This document shows, in pieces, positions 1-64,000 of a stretch of DNA of 64,000 nt (positions are counted from its first letter, which is position 1; each line of letters opens with the position of its first letter). The stretch comes from Saururus chinensis. Taxonomy: Eukaryota; Streptophyta; Magnoliopsida; Piperales; Saururaceae. The position numbers and the translations under genes were made by a program. The stretch is taken from positions 23,003,057 to 23,067,056 of the forward strand of contig CP141148.1 of the NCBI GenBank assembly GCA_035235625.1. The letters run 5' to 3'. Under the pieces are notes generated by a model. That model was not told the origin of the DNA. It made no database searches and saw nothing but the letters and a program-made list of their open reading frames with translations.

Positions 1-165
1 AGGTTTCTGTAAGGAAATCGGACATCCCTTGTAGATTGTCCAAGGCAAACTGTGGGGTTGACTACCCCAAACACCCTAGGTTTCCTTTTAGAAATCGGAT
101 TGATATCCAAAATGGGTGGACACCCCAGGTTTCCATGTAGGAAATCGGACACTATCTAGGCCAGG
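1..165. repeat. Short tandem repeat, three diverged copies
   Basis: Three copies of a unit resembling AGGTTTCYNTNAGGAAATCGG begin near 1, 80 and 127, spaced about 50-80 bases apart. They lie inside the gypsy-type LTR. Confidence 0.55.
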
Positions 166-316
166 TGTATGTTTGTATTCACTCCTTGATGGAGGCATTC
201 ACCATTTTTTGATAATGCATGTGTATGAGATTATATTATGCCCAGGATTGTACAGGTTGTGTACGGATCATGTTACACATGTGGATATGATTTATTATAC
301 ATTATATAGTATAATG

Positions 317-560
317 TGATTGAGATACTTATCGTGTAGGGTGAATGATTTATGGATGAATTATATGAATATGCATTATGTGATTATGTGTGTTAGAGAC
401 TTCTCATGCAAGTTTATGTGATATGAATGCATGATTTGAATTGTGTGATTGAGACACTCTCATGCAGGTTTATGTTATATGAATGCATGATCAGAAAGTG
501 TGTTAGAGACACTTTTCTTGTGGATTATGCTGAATATTATGCATGACTGTGATTGGGTGA
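317..560. repeat. Tandem repeat of about 55-70 bp, four diverged copies
   Basis: A unit of the form GTGTTAGAGACNCTTCTCATGCA followed by GTTTATGTNATATGAATGCATGA occurs around 317, 389, 446 and 499. The two middle copies are closest. It is part of the LTR and looks like an LTR-internal minisatellite. Confidence 0.55.
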
Positions 561-1286
561 GAGTCACTATTTATACAGGATGGATGTTAGGTCATACTAT
601 GATCATTATGCACTAATTTTTGTGATATGTGTTATATGCATGCTAGATCTTTTACTTATAGATAAGTACGGGTTTAGTAGGGAGATGATCAGAAAATGTT
701 ATATCATGTCATTTATGGATCCAAATTGCCATGATGTCGTGGTGTGATTATTTTCTGATTAATGTTACCGCTTTCGAACCATTACTGAGTTTTGTACTCA
801 CCCCTCTTTTGTGATTTGTTTTGGGGCTGCACTGTGCGATGTGCAAATGAGCAGGACACTTCATATGAGGGACGCCATGAGTATACATGAGATTAGCTTT
901 TGTCACATTATGATGGTGTTTTACTTTCTGATCTTCTCGTTGCTGACACTTGAGAACATCCCGTGGTGGATTATGTATGTTACTCGTATTTATTTTTTGT
1001 TGTTAGACATCTCTGAACTTTTCAGATTTTTGAGCCATGTGTAGGCTCCAGAGATTATGAAGTGGATTGTGTGTGAGGATAATTATGATGGCCTATTTTA
1101 TTATCCTCTTTATCCTTATTACTCTTGCTCAAAGGACGTGATGTGCGATATTCCGTTAATTGAACCACCCGTATGAGGGGTTAAGTCTTCCGCAAATTCG
1201 TTAATCTGTTCAATTATGTCGCCCTCGTGCACTGACCGGCCCTTGGACAGGGTTCGGCTCGGGTCGGGCGGAGCTAGGGCGTGACA

Positions 1287-2410
1287 CATACGTATTTAAT
1301 TGGCTAATTTTGATATTCAAAACTATGTCAAAACTTCATGTTTATTTTTTGGTCTTAAGAATTTGACTAGATGTAGTTGTGGCCGAGTCGGATTTGGAAT
1401 TGATTGACTTGAAAAATAGGAGCATGTGTGTTCTTATTGATCAAGGCTGATGACTAATAGAGTGGTGAAACTAAAAGGTTAATTTGCACACACTCTAATA
1501 CACAATTCACTTAGATTAGCTTAAATTTAGGGAATTAAGAGCATTTGGGAGTTTCTTACTGAATTAGGGTAAAACTGTAAAAATATTGTACAACTGATCG
1601 ATCGTTGCACAATACATGGGACCAATCAATCAATTGGCATTTGAATTTTCCTTTGAAAAATTAATATGAGAGTTTCTCAATCAATCACAGGATTGAACAA
1701 TCGATTGTTAGCAATGTCGTACCCTAATTGAAACAGTGAATGATTGACTATTGTGTCAAATGATTGATCATTGCACAATACATGGGACCAATCGATCTAT
1801 CGGTGCCTGGATTTTCCTTTGAAACTTTAAGCAAAGAGTTTATCGATTGATTGTAGGATTAAATTATTAATCGCTAGAAGTGTCGTACCCTAATTGAAAC
1901 AATAAATGATCAATCATGTCTATGTTGGTTGCCTCATTTAAGCCTTTTTGGAAGAGATTTCATTTCTAAAATGAAGCCAAATACTTAAACTGACTTAGTG
2001 TACTATTAAAGGCTAGGGAATCATGAAATTTAAGAGAGTAAAACATAGAAAAGAGAGGAGAGTTCATTTTCCATTATTTTCCTAGAGATCATCTTGAGAA
2101 TCATGCTTATGTTAATGGTGATTTCATAAAGACACACAACTAAAAGAGAAGAGTCTAACACACCAATTCAAAGAGGAGTTGCAGCTAAATATTCAAAGGA
2201 GTTAAAGAGGATCGAGGCTAAAGTCGAAGAACAAGAGGATCTTGTTGTTGAGGTTAGAAAGAGACAAAGTAAGTAGAAGAAAAGTTTTAAGTGCTTGATG
2301 AAGAAGACATGAAGGCTAGCAATGAAATGAATTTGTTAGAGATCTAAGCAAAAAGGAATTTTCGGATTAGAGTCAAACAATGAAGGTTAATGGTTTGCTT
2401 GTGTCTATGT
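1287..2410 (+). mobile_element. SIRE-like copia LTR, copy 1 (fragment)
   Basis: This stretch aligns along most of its length with 22655-23580, for example TAATTGGCTAATTT at the start and TTGTGTCTATGT at the end. The second copy follows two GGGGA-rich tracts typical of the 3' region of SIRE-type copia elements, which identifies both as LTR sequence. This copy begins directly after the gypsy-type LTR and stops at 2410, where copia gag sequence starts. It contains an internal direct duplication with a period of about 166 bp (CACAATACATGGG at 1608 and 1774) that copy 2 lacks. Confidence 0.6.
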
Positions 2411-5400
2411 GCTGCCTCTAGTTCATCTTTTCAAGTTGGTGCTGGCCGCACCACCACTGCTGGCCACACCACCACTGCTGCACTTGGTTCGTCATCATCT
2501 TCTTTTCACCGTGGGCATGGCCAACTTGCTCGTGGATGTGGGAAAGCCCAAGCAGCACCCGTGACGAGTGATTCATCTTCCGTCTATTGTTATAAATGTG
2601 GTTTTCCCAACCACTATGCTAATCATTGCGAGGCCGCTGATCCCTCTCCAAATGACACTACGTACTCAATCTTTTGCCGCCATGCATTTATCTGACCATC
2701 ATATATCTACTTGGTACCTTGATTCTGAGGCCACCCATCATATGACGACCGACGCGTCACTTGCCGAAGGTATTGTTCCCTATAATAACTCAGATAAGGT
2801 TCTTATTGGAAATGACACTAGTCTATCTATTACCCACAAAGGCCGTATTACTCTACCTTCCATGTCTTTGCTTCTTGATCAAGTTCTTATAGTTCCTCAA
2901 TTGAAAAAGAATCGGCTAAGCATTTCTCAGTTTACCAGAGATAATAACTATTGTTTCCAATTTTATCCATGGGGTTTTATTGTTAAGGATCTATAGACAG
3001 GGAAGATATTGCTGATGGGGCCTAGGCAGGGTGGTCTCTATTCTCTTCCTGTAAGCGGTGGTTTACATCCTCCTCCAATAGGTCTGATTTCAAATAAGGA
3101 TGATGGTGCTCTCTGGCATGCACAGTTGGGCCATCCAAGCCAACAAATAACTTAGGAGCTTTCTTTAGTTTTACATTTACCAGAAATTACTTCTAAACAT
3201 TTTTGTGTAAGTTGTAAGTTGGGAAATACTTCTAAACTACCTATTTCACAAAGGAAAAATTATTCACGTGAGCATTTTGCAATTCTCCATAGTGATGTTT
3301 GGGGACCTGCCCCAATTAACTCACTTGATGGGTATAGATTTTATCTTGTTATTGTGGACGAATATAGTTGTTTTACGTGGTGTTTCCCTCTATGCTGCAA
3401 ATCAGATGTGTCCCCTATTTTTATGGAGTTTATTAAATATGTGGCAAATTATTTTAAAGTTCATATTAAGGCAATTCAGACGGATGGCAATGGTGAGTAC
3501 CTTAGCCACATACTTCAAGACTTCTTTAAAGACCGTGGCATATCTCACCTTCTTTCTTGCCCAGGTACTCTTGAGCAGAATGGTCTTGCTGAGCACAAGC
3601 ATTGCCATGTCGTTGAAATAGGTCTCACCCTGATGGCTCATGGGCATCTTCCCAAAGTATTTTGGCATCATGCCTTTGCTACAACCACTTATCTTATTAA
3701 TCGTCTTCCTTCTAAGACATTACAGGGTCAAACGCCATTTGATCTTCTATTTGGGTCATGACCTTCTTATTACCATATGAGGGTACTTGAGCGTGCCTGT
3801 GATCCGTACTTAGGTCCTTTCAGTCGGAGCAAACTGGACTTCAAATCCATATGGTGTGTATTATAGTAGCCAACACAAAGGCTGCAAATGTTGGGACCCT
3901 ACCAGTGGAAAAATATATATTTCGCTACATGTTTCCTTTGATGAAGCTAGTTTCCCTCTTTCTAAATCTCTATCTATGGCCAACATACCTGCCCCTCATC
4001 CCTTTAGAGTCCAAAAATTCCCTATCTCACTCTTGCCTATTCATCATACCCCAGAGGCCTCACCATTACCCTTATCCTCTACCCCCTCTCTTCTTGGACC
4101 GGTACCCTTCCAAACCTACCAGTGACATGCAAAAATGATGCCTATTGCTCCACCTCCTATCCTTGATCCTCCAAAAGTGCCTCTCACTCCATCCGTTGAG
4201 ACATCACCCAAGACACCAGCTGCACCACCCCTTCATCACCCTATGGTGACAAGTAGCCAAGATGGAACTCTCTGTCCTAAGGCTTACTTTGCCACCCGTC
4301 ATCCCATTCCTCAAGCTCTCCTTGCTTCCCATCTTGCCCTTCCTCAAGAACCCACCACCTACAAGGCCACAACTCATGATCCTCTTTGGGTTTAGGCAAT
4401 GGAGGATGAATTCTCAGCGTTGCAATGCAATCACACTTAGTCTTTGGTTCCCTACTCTCCTGCAATGAATGTGGTTGGCAGTAAATGGGTCTTCAAGTGA
4501 AAACAACAAGCAGATGGTTCAATTGAGCGTTATAAGGCCCGCTTGGTGGCCAAAGGGTATAATCAACGCAATGGACTTGACTTTGAAGAAACCTTTAGTC
4601 TAGTTGTCAAGGTGGGCACTATCCACCTCATTCTTTCTTTGGCTGTCCAATTTCACTAGACCTTACGATAGCTTATGTAAAAAATGCATTCTTGCATGGT
4701 GATTTACAGGAAGATGTGTATCTACAACAACCACTTGGGTTTGTGGACTCCAACAAACTCACACATGTGTGTCATCTTCATAAAGCACTATTTGGGTTAA
4801 AACAGGCTCCAAAGGCATAGTACACCAAGTTCACCACTTTTCTCAAGAAACTAGACTTCACTGGCTGTCGTATGATCCATCCTTATTTATTCGCCAATGT
4901 GTGGCTGAGACTGCTCTCCTTCTTTATGTGGACGACATTGTCCTTACCAACACCCATGCTGCTCTATTACAGGAGCTTGTGGATTCTCTCTCCAAGCAAT
5001 TTGCTATGTTCTACTTAGGCCCATTGCACTTATTTCTTGGCATGTAGGTGGCCCGCTCTACCTCCAACCTCACTCTATCTCAAACCAAGTATGTGTTACA
5101 ATTATTGGATCGGTTTGACCTTACTAGTGTTCTCCCGGCTAAGAGCCCACTTGCTGCTAGGGTACATTTATCTGCTCAGGGTTCTTCACCCTTGCCAGAT
5201 CCCTTCTTGTACCGTTAGACGGTTGGGTCCCTTCAATACCTCACCATGACTCGACCAGACTTAGCCTTTGCCGTGAACCGTGTGTGCCAGTTTATGCACC
5301 TCCCGTGCACCCATCATCTTAACGCGGTCAAAAGATTTTTTCGATATGTCAAAGGCACACTCCACTACAGGTTGCAATTTTGTATGACAAATCAGCCCAT

Positions 5401-6128
5401 CTTACAGGCCTTCTCTAATGCTGATTGGGCAAGTTGTCCCGACACTCGGCGCTCCACCTCAGGGTATGCCGTTTACTTTGGGTCCAACCTTCTTTCTTAA
5501 GGTGCAAAGAAGCAAGTGACCATGTCTCGCTCCTCCTCTGAGGCAGAATATCAAGCCCTAACCACCACCACAACTGAGTTGCTTTGGTTTATTCATCTCC
5601 TTGGCCGCTTGAAGATATATTTACCCTCTACACCTGTCCTATACTGTGACAAGGTGAGTGCAATTCACATGTCAAAGAATCTAGTTTTTCATAGTCACAC
5701 GAAGCATATTGACATTGATGTCCACTTTGTTTGAGAATATGTCTTACGTGGAGTTATTCGCATTCAACATGTTCCAGGTTCGACCCAACTAGCTGATATA
5801 TTCACCAAGAGTCTCCCTAGTCCGCGCTTCACTAGTCTTTGTGACAAGCTCAATCTTCGGGCGATCCCTCCTTTGAGCTTGAGTGGGGTTGTGAGACAAC
5901 ACATCAGAGTATAGATGGAAAGGTGTATAAATGACAAGGTGTTGTAAGACAGCCATGCACAATATAATTGGAAAGATGCCAAACCTGTAAGAGTACCAGA
6001 ATCCTCAATCACAGATCATTCTTACCATATTGTTTTGCATTGATTGCTGTATATAATCTTTGTATAGAAATAGATTCTTTCTGATTTTAGTCTTTGGGAT
6101 TTCAAATCCCTTAATTGTTGCAACAACA
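2411..6128 (+). mobile_element. Ty1/copia retrotransposon fossil, 5'-truncated
   Basis: A broken copia polyprotein region in the usual order. The gag zinc knuckle (CX2CX4HX4C) is near 2587-2630, the protease region near 2700-2900, the GAG-pre-integrase region near 3110-3210, the integrase core near 3260-3750 (HSDVWGPAP and QTDGNGEY), reverse transcriptase near 4390-5100 (LLYVDDI) and RNase H near 5250-5850 (ADWASCPDTRRSTSGY, SSSEAEYQAL). A possible 3' LTR of about 240 bp runs from 5890 (TGTGAGACAAC) to about 6128 (CAACAACA). No 5' LTR is seen. The element has at least ten breaks, is spread over several frames and is old. The gag side abuts a SIRE-like LTR fragment. Confidence 0.85.
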
Positions 6129-8310
6129 ATGCTCTATTAAAAACATAGTAATACACAAGGCAAACCATGCCATTGACCTCCATCATTTCTTGCAGGGAAT
6201 TGTCACCAGTGATAAACAAAGCAGCGGCCCATGTGCTCACAATGTGCACCACTGCTCTCTCCTCCTCATTGCCCCTAACTGCTGCATGTGAACATGAAAA
6301 TATACTCTCGCCTGTCAATAAAATTGAAGGTTTTACGGGTACCAATAGAATTGGGAGGAGGTACAAATGAGACAGAAAATTGAATCTGTATTTATAAGTG
6401 CTTCTCATTATCTAAAAAAATTGAACACAATATTACATGGTGCACACTCCTCTGCCTCATTTAAAAAAAAGACCGAAAGAAAGAAAGAAATTAGCTTGTT
6501 CTTGTACTATGGTAAAAAATGAAGAAATAATGGCCATTTAACCTCACCCCTTCAAGTGACGTTCTTGTAGACATGCTTGAAATTGATGATCAGCCAAAAT
6601 TCTGGATGAACCTAAAGCTGAGAGTTTTTCCTTCAAAATTGCAGCTGCAAGGAAAGTAAAAATTTAGCTAAAACAATCAGATCATTTTAAAGGAGTCAGG
6701 CATTTTTTAGCTGAAATCCTTCACAAATCTTTCTTGAAAAATATGTGAGCACCTTGTCAACCAGACCATGGTCTTCAGCCAGAACAAAAGGAAGAAGAAA
6801 AGATTGTGGTCACAAAATCCTCCTTTCTAGTAATTGGGTAGTATCAGCTCTCTGGGCCATCGGATGAAACCTCATGATTCCTTCCATTGCACAATTTTTG
6901 GTGAAGATTGAGAGGTTTATTTGCAGTTTTCACTTGAATGTGCAATAGATGATAACAACAAATCGAGAAATGGACATAGCTTTAATAAACTTGATTGACC
7001 CACAAGTCATTGAACGAAACCCTTTCTGCTGCAGACCACTCTATTGTCTGATGTTATAATGTCGTCTCTGTTTGCCATGTTATAGATGGTTTTTATGATT
7101 CAGGTTATAACATGTGTGTAACTTTTTAATTTTGTGATGAGATGATTTTTATTGTATTATATATACAGCTATCTATTGTTTATTCTTTGCCTAAAAAACT
7201 CTGTTCTTCTTTCCGGGTACAAATTGTAGCTTATGTTGAATACAATTTAAACATAAAAAACTCTTATCTTTTAATCTTTACCTAAAAAATTCTGCTCTCC
7301 TCTATTTTGTGAAGACTGTTGTTATATTAAGCAATTTATTTGGAGACTTATTGTCCTTGCACAATTCTTTGCATGTGGATCCTACTGGTTCTTCCACTGA
7401 GATATGAAGACTAGTCCTTATGAGACAGTTTTCTTGATATTTATCTACCAACATAACTAATGCATACATATTATCACATGCATGTCTGTGTTAAATGTTC
7501 ATTGAAAGGATGAAGTTTTGCATTCTCTTCTTTGATTTTCACAATCTTTTCCTTCTCTAATTTTGTTATTCTTCTCTTCTACCCTTCTGAATCCAGACAA
7601 TGACCCTATTGCGAAATTTTCCAAAAAATATACATGTGTGATGCAAGTATAAGAGAAGTGGCTTTACTTCTAATTAAGCAAGTTTTTCCGTAGCTACTGA
7701 TCCTAAGAGCAAGAGTTGCGTACATAATACAGAGGCAAAATTACTTTGTTTTTGCTTCTTCTTTCTGATTGTAGATTGATCTGCCCGGTTACTCCTGACT
7801 TTACCTAGTCTTCTATAGTAGTCATTCGTGCTGATAATCGTATACATTATAATTGCGAAAAAATGAGTTATCAATGTTTTGGTGTTAACTTACAAAAATC
7901 ATGCCATGGCAAAAGGTTCGGACAAAACAATATAAAAGAAAAAATATTGAATAGCACGCTACGAGAAGATCATGTATGCATATTCAGAACAAACGATCGA
8001 TCAATGAGAGGAATTTGCATATTCAGAACAACCTTCGTCTACAAATACGAACTATGATGCAAAAGCGAGGAAAACAATTTAAAGCAGACACCTCATACAT
8101 AAAAAACCAAATAAATATAACAGGAACGAAGAAAAAAAGCATCAAACTTTCCCTTGCACTGCCCCAAAATTTTGGAAAACGCAAAAAAAAAAAACCACGA
8201 AAGGTTAGGTATAAGAGCTATTTCTTCCGGTCCAGTTCGAGACAAAGCACTACAACAAGAAGTCAATTCCTCGCCCCTCAGGCTCAGGCCTCAGCTTAGT
8301 CCCTGGAAGA
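6129..8310. other. Non-coding AT-rich interval
   Basis: No supported gene. The open frames here are short and show no family signal. A short GAAA repeat lies near 6472-6490. The last 150 bases lead into the broken DUF538 gene. A TATAAG hexamer at about 8209, 100 bases before that gene's ATG, could be its old TATA element. Confidence 0.5.
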
Positions 8311-8850
8311 ATGGCCTTCTAGCCACCTACACGCCTTCTCTCGTTCTTCCTCTCCTTTGCTCTACTTCATCTCCCCCTCGCTTTGGGCTCCCAACAGAGA
8401 CTCTCGGACGCTAGCTATACATGACATCCTCTTCAGCTACGGGTTCGCCAAGGGCCTGGTGCAGGACACTGTCGAGGCTTACTCCCTTGCCGATGATGGG
8501 TCCTTCAGGATCCGGCTGTCGAGGCAGTGCTGCATCCGATTCGACTATCTTGTCTACTACAAGAAGACCATCACTGGCAAGCTCTCCTACGACAAGATCA
8601 CTAACCTGACCGGGATGCAGCCATCCAGGCCAAGAAGCTCTTCGGACTCCGTCAATGCGATCGCGCTGAGCTCCGTGAGGAGTTGCAATCCACTAAGCAC
8701 CGTGAGGAGGAGTGAAGAGAGAAGCTTGGACGGGGACGAGAGGAGTAGAGCTGGGATGGGCGGCACTGCGGCAGTGAAGAGGCATTCAGTGGAGGAAACA
8801 CATCTGACACCTTATTTTTTGAACGTACGTGTAATTTGGTACGTGTAATT
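8311..8850 (+). pseudogene. Broken DUF538-family gene
   Basis: The DUF538 core is clear between about 8411 and 8618: HDILFSYGFAKGL, then YSLADDGSFRIRLSRQC, then FDYLVYYKKTITGKLSY. These match the conserved blocks of this small plant secreted/apoplastic family, whose function is poorly defined. A hydrophobic signal-peptide-like stretch (LLSFFLSFALLHLPLALGS, about 8332-8390) lies upstream but in another frame. The ATG at 8311 that would begin it is followed at once by a TAG. Downstream of the core, family-like residues IQAKKLF reappear in a third frame near 8620, so there is a further small indel. The tail to 8850 has no family resemblance. With three frames needed, I call it a pseudogene. Sequencing error could explain only part of this. 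Confidence 0.75.
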
Positions 8851-10215
8851 TGGGGACTGATTTAGTGACCGAAGTCAGTTCTAAATAAATATACTGAAAA
8901 GCCGATTTTTAAGTGGTTTTTTAATAGCTTATTTAGTTTAAGTTGAATTAGACCAAAAATGGATCGTTGAAGTAATTAATTTTTTTAATTTAAAAAATAA
9001 CATAATTTGTGGTCAAAATACTTTAACAAAAAGAAGCATAGACTAAATTGATTGAATATTAATTTAATTTTCTTTTATTTGATATTATAATTCTCTATTT
9101 TTAATTAAATATGTAATTTTTTAATGATGTACATAACACTTATCATTCGTAGTGCAATTATACATGAATTAGACTATGATTTTAGGACAAATAGGCAATG
9201 TTAAACAAGGTTGTGTAGCAGGTCAACAATGCTTCTAAGGATAAAGGAGGTTGTGTAGCAGGTGATAAGATAATACAAGGGAAGGGAGTCTAGAAAACAA
9301 TACAATAACATCAAGTCTTTACATTCTAAATATGCAATACTTCATAGGATAATGCATTTGTACATCGTGTATTAACAACACAAGTGAAATAATACTTTAC
9401 ATTCCAAGTAAACAATATAAGTGAACCATGATAATACATCTATTATAAACTAGATAAGAGAAGAAATTCTACACTTTTTAAGTATACAATACAAGAAAGC
9501 CATGGATGATGCATCTACACATTTTGAGTATAAACATTACAAGAGAAGCAAATTTGGGAAACAAGTGTATAGTTATGGTATGCGAGATTGACATTATGCC
9601 AAAGATACTCATGTTTCTCAATAAAAGTAAATACAAACTCCAGTGATAAGCTTCTCTGCATCAAATGCTAAATGCAAATAGTAAAAAAGCTAACAATAAA
9701 TGCTGGAAAGAGTACAAAAGCCTATACACAGTTGGCTTGCACGAGTAAAATTGATGTTGGACGTATATAATATGCTAAATGTGATTGGTAAAAGCCAAGA
9801 AGTAGTAGTTCTCCAAAGAATAAGAAAAAGCCTATATGCAAATAACTTGTACGAGTAACATTTAAGTTAAGTAGGTCACAAAAATTTTAAGCATAACACT
9901 CCATAAAAATCCTTTCGCTGCATTGGCCTAATTAGTTAAAATAGCACCTAACTATACATGGTCAAACATGAATTTTGCATTGTAAAGGACAACTCCATGT
10001 CATTGTAGAGTTTAGGAGTAAGAAAACAAAAAAAGTGACAAAGATACAAAAAGGAAAAGTTGGGCACATGGTACTAGGCTCAAACACGAAAGAGGAAGTT
10101 AATTATGTGTTATAATGCTTTTTGGAAGAGTTGAGAAAGAAGAAGCCACTTACATGATGCAAAGTTCTTCACGCGTGGTCTTGAATTATCTCCAAAGCAA
10201 ATTTGAACGAAAGGG
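8851..10215. other. Non-coding AT-rich interval with degenerate repeats
   Basis: No gene seen. Between about 9300 and 9560 three loosely similar units of 75-100 bp recur, each with a form of TACATTYNAAGTANACAATA followed by ATAATGCATCTA. The rest is unremarkable AT-rich sequence. Confidence 0.4.
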
Positions 10216-12180
10216 ATGTGGGCAATCCTAGACCACTACTCCCCTCCCATCTTGCAACTCTCTCTTAGATGGGGACAAAAACTGATTTTCAGCTCCCGCA
10301 GTTTCTTCAAGGACTTCATCTCCTTAGGAAACCACCTCAAATTTGAATATCTTGTAATTACCAGAGTCTGCAGCTCAGTGAATCTAAGTAGATTGTTGGA
10401 GAGCTTCTTCACCTCTTCATCACCTTCAATTTCCAAATGAATAAGCATTGGGAGGTTGGGTAATTTACTGAGCAACTTTGCTGGGAAACGCATGATCTGA
10501 GTGCTCGGTGGGATGGATCCCACCTCACTCAGGTTCGGGCAGTCCCGAATCGCAACCTCTTTCATTGCTTCTGAAACAATGCGGTGTAAAACTTTCAGAT
10601 TTTCACATCTCCTTAATTCCAATCTGCGGAGACAGGGCATATGTGCCATTATTCCCGTCTTCATGCTTCGGTCTAATTTTCCACAGTTATGAATGTACAG
10701 TTCTTGCAGTCCCTTCATGGAGTTCATGAACTCCTCAGGAAGATACTTTTACTTCTGAGCAGTTCTCAATTCTCAAGAGTTTTCAACCCAGTTAATCAAA
10801 GTAGATCGCTAGAGAGCTCTGTTGTCACGTCAAAAATTTTCAAATGATCAAGCTTCGGGAGGCTGGGTAATTTACTAATCGACACACCTGTACAACTTGA
10901 CATAACAATTTTTTGCAGTCGGTGAGATCGATTCCAACCCACTCAACTTCTCTACACCCCAAATCTTTACTTGTCTAAGTTCTTCAGATTAAATGGGGAG
11001 CAATGCTTTTAACTTTGCACATTTGTAGATGTTAAATGTGTGGAGACAGGGCATCCGTCCGACTCCACCTCATGTAGTAGTCAACAATGATGAGTCCCAC
11101 TCCTCCCAGTTCTCCAACCTCTCTATCGACAAGTACAACAATTTAGGAAACCCATTCTTGGACCCGAAGAACTCACTGCCCACTTTTCTCACCTCTGGCA
11201 TATCAGTACAATTTGGACCTCTGCAAAATTCGACTGTGACTAGACCGGAGAAAGACGACTCTCCTACCCAACTTGGAAATTGTGAACCTTGATAGTTGTA
11301 AATTGCAAGCTCTTGGAGATTGGGATGGGATCGGAGAGCTTCCATGACACCCTATGCTCTGCTCAGCTTGGCTCTCCTCGACCATCTTAGTTGTAGTTTT
11401 TTTAGAGAACTTTTATCCTCAAGTTTTGCATTCACAGCCTCGTCGTCTCTGTTTCCTACCTCCAAGTGTTTTATGGAAAGTGTCTCTTGGAGGTGGTTGA
11501 GATCTCTCAACTCACTCAGGTTGCACTCTCATGTCACAATGAATTTGTCCAACTTCTCGAGGGAAGTTAATTTCCTTATTCATGTCAATAATGTCTTTAA
11601 CACATAAGTACTATAAATTCTAAGTTATTTTAAGCTGGTCATTCTTTGGATTCCACATGGTAATTTATTGAGTTTTCTACAAAAAAAATAGATCTAAGAG
11701 TTGCAAATGACACGGGTTAATTATATATTCTAGCAATTTCTCTATATCTGACCCTTGCAAATTGAGATATCTCAGCTGGCCTAACTTCCCAACTGATTCT
11801 GGAATACTTTTTAATCTTGTATTTTTCAAGGTGAGATATCTCATATTCTACAATTTCCCAATAGACTCTGGCAATGCCTCAATTCTTGGCCCACATAAAT
11901 CGAAATATCTTAGATGCACTAACTTACCAATTGATTCGAGTAATTTCAAATTGCTCATTCCATACAATCTCAGCATTCTAATGCATTGTAGTTGTTCAAG
12001 TGCGCAATTGTAGACATGAGAATTACCCTCAAGCTTATCATCAAAGAGTGTTTTTGTCAAGTCCTGTACCAGTCCAGGTGGAAGTTTTCTACTATTGAAC
12101 ATTAAATGGTCTTGTGCATTGTAGTTGTTCAAATGGTCCCAAATATATAGTCCCCTTTTTTATATAATGCTCTTTATATT
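10216..12180 (-). pseudogene. Decayed CC-NBS-LRR (NLR) gene, LRR part only
   Basis: Read on the minus strand from 12180 to 10216, the order is that of a plant CNL leucine-rich-repeat domain. First comes a linker with LPPGLVQDLTKTLFDDK, then repeats such as IRMLRLYGMSNLKLLESIGKL and HLRYFDL (11848-12132) and MRYLTLKNTRLKSIPESVGKL (about 11760-11850). Next is the C-terminal NLR landmark GSQFPSWVGESSFSGLV (about 11245-11300), then IGSEFFG-like residues. It ends with repeats at 10236-10727 (LEIEGDEEVKKLSNNLLR, LVITRYSNLRWFPKEMKSL). Frames change several times (near 11.75, 11.35, 11.0 and 10.73 kb) and stops intervene. No coiled coil or NB-ARC (P-loop, GLPL, MHD) is found upstream to 13.2 kb, so the 5' half is lost. 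The source would be an intracellular immune receptor. Confidence 0.8.
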
Positions 12181-13940
12181 TCCCTCACTCCAACCCTCAA
12201 CAAATATTGGTAGGGAGTCTGTTTTGAAAATCAACCTGAGAAACATAATTCTCAGGTTTAGTCAAGATTACTTTTATCACTTTTTTCTCTATCATGCCAT
12301 GTGAGACTTTTCAATCTCTAGACTTTTTCTTCAATAGTAAGAATGCACGCAAACTGCACATAGCTTCCATAACATTTAAGCAATAGGGACTTAATTTTGA
12401 ATATGTACAATCATTTATTTTATTTGTAAATCCTCTTCTTGAAATAATATATTTTCAACTATGTACTATTCTTCTGGTGTTACTCAGTTTTAAGAAAGTC
12501 ATTTATAATTATTAGATAGCTTTCAAATGGATATATATTATTTATAATTTCACATATGTTCAAAACATAATTCTAATTTTAAAATACAAAAACAACAAAG
12601 AATGTTAACCATGTTTGTAAAATAACAAATTTTCTGAATTTAATTACTTTTTAAGCGTGGTAGGCTTCATGTCAAATCCTGTTTGTTTTGTTTATTTTCT
12701 TAATTTGAAAACTAAATAAAAGTCCTAATAAGCATTTTAGCATCTAAATCAAACATTTTCTTAATTAATTACTAGTGAAATTACACATTGAATCAAGATT
12801 TAAATGTTCATAATGGTCCTCAGTTCTTCGTATGATTCTTATGCAAGTATGAATCATTTGAAAATTTGTTGTTTCTGTATATCATCCAAAGGGTATTAAC
12901 TAAATAATTCTTATTATTGAATAAGGTTTTCTTCAAAAATAAAACACAACAACACATTATTTCATTTATCAAAGTCTTCATGCTTTACTCACAAGCAAAA
13001 CACAAAAGCCTTGGAAACCGTCTCTCCAATTTTTTAAAAATACTACAGCTATTTATGTTATATTCAAAATCAAAGCAGGATAAGATAGAATACATTATTT
13101 TCCCTTCTTTATTATTTCTCTCTCATCCTTCCATGATCTTATTCTTCATGCTACATGGAAACTTAACATTTTAGGAACAAATTCACAGGCTTCATACAAG
13201 CCAAATAGATATTTTGAGCTTGATTTTTTCTAGATGAGGAGCAAATTAAGGATCTAGAGGAATTTGCCAAAATGGCACTATAATACCTCGTATTGCACAA
13301 AATGTCTCTTACTTTCATGTCATACACAAAATGGCCCTACGCATGTGGAGAGGCCACCCATGTGTCAAGAAATGACAAAATTGCCCCTGGCCAAACTTAA
13401 AACCCATAAAGACTCAAAAGGTACACTTATCCGCGAGCCCCCTTTTTCAATTGATCATACTTTGGGCAGTGTCATTGGACATCGGGCAACAAAGCTATCC
13501 TGAAGATACAAACCTCCCAATCAACACAGTGAAGTGGAAACACCTAAAGGGAAAGCTTGTGATCCAATTGCTGGTAGTCATTGGGTGCCTACCTCCAGCC
13601 CCTCCAACTTCACTGCCTGAGGTAGGCGCCCAACGATCTGAAATCTCTATCTGTTTTGACTACGAATGAAACTATCAGAGAAAGAGGTTGATTTTCATCA
13701 CTAGTTCTCCATGGATGTGATCTCAAGTGTAGCAAGAAGAAAGGTAAGGTTATTACTAATGTTTATGCATATTTGGGGTGTGGATCGATGCATGTAGGGC
13801 ATGACATGGAAGTTAGAGAGATAAATATGATGTGATTTTATAGTAGATGCAAAAGAAAATGTAAATGAGTGTGGTTATTTATTTCGGGGAAAATAGTTTG
13901 TTCGAATGTTTGTCTGATTAGCTAAAATGGGAATGATAAT
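12181..13940. other. Non-coding interval, probable transposon debris
   Basis: AT-rich sequence to about 13220 with nothing recognisable. From about 13262 there is a segment starting GCCAAAATGGCACTATAATA with phrases about 50 bases apart that resemble each other (CACAAAATGTC, ACAAAATGGCCC). It looks like the end of a non-autonomous DNA transposon, but I could not pair it with a matching end. Confidence 0.35.
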
Positions 13941-14160
13941 AGAGTATTACGATCATTGACTATTGACTGAGTCGACTGGCCCTACTGTCGATTGAGTATA
14001 TTGGCCCGACTGCTGGCTACCAACTGTATTTGACTCGTTTAATGATGATAAATGCAAGGATAGACGTGAAGAGCAGTGAAAAATCCATCCACCTTTGGTG
14101 CGATACTCGACAATGCAGAAATTTACATTATAACATCTAGCAAATGGAAGAAACCTCATA

Positions 14161-15040
14161 CTTGGCTTAAAATTCATTTCGGGACACACATTTCTTTCTT
14201 AATTGCTGCATCAAGTGCCAAGAATAACTTCATATAGGGAATGATGTGTAGAAGCGGCATATTGTTATGCCTTTTCTTTCATTCACCATGTGTCATGGTG
14301 CATGAAAGAAGAGTCATACCAGTGTGGTGCTTATACACGACATTGCCGATATGGAATTGTTCTTGGCTACTTGGAGGAGCTTATGAGAAAGAAATGTGTG
14401 CCCTAAAATGAATTGATAGCCTATTGTCTAGTGCTACTACCCTTCTTTGCAAAGAGATGTCTGTGCAGATGGATTGAAGGCTATTGAGTGTCATTGCCTT
14501 CTCATATTTGTTTACCCAATTATGCTTATATAAATTGATGATTATAGATGCTATATTGTTGTATGGAAGACCTTCCACTGTTGGCCTAAAATTCATTTCA
14601 GGTCACACACTTCTTCCTCATAAACTGTACCAAGTGCAATGAACAACTCTATATTGGAAACGTCATGTACAAGCACCATACTTTTATGTCTTTTCGTTCA
14701 TCAACATTGTATCACAATGCAAGAAAGAAGTCATAACGTTGTAGCACATGTACACGACATTGCCAATATAGAGTTGTTATGCATCACTTGGAGCAGCTTA
14801 TGAGGAAGAAGTGAGTGTCCTAAAGTTTGTGCAGATGGATGGAAGATTATTGAGTGTTATTGCCTTCATGAGAAGGTGTATCACTTAGAAGAAGTGCAAG
14901 TGTTTTACTCTTTCACAACTTTGCAAAGAGATGTCTCTACAGATGGTATGAAGACTATTGAGTGTTACAACCTTCTCAACTGGTGCATGGAACAACGCTT
15001 ATATCTATTGATGATTGTAGATGCTAGATTGTCTTATGTA
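14161..15040. repeat. Tandem array of fold-back (inverted-repeat) units
   Basis: Unit 1 (about 14161-14420) is an inverted repeat. AAAATTCATTTCGGGACACAC and following bases on the left (14169 on) return on the right as AAATGTGTGCCCTAAAATG (to about 14412). The loop is itself palindromic (CTTTCATTCACCATG-TGT-CATGGTGCATGAAAG near 14280). Unit 2 begins about 417 bases later (near 14578, TTGGCCTAAAATTCATTTCA) with the same fold-back plan. A partial third copy of the inter-unit stretch (TTTGCAAAGAGATGTCT) occurs near 14931 and matches 14447. No coding potential. Confidence 0.65.
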
Positions 15041-15545
15041 TTAATTTAAGTTTCCAAATTAAGTCTTGTTGTTGTATGTATTCGAATGAAGATTTGCAAG
15101 GTTATGCATTTTTGTGTTGAGTAGAAATGTCAAAATGTCCAAACATTTTCACATCATTGTTAAATTTAAAACGTCTTCAAAGAAATGTTCAAACGTTATG
15201 ACAAATGAAGTAGAGGTGTTTGGCAACAACAACTTAAGAAACAAAAGGAGTGTAGAATATGTTGCAATGACAGTGTACATAGTTAGAGTTAATTGAAAAT
15301 AGAAATGCTAAAAAACATACACATATGTGACACTACCGTCAATATGCGAGAGCTGATGATGGATTGCTGAAATTTGGTGGTTGATAGTCGAAAGCCGACA
15401 TTCATACTACGGAGGGGGCTAATAGCCTTTCGGCTTCTGTTTGTGAGGTGACTGGGTCGACTGCCAATGGATGATACACATGAGGGAACTTAAATTAACT
15501 TGGTAAATCTTCATTGTACACACTCAATGTCCTCAAAGTCATCCA

Positions 15546-16830
15546 CTAAACCAAATTCGTACTTGGCATGATCTCATAGTACATAGTGCCCTTACCTTCT
15601 CTGTCTCCTCGCTTGGATAAGAAGCTTTCTGCTTCCTTGTCATTTGTTGTCAATCTTTCCACCTTGATCTCCATTCTGTTGAGTATTCCTACAACCATAT
15701 GTAAGGCGTCCTTAAGCGATTTCAATTGTCCTTGCACATTGTCTTCCAAAGTCCCGTCCTAGTGGCCAGACTCTTGACCACCAATCTCATCAACAAATGA
15801 AATAAAAACTGCATGAACATTGGCTTTTGAGGCAACTCTTTCAATTACCTCAGTGATCTCATTCTCATCCCTATCCTCTTGTAGGGATCTTATGTTATTT
15901 ACATCTAACTTGTCAAAAAATAATCATCTCTCCCTCTAAAAGAATCCCTCAATCTCTTGGTTTCTTTTAGTACCTCCTCCTCCTCAGCTTGGATCTCTAC
16001 CAAGCATTTGTATATAAGAACCTACAATTGATTATTAAGTCATTATAAATCAACTCAATAGTAAAAGAAAAGGTGAAGTCATAGATTTGGTAAATGTATG
16101 TCATATATGTTCCCTTCTCCAAACATAACTTTCTCAATGGCGTCATAGGTGGCCTTCTTGTAGTTTGCCCAATTCAGCATCCTTGAGAAGACATCTTGAA
16201 TGGGTTGAGTACACAAGTCTTCGAGAGGTAGAATCTTCTCCATCGCCCATACTAGCATTGTTAAATAAACAAAAACATGCCATGTTCTCAATATAAACAC
16301 ATTATATTACAATTACATTAACCAGTAACAAAACATATCATAATTGCATGGACAGAACTGCGTACTATGTACGTTGTGTTGCTTATGGCCTTCCCCACAT
16401 ACTCTAAGGCATTCAGGGCGTCCATGTAGGCCATGTTTCCCCAAGGATACAAATTGAACTCCTCCACATTGTCTATAATCCAGAGAAACATCCAATCCAT
16501 TCTATGAACCCAACCCCTCCCTATCATAAATGAAGCCAAGACCAAGACACATGTTAGCTTCACCATGTTCTCTTCTTTCTTGCAAATTATGATTTTTTTA
16601 TATAATCACTCCTTTGTAATGTGGAGTTTCTCCTCCCTGAATACCCTACATAGTAGATAGTCTTTTTCTCAAAATCAACACCACTTGAAAACTCAATGGG
16701 TAGGAGCACATCTGACATCCGCAAACTTGTGACTTGAGAAAACTCAATGGGTAGCATCATCATGATGTAGGTTTCCATCACTTGAAACCTATAGTCCCCC
16801 TTGTGTATTCTCATTAGATGATGGAATGCC
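15546..16830 (-). pseudogene. Transposon gene remnant with DUF1985-like segment
   Basis: Minus-strand frames from 16814 down to 15546 look like one decayed transposon gene. The clearest piece (16318-16566) reads VKLTCVLVLASFMIG, then IIDNVEEFNLYPWGNMAY and DALNALEYVGKAI. That is the F-x-x-(Y/F)-PWG plus E-x-x-hydrophobic pattern of DUF1985, found in plant MULE-type elements that carry Ulp1-like proteases. Upstream (16587-16814) reads VTSLRMSDVLLPIEF. Downstream (16079-16300) reads LCTQPIQDVFSRMLNW, and an acidic coiled-coil-like tail (15546-15749, LKDALHMVVGILNRMEIKVE) follows. No Ulp1 protease catalytic block is seen. The pieces are in different frames. The MULE link is family knowledge; no element ends were found here. 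Confidence 0.5.
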
Positions 16831-17359
16831 TAAGCTGAGAACATCAAGTTGTTAATCTTAATGTCCATATATCTACTGAAACAAGATTATCTAAACATCT
16901 TGTATTACCTCTTGTGCATCCAAAAGTGATCAAGGCTTACGTATGTAGGAGTATGTAGACTTGGGTTGAGGGTCACCCTCTTATGTTTTACCAATGTCAG
17001 AAGTTTGAAATTGAACCTTCTCCTTCACCTTCACCTTGACTCTTCAATCAATAACATAAACTTATAAAATACAACTTCCTTTTTTCAACATTCACAATTT
17101 TTATCTACAAATTAAAATAAACAAGATTTTATCAAAACCAAGCACATGCCAACGTACAGTTGGCAGTTGCCCATTTCCTGTTGGTTGATGCCAATTTCCA
17201 CACACAATAAGACAATAGCACAAACATTTGCATCTCATTCACCCTTGAGTACAACAAACAGACCATACATCAAATCAATCAAGGGAAGAAATCCTACTTA
17301 TCAGACAGGTTTTACCACGAATTTTGTCATTGTGTGAAGAATTCCAATTCTTCAGTGTT

Positions 17360-17830
17360 TTCTACAAGAATTTTTATTTCTCAGCTTTGCACCTTTTCCT
17401 GAACTTTTTGCCCTCACCTTCATGTCTCATTCCGTTTGATCCCTTACCATCATGGTGTCTTCTATACGATTCCCAAGGAATATCTCTTTAGCCTATTCTC
17501 CCACCCTCTCTAAAAAAGAAGAGACTTCCACCTCCCCGTAGCAGCTATGGCGGCGGTGCTTCCACACTCCACCCCCCTCTGCCTCCTCTTCTATGGTCAT
17601 ATTCTTTGCAGACCTCTCCCCTACTCTTGTCCCTACAATTATTTATTATGAAATCCTCTCCTTGGCGCTTGACGAAAGGCAATTCGGCTCCAACACCAAT
17701 GGCCCCATCTCCTTCAACTTCTCCAACTCCGATAATGAATATGGTGAAAAGAAAAGTAAAAAGGCCGTCGGCCCATAAAGTTCCCCCTTCCATACTAGTC
17801 CTTCAGCAAGAGGCATATCTTCTAGAGATA
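17360..17830. repeat. Repeat shared with 47600-47950
   Basis: The segment carries phrases also found near 47.6-47.9 kb in the same order. Examples are CTTCCACACTCCACCCC at 17558 and again near 47846, followed by the same CTACCTCC/CTGCCTCC and CTATGGYCA words. In both places an LTR-like start follows within a few hundred bases (18051; 47992). It is probably part of a repetitive retroelement. The open frames here (for example 17545-17793 minus) are low-complexity and not recognised. Confidence 0.5.
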
Positions 17831-18050
17831 ATGAGCACCTAGATGTAGCCCAATGTGGTGACGTACATGGCGGTGTTTGAGGTGTATGTGAAGGGGCTGA
17901 TAAAGAGGAGCAGAATGAGTTGAAACGATGGGGTTTGGGCGAAAAGTTTTGTTTTGGTCTTATCGTATAAAAGTTTTAACAGATATGTTAAACAAATTTG
18001 AACTTTTTACACATTCTTTGAATAGTAGGGTTAAAAAGTTTTTATGCTTC

Positions 18051-21000
18051 TTGTCACACCCTAGATTTTTCTACACATTTTCCTTAAAATTCATGAATTT
18101 GTTTTCTCCATATAATGGTTGTAAATCGGGAACAATGACAAAATCTGAAACCTGTGAAAATAATTTTTATAAATTTAAATCATCATACATTTATTTTTCC
18201 CATATAATTTTTTTCAAATCATCGTACAACCAAATCAATCATTTTTAAGCGTAAATCGAAATGAAAACTATAAAATAAATTGTCATGGCCATGGACTTAA
18301 TCACAAATACATCTTAGGCATCTTTGAGTACAAGTCCCACAAATAGTCTGAAGCTATAATCCAATATACAAGTCAAGACAAATATAAACAACTCTCATCT
18401 TACTCAATGCATAAGATCTTGGCAAAAAAATAAAGACTAACAATGAGCCAAAGGTGGTACCTAAGCCAATGGATATTGGTTAACCCACAAAAACAAGAGT
18501 CCATCCAAAGGAGCTCTCAACCAAAACCCTGCAAAAGCCTCCAAAACAAATGAGGCTAAAAAAAATGGGGAAAATGAGTATTTTCAAACTCAGTAGGAGA
18601 CTTTGAATAAGTAAAATATATAAGTCCATACATAGATGCATTCATGAAGCTTTAATATGAAGCAAAAAGGCATAGAGACACATCAAAGTCATACAATATA
18701 AAAATCATGCATGAACACTACTATCTTACCATTCTTACACTTACAACCTTACTCGTACCATCTTACTCAAATTCTTAAGTTTACAGTCTTGCTAAGAAAC
18801 ATACACTTGTAGTCTTACTTAAAATCTTACAATTTTACTCTTACTCAGAATCTTACACTTACTATTGACAACTGGAGCTCATTACAATATAATCAGCTCT
18901 AGCATTAAAGGAAAGGAATGCTATTGAGGTGTCACCTTAACTTCTGGGGAGCAACTAGATGTCATGACTTTTCCTAAGGTAAGCTCATGGGGCACATGAT
19001 CAAACACGTAAGAGTAGATCCATGATACTACTTACCTGGGTATACAAATGGCCACTTTCTGAGGCCATACACTGCCAACTAAGGGCAAAAGTCATACAAT
19101 GACACTTTTGAGCCGAAATATTGTAATGCCTCATATGGAAGGAATCATATAATGTCATTTATAGGTAGAAAATTATACAGTGGCTACTTTGGGTAGAAAC
19201 TTACAACGCTCTCAATGGAGCATCAAATGTTTGGGTTGAAATACAGCACCAAGACAAGACTCACCAAACATACAACAATCTCAATAGAGCATCAGACATA
19301 TAGGATTAAACACATCACCAAAATAACATCCCACGGGATAACACTATCGGCTCAAACATGGAACTGAATTCGTCAAACCCCTAAGGTCTCACACTCAAAA
19401 AGTTATCATATTAGTGTTGCTTATAAATCAAGTTCAAATTAAATAATTTATGCGGTTACAATTATGCCCTAAAATTCCTTTTTCTTACAATCTTCTGCTA
19501 ACCAATCCAAAATCGAATCTCTTCTGAAACTCTAACCTGCCAGTGTAACATACTGCTCTTAATCCATCCGTCTAATAACCTTAATTCAATGTACATTCCA
19601 CCATTGACTTAGCATGCTCTTCACATACTTATCCATTCCACGCCATCCACCTTATGTAGAATGATCCCGCTCAAAATTCATCAAACTAAACCCCTATGAT
19701 CTAACATAAGTCATTAAACCTTAATAAAACATTACTTAGTACTCTTATGTTCCAATTCATAATACGTGCATTATGCTTGTACAATTATGTTGTCATATCT
19801 TACTTTCTTACAATTCTCCATAAATGCTCCAAACTCTAAGTATGCTTACTAAACCCCCAAGCCTTCTGCTCATTGCTCCAACATTCCACCCAATCCAATC
19901 TTAGCCCATCAAAATTACACCCTTCGACATCTAATGTACTGATATAAATCCATCTCAAAATCCATGTAAAACCCCTCTGTCACAACTTATAGTCCAATGT
20001 AACCTTCACACATACATTTGACCAACACACATATGCATATCCATCATTCATACGCTTCATGTACTAGTAATTTATCAAATAGCTTACCCACATATTCCTT
20101 AGTATATACTAGCATACAACCAATCCACATATATAATACATACTCATAGTTTACATGCACATCATATGCACAATCAATCATACGATAATTCATCATATAT
20201 CCCTCTAACATCATGCAATTGGATCGTCATTTAACAACCAAAGCATAAAATCACATAATTATAGCATACTACTAATTATTCAAAGAATGTTATCATGAAA
20301 TTATGAGTTCAAATTCCCCTACTTCATAATTCACGCGAGTTTGATGGTGAGCACATGACAGTGGCAGTGGCGGCAATAGAGTTGGTGGCCAAAGGCATCA
20401 CCTAGTCGAAAGAGTTGCTGCTACCGGAGCTAATTTCGGTAAGACATGGGGATTAACTACACTTCAGGCATAGAATATAGGTCCACGACGGAGTGCTAGG
20501 CCAGCCAAGAGCAAGGTCTTTCCAAATAGAAGTGATAGGTGTGGCCAAAAATCAAAGGTGGACTAAATGGGGGTCAACTGGCAGCAAAGAAACAATGAGT
20601 CAGCCGCAAGGCGCCGAAATCAACCATGGACAACACCCAATTGCGACAATTTCTCATCATTGATGCCCGATAAGAGGGGAAAAGGTCGTGGTTAGGTGCT
20701 AAAAGACGGAGAAGAGGTGGAGGGTTCTAATGGTCAAATCCAATCGGTGGTAGAGCCAGTCAATGTTCAGGTGCACAAAAGTGATGCCTATACCCTAAAA
20801 CACACGTATGGCCACATGCACACACGATAAAAGGGGCAACCCGAGGGAAAGCAGGGTTATCAATGGGTCTAGTGGTCGTGACAATGTCTAGGTTCATCAA
20901 CCAACTCTGAGGGGTTGTAACAAATCGTCGGAAGCCGAAACCACCTCAGACAGAGGTCAATGATAGCATTTCCAAAGGCCAACATTTACAAATGAGGGTT

Positions 21001-21260
21001 TAGGGGGAGTAGTACAAGTAGGGCATTGAGGAGCTGCATGGTACGGTCCTAGCTGGCGCTGGTAAGGTCATTTCTTGATCTGGCCACTGGCAAGGAAAAC
21101 AGTCATCGGATAGCACAAAAACGTGTTGTCCTAGCCAAATTTTGATGTAACACAAGGGGGAAAGCCTATACAAGGTTGGAAGGGGCAATACGGCATGGAG
21201 AGGGCGGTCTGGGCAGAAAATGGGGTGGAGGAACAGTGTGTGACCAGACACGGTCTACGA
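18051..21260. mobile_element. Gypsy-type LTR-like remnant
   Basis: Non-coding. It begins TGTCACACCCTAGATTTTTC, the classic start of plant gypsy LTRs. It contains near 18573-18600 a GAGTATTTTCAAACTCAGTAGG motif related to one in the LTRs at 1-1286 and near 56.26 kb. The right part (20330-21260) is more GC-rich and resembles LTR-proximal debris. No matching second end and no internal genes were found, so it is either a solo LTR or a truncated element. The right boundary is uncertain. Confidence 0.35.
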
Positions 21261-22636
21261 CCATAGTAAAATTTCCTTCTGATAGCCAGTTTTGCTTAAC
21301 ACAGAAGACATAATGAATGATGCAAGTTGAGAGGATTATGAGCATAGAAAAATGAAATGAGGAAAAATATCATGACTCGAAAAAAGGCATGGGCATATTC
21401 GATTATGAGCTTTAATTTTTTTAAGATAATTGTACATAGATTCTAGCTAAAGTGAGTTGAAAATTGAAAACTTTTTCTTTAGTAAGGTCTTAACAACTTT
21501 GTCTCAATTGAATAAAAGTGATCTTGTGAGATTCAAGATTAAAAGAGACACAAGTTAAAAACATTGGTGGTTTCTTCTAAAATTAATAAAAGAGAATTAA
21601 AGTGTCAAAAAGAAGAAATAAATATTGACAATCACATACCAATAGAGTTGACATATCTAAGGCAAGGTATGAATGAACATAATTTGTGGATGCACTTCGA
21701 TTAAAAGAGAATTAATTAAAAAAATTTCAAAAGGATCTCAACATTGTTTCATTATTTTTAATTTTATTTTGAGTTCTTAATCTCAAATCAAAGTGGTTTC
21801 AAAGGAATTCAATGTTTTTTAAACTTAGAATTTACCATGATTTGTATTTTGGATGTTTCAAAAGTTTTTTTATTGCTCAAAGAGTTATAAAGCACATTTG
21901 TCAAAAGAAATATTTCAAAGTGAATCGACAGTTAATGAAACACATAATTTAGTGGATTTTTAGACATAGACTTGATTACTTATATCTTTTCTGTCTAAGA
22001 GTCAAGTTGACATGATTCTTCTTAATCTAAAAGTATGTTGTGGTTGCTTAAACTGTGTTTTCTTAAATACTTAATGAAGCTTGAATGTCATATGTCACAA
22101 GTACTTGAACATTTAAATTATATATTCACTTGTTTCTTAGAATAATATTATGTGAGTATATTCTTATTTGTGATGTGCAGGAGATTACAAGTTGAAGTGT
22201 CATAGGTTAAAGGGTAGAGACATTGTCAAATGTAATAGACTTGTGATATCTTATGATTATTCTAGTTTCATTTCTTGATGATTGTTAAGGGGAAGAGTCA
22301 TTGACTGATATGTTTAATTAGATTTTTCATAAATTATTTCATTTACTTTTTTCTATTTGTGTCAAAAATGGGGAGAATGATTGATGAAAATCAAAGTACT
22401 TATTTTCATGCTTATTTGGAAAGTACTATGCAAATATTTTGTTAATAAGTATGCGGGATAAGTATAAGGTTTTACAAGGCTTTTCAAGATCAATTCCAAA
22501 TTGTCTTAGTTGAGTCTTAATGTTGTCAAGTCACATATACAAGTGAAAGTTAATAAACTATGTTAAGAGTTGTCATTTATATTTGATTTTCAATCTTAAT
22601 GTTTTGTCAAGAAATAGCCAAAGGGGAAGATTAAAA
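21261..22636 (+). mobile_element. 3' internal region of a SIRE-like copia fossil
   Basis: Non-coding sequence just upstream of the second SIRE-like LTR. It contains two purine-rich tracts typical of this family's 3' region: AAAAATGGGGAGAATGATTG near 22365 and CCAAAGGGGAAGATTAAAAG near 22619. The latter is the likely polypurine tract. No coding blocks are recognisable, so the element is badly eroded or truncated. Confidence 0.45.
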
Positions 22637-23620
22637 GAACATACAAGGCATATGTATTGTAATTGGCTAATTTCAATGATCAAAACTATAGTGAAACTTC
22701 ACGTATGTTTTTTAGTCTTAAAGATCTGACTAGATGTAGTTATGGTCAAGTTGGATTTGAAATTGATTAACTTGAAAAATAGGAGCAAACGTGTACCTAT
22801 CAATAGAGGTTGAAGAGTAAGCAGAGTGGTGAAGGTAAAAGGTTAATTTGCACACACTCACATATACAATTCACTTAGATTAGCTTAGAATGAGCGAATT
22901 AAGTGAATTTGTGAGTTTCTGAGTGAATTAGGGTAAAACTGTCAAAAATGTTGCACAATCGATCAATCATTGCACAATACATGGTACCAGTCGATCAATC
23001 AACACCTGAATTTGCCTTTGAAAATTAAGTCAAGAATATATCAATCAATTGCAGGATTGAACAATTGATTGCTAGTAGTGTCATACCCTAATTGAAACAG
23101 TGAATGATCAAATGTTACATCAAACAATTGATCATTGTCTGTGTTGGTTGCCTAGTTTAAGCCTTTTTGGAAGAGATTTCATTCCTAATTAAAGTCAAAC
23201 CATCTAAGTGTACTATTTAAAGGATAGCGAATCATGAAATTGAAGAGAGAGAAAACATAGAAAATCATAGAGAATATAGGAGAGTTCATTTTCGATTATT
23301 TTCCTATAGGAGACCATCTGGAGCTTCAAGCTTATGTTAATGGTGATTTCAAGAAGACACATAATTGAAAGAGAAGAGTCTCACAAACCAATTGAAAGAG
23401 GAGCTTGTTGTTGTGGCTAGAAGGAGACAATGACAAAGCAAGTAGAAGAAAAGTTTCAATTGCTTAAGGATGAAGACTTGAATGTCAGCAACGAAAGGAA
23501 TTTGTTAGAGATTTAAGCAAAAAAAATTTTTTGGGGATAGAGTCAAATAACAAAGGTTAGTGGTTTACTTGTGTCTATGTAGTGTCATACTATCTAGTGC
23601 ATTGATTTTAGGATAATAGT
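22637..23620 (+). mobile_element. SIRE-like copia LTR, copy 2
   Basis: Matches 1287-2410 over most of its length (GTAATTGGCTAATTTCAATG at about 22655; TTGTGTCTATGT ending at 23580) and continues beyond the point where copy 1 is cut. It lacks the 166-bp internal duplication of copy 1. It follows a polypurine-like tract, so it is the 3' LTR of its element. The many differences between copies show that both are old. Confidence 0.6.
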
Positions 23621-23997
23621 AGCTGCCACTATTTTTTTACACTAGTTGGGGTCTCCCATGTAAAAATTATGTGTGCTCTTATGTAATTTGTATGCTTTAT
23701 GCTTTGAATGCTTGATAGAATTATCATGAATGCATAGATACTTAGTTTCCGTTGCTTAATAGAAATTCCTACATATAGAAGCTAGAACTCTTAATTCTTA
23801 CTTCTACGAAGTACTAGTTTGAAGAGTAATCAAGTGATCCACTATTGCCATCTAAACGGATATTAAACTCTTAAAGAAGATTAATTAAGATCTTCATGAT
23901 GAGAATTGGATAAATGTAATGCAAGAAGTTAATCTATTGCTCACACTTTATCCTCAGCTATCTCAAATAACCATATCAATTTATTAAAGACACACAT

Positions 23998-24430
23998 CTC
24001 TCTCCTCAAGAATCCGTGGAAGTACCCATTCAGATATGCTTCTCCCTTCTGCTTCTTGGTCGAATCAAAATGCTCTTTGTCTTGTGCATAAGGTTCTTAT
24101 TGTCTTCAACTAGTAAAATAATTTCTAACAATAAGAAATGATTTTAAGTTGACAAGGTTGGACTTGGCAGCAGCATCACTCTCAACAAGGTTGGACTTGG
24201 CGGCGGCATTACTCTCAACTTGGCAGTGACATCACTCTCAACAAGAAATGATATGGTTCTTATTTTCTTCAACTAGTAAAAGAATATCTCAACGGGTGCT
24301 TAAGGTAATCACTCAAGAATATGTGGAAGAATGCATTCAAATATGTTTGTTCCACGCACTTCTTGTCAAAACAGAGGACCCTTAGTATCTTGCACATATG
24401 GATAAACACTCTTATTATCTTCCATTAATA
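23998..24430. repeat. Direct repeats including a 34-bp tandem unit
   Basis: A 34-bp unit (ACAAGGTTGGACTTGGCRGC followed by RGCATYACTCTCA) is present twice near 24149-24217 with a partial third copy. Around it a larger unit recurs (CTCAAGAATNYGTGGAAG at 24005 and 24312; TTCAACTAGTAAAA at 24105 and 24270). Non-coding. Confidence 0.6.
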
Positions 24431-24539
24431 AACATTAATTTAAAGACAAGAAATTACTGAAATATCAAGTACCTATATGATTCTCAAACCGTAATCTAAG
24501 TTAGTATATCCCTAATCTAAGTAAAAGTCTAATGACTCT

Positions 24540-25100
24540 CCAACTAACTAAAATGTTTTAACAATTGTGTTAAAATAATTTGACATAAGTGTCACTAGTT
24601 TAACAAAATGTTAAATAATTTAAACTGTCCTAATCCCAAAATTGACAACGATATTAAAATGTTTACATACTTTTGTCAAATCATTTTCACACTATTATCT
24701 TAAAGTTATTACTTTTTCTATTGACTAACCAAAATATTTTATTTTTTGTATTAAAACAATTTAACATAAGTGTCAAAGTAGTTTAACAAAATGTTAAAAA
24801 CTGTTCTAAACCCTAAATTGCCAACAATATTAAACATTTGAACACTTTTGTCAAATAATTTTAACACTATTGTCTTAACAAACTTATAACTTTGTCCACC
24901 AACTAACCCAAATGTGTTAATAGTTATGTTAAAACGATTTGTATAAGTGCCAAAACGGTTTAACAGTGTTAAATCACTTAAAGAGTCCTAACCCTAAATT
25001 GACCACAATGTTAAAACGTTTAAACAATGGTTCAAATGATTTGAGAAAATAGTGGTTTAAAGAGTGGTTCAAACGATTTCAGAAAATACAATTCAAACTT
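24540..25100. repeat. Tandem repeat with a period of about 180 bp
   Basis: TAAAAYRATTTGACATAAGT-type sequence starts at 24571, 24752 and 24930, so the spacing is 181 and 178. The interior words recur in order in each copy: GTTTAACAAAATGTTAAA, CCTAAATTGCCAACAATATT, TTTTGTCAAATAATTTTAACAC. About 2.7 copies are present and the last runs into GTTTAAAC-rich sequence near 25020-25110. There is no coding capacity. The period is nucleosome-like, as in plant satellites, but this is a very short array. Confidence 0.65.
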
Positions 25101-26223
25101 TTCAAAAATGGTAATCCAATATATAAAAATGTTTTACTCATAAGGTTGAAAAAAATTGAAAAAATGTGCAAAAAAGGTCAGAAAATCTGGCCAAGATGAT
25201 GGTCATTTCCCATGCCCTTTTCCTCAAACAAATCTATCGATCAATCCGCCATTTCCACTTAGCATCCATACCCCAAAACTTGTTGTCTCAGTGCAGGCTC
25301 CTTTACTTGGACTAGGAGCTTTTCAATAGAGGCTTCAATGACTACTTGGTGAGGGCATACAATAAAAAATTGAAGCTCTTTACCAGTAATTTTGCTACAG
25401 CTGCACTTATTGGAAGAGAAAGAGGCAGGATCATGAAGAACTGCAGGATCAAATGGGGAGGAAGAGCATCTAATCTTCCTCATTACATCATCGTGCATAT
25501 AAAGAAGAGACTAGAGTATCTAGTCTCTTCGTAGTTAGGCATGGTGAAGCGTGCCGTTTATATCTTCCGCTCCTATTCAAAAGAACATTACACGGGGAGG
25601 ATGCATAAACAAAGGAGGGAGTAACACTGCACCAACAGAGGCATGAGGTCTTGAGGGCAGAGCTGCAAACCTAAAAATTGGCAATTCCTACTAAAAATGC
25701 TGAATTTTGGGAATTTTTTACACAACGAAAAATGCTGAATTTCGGGAATTTTTTACAGAACGACCTGAAGTTTTATAAAACCTTCTACATGGCCGTGACA
25801 TAAGAACGCATGTAGCACGTTGAGATCAATTGTCACTTTGTGCACCACCACCTTCCTGTTGAGACGCTTAACAGTTCCTCACTTCTTCTAACTTTCTCCC
25901 ACGTGATACTTCTTTGATTCAATATAAAGAAGGTAATAAGTTCAATCAGCCCATCCATACAAATGGGGAACCGCAATTAAATACATCAAACTATAAAAGA
26001 CAAATATATACAACATGCTATAAAATAGCTTATTAAATTCAACACATTCCTTTTTTTTATCATATCTTCTGTCATAATTCTCATCGTTCCTGAAAAGCAA
26101 TAATATGCATGAGCATACGGCAAAACAAAAGTATTACTCTCCAGCCTTCGTGAATAAAAGAGAGAAGCTTTATGACACTAGGAACAGTGGTACCTTCTAA
26201 ATATCATAGCGATAGTATGATAT
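25101..26223. other. Intergenic and 3' flank of MCD
   Basis: No supported gene. A 35-bp unit (AAAAATGCTGAATTTYGGGA followed by ATTTTTTACA) is exactly duplicated in tandem at 25693-25762. The segment next to the MCD stop (26223 downwards on the minus strand) should be its 3' UTR. A possible AATAAG poly(A) signal on the minus strand lies at 26029-26034. Confidence 0.45.
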
Positions 26224-29200
26224 TCACGTCTGCTCATGTCTAACGTTTTGTACCTCAATATACTGACGAACCTCAGGAGAAGCCTCAAAATGCCCAGTAC
26301 TGAAATATGACTGTGCACTTTCTTCAATGTTGTCCACCCTGAAAGTTACATAGATGATTTTTTTTTTTTTCTCAAATAGGCCAGATAAGCTGGACAAACA
26401 ACGGGTTATGAACTAGTTTACTTGTAAATATAGTTGACCATTATGCCTCCGCTCTGAGATAGACCTTTAACAGAAGGATCTGCCATCCAATTCAGTCTTC
26501 CGACCATCTACATTAATTTCCACAGTTTAATTATAACAGCTACCATTTAAAAAATTCTTTATTCAGATGTTTATTAAAGTGAAAGATTTAGGAAAAAATT
26601 AAACCGCTCCATTTTGCAGGTGAAAATTCCCAACTGGATCAAGAGCTTTCCCACGTTTCTTTTCTTGAAGAAGGTACCTGTAAAAGTCAGAAATGAAGAC
26701 TTTTCTTCGAGTATTTGGATGTGGTATTTTATTTTTAAGAATAAATGTACCTCGCACACAAGCGTATTAAAGGTCTTTGTAATGCATTCAGCAGTACATC
26801 AGAATGCACCCACTCAAATTTGGTAGATGTAAGCAGATTTAAGAGTACATTAATTGCACTTGTGCCAATACTAAACTCTCTGCACCAAACAGAATAAACA
26901 GAATGTTCAAGTACAAGCCAATGCATTAACGTAAAATATACTGAAAAGCAAGAGAGAGCAAATGCAATCATACCCTATACCTGAAAACATATAACCTTAG
27001 CCACATTACATTATATTCTTTTAAGAACCTAATTATATAGGAGCAATGAGCAAGCCAAGACAGCTAGCAATGTTCATTGACTCGATTCCTCTCAGCTCGC
27101 AATGAAGCGTGAAGTGAGCTTGCAAGCCAAGCCTGATACGGAGCCAAAGTGGGCCCCATATATCAAAACAGGGCCCAATTAAATAATTTCGTGAGCTTAT
27201 TTAGGACTTCAATCTAATTAGGAATCTTGAGTCTTATTTGGAAGTTACTTGAATTAGAAGAATGAGATTTTATTTAACTAATTAGAAGCCTTGAGTTTTA
27301 TTCAGAAGTTACTTGAGTTAGAAGATTAGGATTTTAGATTTGATTTCCTTTTCCTAAGTTTAGTAGGATCATAAAATCGGTATTTTAGTTCCACTTTTTC
27401 AGGGGCTGTTTTGTGTCTCAAAGCCTCCATTTTATATCATACATATTGGAATCCCCTTACAGCCAATACTTCAAGATTGCTGATGGAAATTCCTTCCATA
27501 TAGACAATCAGCCAACCCTTTAACATTGTCCATTCTCCCCACCCTTCAAATTACTAAAAAAATTTCATGATCTCCCCTCACAGAGCGAAGATAGCATCAT
27601 AGGCTTTGATATCCTTCACAAACTGCCTCATCTTTGATGGGGAAAGCTTGGATTAGCCTCCAAGAATGAATCAATCCCCTTGACCACTACTAATAAACTT
27701 CACTTCTTGCACAGATCAAATATTTAGGTCTCTGTGTGCAGATATGCCATCAAAAATGCTATTCTTAAGTGATAACAAAGACAGACTTTTAGACCAAGTG
27801 ACTATTTAAACTCATTTTCTCCAGGATAAAGATTTAATTAGTTTTTTTCTCTCAAAGTTCGGAACTAAGACACAATGCCAGAGCATACTAATCAGAATTT
27901 ATCTCTCAAAATGATGGAAAATGGGAAGGACATGAGATATGCAAACACAAACACCCCCCCATCCCCACCCTCTGCTCTTTTTTATAAAAAGAGATTCATA
28001 ATACAAACTGGAAGGAAAACTATTACATACTTATTTCAGAGGGACGGAACAGACTCAAACTTTCTCTTACTCTCTTTCTTGCTTGCTCTTACTTGTCTTC
28101 AGATGTATATATTATACACAAGAACAGGAAAATCTTGACAAGAAAAAAATTGTTTTCTCAAAGTTTTGATGATGAGGAATCTCCATTTTCAGAGCCTTGA
28201 TAAGGAGAAATCTGTTTTTTCAGCTTGATCCATTGGTGTCATAATCATTTGAGGAGTAGCAGTAGACAGGATCCTGAAATTCCCAATCATCAACTGGGTC
28301 CAGTATGTAAGAGTTCAGAAAATCATTGAGACCACACAATTGGAGATAAGGATCACTGCTAGAAAAAGGGTATGCAAAAATACTGCAAGGAATATCACTA
28401 TAATGTCCTCCATTCTGAATTGCCATGTGGACCTTGAAGTCATTGAACTCATAAGGATATTGAAGAAAATCCTTAGAGAGATAGATGGTTGTCCATTGAT
28501 GAATTTGCAACGGATTCAAAAGATAAGTGACAAAATAATTGACTCCGGGGGAAGAGATGATAGCAAATTTCAACTCTCCTTATTGTTCTTGAATTCATCG
28601 TTGAAATGAACATGAACGCTTTTCCTCATGTGCTTCATTTCAAACAAAAGCAGCTACCAAATTGTCAGTTATGACACTGGCATGACTAGTTTTCACAATG
28701 GAAGTCCAAAGTAAAAAAGATCAAAGGAAAAGGTAACATTCTTTCCAATTTCCTCTCGAGACTTAAAAATCCTGTCAGCCCTCCAAAACCTTTATTCTAG
28801 ACTTCTCTTCTAACACTTTTCCCACTGAAGTTCATGATCTATTACCATAAATTGAAGAAATCTTAGCCGCACTTACCTTCCCAAGATGCGCTACCTATAA
28901 TCTCTACATATGTCTTGAAATTCATTTAGCCAAAATTACTCCTGTATTCAATCCAATTCCTCATCCTCAGTATGCTTATTTTTGTCCCTTCAGTTTTTGG
29001 AATTATTATTACTGTCCAAAAAGGTCTTTTCTTTTCCATGGTATTAATTTGAGCAATGGCAAGTTTCTTTCATTTTTCATATTGGGGGCCTCAATGCTTA
29101 TCTTTTCCATATGGAAGTACGACACAACCTACCAGAGCATGCATATGGTCTCATGCAGATGCTTCAGTGGTTCTTTCTACTCCATCAATGGCAGAATCTT

Positions 29201-32200
29201 CTTCAAGATGGACACAACTTCTATGTCCAAATCAGGCTACTTCCTTCAAAAAAGTAGATTCCTCCCTTTCAAGATTTTCGTTTTTCTATATATAAATATG
29301 TTACTTCTGAAGACGAGAAGGAGCAAGCAAGAAAGAGAGTAAGAGAAACTTGAGTTTGTTCAGTCCCTCTGAAAGAAGTCCATATTAGTTTGTCTTATTA
29401 TATAGAAAAGGGGGGTCATGTTTGCATATCTCATGCCCTTCACATTTTCTATCGTTTTGAGAGATAAAGTCTGATTAGTATTATAGGTCATTGCACCTTG
29501 GTTCTAAACTTTGACATAAAAAAAAATAACTAAATCTTTATCCAAGAGAAAGTGCATTTAAGTAGTCACTTCGCACTAAAACGCTGTCTTTGTTATCGCT
29601 CAAGAATAGCATTTGTTATGGTATAACACAGAGACTTAAACTTATGAAACAAACTCTACTCTCCGCATATTGAGATTTTTGTTCAGTGCTGATATTGAAC
29701 AATTCTTGGTGATGACGAGAAATTTTATCCCTCTCCTCCTCCCCTGGTTCTTCCTAAATTTTCCCAATTTTTCTTCTTCTCTACATTATCCTAGCATGAA
29801 TTTGGTGGCCGATCGAAAACCTGCAACCTATGGATCCAAGGAAGCAAGCTCTTGCTAAATTCAAAGCTAAAGTTGAAGCACGTCTGATGCATTTAAAGCT
29901 GATCTCGATCACCTTTGGCAATTGATTTATCATATGATCGAGGCCAAATGTGTGTAGGCAGTCCAGAAGCACTCGCTGCCACCAAATGAAGACCTGTTGT
30001 TGATGGCCAATACCCATAAACAGCAGTCCAATTCCAACTCGGCGCCACGAGTCCACAACAGTGTAAATCCACCACCTGATCCTGTATTAGAATTTCCGGA
30101 TGTGACAAGCCGCTTACAAACCATGTTGCACCCTGATGCCGTTCATAACATGTTCCTTCTGCTACCACCTAAAGACTTTTCAGTGCCAGTGTTTTCTCAG
30201 CCCTCGTCACATACGCCCAACAAGACTGCCCAGATCAACATACAGCCTCCGCTCACACAGGGCACTACCCACTCTAAAGGATGCCCCATCTCACTGCACA
30301 AAGTTGATGAGCATACCATCTCTTCTGGTGCTGATGTTGTCTGCATCCAAAGCTTGAGCTTTCAGGCGTGACTTCCGTCAAACACTATGGCTCTATTGCT
30401 CCTGCAATCTCGTAGTGGTTTTTGCCCAACAACAGACCCAAGGGAGGCACAGCACACCGTTCGAATGAGTCCCTCCCTGCCACACCTTCCTCCATCTGGT
30501 TTCTTTGATGTCCTGGCAGAATCATTCTGGTGTAGGCTGCAGTTGTGATCCTCATTGCCGTCCATTGGTTTGACCCTGAAAGTAATGCACTTGTTTTCTC
30601 CGATATTGGCTGCGCCGTCATAGGCACTGTTTGGCAAGCCATTTGAAAAAAGGAAAGGGACTTTGCTTATTAGTGTAAAACATCACATCACGAAGAGATT
30701 CCTTTTTTACTTTTTCAAATTACTTTCCAAACAGCCTCTTTCACCTGGATCTGTTCTGGCCAGTGGCCACCATATACACAGTTGTGAGGTTGCTTACAGC
30801 TAAGTGACAAAGTACGGGGTTAGGGGTGCAGTAAGTAGAAATAATAAAAATAAAAAAATAATTATAAAATACAAAAATTAATTTTTTTAGAGTAGATGTA
30901 TCTTTAAGATTATGTAACCCAAAATAAAAGGGGGAAATATGTATTATATAGGAAAAATACATATTAAATGCAAAAAATATGTATTATTTAAATAACGTGA
31001 TAATTACAGCATATAATACGGCCAAAGGAAAAAAAATCTCATGTGCGCATAAAAAACACTTAAAAAACCCATACTTTGTCACTTAGGCTTACTGGAGCCT
31101 GTGTTGGTTTGTTTTCCCCTTTGCTAACGTGAGCCCAACTTCCACTACTATCAACAGTTCCTATGTGGGTCAAGCTCCCTTCATTGTCCATACTCGCTAG
31201 AGTAGAGTATCACCCACCACGGGAGAATGATGTGAAGCCAAAGTAGGCCCCAAATATCAAAACAAGACCCAATTTTATAATTTATTGAGCTCATTTAGGA
31301 CTTTAATCTAATTAGGAATCTTGAGTCTTATTTGGAAGTTACTTGAGATAGAAGATTAGGATTTTATTTAACTAATTAGGAGTCTTGAGTCTTATTTGGA
31401 AATTACTTGGCTAGAAGATTAGGATTTTATTTAACTTGGGATTTTAGATTTGATTTTCTTTTTCCAAGTTTAGAAAGATTATGATATCAGTATTTTATTT
31501 CCAATTTTAAGTCTTTGTAAAGCCTATTTAAGAGGCTTAAGTTTTTAATGAAAAATTGACTATGATTTTGAAGGAAACAAAATTCTTCTCTCCCTTGATT
31601 GAGAATTTTTGTTCAGTGATGATGCTCAACAACTCTTGGATATGATTGCTAGCATCCCTCTGGTGGTGCTTCTAGAGAAATTTTATCCCTCTCCTCTTCA
31701 CCTAATTCTTTCCAATTTTTCTTCTTCTCTATATTTTCTTACATCAGAGCCCATGCTCAATTTAGTTCAACTCAGTACAACTCAAAATTCACATGGCTTT
31801 GTGTGTGCATAAATGCTAACAATTTTTCTCAAACAATTTCTTCTATATTTAACTTTGTAGATTTAATAAAGTTATGACTAGAATATATTTGATATGTCTC
31901 TGTTAATGCCCAATTAGGATTCTTAGACTAGAATAGTTGGGATAAGATGTACATGGTGTTGATGATGAGTTGACCTTCACCCAAGCACACCAATAAAAAA
32001 TTTGATAGCCAGAGCCTTCCCTGGCTTCGGCAATCAAAACAGAGGCCAAGGTTGAGTTGCCCCAGCCCGGATGACTCAGGGTTGAGGCCAGGGTTCTAGG
32101 TGTTCACAGCTGCAGTACTGTAAGGAAGGGACTTCTTCCTCTTTTTCCCTTGTCTGAAACAATTATGTTTAAATTAGTTGCCCACAGGTCTCAAATATGA

Positions 32201-35200
32201 TCAGAAGATTATGTGTGCAGCACATGCATTATATAGCAATGCGTCATTAATAGCAACAATCAAAATCTACATCCGACTCTTATATGAAAATTTTGAAATA
32301 GCTATAATTAAAACTGAAATAAATTTTGTTTCACATGGAAGCTAAGCAAAAAATAGAGTTCAGCTATCTATTAAAGATATTGTAAGAATCAATCACTATA
32401 AATGCATGGGACTTAACTTACTTGGATGATTCCAATATCTTTTTCTCTTCCTCCGGATGCAGTATATTCTCTCTTAAGGAGCTTCCTAACATCATTTTTG
32501 ATGCATCTATACTGTCATTGCTCTCTGATTCAGCCAGCTTGGATTGAGATGTCAACTTTGACACAAGCCATTGCATAAATCCTGGTATTGGGCTAAGTGT
32601 TGCAAATGTCTTGGAAACCATTCCCAGAAAAGACGTTATCAGAATAATACATGACTACGCATGACAATGAACAGAAATATCATAAAGCCATTGTATTTCA
32701 GTTGTTCCAGGATGGACCTACCATAATATGTGGCATGTCTCTTTTCACGAGATTAATTACACGTTTAATAAGAAACTTTCCAAGGTTAATTCCCGCTAAA
32801 CCTGGCTGTCAAACATACAAACAAACCACACATCATAAACAGTTTAGAGGGCCAAAAAATTAAAAAGGGCATGAACACCAAAGATTAACTTGGGAAAGCT
32901 GGCACGATATTGCTTTGTAGTCAGTGCTCGACAGCAACAGAGGAAATTCTGAGAGCACAGTGAAGCCACTACCTGCGTTGATGATATGGAATAAAACAAT
33001 GCACAAGTTGCTTCAGATTCATGAGTTGGAGGATTATCCCATAGTACTTCCTGGTATATCAAATTGTTAAAGATCAAACTTTAAAAAGATCATAATGCAG
33101 TCACATTATTGACATGCAAGTACTATGATATATTATAGTACTTTCTGGTATATCAAAATTGTTAGAGATCAAACAGCTAACAAGATCACAATGCAGAGTT
33201 AGGTTAAAGACCTGTATTTTCTGAGCCACATCCTTCATAAGTGCAACTTCAATAAATATTAAGGGCTCCCCTGCAGAATACACCATCATCCATTCTTTTA
33301 CTGAAAAAATTTATAGAACCGCACAAACACTGCAAATTAATCTTGCAAACAATCACATAGAATATTTTATCATGGGTATACAAAGAACTACACCTAATTT
33401 GCCCAAGTTTATGATATTTTTTTGTACAGAGCAGCAAATTCTCTATCAACGGACCCTCAAATTGCTAAAGAAGTGGCTTGTCCATATTGAAGCATTACAT
33501 ATCAAATCCAAATCTCGCTAACACCATATCCGCTGTAGAATGTTTATGTGTAACCATAGCTAACTATAGTACACAAGATGTGACATCCTCTTAATCGAAA
33601 TTTTACTGACTACTCTTCCACCAAAAATATGGCCCTGCTATGTAATTAGTAGCATCGAAATAAGGGCAACAGGGGCAGATAGTAAAGCAATTTCAGCATG
33701 CAAATTCAAAGCACATCAAAAGGTCATACAAAAGAAATCTATAGGCCAAACAGCTGTCACCTTTCTGGGATTGTTCATATGTAAATGACTTGGTTAGGAA
33801 GCAGGGTCTGGTGTTCTTCCGTAGAACTTGATAATTACTCATTTTCTGCTCATTCATAAATGTCATCCAGATTATTCAATAACCAATAATTGAATGCATG
33901 GGAAGTTGACATGATCACTTCTAAATTGATGTCTGTAGAATCCTCAATGTTAGATCTACATTTGGGTAGTTTTCGAAATTGTGTTGGCATATTCCGTGGC
34001 AAAACAATGTCACACTTCATGTGTAATTTGGGTCAATAGTTGATTCGATCTTTATGTGTGTCATCAAGTCAAGAATGAGGCAAACAAATGCAATCAAACA
34101 CAATCAAAACCCATCAATCGGCATGCATGTGAAGAAAAATATTCTGATACATTGTTTGTCATTGTTCACACGATAGCATCCAATAAACCCTCCATGCTGA
34201 TACTTCCACATGTATTCCATGACAAAACAATGTCACATATTAGGTGTAATTTAGGTCCATAATTAAGTCGATATTTGTTTCTGTTATCAAGTCAAGTATG
34301 AGGCTGATAAGTGTTTGCTGCATGGGTGAATTTCGAGATGACCTTTACACCATGAGTGATCAATTGGTTACTTAATGCCACACTCAGGTAAATTGATCAT
34401 GCACGTTACATGTTTAGGACTACAACGCTGTTATTATTTGTGTGAAAAATAAGAAAACAGTAGAACTTCCTAACAAGCCATCAAACAATAAATCTGATAT
34501 ATTGTTTGTTATTGTTCGAATGATAGCGTACAATAAATCTTTCACGCTGATACTTCTACACCTTTGTTCACTTTGAATGGTGTGTACATTGTCACATCAT
34601 GCACCTTAATACATGATAAGAGGGGCTGCAGCTTAAACAAGTAGTTCTGAGGCTGTTGTATGACATGCAATCAAACATTTTTTCTATTCGCATGTGTTCG
34701 AATGTGATCCCATTTGACCCTATGTGGATATGGAATTTTTCTATTTGAATCCCAAAATGTGTCTTATTTCATCCCAAATTTGGACACACGTTTGCACCAA
34801 CCTAGTGCCCTATAAAAGCTTTACTTTGTTTGTGGTTTAGAAGATTATCTCCTTTATTTTACATTAAAATTACAGATTTGAGGGAGAAGGTGATTCCACC
34901 GACCAAGTGGCCTATAAAAGCTTTACTTAATCAATTTGCACATTAAAGAAGCTTAAGCAAGTGAGTTTTTTTGTGGAAAATTTCGTGATTAAGCATGAGA
35001 GCTTGAGTTACACACAGGCAAGACACACACATACACATAGTGAAAAGGCAATCTCAGCTCAACCTGACAAATAAATTTCTGAGGTTGATTTCTTAAAAGT
35101 GGGCATTGCCAATATTTCTAGAGGATAGGACCAAGGAGAAATGAAAGAGCAAGTTAAAAATAGGGGTCCAAAAGTTTTGGGCCCATTACAACATGTCAGC

Positions 35201-35589
35201 CCCTTTCAATATCACCTTCCAATCAACCGTTGAGATTGCATTTTTTATTTTTGGTAAATAGATGTGTAAGATAGGTTTAGGGCCAACTGGGATTTGAAGA
35301 TCCCCTTTGATGATGGGGGTTTACAAAATTTAGGGTCATTCCAATATGTGGGGCTCATCCATTTAGCGTCACCAAATATGAGACATTAATTTGAGGTTGA
35401 AATTTTGGCTGACCATGATGAGTTGGTACCACCCATCGAAATGAGCCCAAACCTTACAAGGACCTTTCCCCGTAATGTCACTCATCCCCTCAATCCCATA
35501 CCCACTTTTGATGGTGACCCGCAAATGTGAGCCATCTAGAAAATCACCTTCAAAAATTTTATCTCAAGTTGACCTAAGAATACCACCTC

Positions 35590-35620
<31 letters not shown>

Positions 35621-38600
35621 GAAAATTTAACATGAGCTCACGCTCACATGCGACCGTGTGATCCCTGGCATAGCGAGCCATCGAATCTCAATTTGACAAT
35701 GCCCATTAAGATAAGCAGCGAGCAAATGATTCAAACCCACCTGGGCCCTGAGTAACGTGCATTGTTGGATCAAAAGCCAATGGCACGCATATAAACAGGA
35801 CTCATATGTATATATGATTCCCATTAGTATGAGCCCAACACATACTAAAGTGTGTGCCAAATGCATACAAGCCACGCAATTACAATTGTGCGGCCCATAA
35901 TACTTGGGTGAAAGGCGGGCTTGAATCACTCGCCAGCCACCTTATTTGACATGAGACAACAGCTAGCCTAGTGCCAGGCGCATGTTCATAATCACTCCAC
36001 ATGATAGCGCAAAGAGCTTCTCCATGCTACTATGTAGCATAACTGTTGTGATGAAGGTCCAAGTGCCACAGTGCAAAGGGCTTCTCTGCCATTGCTCAAG
36101 GTGATGAGCATGAACAAAGGAAACCATCAAAGCGTGTAGGAGATCAAGGATTAGTGAGACGGGTGTATACCCACCAAGGTTAGTCTCAAGGTGTATTGAA
36201 AGTCTAGTAGTTTCTTGTATCTCTAGCAGCGCTTTGATTTGACCAAGCCATAGAACTAGATGCATGGTTTTTCTACCCAATTTAGGGTTATTCATGTTAA
36301 AAATATTTGTCTCTTGTGTGTAATTGATTAGTAATTTGTGTTTCTTTATCTTCCATTGTAAGGTGATCAGTATCGTTGCATAGCTATTTAAATCTATACA
36401 ATTTATTGTGAAATCTCATGCTATTGTATCATCCATACAAAATTATCAAAGTGTCAATCAGCCATAGAACTAGATGCTTTGATTGGTCCAATTGCCTAAT
36501 TTTAAATTCTAAAACATGGCACTCACACTCGGGGAGTTTTTCAGATGATTCATTCATTTCACAACTGTATCAAAATAAACCATTACAGAAACATTTTGTG
36601 ACTGTTTAATGCTTAAAATAGAAATGAATGCATATCACCATTCTTTCTATGAAATAAGAAACCACTAACCAGGTATTGCTGGATGAAGGTATCCAAAGCA
36701 GCGACGGCCAATTCCCAGCCTTCTCTTTAAATCCAGTAGGTTGTTAATTGGATGCACAGCCTATACATGATAAGTCAGCTAAAAATACCCCAACAGCATA
36801 ACCAATCTATAAAATTTAACATTTTAGGACTAAATTCTTACCTCGTACGCCACAATCTTCTCCAGCAATGAAGCAGAATCATCCCATGTAATTTGGTGAA
36901 GCTCTAAAGCAGCGGGACTAAGCCATGTAACCAGCTTTTCCTTTAAATAGGAGTCTAATGCTCTCAAGGATGAAATATTTTCCACCCTGTGGCAAAGCCA
37001 ATGGTCATGAGATGAGATAAAACCTTTGAACAACTAAAATTAAAGAATAATACACATATATCAGAAATATTTATGTCAATCCTCTTCCTTATATCTGTGG
37101 TTAGCAAACCCTACATTTTGGATGATTCAAAGCCAAAGTTCATTAAATAAAAAGCTAATATGATAGTTTATTGTTCCAACCTTGAAAAGCAACCTTCTCT
37201 CTCTCTCTCTCTCTGAAATTCAAACAGAAACCTTCTCCATTAATTTTATCCTACTTCATGGATGAACTGGTTCCGAGATCCATCTGGCACCAGCGACTTG
37301 GGCATCCCACTGAGGTATCATCAGACGTATAAAAGTTATTTGTGCGTTCCTATTCACTAAGGGCATATTAACTTATTTAGGCATTTTATTTTTAATGAAG
37401 GTGCATTCCCTTTTGCAGCATAGTCTTCTCCCACCACAATTGATGTTTCTCCAGCCAGCAGCCATGCCCGACATTTCTGGCCCATTACAGTAATATCAGT
37501 CTGCCATCACCTCGAGGCCCAATAGCCCCACCCTTCATTAATCCAGTTGAGCTCATTACCAACCAGGAGCACATCCTTGGCATGATTCCCTCCAACCCGG
37601 CTCCACCCTCTGATGCTTCCTCACCTTTACCATCCTCAGGCACCGACCCTGCCTCCCTTAACCCCACCAACTCATCTGCTGTGGGCCTCAGTTGACCGTT
37701 CACCCCTCTTGCCACTCACCCAATGGTAGCCCACTCTATGATTGGCGATCTCTAACCCAAAATCTATTTCACCACTCTCTATACCTCACCACAGGCCTGG
37801 CCTCATGAAGTGAACTTACATGTTATTCCCAAACTATTAAAGTTTCCAAGTGGCGTGAAGCTATGGATGCTGAATTCAACTTTCCACTTCTAAATGGTAC
37901 TTGGACACTCGTTCCTAAGCCGCCTCACAAGAATATTGTTGGTTGTAAATGGGCTTTCAAAATCAAGCAAAAGGCAGATGGCTTTATCGACCCACACAAA
38001 GATCGCTTAGCTGGTAAAGTCTTTCACAACAGGGGTATTGGACTTGAATTAGACTTACAGTCCTATCATTAAGCTCACTACTTATTGCATGGTGTAAAAG
38101 GTGTCATTCTCTATAGGCTGGCCCATTAAACAGTTGGACCTGGTGAATGCTTTTTTCACATGGTTTTCTTAATGGAGTCTATAGCAACAACCACCTGGCT
38201 ATGTCTATCCTCACTGCCCTAATCATGTTTTTCGCCTACACAATTCCTTATATTTCCTCACTCAAGCCCCACGGGCTTGGTTCCACAACCTTAGCAGATT
38301 GTTTCTGTCTTTTGGCCCCACGGGGTCCACAGCTGACACGTCTCTTTTCTTATATAAGGATCGTCAATGTGTTTACATGGTCATTTATGTTGGTGATCAT
38401 ACATAGTGGCAGTTCTCTTTCTCTCTTGCAGAGCTTTATTTTGCAGATCGGTTCTCAATTTCCTATGGAGGGAATTGGTTCCCTGCACTACTTTCTTTGT
38501 GTTGAAGCCACTTATCATGGGGTGCACAACTACCTTTCTCAAACATAGTATATCAAGGACCTTCTCCCACAGACCAACCAATCAGCTTCCAAACTATCTC

Positions 38601-41600
38601 CACACAATGACCTAGTCGCCAAAAACTTTCCAGGTATGCTGAAGATCTTCTTAGTGATCCTACTAAATTTCAGAGTATTGTTGGTGCTCTACTATATAAC
38701 AATCTCACTCATACAAGTGTCTCCCTTGTCGTCAATCAGGCATGTCAATTTATGCATTCACCAACCTCCACTCAACTTATAGCAGTCAAGGATTCATTGC
38801 TATATGAAGTTTATCCTTAAGCGGAGCTCCAAAATCTGTCTCCCTGCCTTCTCTCATGCTTATTGGGAGGTTCCCAGATGATAGACGTTCTACCTTTTGC
38901 ATCTTTCTTGATGGTAATGTCATCTCCTGGACTGCCAAGAAACAAACTACAGTGGCCTGATCTAGGATTCTAGTGCTGAGTCTGAATATCGTTGTCACTC
39001 TCACTCATGCTGGGCTGTCATGGATCCAAAATCTTTATCGCAAACTTGGTCTACCTCTTCATCATGTTCTACTCATTTGGTGTGGCAATATTTGTTCTAT
39101 GTGCATGGCTGCCAATCCTGACTTCCAGGGATGGACAAAACATGTGGAGATTAATTATCATTTTGTGTATGAACGTGTAGCTCAAAATTTCTCCTCATCA
39201 AGTATGTCTCCACCGCTAACCAACTCACAGACATCATCACCAAGGGAATCTCCCGTCAAGGTCATCAATCGTTGGAGTCCACTCATCGCTGCTGACAAGC
39301 CTGGTTTGTTTGCGTGAGGGAAATATCAGATTAACAGCTCAACATTCCTTCTATGCCCCTAGACCTGATTTTTTGCAAAGGATCTGCATGTACAGCTCAC
39401 AATCAGAATGAAAATCCTCTTCACTACAGTAATCAATCTCCTTGATTACAGCATGCAGCTTGGCTTTAGTTGATTTATTCAATTAATCTTGTTGTAACCT
39501 TATATTATCTCCTGTAATCCTTGTATACAATTCTTATATAAGTCAATACAAAGCAAACACTTTGATTGAGGGAGTTCAAATCTTCTCAGGAACGACCAAA
39601 GAGCAGTGCTTTGTGTTCCATTCGGAGTCAAGCAGAAGTTCCACCGTGCTTAAATTTCCCACAGTCCTACAGCTAAGATACCTTTTCCTGATAGTGAATT
39701 TTACTTGTTTATTTTCATAATGTCACTTCTCTCAGATGCTGGGTGGTTGATTTCAATAGCCCATCTTTTGCCACCCCAAGCCCGTAACCTGAAATATGTG
39801 GTGTCATTCACACCTTATTTCTTCTGTACATATTAGCCTGTTTTGGGCCCGCAATTAGTATTTAACCAATCAAATTTGCCCTAACCAAAGGAAAGTCTCC
39901 AATTTCCTATGATCCTCGTCTTTAAAATTACTAGCCAATACCTGGATTTTGCTATATTACTCTCTAGTATAACTGCTGAGTTGGTTTATAATGTGACCCA
40001 TTGGGATTACAAGGTAAATGTAGAAGAATGTTGGATTGAAAGGGGGGAGGTAGTAGATTAAAAAGGGAGATGAAGAGGAGGAGGGGCTTGAGAAAGTTAT
40101 GATCTATTCTATAACATTAACCAAAAGTGTCTCACTTACCAAGTAAATGGGCTGTAAGCCATATTTATAGTACAAGTTCTATTAAAGACCTGGACTTCTA
40201 ATCAACCTATGAAATATAGTAAACTATGATCTTCTATACTAGGAAATAAATTCAACTCAAAATAGAATCAACTAAACCTAGTAAGGTCTTAAACTAAGTA
40301 GACTGTGCAGCACCAATTCTATGATGGAAAGGGTCATAACAGTTTAATTCTACATTGTTAGTTGCTTGATAGGGTACTTTCTGGATCTGTAGCTACATTT
40401 TCATATAGTCAGTAGCGTCCTGCATTATCCTATGTCAGGTAATCCAATGCATTTTGTACAATGTCCCTTTCTTTTTTTATTATTCTTTGCTACAAGAAAT
40501 TTAAAACATCATGTCATGATAGTCCTAACTTCTCTTGATGCAGTGGAAAATAGATCACGGCAAGCTTTAGCAGTACAAATCACCCAGAAGCTCTGGTTTC
40601 AAGGAACACAGCAGAACAGACAGAATGAAATGGGAGACAAACAGAGAATTTTCTATTAACTTTTAGGATTACAGAACTACAACTTGAATCCACAAGCCGA
40701 TGATTACAAAATGGGAAAGAAAGATTACAGGTTGAATCCACAACCTCTGCTCAAATCCATGAGCATTACAGAGAAAAGAAAATTTTCTGGAACATCATTC
40801 TTCAGCCAATTTCGAATCCCCCCAATCTGCCTTCTCTTTTCCTTCTTATTCCCTCTTCTCCTCCCAACGGACTTCTGACTGTGAGTTAAGACCAGATTGC
40901 CCCTCCCATTTCCCTTTGCCTAGAGACAGCTTCTAGAAGCTGGACAGATTTGCCCCTGTCAGCCTTTGGACAGGTGGGCACACACAGGTGGCATAACATA
41001 AGAAGGACTATCCTGAGAAGAGTGGGAGACCCTCTACATCATCTCTCTTGACTCTTGTCAAATAATCATGAGCAAAATAATTTGGATATTTGTAGCTAAA
41101 TTGGCCCAGCAAGAAAAGATGACACAATCAAAGTACTTCATATATCTTATTTGTCAAGTAAAGAATATTTAAACAAAAATTGCATATCGTTGTGACCATG
41201 CAACCTATTCACATAATTGGTAGCGTCATGGACATTGCTCCATCATTCCACTCTTTCTATCAACCACTTCCAAGCCAAAGAAAAGGAGAAAATTAACAAC
41301 AAATAATCTACTCAATGCATACTCCGGTTGGTTCCACTGACTGACATTTTCTTAAGGTTTTAATTTTCATGCTGTACACATTTACTAAGGAAAATTTTAA
41401 CATATTTCCAACAATTAAAGAGAATCAATTCCTTCACACTAAGAAAACTCAAGTAATATAAGCTCCTTAAAAAGAATTAATGTAATTGAGGATGGGGTCC
41501 AAATTTTAAAAAGGTTAGCTTCCTTTAACAAACGTCATATAAGCATGGGTTCAAGTTTAATCAACAGCTCTCCCAACTCTGCTACAGGAGACTTGACTCG

Positions 41601-44600
41601 GATGATAACAATGATGTTGGCAACAAGTAACAATAAGATAGCCTCCATAAAAAGATGAAAGCAATCTACAAATTAGTGTAACCTACAAAGGTTTGTATAA
41701 CAGCGACTGAATACCACAGGAAACAAAATTTAGGAAGAAAACACCTTTTTTTCACGCAAAAAGGACAACAGAATATTAACACATTAACAACTACTTTTAA
41801 AAGCATATTGCAGTGGGGCGAGAGTATGAGAAAGGGACCATGTAGGATGGCCAAGATATTCAGTTTATATAGCTCCTTTCATCTGCATATCAGTCACTTT
41901 TAATCTGTTAATTAGACTGGGACCCGTGCTTATATGCTGTGTGTCTAAACTTTAGCAGTGGAGATCTCGTTTTTCAAACAGGCAGATGAGTGGGGAGTGC
42001 AAATCAAAATTATATGGCTCCTTTCATCTGCAGATGAATGTTGCTTTTTCAAGTAGGCAGTTCAATTAGGCCCACATGTTATTATGGGCAGAAATTCTAA
42101 AATTACTCCTTTTCTCATCTTTTCTGGCCCTGCTAGCACAGGTCTACAAAGAGGGGGTATCCCTCTGACATAATTACAGGAGAAGATTTTTTCTGAGATT
42201 TAGAAATTTACCCAAGCATAGAGAGAAGATCAGCCCGAAGAATACACAAACATTTCAGCCCACCAGGGTGTTTGTTGAGCCTTTCGAACAGAATTTCATA
42301 CATGGGGCTAAGAGCTTGTCTTAGACTTCTTTCTGTCCTATAGAAAGCAGATAGCAAAGCTTCACCATCTGCGACAGAGGTCTGACCCATTTTACCTTTT
42401 GAAACACAATAATTCCATTAGAAACCATTCACATAAAAATCAGGGAAAAAAGTAAAATAAAAGTTATCTGGCGCAGAACTATACAGCTGGTTATTGCAAA
42501 TCACTAAAACTGTCCATTCTTTTAAATATGTCAAAACTTCAAATGCGCAGCAAAAATGACAAGCGTCCACAAAATGATCTATAACAACTCATAGATGATA
42601 GCAAATGTGATAAATAATTATTAATTTTCTACCATATTCACCAGTATTTCGTCACCCATAACTCACCACTAGGGAACTTAAGACCCAAATACTGCTGCAT
42701 CAGTTCATGGACGCGCTTCCTATCAACATCATACTCTCCAGCAAGCACAAGAAGGAGCTTTTCACGGCCTTCATATGAGAGACTAAAATAACCCTGTAAA
42801 AAAACTAACAACATTAGGAACATGGAACTTAATCTTGCTAGATCTTATCGGGATATCAAATGCCAAGAGGATAAATGAAACTGGGGGAGGATCTCGCAAT
42901 ATCTTGGACACTTCCCATTTAACACCAATATATTGCTGGAATGAAACTTCTAGTGTCTATTTCCTATTTCTCGGCAAGATTTTAGATCTCAGAGAGAATT
43001 CACTAGTTATTACATAATTATTTATGCATAAATATATGTATTAAGAAAGTTTACAGGAGCAAGTGTGCAGGAAATAAATTTGTGTACCCCTAACGAACTT
43101 ATAATAAGACAATGCTCTAATAGATTTCCCCTTTCATATCAATCTTTTATTCCTATTATTACAAATGACAACCTATGATACTTTGACATCTAATTGATAT
43201 CACTTTTCACACGCACAATAAGGAAACCTGGTGTTTGCCAGCTACTCGTTTGAAAAGCTAAAGCTGAGTTTTTGAGAGCCAAAAAAATTATTAATGAAAA
43301 CCAGATAAAGCTACAAGTTCAGGTTTACACATAGCTAAACTATTTAGCCAAAGGATAGTCATGGAACTATGGTCCAAAAATCTTGGTTGGACAACAGATT
43401 GTCAAATTATGATGTAATAAACTATTAATAAATAAAAAGAGATCTCTTACAAAAAAAAAAGTTGCCTATAAATTATCATGTCACTCTCCAAGAAATATAA
43501 AATGTTCAACAAACATAATGATATATAGATCTGATGCGCTATATAAATATGTATTAGGTATTTGTGCATATATGCATATAATTTCTTCAAAAACTAATAT
43601 TTTCCATGATCTTGACCAGCAAGTTCGAATCTCTCTGAGATGCCTGTTTTTTCGACTCAAATAAGCAACCAAGATCCAAGATTGAAAACCCTGGTTCGGA
43701 ATAAAAGTATCAAATGAAAATTACCTGTGCAAAATTGTCAAGGGTTGCATCCAGCATTTCTGTTTTGTTCATTGTGATGGCAGTATGCATGGATTCTTGG
43801 ACCATTTTCACCTTTCTAAATAGACGTATAATAATTCATTAGTTTGATAACTCCTTGGTAACTACTGGGCCTAACTGAGCGAATGAACCAACATATATAT
43901 ATAAGAGTACACATACAAGATCTAGATGAGGATATTTCCTCCCCCATGACCTCTCAAGAGGTGGTACTCCAGAACCATGTTATTGGAATTCAAAAGCTTT
44001 AGCAGATGGGAAGGGGACTAACAATGCATATCAATAACAAGAGACCAAAAGAAAGAAAGAAAAAAAGCACGCTAACAGATGTTCTAAAAAATGAATAGCA
44101 AAAGTTAAAATTCTTGACTATCAAACCTTTCCTGGCTAGTGGGAGAATCAGGTTCATGAACTAGTAAAATTTTCTCTCCAGCCACTTGCTCAAGTCCTTC
44201 ATTTGCCAGTTTACTTTGTCCATGACTAGCTTCATTCTGTCCATAGTCATATAATCAGAACTCAACGTTCAAATTTTGAAGTAAATCACATGCTATACCA
44301 ACATAAGAATGTACGCTTGATTATAATATCAATACAAGGAGACGACTAGAGAAGGTCAAAATGATTAGTAACAATTAATCTCATTTAGAACAGCACAACA
44401 AGAAAAAGGAGGTGCCCAGCTAAAATTTTGCACATGATTTACAAAAAATATGTATTAGAACTTGATAAACACAAATTTCCAAATATTTTCCTACTCCAAG
44501 ACAGAAGGATATTCAAGCTCAAAAACTAGAATGACTGAATTGCCTTCAGATTAGAGAACTCACTACCCCAGTCTGCATACGAAATCACATCGACCCCAGT

Positions 44601-44710
44601 GAGGAAAAACCAAATAAATGGAAACAAAAGCTTACAGAAGGAGGGGGGCTCATTCCAGTGGAAGGCCTCATTCTGGCGCGCATCAAAATGGCCAGACCCT
44701 TTCTGTTCAT
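26224..44710 (-). CDS. MCD: Malonyl-CoA decarboxylase, 15 coding exons
   Basis: Decarboxylates malonyl-CoA to acetyl-CoA and CO2 (organelle enzyme). Coding exons: 44636-44710, 44127-44236, 43725-43815, 42667-42793, 42212-42368, 36842-36986, 36670-36760, 33212-33270, 32973-33050, 32722-32805, 32422-32609, 26751-26879, 26605-26677, 26422-26507, 26224-26338. All junctions are GT-AG, phases agree and the total is 1608 nt (535 aa), near family length. The N-terminal helical domain lies in exons 3-5 (EGREKLLLVLAGEYDVDRKR, AFYRTERSLRQAL). The catalytic GNAT-fold domain follows: GEPLIFIEVALMKDVAQKIQ, CALFYSISSTQ, PGLAGINLGKFLIKRVI, TFATLSPIPGFMQWLVSKL. NFHLQNGA holds the family's catalytic His. Start: ATG at 44710, with an in-frame TGA upstream at 44741-44743 and no ATG between. 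The first 25 residues are basic and could be a targeting peptide; there is no C-terminal SKL. A GT after QYIE in exon 15 could hide one more splice. Exon 11's acceptor is the least certain. Confidence 0.93.
27420..29655. mobile_element. Large fold-back element inserted in the left LTR
   Basis: Long inverted repeat. The left arm at about 27715-28140 matches the complement of the right arm at about 29280-29645. Matching pairs include AATGCTATTCTTAAGTGATA (27758) with the complement of 29585-29605, and CATGAGATATGCAAACA (27930) with the complement of 29423-29440. A third pair is the AGTAAGAGAAA/TTTCTCTTACT block at 28060 and 29340. The 1.1-kb centre has no recognised gene; the open frames there (28220-28573 minus, 29049-29342 plus) match nothing I know. 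The element splits the LTR copy near 27.4 and 29.65 kb. Its exact ends and target duplication are not resolved. Confidence 0.55.
30800..31086. mobile_element. hAT-like MITE, 287 bp
   Basis: Terminal inverted repeats CTAAGTGACAAAGTACGGG (30800 on) and CCATACTTTGTCACTTAG (to 31086). Flanks are GCTTACAG (30792-30799) and GCTTACTG (31087-31094), an 8-bp target duplication with one mismatch, as expected of hAT elements. The interior is AT-rich and non-coding. It sits in the internal part of the LTR fossil in MCD intron 11. Confidence 0.7.
33271..36669 (-). other. MCD intron 7 (3.4 kb) with diverged direct repeats
   Basis: Non-coding. A unit with AAAACAATGTCACA, GTGTAATTTRGGTC and ATCAAGTCAAGNATGAGGC occurs near 34000-34082 and again near 34222-34303. 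A second unit (CTGATAYATTGTTTGTNATTGTTC) occurs near 34143 and 34494. CCTATAAAAGCTTTACTT is repeated at 34811 and 34912. A (TA)n run lies at about 35597-35620. Open frames at 35627-36295 minus show no family signal. Confidence 0.55.
37230..39660 (+). mobile_element. Ty1/copia fossil, partial, antisense to MCD
   Basis: Recognisable parts in order are a GAG-pre-integrase phrase (WHQRLGHP, about 37288), the end of the integrase region (about 37370-37420), reverse transcriptase (about 37850-38700; NGTWTLVPKPPHKNIVGCKW) and RNase H (about 38850-39290). A probable 3' LTR follows from about 39325 to about 39660. The element is partial and heavily broken (many breaks), so it is old. It lies in the opposite orientation to the host gene, inside intron 5. 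Confidence 0.8.
40536..41041. mobile_element. Solo LTR, 506 bp, with 5-bp target duplication
   Basis: Begins TGATGCAGTGG and ends CCTCTACATCA, with TG...CA ends and a 5-bp terminal inverted repeat (TGATG/CATCA). It is flanked on both sides by TCTCT (40531-40535 and 41042-41046), the expected 5-bp target duplication of an LTR retrotransposon. There is no coding sequence and no second LTR nearby, so it is a solo LTR from recombination of a full element. Family not assigned. Confidence 0.75.
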
Positions 44711-45237
44711 TATCTGAGAATATAGGCTGCTCCCCTTTCCTCAGGCAGCAGGCTCACCACAATGAAGACATGCTAAAATGATTCCCCAAAAAAGGCTCAT
44801 CCGCGTGTCAAACTGCGAAAGCAAACTCGAGGTACACTGCGATCAGTCCATACGAGGTCCACCCCCATAATTATCCAAAAAATCGACTTGCGTAATCGCC
44901 GACCCCTCCAATCTGACCGTTGAGGATGTTCATGAAGACTGATTGGAAGCTGTTAACTTCCAACCACGGAGCACGGGAAGCAGTTGGTCTTCCAGTCCTT
45001 TCATGGCGGGGACTCTTGGCCACTTAGCCCGCGCCAAGATCGTTCGGATACGGATGTTAATTGGTTTTTTTTATTCAGAATGGAAGGCCGTATATAGATG
45101 ACCAATACGTGTACGGGGTGGTACGCCCCCAACACCAAATGTCTATACATATCCGCCGTACCGTATCTATTTTTGAAAGTTCTGCTCAAACTCCATAAAA
45201 GATTTAGATACCTGCCTCGCGCTTTCGAACATATATT
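44711..45237 (-). promoter_or_regulatory. MCD 5' flank (5' UTR and promoter region)
   Basis: The 527 bases between the MCD start codon and the nearest MULE end. More GC-rich than its surroundings near 44.8-45.05 kb. No TATA box is evident. Whether the proximal promoter extends into the MULE cluster upstream cannot be told from sequence alone. Confidence 0.4.
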
Positions 45238-46872
45238 AGAATAAAAATTTTATTTAAATAATATTAAAAAAATAATTACTAACTTAGATTATTTTAGAAA
45301 ATATTTTTTAAAGTGGTGCTCTTTTTTGCCACGCAGCTGGTGCTGCGTGGCTTTGTTTTTATTTTTTTAAGTTGATTTCATCTTTCTAAAAGACAAAACT
45401 GTGTCAAGTTATAATATTGTTGAACCGATTTTGTCCTTTAGAAAGATGAAATCAACTTAAGCTAATTTCGTCCTTCTAACGGACGTAATCGCAGTGAAAG
45501 CGGAAGCGATATTTCTCAAAGTGATGTTGGTTTTTGCCACGTAGGCACTAGCTAAGCGCTAGCGCCTGCATGGCTTTTTTTTTAATTTTTACTAGAATGA
45601 CGAAATCAAATTTAAGTTGATTTCATCCTTTCAAATGACGAAATCGTAAAACAAATGAAGTGATTTCATCGTTTCGAACGACGAAATTAGCAGCCAGAAA
45701 AAATGAAACAGCGTCAACTGTTAAAATGATTTCGTTGTTCGAAACGATTTTTTTGACCATCTCACAGATCTCCCGCTCACTGCCCTTCAACTAAGGCAAG
45801 ACAAGTCAGTGTGGAGAAGAGCTGAAAGAGGAACTTTGCCCGCCATTATTGTCTCTGAGCTGCAGCAGACTAGCAGGGACGAGTGTTGCTGACTCGTCGT
45901 CGTTGTACAAGTCCGTGCTCCAAATGCTGGAAGGCAAAGCTCGATTTGCCATCTCCTCTAGCGAGCACACCACTTTCCCAGAGGGGAGTAGACAAGGGCT
46001 CGCCAATCATCGTTCTGAGCAATGATGAGGAACTGACTCCAATAGTGGTTGTCGGGAGCTTGCATGGCACAATGAACGTGTCTTATGAGGAACGTGCCTG
46101 CTTGTAGAGGGAAGAGCATGGGCTGAGCTCCTAGCGGACAAGGCTGCCCATGGATATGTGAGGGACCTGCAGCAACCTCGACAGCACTGGGGTTACCCAT
46201 CAGCACCCACTATACCCCGCGCCCCGCCGTCATCCCGTACTTGTCTACCCTCAGGCCCACCCTGTGCAGCCCCTTCCCAGCCTCCTCCTCGTCGTAGTAG
46301 TAATCGTAGTCGCATTGGAGCGCGGCCACTGCAAACGATTGGCTCACGAGACGCGATGCAATGCAGGAGGCCGGAAGCTTCTGGAAGCGACAGAGACCAA
46401 CCATGGTGGGCAGCGGCGACAAGGCTTCATTGCTTGCTAGCCATGCTTTGGTTGTGAGAAAACAGGGAAAGGCGGGCGTACTTTCTGCGGAGAGAGCGCT
46501 TGGTAGGGTAAGCCTGACATAAGAATAGATGTAGTTTCCTACTGGTAGGGATGCCTGTGTGTGCTAGGTTACTCGGTAAACGTAGGATGATGATGATATA
46601 TCATTATTGTGGAATACAATATAGGATTGTGGGTAGGCGATTTGGCAAGAGATGGCGACGTTTTTTCAGTTGACGTTGTTTCATTTTTTCTAGTCGTCGC
46701 AAACTAGTGTGGTGATTTCGTCTCAGTTAAATTTTTTTTTTTAAAAAGCCACACAGGCGCCAGCGCTTAGCTAGTGCCTATGTGGTAAAAACCAACACCA
46801 CTTTGGGAAATATTTCCCAAAGTGGGTTAGTTTAGTAATTATTTTTTTAATTATTATTTAAATAATTTTTTA
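45238..46872. mobile_element. Pack-MULE-like non-autonomous MULE with captured gene pieces
   Basis: The outer ends (ATTTTATTTAAATAATATTA at about 45248; TTATTATTTAAATAATTTTTT to about 46869) match those of the full-length MULE at 48158-55228. Inside are the same palindromic modules: CCACGC..GCGTGG-type stems, GATTTCGTC-type repeats, and a perfect 28-bp palindrome at 46798-46825 (CCACTTTGGGAAAT and its complement). The left side has two TIR-like units in tandem (about 45240-45505 and 45510-45770). The second pairs with the right TIR (AGAAAAAATGAAAC near 45699 against 46670-46690). The core, 45780-46480, is GC-rich and unlike its surroundings, as in captured genic DNA. No 9-bp target duplication is evident. 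Confidence 0.7.
46105..46450 (-). pseudogene. Captured adenylate kinase fragment (N-terminal part)
   Basis: On the minus strand, residues resembling the start of a plant mitochondrial-type adenylate kinase appear in order. A presequence-like stretch (QKLPASCIASRLVSQSFAVA) and an acidic DYDYYYDEEE segment come first, then RGV-stop-WVLMGNPS, where the family has RGVQWVLMGDPG. After a short gap and a frame change, LSRLLQVPHISMGSLVR and ELSPCSSLYKQ follow; the intact family reads LSKLLEVPHISMGSLVRQEL. The stretch between them is missing, and two in-frame stops and a frame change show it is not functional. It lies between MULE TIRs and is much more GC-rich than its flanks. The identification rests on remembered family sequence; the following segment (45780-46100) is not identified. 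Confidence 0.6.
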
Positions 46873-47991
46873 GCTTATTTTATTTACAATTTAAATTATT
46901 TTTTTATAAAAAATTATATTAGTTTTAGAAAATTATATCAATATTATAAAAATAAAAAATTATAATAAATACAATTCAATTCTAATAAAGTTGTAAATAT
47001 ATCTTCAAAATCTATAATTAAAATAAAAGCAGATAAATTAACCTATAAAAAATTTTAATTGGTCACCAAAAATTTAATTAATATTATTTAAATCTCTCAT
47101 ATAATAGAGATAATTATATAAATAATATTAAACAATAATAATTACCGAAACAACGAAGAGAAAAATATTTATTAATATAGTGTTCCTTTTTAGGTGTTGG
47201 TGCCTACGTGGTTTTTTTTTCAAAAAAAATTATAATTCCGTACTTCTAAAAGATAAAATCAATATAATATAAAATAACAAAATTAATATAATGTATTGAT
47301 TTCGTCCTTTTAAAAGAGGAAATCAGTAAAATATACTGATTTCGTCATTTAGAAAGACAAAATCAATGATGAAATGATTTTGTCCTCTCTCTTCACTCTT
47401 TCTCCTCTTTCTCTCTCTCTTCACTCTCTCTCCTCTCCTCACTCTCTCTCTCCCCCCTCTCTCTTTCCTCTCTCTATTCATTCTCTATCTTCTCTCTCTC
47501 CTTGAAAGTGCAAAATCTAGACAAGCCAGCCATATCTCGGTAGTAAGGGAAGGTTTACTTGAAGTTTAGGTTATTGTTGAATGATTCCCTATTTTTCAAT
47601 TCTTTTCAAGAGAATTCCCTTTCGTCATATTTTGGCCTTTTTCTGACATTTTTGCCTCACTCTCACATCTCCCTCTGTCTGATTTCACATGACATTTCTC
47701 TAAAGCTTTTGAATAACTTTTTAGCATCTTCTCCGGCCATTGCACTCTATCTCCTACCTCATGCCCCTTCCTTCTTCCCTCCATGGTGCCTTCTCTTTAG
47801 AAGAATAAACCTTCACCTCCATGAAGGTGGTGATGGTGGCAACACTTCCACACTCCACCCCTCTACCTCCTTTACTATGGCCAAAATCTATGCAAAGTAG
47901 ATCTCTCCACTTTTTTGGCCCCGTCAATCCATCAAAGCTCCCCTCCCACCATACGATGGAGCCAACAACAAGAACTCATCATCAGGGAGTG
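46873..47991. other. AT-rich spacer, MULE TIR remnant, CT-rich tract, shared repeat
   Basis: 46873-47165 is extremely AT-rich with nothing recognisable. About 47170-47395 resembles one MULE TIR (GTGTTGGTGCCTACGTGG, then GATTTCGTCCTTTTAAAAG-type palindromes) with no partner end. 47388-47505 is a CT-rich low-complexity tract. About 47600-47950 is the repeat shared with 17360-17830. The 113-aa frame at 47559-47900 (plus) lies in that repeat and has no family signal. Confidence 0.5.
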
Positions 47992-48148
47992 TGATAGCCC
48001 CAAGGACCAGTTGTAACACGTGAGAAAGTTCTGAATTCCCTATACTTTGCTACAACGAAATAAGTGAGTTTGACCTTTAAGTATTTTTGGTATAATAACT
48101 TCCTCTATATTTGGGTTTCATATATAAAAATTTATTATTAAATTAATA

Positions 48149-48157
48149 TAGAAAGAT
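48149..48157. repeat. Left 9-bp target site duplication of the MULE
   Basis: TAGAAAGAT immediately before the GGGAAAATTATTT end. An identical 9-mer follows the other end at 55229-55237. Nine bases is the hallmark size for Mutator-like insertion. Confidence 0.92.
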
Positions 48158-48442
48158 GGGAAAATTATTTAAATAATAATTAAAAAAAAATTTACCAAAA
48201 TATATGTTCAATTTTGCCACGCAGGCGCCAGCGTGGTTTTTTTTTTATTTTTTAAGTTGATTTCGTCGTTTAGAATGACGAAATTGGTTTTAATACGATT
48301 TCGTCGTTCTAAACGACGAAACCGTTTATTACTTGACCCGGTTTTGTCGTTCTGAACGACGAAACTGCCACACTTGCTGATTTCGGCATTCGGTCTCGGA
48401 ACAACATTGATTTCATCGTTTAGAACGACGAAATCAAATTAA
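48158..48442. repeat. Left TIR of the MULE, modular palindromes
   Basis: Pairs with 54936-55228. It begins with the palindrome ATTATTTAAATAAT, then CCACGCAGGCGCCAGCGTGG (a 20-bp near-palindrome), then four GATTTCGTCGTT-N3-AACGACGAAATC-type palindromes (starting near 48259, 48297, 48338 and 48408). Compared with the right TIR it lacks the CCACTTTGGGAAAT palindrome and half of the GGCGCCAGC stem, and has one extra TCGTCGTT palindrome. Confidence 0.85.
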
Positions 48443-48703
48443 ATTTTTTTCAAATTACTATTTAAAACTAATTTTATCACATGTCCCTGTTCATTCATTC
48501 AAAACACAGATGTACATGCACGACTTCATTCATTCCACCCATAACAAATATCACCATAACAAATATTAATATCACGAATATCACCATAATAAAAATCACT
48601 ATCACGAATATCACCATAACAAATATAAGTAAAGTATATCCATAATAAATATAAGTAAAGTACATCATAGACGAGTAATAAATATAATACATGACAAGTA
48701 ATA

Positions 48704-51007
48704 TCATAATCTCCTACGTCCTCGTCCTCGATGGTGGTGTACGAGCTCCTCATGATCTACCTTTAGCTCTGGCTGTGGCTGTGGCTCTGGCTCTGACTCC
48801 GACTGGGGCTGCGGCTGCGGCTTGGGCTCCGGCTGCGACTCCATGTCAGGCTCCTGCTCGGGCTCCGGCTTAGCATATATAATAGATGGTACAATACGAG
48901 CTGGCCGATGTCGTCTATAATATAAAATCGGATCTGGCTGCGCTACATGTGTAGTGTATGGAAATGATGAACCTGGAGGAGAGCTATATGCTGCTGATGA
49001 TGATGGAATATCAGGGCATGAAGAGTGCATCGGCTGCGTCTGAGCGGCCTCGTTGACAGGATAATCTCGAGGAACATCTGTGATCACCGAATGAAGTAGT
49101 GGCAAGCTACGAAGGACATCATTAGATGATCTAATCACCGACTCACATGTTGCTGCTAAGTCCTCGCGCGAAATACAGGTGACAAGTGCATCACTCAAAT
49201 ACGCATTAGTATGTCGAAGCTGACGAAGCTATAAAAAAATAAATTAAATATTAGACAAATAATTAAAACGAAATAAGAAAATAATATATGCCTTAATTAA
49301 CAAAGTTGTACTTACTAGAGCTGCCTCATATGCTCCCCTAGGCTGATATGTCATCTCCTCTACATCATCGTGTGGTAAAATATATCGTCGTGTAATCGGT
49401 AAATACCAGTGCATATAAGTACTACGATCATCTCGCAATGTCGTAGCCATCTCCCCTCTAATAACAGTGGCTCTCCTATCCTCCCATCGAGCAATATACG
49501 ACGCATGATATATAGCCCAGTCGGTAATATGGCGGCACTGTCGAGTGATGCGATGGACAAACTCGACAATAGAAGGTGGGACCCCTTGCTCCAGGTTAAA
49601 CTGGAGCATTACACGATCTGGCACATACATCTCTATAATCTCGTAACATATTAGAGGGGTTCGAGAAAGCCATACCTCTCGATCGTCCGTGCAGAGTGGA
49701 GGTATCACAGCCAACAAGTCCTCCGAGTACGGCTGCCAAATAATCTATACAATATATAAAGATAATTTAGTTTAAATAACGACAAAATTTTTTAAAATCA
49801 TTACATAAAAAAGTTCAACACGTTAATAAAATTACCTGGTATGGCCGCTGGTGGTCTAACTCCACTCTATACAATCGGAGGACTCCTTGGGGATTTTCAG
49901 TTCTCTTCTTTCGAACATTCCACCTTAAGGAGTTAAGTTTAAGAAATGAGTGCAGCATATGTACATAAAACGTTGATTAAAAAATAATATGGTAAACATA
50001 AATACAACCTACCTCGCCCCTAATAGAGCACCCTCGACCAAGCGACCCATCTCAGCAGTTGGTCGGCTGACGTGTAAGTGCTCCCATGACCATAACTATG
50101 TCATAAAATACTGATAACAAATATTAGAATTAAAAAATTATATGTGACTAAAACACCAAGTAAAGTTACACAATTAATTACCTGAAGAAGGGTCAGACAA
50201 CCTGCAATCCTCGAGGTCATGGCCTGACATGCCTTTCCTAACTCTCGGTATAAAAATGCGAGAGTAGCACTGCCCCATGAATAAGTGCCAGCCATGTCAA
50301 AGTCGGCAAGGAGAGAGAGATACGAAACATGCACGTGGTTGCTCGTGGTATCCGCAAATATGGTGGCTCCAAGTAAATGCAATATATAGGCTCGTGCATG
50401 TTGCTCGATAACTATCTCTGTAGCATCAGCTGAGAGCTCGCGAAACTCCTGTAAGAGCCATCGTAGGCTCACTCGACTACCACACATCACTGTAGCAGGA
50501 GGAGCTCTACCAAGAAGTCTAACTAATATATCCATATAAGCTCATCCTGTCGTGCCTGTCACCGGACGTCCATCAATACGGAGTCCTAATAGAACTGCCA
50601 CATCCATGAGCGTGATGGACATCTCTCCATATGACAAATGAAACGTCTGTGTCTCCCTCCTCCATCTCTCAACAAGAGCTGTCAATAGAGGACGATCAAG
50701 ACGGACATACTATAGATGAATGAAATGGCCGAATCCAGCTCGCTCGATATAAGGTAACATACGCTCATCTATGGGCCAATGATGGAGATATTTAAAATGT
50801 TTGGTGCACTCAAGGCACCCGGGGTCCTATAATAAATTTTAAAATTATAACATATCGTACTATATCAACCAAAAACAATGAAATAAATTTTAAATTTAGT
50901 TATCATACCTCTCCTCTCCAAATAGCAGCAGACCTATCTGACTCCTGCTGTATGAGTAAAGAAGCGTCACTCGGGCCTGGCCCGTAACAAGTCTCTGCAT
51001 GATCCAT
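48704..51007 (-). pseudogene. Plant mobile domain (PMD/MAIL-like) protein gene of the MULE, two stops
   Basis: Six exons with GT-AG junctions and consistent phases: 50909-51007, 50182-50826, 50013-50095, 49836-49923, 49316-49744, 48704-49228. Together they are 1869 nt (623 codons). The product has the PMD (aminotransferase-like, MAIN/MAIL) fold region: HFKYLHHWPIDERMLPYIE, YGEMSITLMDVAVLLGLRID, a central AYILHLLGATIFADTTSN block, LYRVELDHQRPYQ, IIWQPYSEDLLAVIPPLC. The C-terminus is low-complexity Pro/Glu/Gln (KPEPEQEPDMESQPEPKPQP) and ends RRGRGRRRL. Two in-frame stops interrupt exon 2: TAG at 50710-50712, where the family has Gln (HLQYVRLD), and TGA at 50542-50544. PMD proteins occur as host genes tied to silencing and as transposon passengers; here TIRs and the transposase neighbour mark a passenger. 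Confidence 0.82.
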
Positions 51008-51104
51008 ATGATCTGTGGAAAATGAAGATCATATCATTAATCGTAAAGGAATACATGTGTACGTAACTAAAAAAATATAATAAATACAGAGGTTGATTAT
51101 ATGT

Positions 51105-53947
51105 TTACCAATCAATAGGAGGGTTTCTACATGATTTACTATTATGCCCACTTTGTTTACACCTCCCGCATTTATATCCTCCTCTACCATCTCTTTCCAT
51201 TGTTCTGCGGTCCATAGTATTCCTAATGTGAACAGACCGTGGGCGACCGGGTTGCCTTATTGCTATCGGTGGGTATAACACAAAAGGTATATCCCTCTCC
51301 CAATACTCCCGACCACGAGGAGAATAAAATTCTGCGGAGTACACATTTCTATAAGTAGAAGATGTGTAAAACAGTGATGCATGGATTGGCTCCCACTGCT
51401 TTGCCCACACGGCGATAAGGTGCGAGCAAGGATAACCATAAACATGAGGGATGTTGCATGTACAAGTATGCATTCTCGCATTTACCATAACCTTCCGGCC
51501 ACGAATAGACGTCACTTCATATTGACCGCTGTTAATCCGATTAACTATATACTCCCCAATTTTTCTTGTTTGCTCTCTCAATATAGCTTCCACTCTAGGA
51601 GTATACGGGGTAGTCATGGCAGAGGCGGCAGAAGATCGTTTAACAAAAAATTTTATGAGCCGATAAAAGATAGCTGACACTAAAGCCTGCATGGGTAAAC
51701 CTCGTGCCCCCTTCAAGACGCTATTTAAACTTTCAGCCATATTTGTAGTAGTCATGCCAAATGTTATAAAACCACCGTGAGCAAGGGACCACTGTGCAGG
51801 ATGTAATTCTCCTCCTAAGAGGAGATGTTTTGCCCTAGGACTCTCTTGGCCAATTAAGTCCATTTTAGCATCAAACTTTTCTACTATGAGTGCACAAGCT
51901 GCTGCCCCAATCAAGTCCGTGAGTGTATCATTTTTAAACTCCTTAAAATTTGCTTTTATGTGACGTATGCAATAACGATGGTGGTAATCCGGCTCTAGAA
52001 GAACCTCAGGCACGGCCTTTTGAAGCCCCTTATGTCGATCTGAAATAATGACGATGTTCGTCATGCCTATCAGTACATGATCCCTCAATTCCATTAAAAA
52101 CAATTTCCAATTGTCTCCATCTTCCTTCCCGACAAGCCCGAATGCAAGAGGAAATAACCCATTATTTCCATCTGTAGCCGTTGCAGCCATAAGCGCACCA
52201 GGATATCTGCCATACAAGTAAGTAGCATCAACGCCAATCACAGGGATGCAATGTCGAAACCCCGCTATAGATGGCCCAAACGCCCAAAACAACCGTGTAA
52301 ATCTCCTACAAGTGCCACCATCTGCACGCGGTACTACAACATCCTCTAAGCGGTAGTAGGTGTCAGGATTGGCTTCTTGCACCGCCCTTAGGTACATTGG
52401 CAACAATTTATACGATTCTACCCAATCTCCATAAATGGCCTTAATCGCCATATTCCTTGTTGCCCATGCTTTCTTATAAGATATGTCAACATGATACTTC
52501 TCCTTCATTCTTTGAATAATATCCCCTGGTGTGAGAGTTAATTCGGCTTGGATAGCGGGCATTATGACCTTCGAAATAAAGGAGGCACTACACTGCCTAT
52601 GATCTGTGCTAAGCTGGGCATTCCGACATGTGTGGTCACCTTTGTACTTCTTCAATTTAAATGAGCCACCACCCATTTTGATTGAGCCATGCACTCTCCA
52701 AGGGCAAGTGCTATCAATGCACTTCACTGTATACTCTGACGGATTTGTTCGTACAACCTTGTATTCGACATGATTTTCAATTGAAAACTCCTGCAAGGCT
52801 GTAACAAATGCTTCTTTATTCTCAAAGATGCGGCCAACATATAACTCATCTTCATTTTGTTGGTCCAAATCCATTGTAGAATTCACTGCCGCATTTATCT
52901 CCTCATCTGTGATGTGTGCATAAAGTGGCTCCACTTCACAGTACGACGGTTCTTCATCATCTACATTCATATCATTCCTAGCAATGGCATTGTCTACCGC
53001 ATCATCCCCCTCGCCGTCAACCATCTGTTGAGCGCTTTCTTCACCTCTAACCCCTTCTACATTCATGTTAGAATCTTCTCCACTTACTTTGTCAACATTA
53101 TCTTCACCTTCATTATCCTCATGTTCATCAATATCTTCACCGTAGACATATCCCCCCTATATATAAACATCACATATGTATTAAATTTTGTAAGCCTAAA
53201 AAAGTTGAATTCATTTATAAATATATATTTCACCTCTGATTAGATGGTCCAGCATCGGTATGACCAACATACGTGTAGGGGTAATGAAGGCCCATCGAAC
53301 TTTGAGTTTCATACCATGCACCGCCTTGAGACATTTGAACGCTAAATGGCTCGTGTGCATGCGTCGTGGACCTTCCATATTACACATAAAATCTCAAAAT
53401 TTAGCTAAACTTATTTTTATTAAAGGATAATAAGATTGAAAACGTATTCACAACTAAACCAACCTTACCTCCAATTAGGTCCACTTCCATCGTAGATAGG
53501 GGCAGACGACCTATGACGTTCATTTGAAGATACTGTCATAGATAAATTACCTTTTTCGTCGTCCATCGGCATTTGCATATGACTTTCATTGTTCACATTT
53601 CTATCTGAGCTCCTGTGTGAGCTTCTGTGAGAGCTCCTACGTGAACTACTTCGCCTTTCACTAGTCACTCGGGCCTCTTTTTCGAGAAATAACTCGAAAG
53701 AAATTTTGTCACATGTGTGGTGAAACATAAAAGCCATTGATGAATCATCATTTATGTTCATTAGTATCATTCTCGATCCATAGGACGGAAGATTACATTT
53801 AATAGTAATTTTCCATCTTCTTCGATCCAACCCAACCTTACTTGCTACGTGCATCTCAAATTCATCAAATGTAGACGGTTTCTTCATTAATAATCCTTCT
53901 ATGCGTCCGTCGTAGTTAATGAAAAAACTAATTATTTCTTCTGCCAT
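51105..53947 (-). CDS. MuDR-type MULE transposase
   Basis: Cuts and pastes the element using its TIRs, in the nucleus. Exon 1 (53469-53947) encodes a PB1-like N-terminal domain (ISFFINYDGRIEGLLMKKPS) and a Ser/Arg-rich linker. Exon 2 (53234-53371) is short. Exon 3 (to 51105) carries a 653-codon open frame from the ATG at 53066. Its domains are MuDR N-terminal (about 73-160, CPWRVHGS), MULE catalytic core with D280 (VIGVDATYL), D343 (IISDRHKGL) and E445 (NMAESLNS), SWIM zinc finger C535-x-C537...C547-x-H549, and a zinc knuckle CX2CX4HX4C (633-646). The exon 1-2 junction is in phase. At the exon 2-3 junction the frames differ by one base, at a run of six G (53152-53157), so either that run has slipped or the splice differs from my reading. 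Otherwise it looks whole. Confidence 0.9.
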
Positions 53948-54935
53948 TTCTATTCAATTAATTCATAAATAATAAATTAAATTAATATTAGATTAAGCCA
54001 ACTAATACTAATATCTACCCTAACCAATATATTTTCAAAAATATCTACCCTAATACTAATGTCTCAAACTATATAAGCTGTAAAAAAAGCATGTTAAAAA
54101 ACTCAAAATCCTCCTCATTTTCCAAAATTTGAGAGACTTGTCATCTTAAAAACTTTCAATTTTGTCTCCCACTTCCAATCTTGAAGGAGAAATTGGTGTC
54201 CTTTGATGTAACTGATAGTGATAGGTTGGTGTATATTATTTCAAATCAATGCATATGTTATGGGTCCTCAATAATTGGCCACAACCGCTTTCGTATTTGG
54301 CCAATCAAAATTAATATTTTGTACATTTACTTAACTAAGAAATGCTAAAACTTGGGGCATATAAGGAAGATTAAAACTAGCTAAAGTGTATATTCTAGAC
54401 GTTTGCATTTTCATAAATTAGTTAATAAAATATTAATAAAAAATAATATTTCTACTCTATTTTCTTTATGCGGATACAAGATGAAAAATTATGCTTGCCC
54501 ATGTAGAATTTTGTCAAATAGAATATTAATATTCGTATTAATTTTGTTTAAAACGACTGAGAATAAAACTTCTAAAACTAGGGCTCAATGATGGGACAAT
54601 CAAAACTTCAAATTTATTCAATATAAGCATACAAAAGATAAATTTATTTAATATAGCATACAAAAGATCCATTGCAACGATTAAAAAAGAGGTAAATGAA
54701 AAAAAATTTAAAGCAAAGGATTGCACCAGAAAATTTGAATCGGAAAGGGCTGGACGTGGGCAGCGGCGGGCTGGACGTCGGCGGCGGCCTGGACGCCAAG
54801 CAGGACGGCGGCGACAGCGGTGGATCGCTCGACGGAGGCGGAGCGGATCACTAGACTGAGGCGAGTGGAGGCGGAGCAGAGCGGATCTGTGGAAATATAA
54901 ACGATGATTTCGTAGTTCTGAAGGACAAAATCAAC

Positions 54936-55228
54936 TTAATTTGATTTCGTCGTTCTAAACGACGAAATCAGTGTTGTTCCAAGACCAAATGTCGAAATCA
55001 GCAAGTGTGGCAGTTTCGTCGTTCAGAACGACGAAATCGTATTAAAACCAATTTCGTTGTTCTAAACGACGAAATCAACTTAAAAAATTAAAAAAAAAAA
55101 AACCACGCTGGCGCCAGCTGCTTGGCTGGCGCCTGCGTGGCAAAATTGAACACCACTTTGGGAAATATTTCTCAAAGTGGTATATTTCGATAAATATTTT
55201 TTTTAATTATTATTTAAATAATTTTCCC
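54936..55228. repeat. Right TIR of the MULE, modular palindromes
   Basis: Read inwards from 55228: ATTATTTAAATAAT; a 28-bp near-perfect palindrome at 55153-55180 (CCACTTTGGGAAAT half-site, one mismatch); a 38-bp near-palindrome at about 55104-55141 with GGCGCCAGC on both arms; then TCGTCGTT-type palindromes at about 55047, 55013 and 54943-54969. The last is a perfect GATTTCGTCGTT-CTA-AACGACGAAATC. Confidence 0.85.
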
Positions 55229-55237
55229 TAGAAAGAT
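55229..55237. repeat. Right 9-bp target site duplication of the MULE
   Basis: TAGAAAGAT directly after the CCC end, identical to 48149-48157. Confidence 0.92.
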
Positions 55238-57249
55238 CTTCATGGAGATTCCAAGAGTACACAAATCAAATTTCAAATGAGGAAATTATGATAGACGTAA
55301 TATCAAGGAAGTTTTGGAATACATGTGGAAAATAGTAAATTTGACCTTTGAGTATTCTCAATGTAATAACTTATTTTGTGAGTTGAATTTGAGTTTGAAA
55401 CTTCTGTATAGAAAACTAGACAAGACATAGTTTTCAAACACCTCTAAAAATACGTGAATCAGAGTTTGGATGGAGTTGTGATCATATGAAGGTGGACCTA
55501 AGGTGTTGTCAATGGCTTACAAACGCTTGTAGATTTGACCCTTGGACTCTCCTAATACCATAACGTTTTTTAAAGATAGATTTTCTATCTAAAATTTTGG
55601 AATTAGAAAGTAGATAGAAATATATTTGAATCACCACTAAGAACTTGTTAATCGTAGTTTTGGGGCTAAAATGAATTTAATAATTCAAAAACATACTAAC
55701 ATAAAATAATTGAAGTTTAGGGTCATGTGGGTCACACGATGTCCAATAGTGGACTTGGGGCCCACAATGGGGTCCACACCCTTAATTAAGGAAATTACAA
55801 TAAAATCCCATAAATCCATAAAAATAGGATAAATCAAGTTTGATATTAAAACTTATAAAAATACAATTAAACCTTATTAAAACCATAATTACTAACCCTT
55901 AACCCCAAAATCAAGTGAAACCGGTAATTTAAGCAAAACCACACAGTGTCATATAATAAAAAGAAATTAAACTGGGTTAAAGTTAAAGATCTTACAATGA
56001 TTGCTGGGGTGATAACATAACATATCATAACATAATGGCAACCAAAATCCTTAAATAAGCAAGTCATCCATCTAAGTACAAATCATACATTAGTCTAGAA
56101 ATAAGCAACTAAATAAAGTTGGCTCTCACGCCATTATTACAATAATCTAAAATATATAGGAATAATGGAACTAAATCCTACTAGATCTAAGTTGTCCTCA
56201 TTCCGAATGCCCGTTCTTGATCACGCTAGTCCTCTCCAAAAGAACCTACAAAACTAGGTCATTGAGTATACAAATACCCAGTAGGATAGTAGAATAACAA
56301 ACAAACACAAAATGTTATCACATTTTATGCAAGTCCACTTAGGGTTTCACATGCACTAATTATCACGAAGAATATCATTATAATTTCCTATCAGTTTCCC
56401 TTAAGAGAAAGCAACCCACCTAATCTTATAAATAGATAGACTCTTTAAATGTCAACCTAAGTGACAAGTGATATTATATCGCTCCAGCCTGAGATCCAAC
56501 TTGAGTCAGGGGTTTCAGGAACCTAAAGTCCGGGTTTAAAAATTAAAACCAAACCAGGAGCGGCGGAGTCTAAGTGCGAGAGCCATAATGTTCCTCTACG
56601 CACTATAGAGCTTTAGTGCTTCATTGCGCATAGGCTAGAACAAACCTATTGTATATATAATTTGGATCGGGCTAGCATTGTCTTGCCATTGGTTACCTAC
56701 GTACGTATTAGAAAACACCTACGATGTTATTCCAATACGATCGGATCGGAACATAGTTCGGCCTAATGTCTATTGCATGAATCAAGCAGCACAAAAATGC
56801 ATATGTCAAAATATGTATATCCGAATATTTAATTGGAGTCATACTAAAATCTCATAAATCATAAGAGTTAAACAAAAGCTATTAAATCAGTGGAATCACA
56901 CGTATCGCTCTATCACAGGGCGAAGCATAACACTAACATAATCACACATCTCGCTCTATCATAGGGAGGAGCATAACACTAACACAATCACACATCTCGC
57001 TCTATCACAGAACATGGCATAACACATCAGGCTAGATTATATCAGATCACAACAAATCATATCAAATCTCATCTGACCATATTAGATCAGATAGGAGCAT
57101 ATCATATCACAACACATCACGTCAAAGAAAATAAGATCAAAGTAGAACATATCAAAACACATCAGATCAGAGCAAGCATATAACTTAATTAGCACATGCA
57201 TTCCTATAATCATATATTAAATCAAAAGATTAGAAACATTTACTCCCCT

Positions 57250-57900
57250 GATGTTCTTTGAAAGTAGCGGCATTCGGAGTTGCAACTTCTTTCAAGGAAT
57301 CCCCCTTTTCAGGTTTGGGGACTACGAATAGAGCCTCCTCTTGCTCCAGAACTTTTCTCTCATTCCCCCTGAGGGCTACAGATAGACACTTCCCTTTCCC
57401 AGGGCTCTTCTCACTCTTTATGCCCGAATGCAATACACATAACCTCCCCTTACTAAGAGATACTTCACACTTCCCACGCTTATAGGTAGTAGATAGAACT
57501 TCCCCTTACCCAGAGACACTTACACTTCTGTGTCCATAGACAATGGATAGAACCCCCCCCCCCTTTCCCATAGACACTCATCTCCCTACACGCCCGTAGG
57601 CGATGGACAGACCTTCCCATTACCCGGAGACTATTTCTTTTTTCATGCTCATAAGCTACAAATAGAACCTCCCCTTTCCCATGGATGTTTCTCACATTGT
57701 GTGGGCCTTTGGTTGAGGACAGAGCCTTCCCTACCCTAGGCCACTTCTCTTGATGCAGCCTGATGGCAGAGGACAAAGACTCCTCTTTCTTAGAGCTGCT
57801 TCTCTTTCTTTGGGGCTTAAGGGTGGCAGACAGATCCACCTCTTGCCCTGAGACATTCCCCCTTTTAAGGGGGGCAACTCGAAGAATAGACCATGCCATT
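57250..57900 (-). repeat. Degenerate minisatellite of about 55-60 bp inside the LTR
   Basis: About ten diverged units, each with a GATAGAACCTCCCCTTTCCC-like phrase followed by a CTTCTC/TTTCTC phrase (for example near 57380, 57490, 57550, 57610, 57660). On the minus strand it falls downstream of the LTR TATA box and is open over long stretches (57480-57953), giving a Lys/Ser/Glu-rich repeat. The same kind of tract occurs at 61340-61610. Confidence 0.55.
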
Positions 57901-58000
57901 GTATAGATCACCCTTGAAATATTTAGGAATGCCTTTTGAATAGACGAAAACAAACTTAGATTGGGCCATAAAACTCTTCAAGAAGTCTGCACAAGTTTCC

Positions 58001-58010
58001 TATTTATAGA
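58001..58010 (-). promoter_or_regulatory. LTR TATA box
   Basis: TCTATAAATA on the minus strand, about 630 bases inside the LTR start at 58636 and about 35 bases upstream of the repeat-bearing leader. It fits a retrotransposon promoter. Confidence 0.5.
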
Positions 58011-58636
58011 GGAAAGCTTGAGATCACACGAAATGAAGGCACACACGGGTGTACCATGCGCATGCACGTGCCACACGTTTGTGCACCTGTGTGGCGTGTG
58101 ATGCCCTGGCTGTGACGTGCGGCTCCTATGTGTCACACAGGAGCTAACCAACGTTAAGTGGTCCTCGTCTTGCAAACAGGTAGGCCGACACCCAACCCAT
58201 ACGGGTCGTGTGGGACGGCCGCGATGAGGAGGGCCAAATGCTGACATCATTGATGATGCCAACTATTTGTCCTTATCTCAATATTTTAATATATATCCCA
58301 TATTCTTTTATTCAAATAACACTCCAACTTCAAAACGCAATAACTCTCTACCCCAAAGTCGAAATCGCGTGTTCTTGGTACCGATGGACTCATATCGATG
58401 AGCCCTTTAAAACTAGACTATACATAGGTAGGTTATCTCATACTTTTTAAGTAGGTCCTGCCCATGTGGCATGCTTCTTGAGATCGTAACTTTCACTCCT
58501 GACCTCTATTGTGCGTGTTCTTCAAGCTCTACCCATATATGAGGATTTTATCCCCTGAATCTCATAAAATTTATCTAAAACTTATATAATTACCCCTAAC
58601 CCCTTGGGTTAGGCATAATTGAAAATTGGGTCGTTA

Positions 58637-60396
58637 CATATACAACTCACCATTAACCATCCACTAAGGGTACCATCCATGATGAAGCTGTGGAATCCAC
58701 CAAGAAGTGTCATATCCTAACTAGCCCCTAAGGACCCGACGAGAGTGAAAGGGCATGGCCTACAATTGCACTTGAATAGAAGTGGTGAGTGACTCCAACC
58801 AAGTAGGATGTCGGCAACTTTGATTGCGTGTACACTAAACGATCCTAAATAGATTGGTTGTGAGCAAAGGCTCATGCAGAACTTCCTCCAACCGAGAGAT
58901 GCAAGGGCTCGACCAAATCAATAGCTCATCAATAGAGCTAGCAATCAGAAGGCAACCCCAACCCTATTAGTTTCATCACACTAGGTTAAGACCCTGAAAC
59001 TACCCTTGGTTCATCAACCAAGTTACTTGTGAGATCAAGGTCCCTGTTCACTTCACGAGCCGATCATCGACTCCTACTAAGGGTATTTTAGTTATTATTT
59101 TGATCATGTTTCAAACCCCCAATCCAAAACCCTCTACCCTTCTTGATTAATCTTTATTAATCTCAATGTATTGATACATAGAATTCATTTATGCAGACAC
59201 ATCATCATCTAAGCTTAAATAACCCAATAAAGGCCTAGTATGGTTTAGGCCCACAAAGGGTCATTATGGAGCCCAATATACTATTGGGTAGTGCTCAATA
59301 TGAAAGAATGGTGAAATTTGGGCTTAATTTTGCAAACAATCTACATGTACCATATTGGGTGGTATGTACTGCATGTGAGGCATCATGTACCTTACTTCTA
59401 CGGTATGTACTAGGCTGGCCTCTCCTCTTTTTTCTTAAAAAAAGAACAACAACGGTTTCTTCTTCTTCTTTTTGTAAATGGGCCTTGAGCCCAACCTACT
59501 CGGCCCAACCCAATAGGCCTAGGTGCAGGTTAGGCCAGAGTGTAGGTTGAGCTAGGGTGCAGCTGTGTAGGCCAGGATCGGCCAACCCAGCGGCAGGCTA
59601 GGTGGACCGTGTTTCCCAAACCTAATTGCAAGCCATGCAAGCCCCGCGCCTTCTCCTTCTCCTTCCTCTAGAAGTTCTGTTAGAGGTAGGAGATTGCGAG
59701 AGGTCGAGGCACCATGCAGCTGCTCAAGGCTAGTTGGCGGTTGTATAGGCCAACTCTGGACATAAACTAGGGAAGGCAGTGACTGGTCAATGTTGTTTGA
59801 TGGCACGTACCACTGACTCCTATCCATTCAAATCCTCAACAAACCATCGAAGGGAAGAAGATGAACAAGATGACGACGACCACCCTCTACCAACTCTAGG
59901 TGGCTGAGATTCCGCCGAGGTGAAAAGGAGTTGAAGGCGAAAGGCAGAGGCTTGGTCGACCAGTAGCCCGCGCCATTACCTCTCTCCTCTTTTGTCTGCT
60001 CAACGGATGAGTAGAAGAAAGGGGAGGACGACGACAATGGTTGCTCACCGCCAATGTAGGCTATGGAAGCTCATTTGCGGTGAAAGGCAGTGAAAAGCGG
60101 TGGTCGACTACTGGCAGGCAAATAGAAGGCAACTAGCCAGCTAATGACTACCAACCTCCTCTTACCTACATCTTCTTATTTTAAAATAAATAGGAGAGTG
60201 GGTTTCATTACCCAATCTCAATTTAGAGCAACACTATTTGAATCTCCAAGGAAAAATTGAACTTCTTATTTTAAAATAAATAGGACAGTGGGCTTCATTA
60301 CCCGATCTCAATTTAGAGCAACACTATTTGAATCTCCAAGGAAAAATTGAGCTATTCAGTGATCATACCTTAATTGCCGATTTCCTGTTGATCCAC
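58637..60396. other. Non-coding interval between two related LTR-like stretches
   Basis: No recognised gene. Frames at 59266-59550 (plus) and 59552-60037 (minus) are Leu/Pro/Ser-rich and match nothing known to me. It could be eroded internal retrotransposon sequence, since both flanks are LTR-like, but no PBS, gag or pol block is visible. Confidence 0.4.
60172..60351. repeat. 90-bp tandem duplication, nearly identical
   Basis: CTTCTTATTTTAAAATAAAT begins at 60172 and again at 60262. The two 90-bp copies differ at only a few positions (for example GGAGAGTGGG against GGACAGTGGG), so the duplication is recent. Confidence 0.8.
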
Positions 60397-62326
60397 TTGT
60401 CGTGACAACTTTTTAAATAACTTGAAAGTCATAATTTATAGAATAAGGCTTAACATGCCCTAACAAAATCAAAGTAGTGGAAATGTACATAACTAATATG
60501 TATCAAAAGAAACAAAGTAAATCTAAAGTGTAGATATTTTGAAGTTCTACGAGCTATCTTCTTTAAAATCATCTCCTTCATTGATACTTGTAGCGTCTGT
60601 GGGTGGATGAGTATTTTTATATTCAGTAGGTAGAGATAAACTCTATTAACATGCTATGACAAAACACAATAAATGACAAATAAAATATGATTATATAATT
60701 AATATTTGAAAATCGACTTTAAATAACTCAAAATATCCTTGCTGACTAAACAGGATCTAGACGTAACAGTCTTTCACAAAATCTGATAAAATCGAACAAA
60801 TCATTCGTAACTAGAATATGATAAAAATGTCAAAATCAAATAAATTGTCATTCACATAATTTGATAAAAAAAATCAAAATCGGATAAATGATCATTTACA
60901 TAATGTCGTAAATACCGAAGCAACATACACATGTGCTCGTGGGGTAACATGATTAGAATGAAAGGGAATGAAAGGGATCTTCTCACGATATCCCATTTCA
61001 TGGGCGTGCCATATGCCTAAATAGGAGGTATCTAGGTGTCAAAATTATGATATCTTTTCGACTTTATACTAAATAAGTACCATTCAAAACTGATAATAAT
61101 TTTTGGGCTTTATACGAAATAACTATCTTTCACATCTAATCATTCCAAATCATTCGCAATGTAAATAATAATAACATTTCAAAGTTCATATCATGATGAA
61201 ATCCCCCTAAGAGGTGTACGAGATGCTATTATTTTGGCATTTGTTTGACCCCTAATAATACCCTTTTTTGAAATAATTTTTTATTTAAAAAATGAAAGAA
61301 TTTATAACCGTACACCTAGTCGTAGCACAGAATTAGAAGTTAAAGCCACCTACCCTATTATTTGGATTATTTTCAAAAAGCGAATAGCGGGTGAAACCAC
61401 CCCTTGTGTTGGGATAGAATCTCCTTCTTCGCTTAGTAGGAGCAGGCAGAGCCTCTCCTTGAGTTGGGATGGTTTCTCCTTCTAGCCTGAAAATGGCGAA
61501 CAAAGTCTCCCCTTGAGCTTGGGTATTTTCTCCTTCTGACCTAAAAGCAACAGACATAGCTTCCTCTTGTCCTAGGTCATTTCCCTCTTTTAGAGTGGTT
61601 AACCCAAAAAAGGGTCACCTCCACGACATAGAGCACTCTCGAATTAGCTAAGATTGCTCCTTGGACAATAGAATTTGGGCAAGAAACAACCCTAGAATGG
61701 GGGATGGAAATTTTGAGGATGGGTAAAAATGACAAGATAGGAGGAGAGAAGAGTGTGGGGCGAATTGGAAACCCTCACTTCCCCTTATATAAGATTTTAG
61801 CACTCGTGGCATGCATCAAACGATTGACAACTACTAGCCGACATGGCCCTGCGGTTGCGCAGCCATGCCGCTGCAACTGCTGGATGCAATAGCATGGCTA
61901 TTGCCAACTGTCTGTGTTGGCAGTGCTGACACAATTACTATTTTTTTCAACTTTCGTCCTTATTTGAAATAGTAGAATTAATTTTCAAACAGGTGTAACT
62001 CTCTACCCTAAACTCGGATTCCCATGTTCTTGGTATCGCTACGCTTGTATCAATGAATCTTTCAAAACAAGACCACACACCAGTATCTTATCTTACGAAT
62101 TGAAAGTGGGCTCTGCCCATGACATGTTTCTCAAGGCTATAACCTATGATCATAATATCTAATTTACCTATTCTTTGGATCAATACATTTGTTTCTTAAT
62201 GCCCTACTAAAAACCTTAACTCCTTCGAACAAATTGATCTCAAAACTATTCAAATTGAAGAAAACTATTATTGGGCCCAAACGAACAAATTTTCAAAACT
62301 TAAAAAAAAAACTGAGGTGTTACACA
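60397..62326 (-). mobile_element. Gypsy-type LTR-like stretch, related to the one ending at 58636
   Basis: The minus strand from 62326 starts TGTAACACCTCAG, a gypsy-LTR-like start. The other end is placed tentatively at 60397 (TGTCGTGACAACT on the plus strand). It shares with 58.3-58.6 kb the phrases AACTCTCTACCC, GTTCTTGGTA, CAAAACAAGAC/AAAACTAGAC and CTGCCCATG in the same order and spacing. A TATA box (CTTATATAAGG, about 61783-61793 minus) is followed by a repeat tract (61333-61610), as in the other copy. The sequences differ a great deal, so they are not a fresh LTR pair. Confidence 0.4.
61333..61610 (-). repeat. LTR repeat tract, counterpart of 57250-57900
   Basis: About four units of roughly 60 bp. 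On the minus strand they read as repeats around SEGENTQAQGETLFA and LEGETIPTQGEALPA, one open frame of 74 codons. Arrangement after a TATA box is the same as in the LTR at 58 kb. Confidence 0.5.
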
Positions 62327-63406
62327 TCCACAGTCATAGCCCTGCCATCCACCACCTCCTTCCTCCCAAAGCCCTCTAGGTTTTTCCAAAACACAAATTA
62401 GGGCTGAGTTTATGACTCTTTAAATAGGGAGGGGATTAGGGCTTATATAGAAAAGGACAAAACCTAAGTAGGAGAAGGACTCTCCTAAGTGGCATGGACT
62501 CCCCAAAAATTGGGGTTCATCATCCACCTAATTGGCCCCATAATGGGCCCCTTGATTCCTTTTACACAGCCCAAAAATTATTTTGTATACCCCAACTCCA
62601 AAAATAAAATAAAAAAGAGAAAATTAGAAAAAAATTCCTAAAAAATACCTGAAATTTTGTAGGTTTTACAACCACTGCCTAACCAGCCTTGGGTGTATAG
62701 GGGGTAGAGTAGTGGAGATAGACTCTAAATAGTCAATCCAATGAGATCAAGTTCTAAGCATCTGAATCCGGTCAAAGTACATATGAAGGACTATATATCT
62801 CTCAAACAAATAGGTTTATCTTGGCGTTGGATCCGCTGTGGAGCACTCACATGTGAGTGCTCCACAGCGGATCTGAAGGCGTTTATCTTTTGCCTGTGTA
62901 AAGGATGAAAATGCTTGAGAAGTGCTCGGCCGATATGGGCATCTTAGCCATCTAAAAAATTGAAATCAAATCTATGGATAAAGATAGAAATAAGCAGAGA
63001 ATAACTCAAATAAACATCCTAACGATTATAAAAAAAAAATTGAAATTAAAAAAATGTTGCCCAATTTTAAATTTATGAAAATACTCCTAGAGAAAAAAAA
63101 AATTCTTTGAGTGATCACAAATTTCAGTATGTTGAGGATATTGAAGAGATAAGCAACTTTTATAACTAAAATTACTGTCAATTTTAAGCATAAACCCAAA
63201 GATTTTCAAAATCCCGGATTTGGGTGAGTTTTCAAACCAAAATGTAAAAATATTTCAAATGTAAAAATATGTTGAAATCTTAAAAGTTTAACACATAAAA
63301 TTGAGAAAGAAATCAATATAAAATCGCTCCAATATGTGCTAAACAAGCTTCTACCTTTTAAAAAAGTTTGGAATTGAATAAAGGTAAAATGAGGTTATAA
63401 ATTATA
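62327..63406. other. Non-coding interval with a perfect 44-bp palindrome
   Basis: AT-rich, no gene. It contains LTR-like debris near 62400-62580 and the palindrome at 62830-62873. A CTTTAAATAGGG stretch near 62418 and TTATATAG near 62444 could be relics of an LTR promoter. Confidence 0.45.
62830..62873. repeat. Perfect 44-bp palindrome
   Basis: The half-site GATCCGCTGTGGAGCACTCA plus CA is followed directly by its exact complement with no loop. Symmetry ends at both outer borders (62829 G against 62874 T). It is GC-rich within an AT-rich setting. Confidence 0.95.
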
Positions 63407-63789
63407 GGGAAAATTATTTAAATAGTGATTTTAAAAAATAATAATTACAAAACTAGCCCGCTTTGGGAAATATTTCCCAAAATAGTGTTGGTTTTAGCCA
63501 CGGAGGCTTGCGTAGCTTTTTTTTAAAGAAAAAAATTATATAATTTCATCATTTGGAAGGACGAAATCAAGTTTTTTAAGAGTTAATTTCATCCTTCCAA
63601 ATGATAAAATCATAAAAAAAAAATTAAGTGAATTCGTTGTTCGAAACACCTAAATCACCTTAAAGGTGGTTTCATCGTTTTGAACGACGAATTCACCAAA
63701 ACTGTGTGGTTTCATCTTCGAACGACAAATTCACCAAGACTATAATTGGCCAAAACTGATATCACCTTTAAGGTGGTTTATTATCATAG
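63407..63789. mobile_element. Left TIR of another MULE of the same family
   Basis: Starts GGGAAAATTATTTAAATA, matching the full-length MULE end. It then has a near-perfect CCGCTTTGGGAAATATTTCC palindrome (about 63459 on), a GCCACGGAGGCTTGCGTAGC stem and several diverged TTCGTCNTT/AACGACGAA palindromes to about 63775. Its other end is beyond the window. Captured host coding sequence begins directly after it. Confidence 0.75.
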
Positions 63790-64000
63790 GACGCTTCCCA
63801 CCCGAACCCATGCAGCTGGTTGGGCATCTCCTGCAACTCGAGCCACAATGTCGTCAAGGTAAGACTGGAAGCATTAGACCTGACAGGGCCCTTGCCTTCA
63901 AACCTCCACTCTCTCAGGTTCCTCAACACTCTCGTCCTCTGCACCACCAATCTGAGTGGCCCAATCCCGAAAGAGTTCGGCGACTACTCCCAACTTGGTG
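63790..64000 (+). pseudogene. Captured LRR receptor-kinase fragment (LRRNT and first repeats)
   Basis: The plus frame from 63790 is open to the window edge. It encodes DASHPNPCSWLGISCNSSHN, the LRRNT_2 cap motif (Cys-x-Trp-x-Gly-Ile-x-Cys), then VVKVRLEALDLTGPLPSNLH and LRFLNTLVLCTTNLSGPIPK, two leucine-rich repeats. This resembles the extracellular start of subfamily XI LRR receptor kinases (RGF-receptor-like). The sequence is GC-rich, has no signal peptide or ATG, and starts abruptly at the inner edge of a MULE TIR. This fits a Pack-MULE capture. A genuine exon behind a CATAG acceptor is possible but less likely. It is partial at the window end. Confidence 0.7.

Follow-up and report, generated by a model that had tools for sequence, protein, structure and literature searches.

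A MuDR-type Mutator-like element of Saururus chinensis carrying a transposase gene and a plant mobile domain gene interrupted by two stop codons

The window analyzed here, a 64-kb stretch of Saururus chinensis DNA (CP141148.1), contains a MuDR-type Mutator-like DNA transposon of 7,071 bp (48158-55228) with two tandem genes on the minus strand, the upstream one for a transposase and the downstream one for a plant mobile domain (PMD) protein. With high confidence, we interpret it as a MuDR-type Mutator-like element (MULE) with a 9-bp target duplication and a PMD gene that is broken by two stops in this copy. The PMD gene is probably a long-standing passenger, and its most likely role in working copies, although at less than even odds, would be anti-silencing. 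The assignment to the MuDR type follows from a MULE domain with the DDE residues and C2H, the exact 9-bp duplication and the long terminal inverted repeats (TIRs). The combination of transposase and PMD is not unusual and belongs to an already known class: in several plant MULE groups, most members are reported to have PMD (PMC6446971 Table 1).

The two ends of the element are exactly defined by the outermost 32 bp of the TIRs, which are perfectly identical, and are flanked by perfect copies of the 9-bp target duplication TAGAAAGAT, both as claimed in an earlier note on this DNA. Including indels, the TIR reaches about 290-300 bp. In MULEs, the transposase binds to the TIRs, and insertion produces a 9-bp duplication. 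Alignment of the two arms showed 13 mismatches over 242 columns (10 transitions and 3 transversions), in addition to 101 gapped columns, nearly all of which stem from three large indels and from the inner end, where the alignment is ragged. As the TIR arms of a MULE are able to differ before insertion, the divergence of 5.4% is not usable as an age. The coordinates of all features are listed in Table 1.

Table 1. Features of the element and of related sequences, in coordinates of the window
Feature	Position	Strand	Basis or remark
Left copy of the 9-bp target site duplication	48149..48157		exact identity with right copy
Right copy of the 9-bp target site duplication	55229..55237		exact identity with left copy
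Left TIR	48158..48450	+	arm alignment; four near-palindromic 23-bp units inside
Right TIR	54928..55228	-	arm alignment; three near-palindromic units inside, a fourth straddling the inner edge
Near-palindromic 23-bp units, left TIR	48261, 48299, 48342, 48411		pattern match
Near-palindromic units, right TIR	54945, 55014, 55052		pattern match
Fourth right-end near-palindromic unit, partly decayed	54908		straddles the inner edge of the right TIR
Transposase exon 1 (proposed), starts MAEEIISFF	53469..53947	-	no Pfam match
Transposase exon 2 (proposed)	53234..53371	-	natural-looking junction to exon 3 one base out of frame
Transposase main exon (exon 3), 683 codons open	51105..53156	-	Pfam domains, catalytic residues, CCHC knuckle
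PMD exon 1, starts with ATG	50909..51007	-	phase and GT-AG borders
PMD exon 2, two in-frame stops	50182..50826	-	phase and GT-AG borders, Pfam match
PMD exon 3	50013..50095	-	phase and GT-AG borders
PMD exon 4	49836..49923	-	phase and GT-AG borders
PMD exon 5	49316..49744	-	phase and GT-AG borders
PMD exon 6, C-terminal tail rich in Pro, Glu and Gln, with the stop at 48704	48704..49228	-	phase and GT-AG borders
Related terminal sequence	46743-46869		BLAST, 83% over 129 columns
Related terminal sequence	63407-63507		BLAST, 79% over 101 columns
Related terminal pieces	between 45250 and 45687		BLAST
Weaker related terminal sequences	47277-47386		BLAST

The main exon of the transposase gene matches four Pfam families, namely MULE (3.8e-19), DBD_Tnp_Mut (3.4e-11), Transposase_mut (4.9e-6) and SWIM (3.2e-4). 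It possesses residues D310, D373, C396-x2-H399 and E475 (numbering of that exon), which we take to be the expected MULE catalytic pattern, and a CCHC knuckle at its C terminus. Two proposed upstream exons, for which the Pfam domain scan returned 0 families, carry the frame back to a Met. Joined in the way that looks most natural, exons 2 and 3 are out of frame by one base; alternative GT-AG pairs, whose acceptors are poor, lead to open frames of ~850-860 codons. Altogether, the main exon is open and has the domains and the catalytic residues that are expected, whereas the full-length product is a candidate only.

The PMD gene consists of six exons with GT-AG borders and phases that agree throughout, in line with the gene structure described in the earlier note. 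The joined product of 622 residues, written with X at two stops, matches PF10536 with an E-value of 3.8e-89 and a score of 299.7 bits (cut-off 34.9), residues 64-419 covering positions 1-346 of the 347 of the profile; together with the transposase matches, this bears out the identity of the two tandem genes. The splice sites were picked by eye, guided by the domain, so the agreement of the phases is partly by construction; judged from the sequence, the match to PF10536 over the whole profile is firmer support for the gene model than the phase agreement. In a search of solved structures, neither a piece of the PMD protein (best E 0.22) nor the product of the transposase exon (best E 0.18) gave more than chance-level matches.

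Both stops reside in exon 2 and inside the stretch matching PF10536: a TAG at 50712-50710 (residue 72) and a TGA at 50544-50542 (residue 128 of 622). The PMD reading frame is therefore not intact, and the present copy makes no whole PMD protein; reading from the first ATG yields a product of at most 71 residues. A third stop, in exon 3, was discarded, as the acceptor ending at 50096 splices it out. The earlier note, from which the two stops were absent, had described what was recently a real, spliced passenger gene and a clean element with both genes. The once-spliced six-exon gene and the structure of the element stand, but the coding capacity does not, given the two PMD stops and the most natural-looking transposase exon 2/3 junction lying one base out. 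Moreover, to call the element a good clean case for asking about the role of PMD was an overstatement in view of the two stops in the PMD gene and of the many other MULEs that have the same combination (PMC6446971 Table 1).

The same defects raise the question of whether the copy is a dead relic, in which neither gene is functional and which would persist as a fossil or as a substrate moved by other copies. We consider this a real possibility, although somewhat below an even chance. The two PMD stops, the 13 mismatches in 242 TIR columns with the large indels, and the out-of-frame natural exon 2/3 junction all agree with it. However, the transposase exon runs for 683 codons without a stop and retains the expected catalytic residues, the terminal 32 bp are perfect, the duplication is exact, and spliced open frames of ~850-860 codons exist; the TIR divergence, in addition, is not an age. 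As to our preferred interpretation of a MULE with a long-standing PMD passenger, the two PMD stops and the uncertain splicing of transposase exons 2 and 3 speak against it insofar as they make it doubtful that the copy was ever functional in its present form.

The distance from the stop codon of the transposase to the ATG of the PMD gene is only 97 bases on the same strand, which may be short for a separate promoter. Thus the two frames might form one gene, in which the end of the transposase exon is spliced into PMD exon 1 to encode a fusion protein. Fusions of PMD-C with MULE transposases are reported in grasses and Amborella (PMC5418596). A good acceptor, TTCATTTTCCACAG, precedes PMD exon 1, and there are several donors that would preserve the frame, such as those of introns starting at 51139 or 51151. 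Nevertheless, the agreement of these donors with the splice consensus used for the scoring of donors and acceptors is limited to 6 of 9 positions. Furthermore, splicing from any of the four best in-frame donors listed would remove the C-terminal CCHC knuckle wholly or in part, and a donor located right where the transposase frame ends leads to a stop at the junction. We regard the fusion as rather unlikely.

A capture of the Pack-MULE type would make the PMD gene a recently transduplicated host gene of the MAIN/MAIL type, present in one or a few copies and functionless for the element. MULEs take up genomic sequence, and the clade C MULE PMDs are argued to derive from host genes in two independent capture events (PMC5418596); the broken state of the PMD in this copy would also fit. 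By contrast, the occurrence of PMD as an extra gene across several MULE groups (PMC6446971 Table 1) favors an old association, and we consider recent capture improbable. The introns do not distinguish between recent capture and old association, because they are carried along in transduplication. The tandem position of the PMD gene on the same strand, 97 bases from the transposase stop, is compatible with capture and old association alike.

When the window was searched with the element by BLAST, related terminal sequences were seen at three places elsewhere in the 64 kb, in addition to weaker ones (Table 1). The left terminus at 63407 starts with GGGAAAATTATTTAAATA, and the element to which it belongs is truncated by the window edge after 594 bases. 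A tblastn search of the window for transposase or PMD sequence outside the element gave one chance-level match (E 0.58). Judging by these searches, the relatives are fragmentary or non-autonomous and apparently gene-less as far as the window reaches. Being fragments or non-autonomous, with the one at 63407 cut by the window end, they do not decide whether all gene-bearing copies have PMD. For the neighboring fragment at ~45.25-46.87 kb, candidates for a 9-bp duplication were seen only in low-complexity A/T sequence and were not accepted.

Patterns from the transposase (viral and prokaryotic contigs) and from two PMD pieces (viral contigs) matched 1, 9, 44 and 14 stretches, 0 of which were confirmed. 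The profiles PF10536 (PMD) and PF09331 (DUF1985) had no match in one viral record or in 14 control genomes, a result that is uninformative as the controls were also blank. As the collections searched were viral and prokaryotic, the protein scans say little on relatives of the two proteins, and the claims at the level of the family rest on the literature.

The TIRs are distinguished by near-palindromic units. The pattern TTTCGTCGTTCTAAACGACGAAA with up to three mismatches has 14 matches on both strands of the window, several units matching on both, compared to zero matches in each of 100 shuffles. Among the 14 are single matches at 45664, 47340 and 63670, in related fragments. An exact search of the viral contig collection with the palindrome pattern gave 0 matches. 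The two terminal regions have observed/expected ratios of CpG of 2.69 and 1.96, compared to 0.51 in the window; the ratio is 0.96 for the whole element, 0.69 for the transposase exon, 0.89 for the PMD gene, and 0.72 and 0.52 for the flanking 5 kb. The near-palindromes at the termini are plausible candidates for protein-binding sites.

In Arabidopsis, MAIN and MAIL1 are host PMD proteins that work with PP7L in silencing. We propose that the transposase would bind to the TIRs, perhaps at the repeated CG-rich near-palindromes, and would mobilize the element through DDE chemistry. In this model, the PMD gene would be a long-standing passenger of such MULEs rather than a late insertion into the present copy. 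In working copies, the PMD protein may counter silencing; it might interfere with the MAIN/MAIL1 complex, a mechanism put forward by others, or act on the element's own ends. The present copy, if still mobile, could be supplied with PMD by sister copies or could dispense with it. Some anti-silencing role for the PMD protein of working copies is a tentative proposal to which we give distinctly less than an even chance, the remaining odds being divided between a help in transposition and no benefit at all.

VANDAL elements encode VANC proteins with an anti-silencing function; DUF1985 is one of two domains marked in them, and their targets are described as short motifs in non-coding regions, often tandem repeats (PMC5735166). 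Pieces of PMD exon 2 of the present element have a sub-threshold match to DUF1985, with E-values of 0.0027, 0.004 and 0.007 and a best score of 18.1 bits against a cut-off of 35.1, and a 448-residue PMD piece scores 15.0 bits (E 0.025), so that the scores of 15.0-18.1 bits all lie below the gathering score. On the 622-residue product, no DUF1985 match is listed at E <= 0.01, and the domain scan found none in exon 5. Among the literature matches listed, none joins DUF1985 and PMD. The DUF1985 likeness may thus serve as a lead for a VANC-like role of the PMD protein, and is not evidence for it; the repeated CG-rich near-palindromes at both ends are a similarly weak hint. We consider it very unlikely that the PMD of this MULE family is distantly related to VANC and works in the same manner, which would mean that it binds to the family's own TTTCGTCGTTYWRAACGACGAAA-like near-palindromes (about four per end) and keeps the ends unsilenced.

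That PMD is present in transposons, as the earlier note had stated, agrees with the plant MULE groups 42 and 45-50, in which it is given as an additional motif or ORF (PMC6446971 Table 1). According to the same table, the majority of the members have PMD in groups 47-49, as do most of those in group 50, there in antisense, and VANDAL is entered with "PMD and/or DUF in half the members". Where given, the target duplications of the PMD-bearing groups are 9 bp (9-10 bp in group 50), and the TIRs in the main rows of groups 45-50 are 14-421 bp (PMC6446971 Table 1). PMD is confined to angiosperms according to PMC8616336. The MULE-PMD fusions are described as derived from captured host genes, for which an anti-silencing use was speculated in 2017 (PMC5418596), and the idea of counter-silencing by transposon PMD was put forward again in 2021 (PMC8616336). 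The question of silencing counteraction is thus already posed in print; among the open-licence literature matches listed, there was no test of whether a transposon-carried PMD counters host silencing. To this known class, the present element adds one well-delimited case of a sense-strand MULE-PMD, with an exact duplication and gene structure, along with the warning that the PMD gene of this copy is broken. Should there be sister copies in which the PMD gene is whole, the family would be usable for asking whether transposon PMD counters host silencing.

Compared to Arabidopsis MAIN and MAIL1, with which it shares the PF10536 family, the PMD gene described here lies inside a transposon and is interrupted, whereas MAIN and MAIL1 are host genes outside transposons. 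The VANC-bearing VANDAL elements (Hosaka et al. 2017, PMC5735166) resemble the present element in that they are MULEs with an extra gene, and the tandem repetition of the VANC target motifs is paralleled by the repeated palindromes at both ends. VANC carries DUF1985, to which the PMD here has a sub-threshold likeness. However, this likeness is not significant, and the palindrome unit is without the VANC21 or VANC6 target motifs as described in PMC5735166. The PMD-C fusions of grasses and Amborella (Ikeda et al. 2017, PMC5418596) likewise combine a MULE transposase and PMD in one element; compared to these transposase-PMD fusions, the present element has two separate frames 97 bases apart, although a spliced fusion is possible. 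In the groups of Dupeyron et al. 2019 (VANDAL, MuDR-9_OS, MULE-Monocots, MDR, MUDRAVI2 and MUDR; PMC6446971), PMD is antisense to the transposase sometimes (groups 47 and 48), often (group 49) or mostly (group 50), whereas it is in the sense orientation here. Nevertheless, the present element shares with these groups a MuDR-type transposase with SWIM, a 9-bp duplication, a long TIR and an extra PMD gene.

Related sequence lies to the left of the element, the MuDR-type Mutator-like transposon that carries a transposase gene and a plant mobile domain (PMD) gene. At 45250-46869, MULE terminal sequences related to those of the element, with similar CG palindromes, enclose an inner stretch in which neither transposase nor PMD sequence was detectable. 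A further copy of the terminal-type sequence lies internally at 45509-45590, and this inner copy suggests nesting. A target duplication was looked for around this fragment, and none was convincing. Another family member, starting with GGGAAAATTATTTAAATA, occupies 63407-64000; only its left end is present, and it continues past the end of the window.

The element itself is flanked by a direct repeat with 78% similarity (48057-48101 and 55328-55372), which is located ~60-100 bp beyond the element ends and is perhaps an older repeat of the insertion target. Between the transposase gene and the right terminal inverted repeat, the segment 54739-54890 is GC-rich (70%, compared to 40% for the whole element), possibly representing a 5' leader or a captured fragment.

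Other features of the window
Feature	Position	Detail
Retrotransposon polyprotein fragments	2565-3758	Pol_BBD 4.9e-14, integrase core 5.3e-9
Host-like gene fragment, DUF538	8300-8845	4e-13
Host-like gene fragment, disease-resistance type LRR	10239-10748	2.4e-9
Perfect 44-bp palindrome	62830-62873	GATCCGCTGTGGAGCACTCACATGTGAGTGCTCCACAGCGGATC

Comparison of the PMD piece at 50182-50541 with DUF1985 revealed a sub-threshold likeness, with an E-value of 0.0027 and a score of 18.1 bits against a cut-off of 35.1. In PMC5735166, DUF1985 is described as a domain of VANC, the anti-silencing proteins of VANDAL elements.
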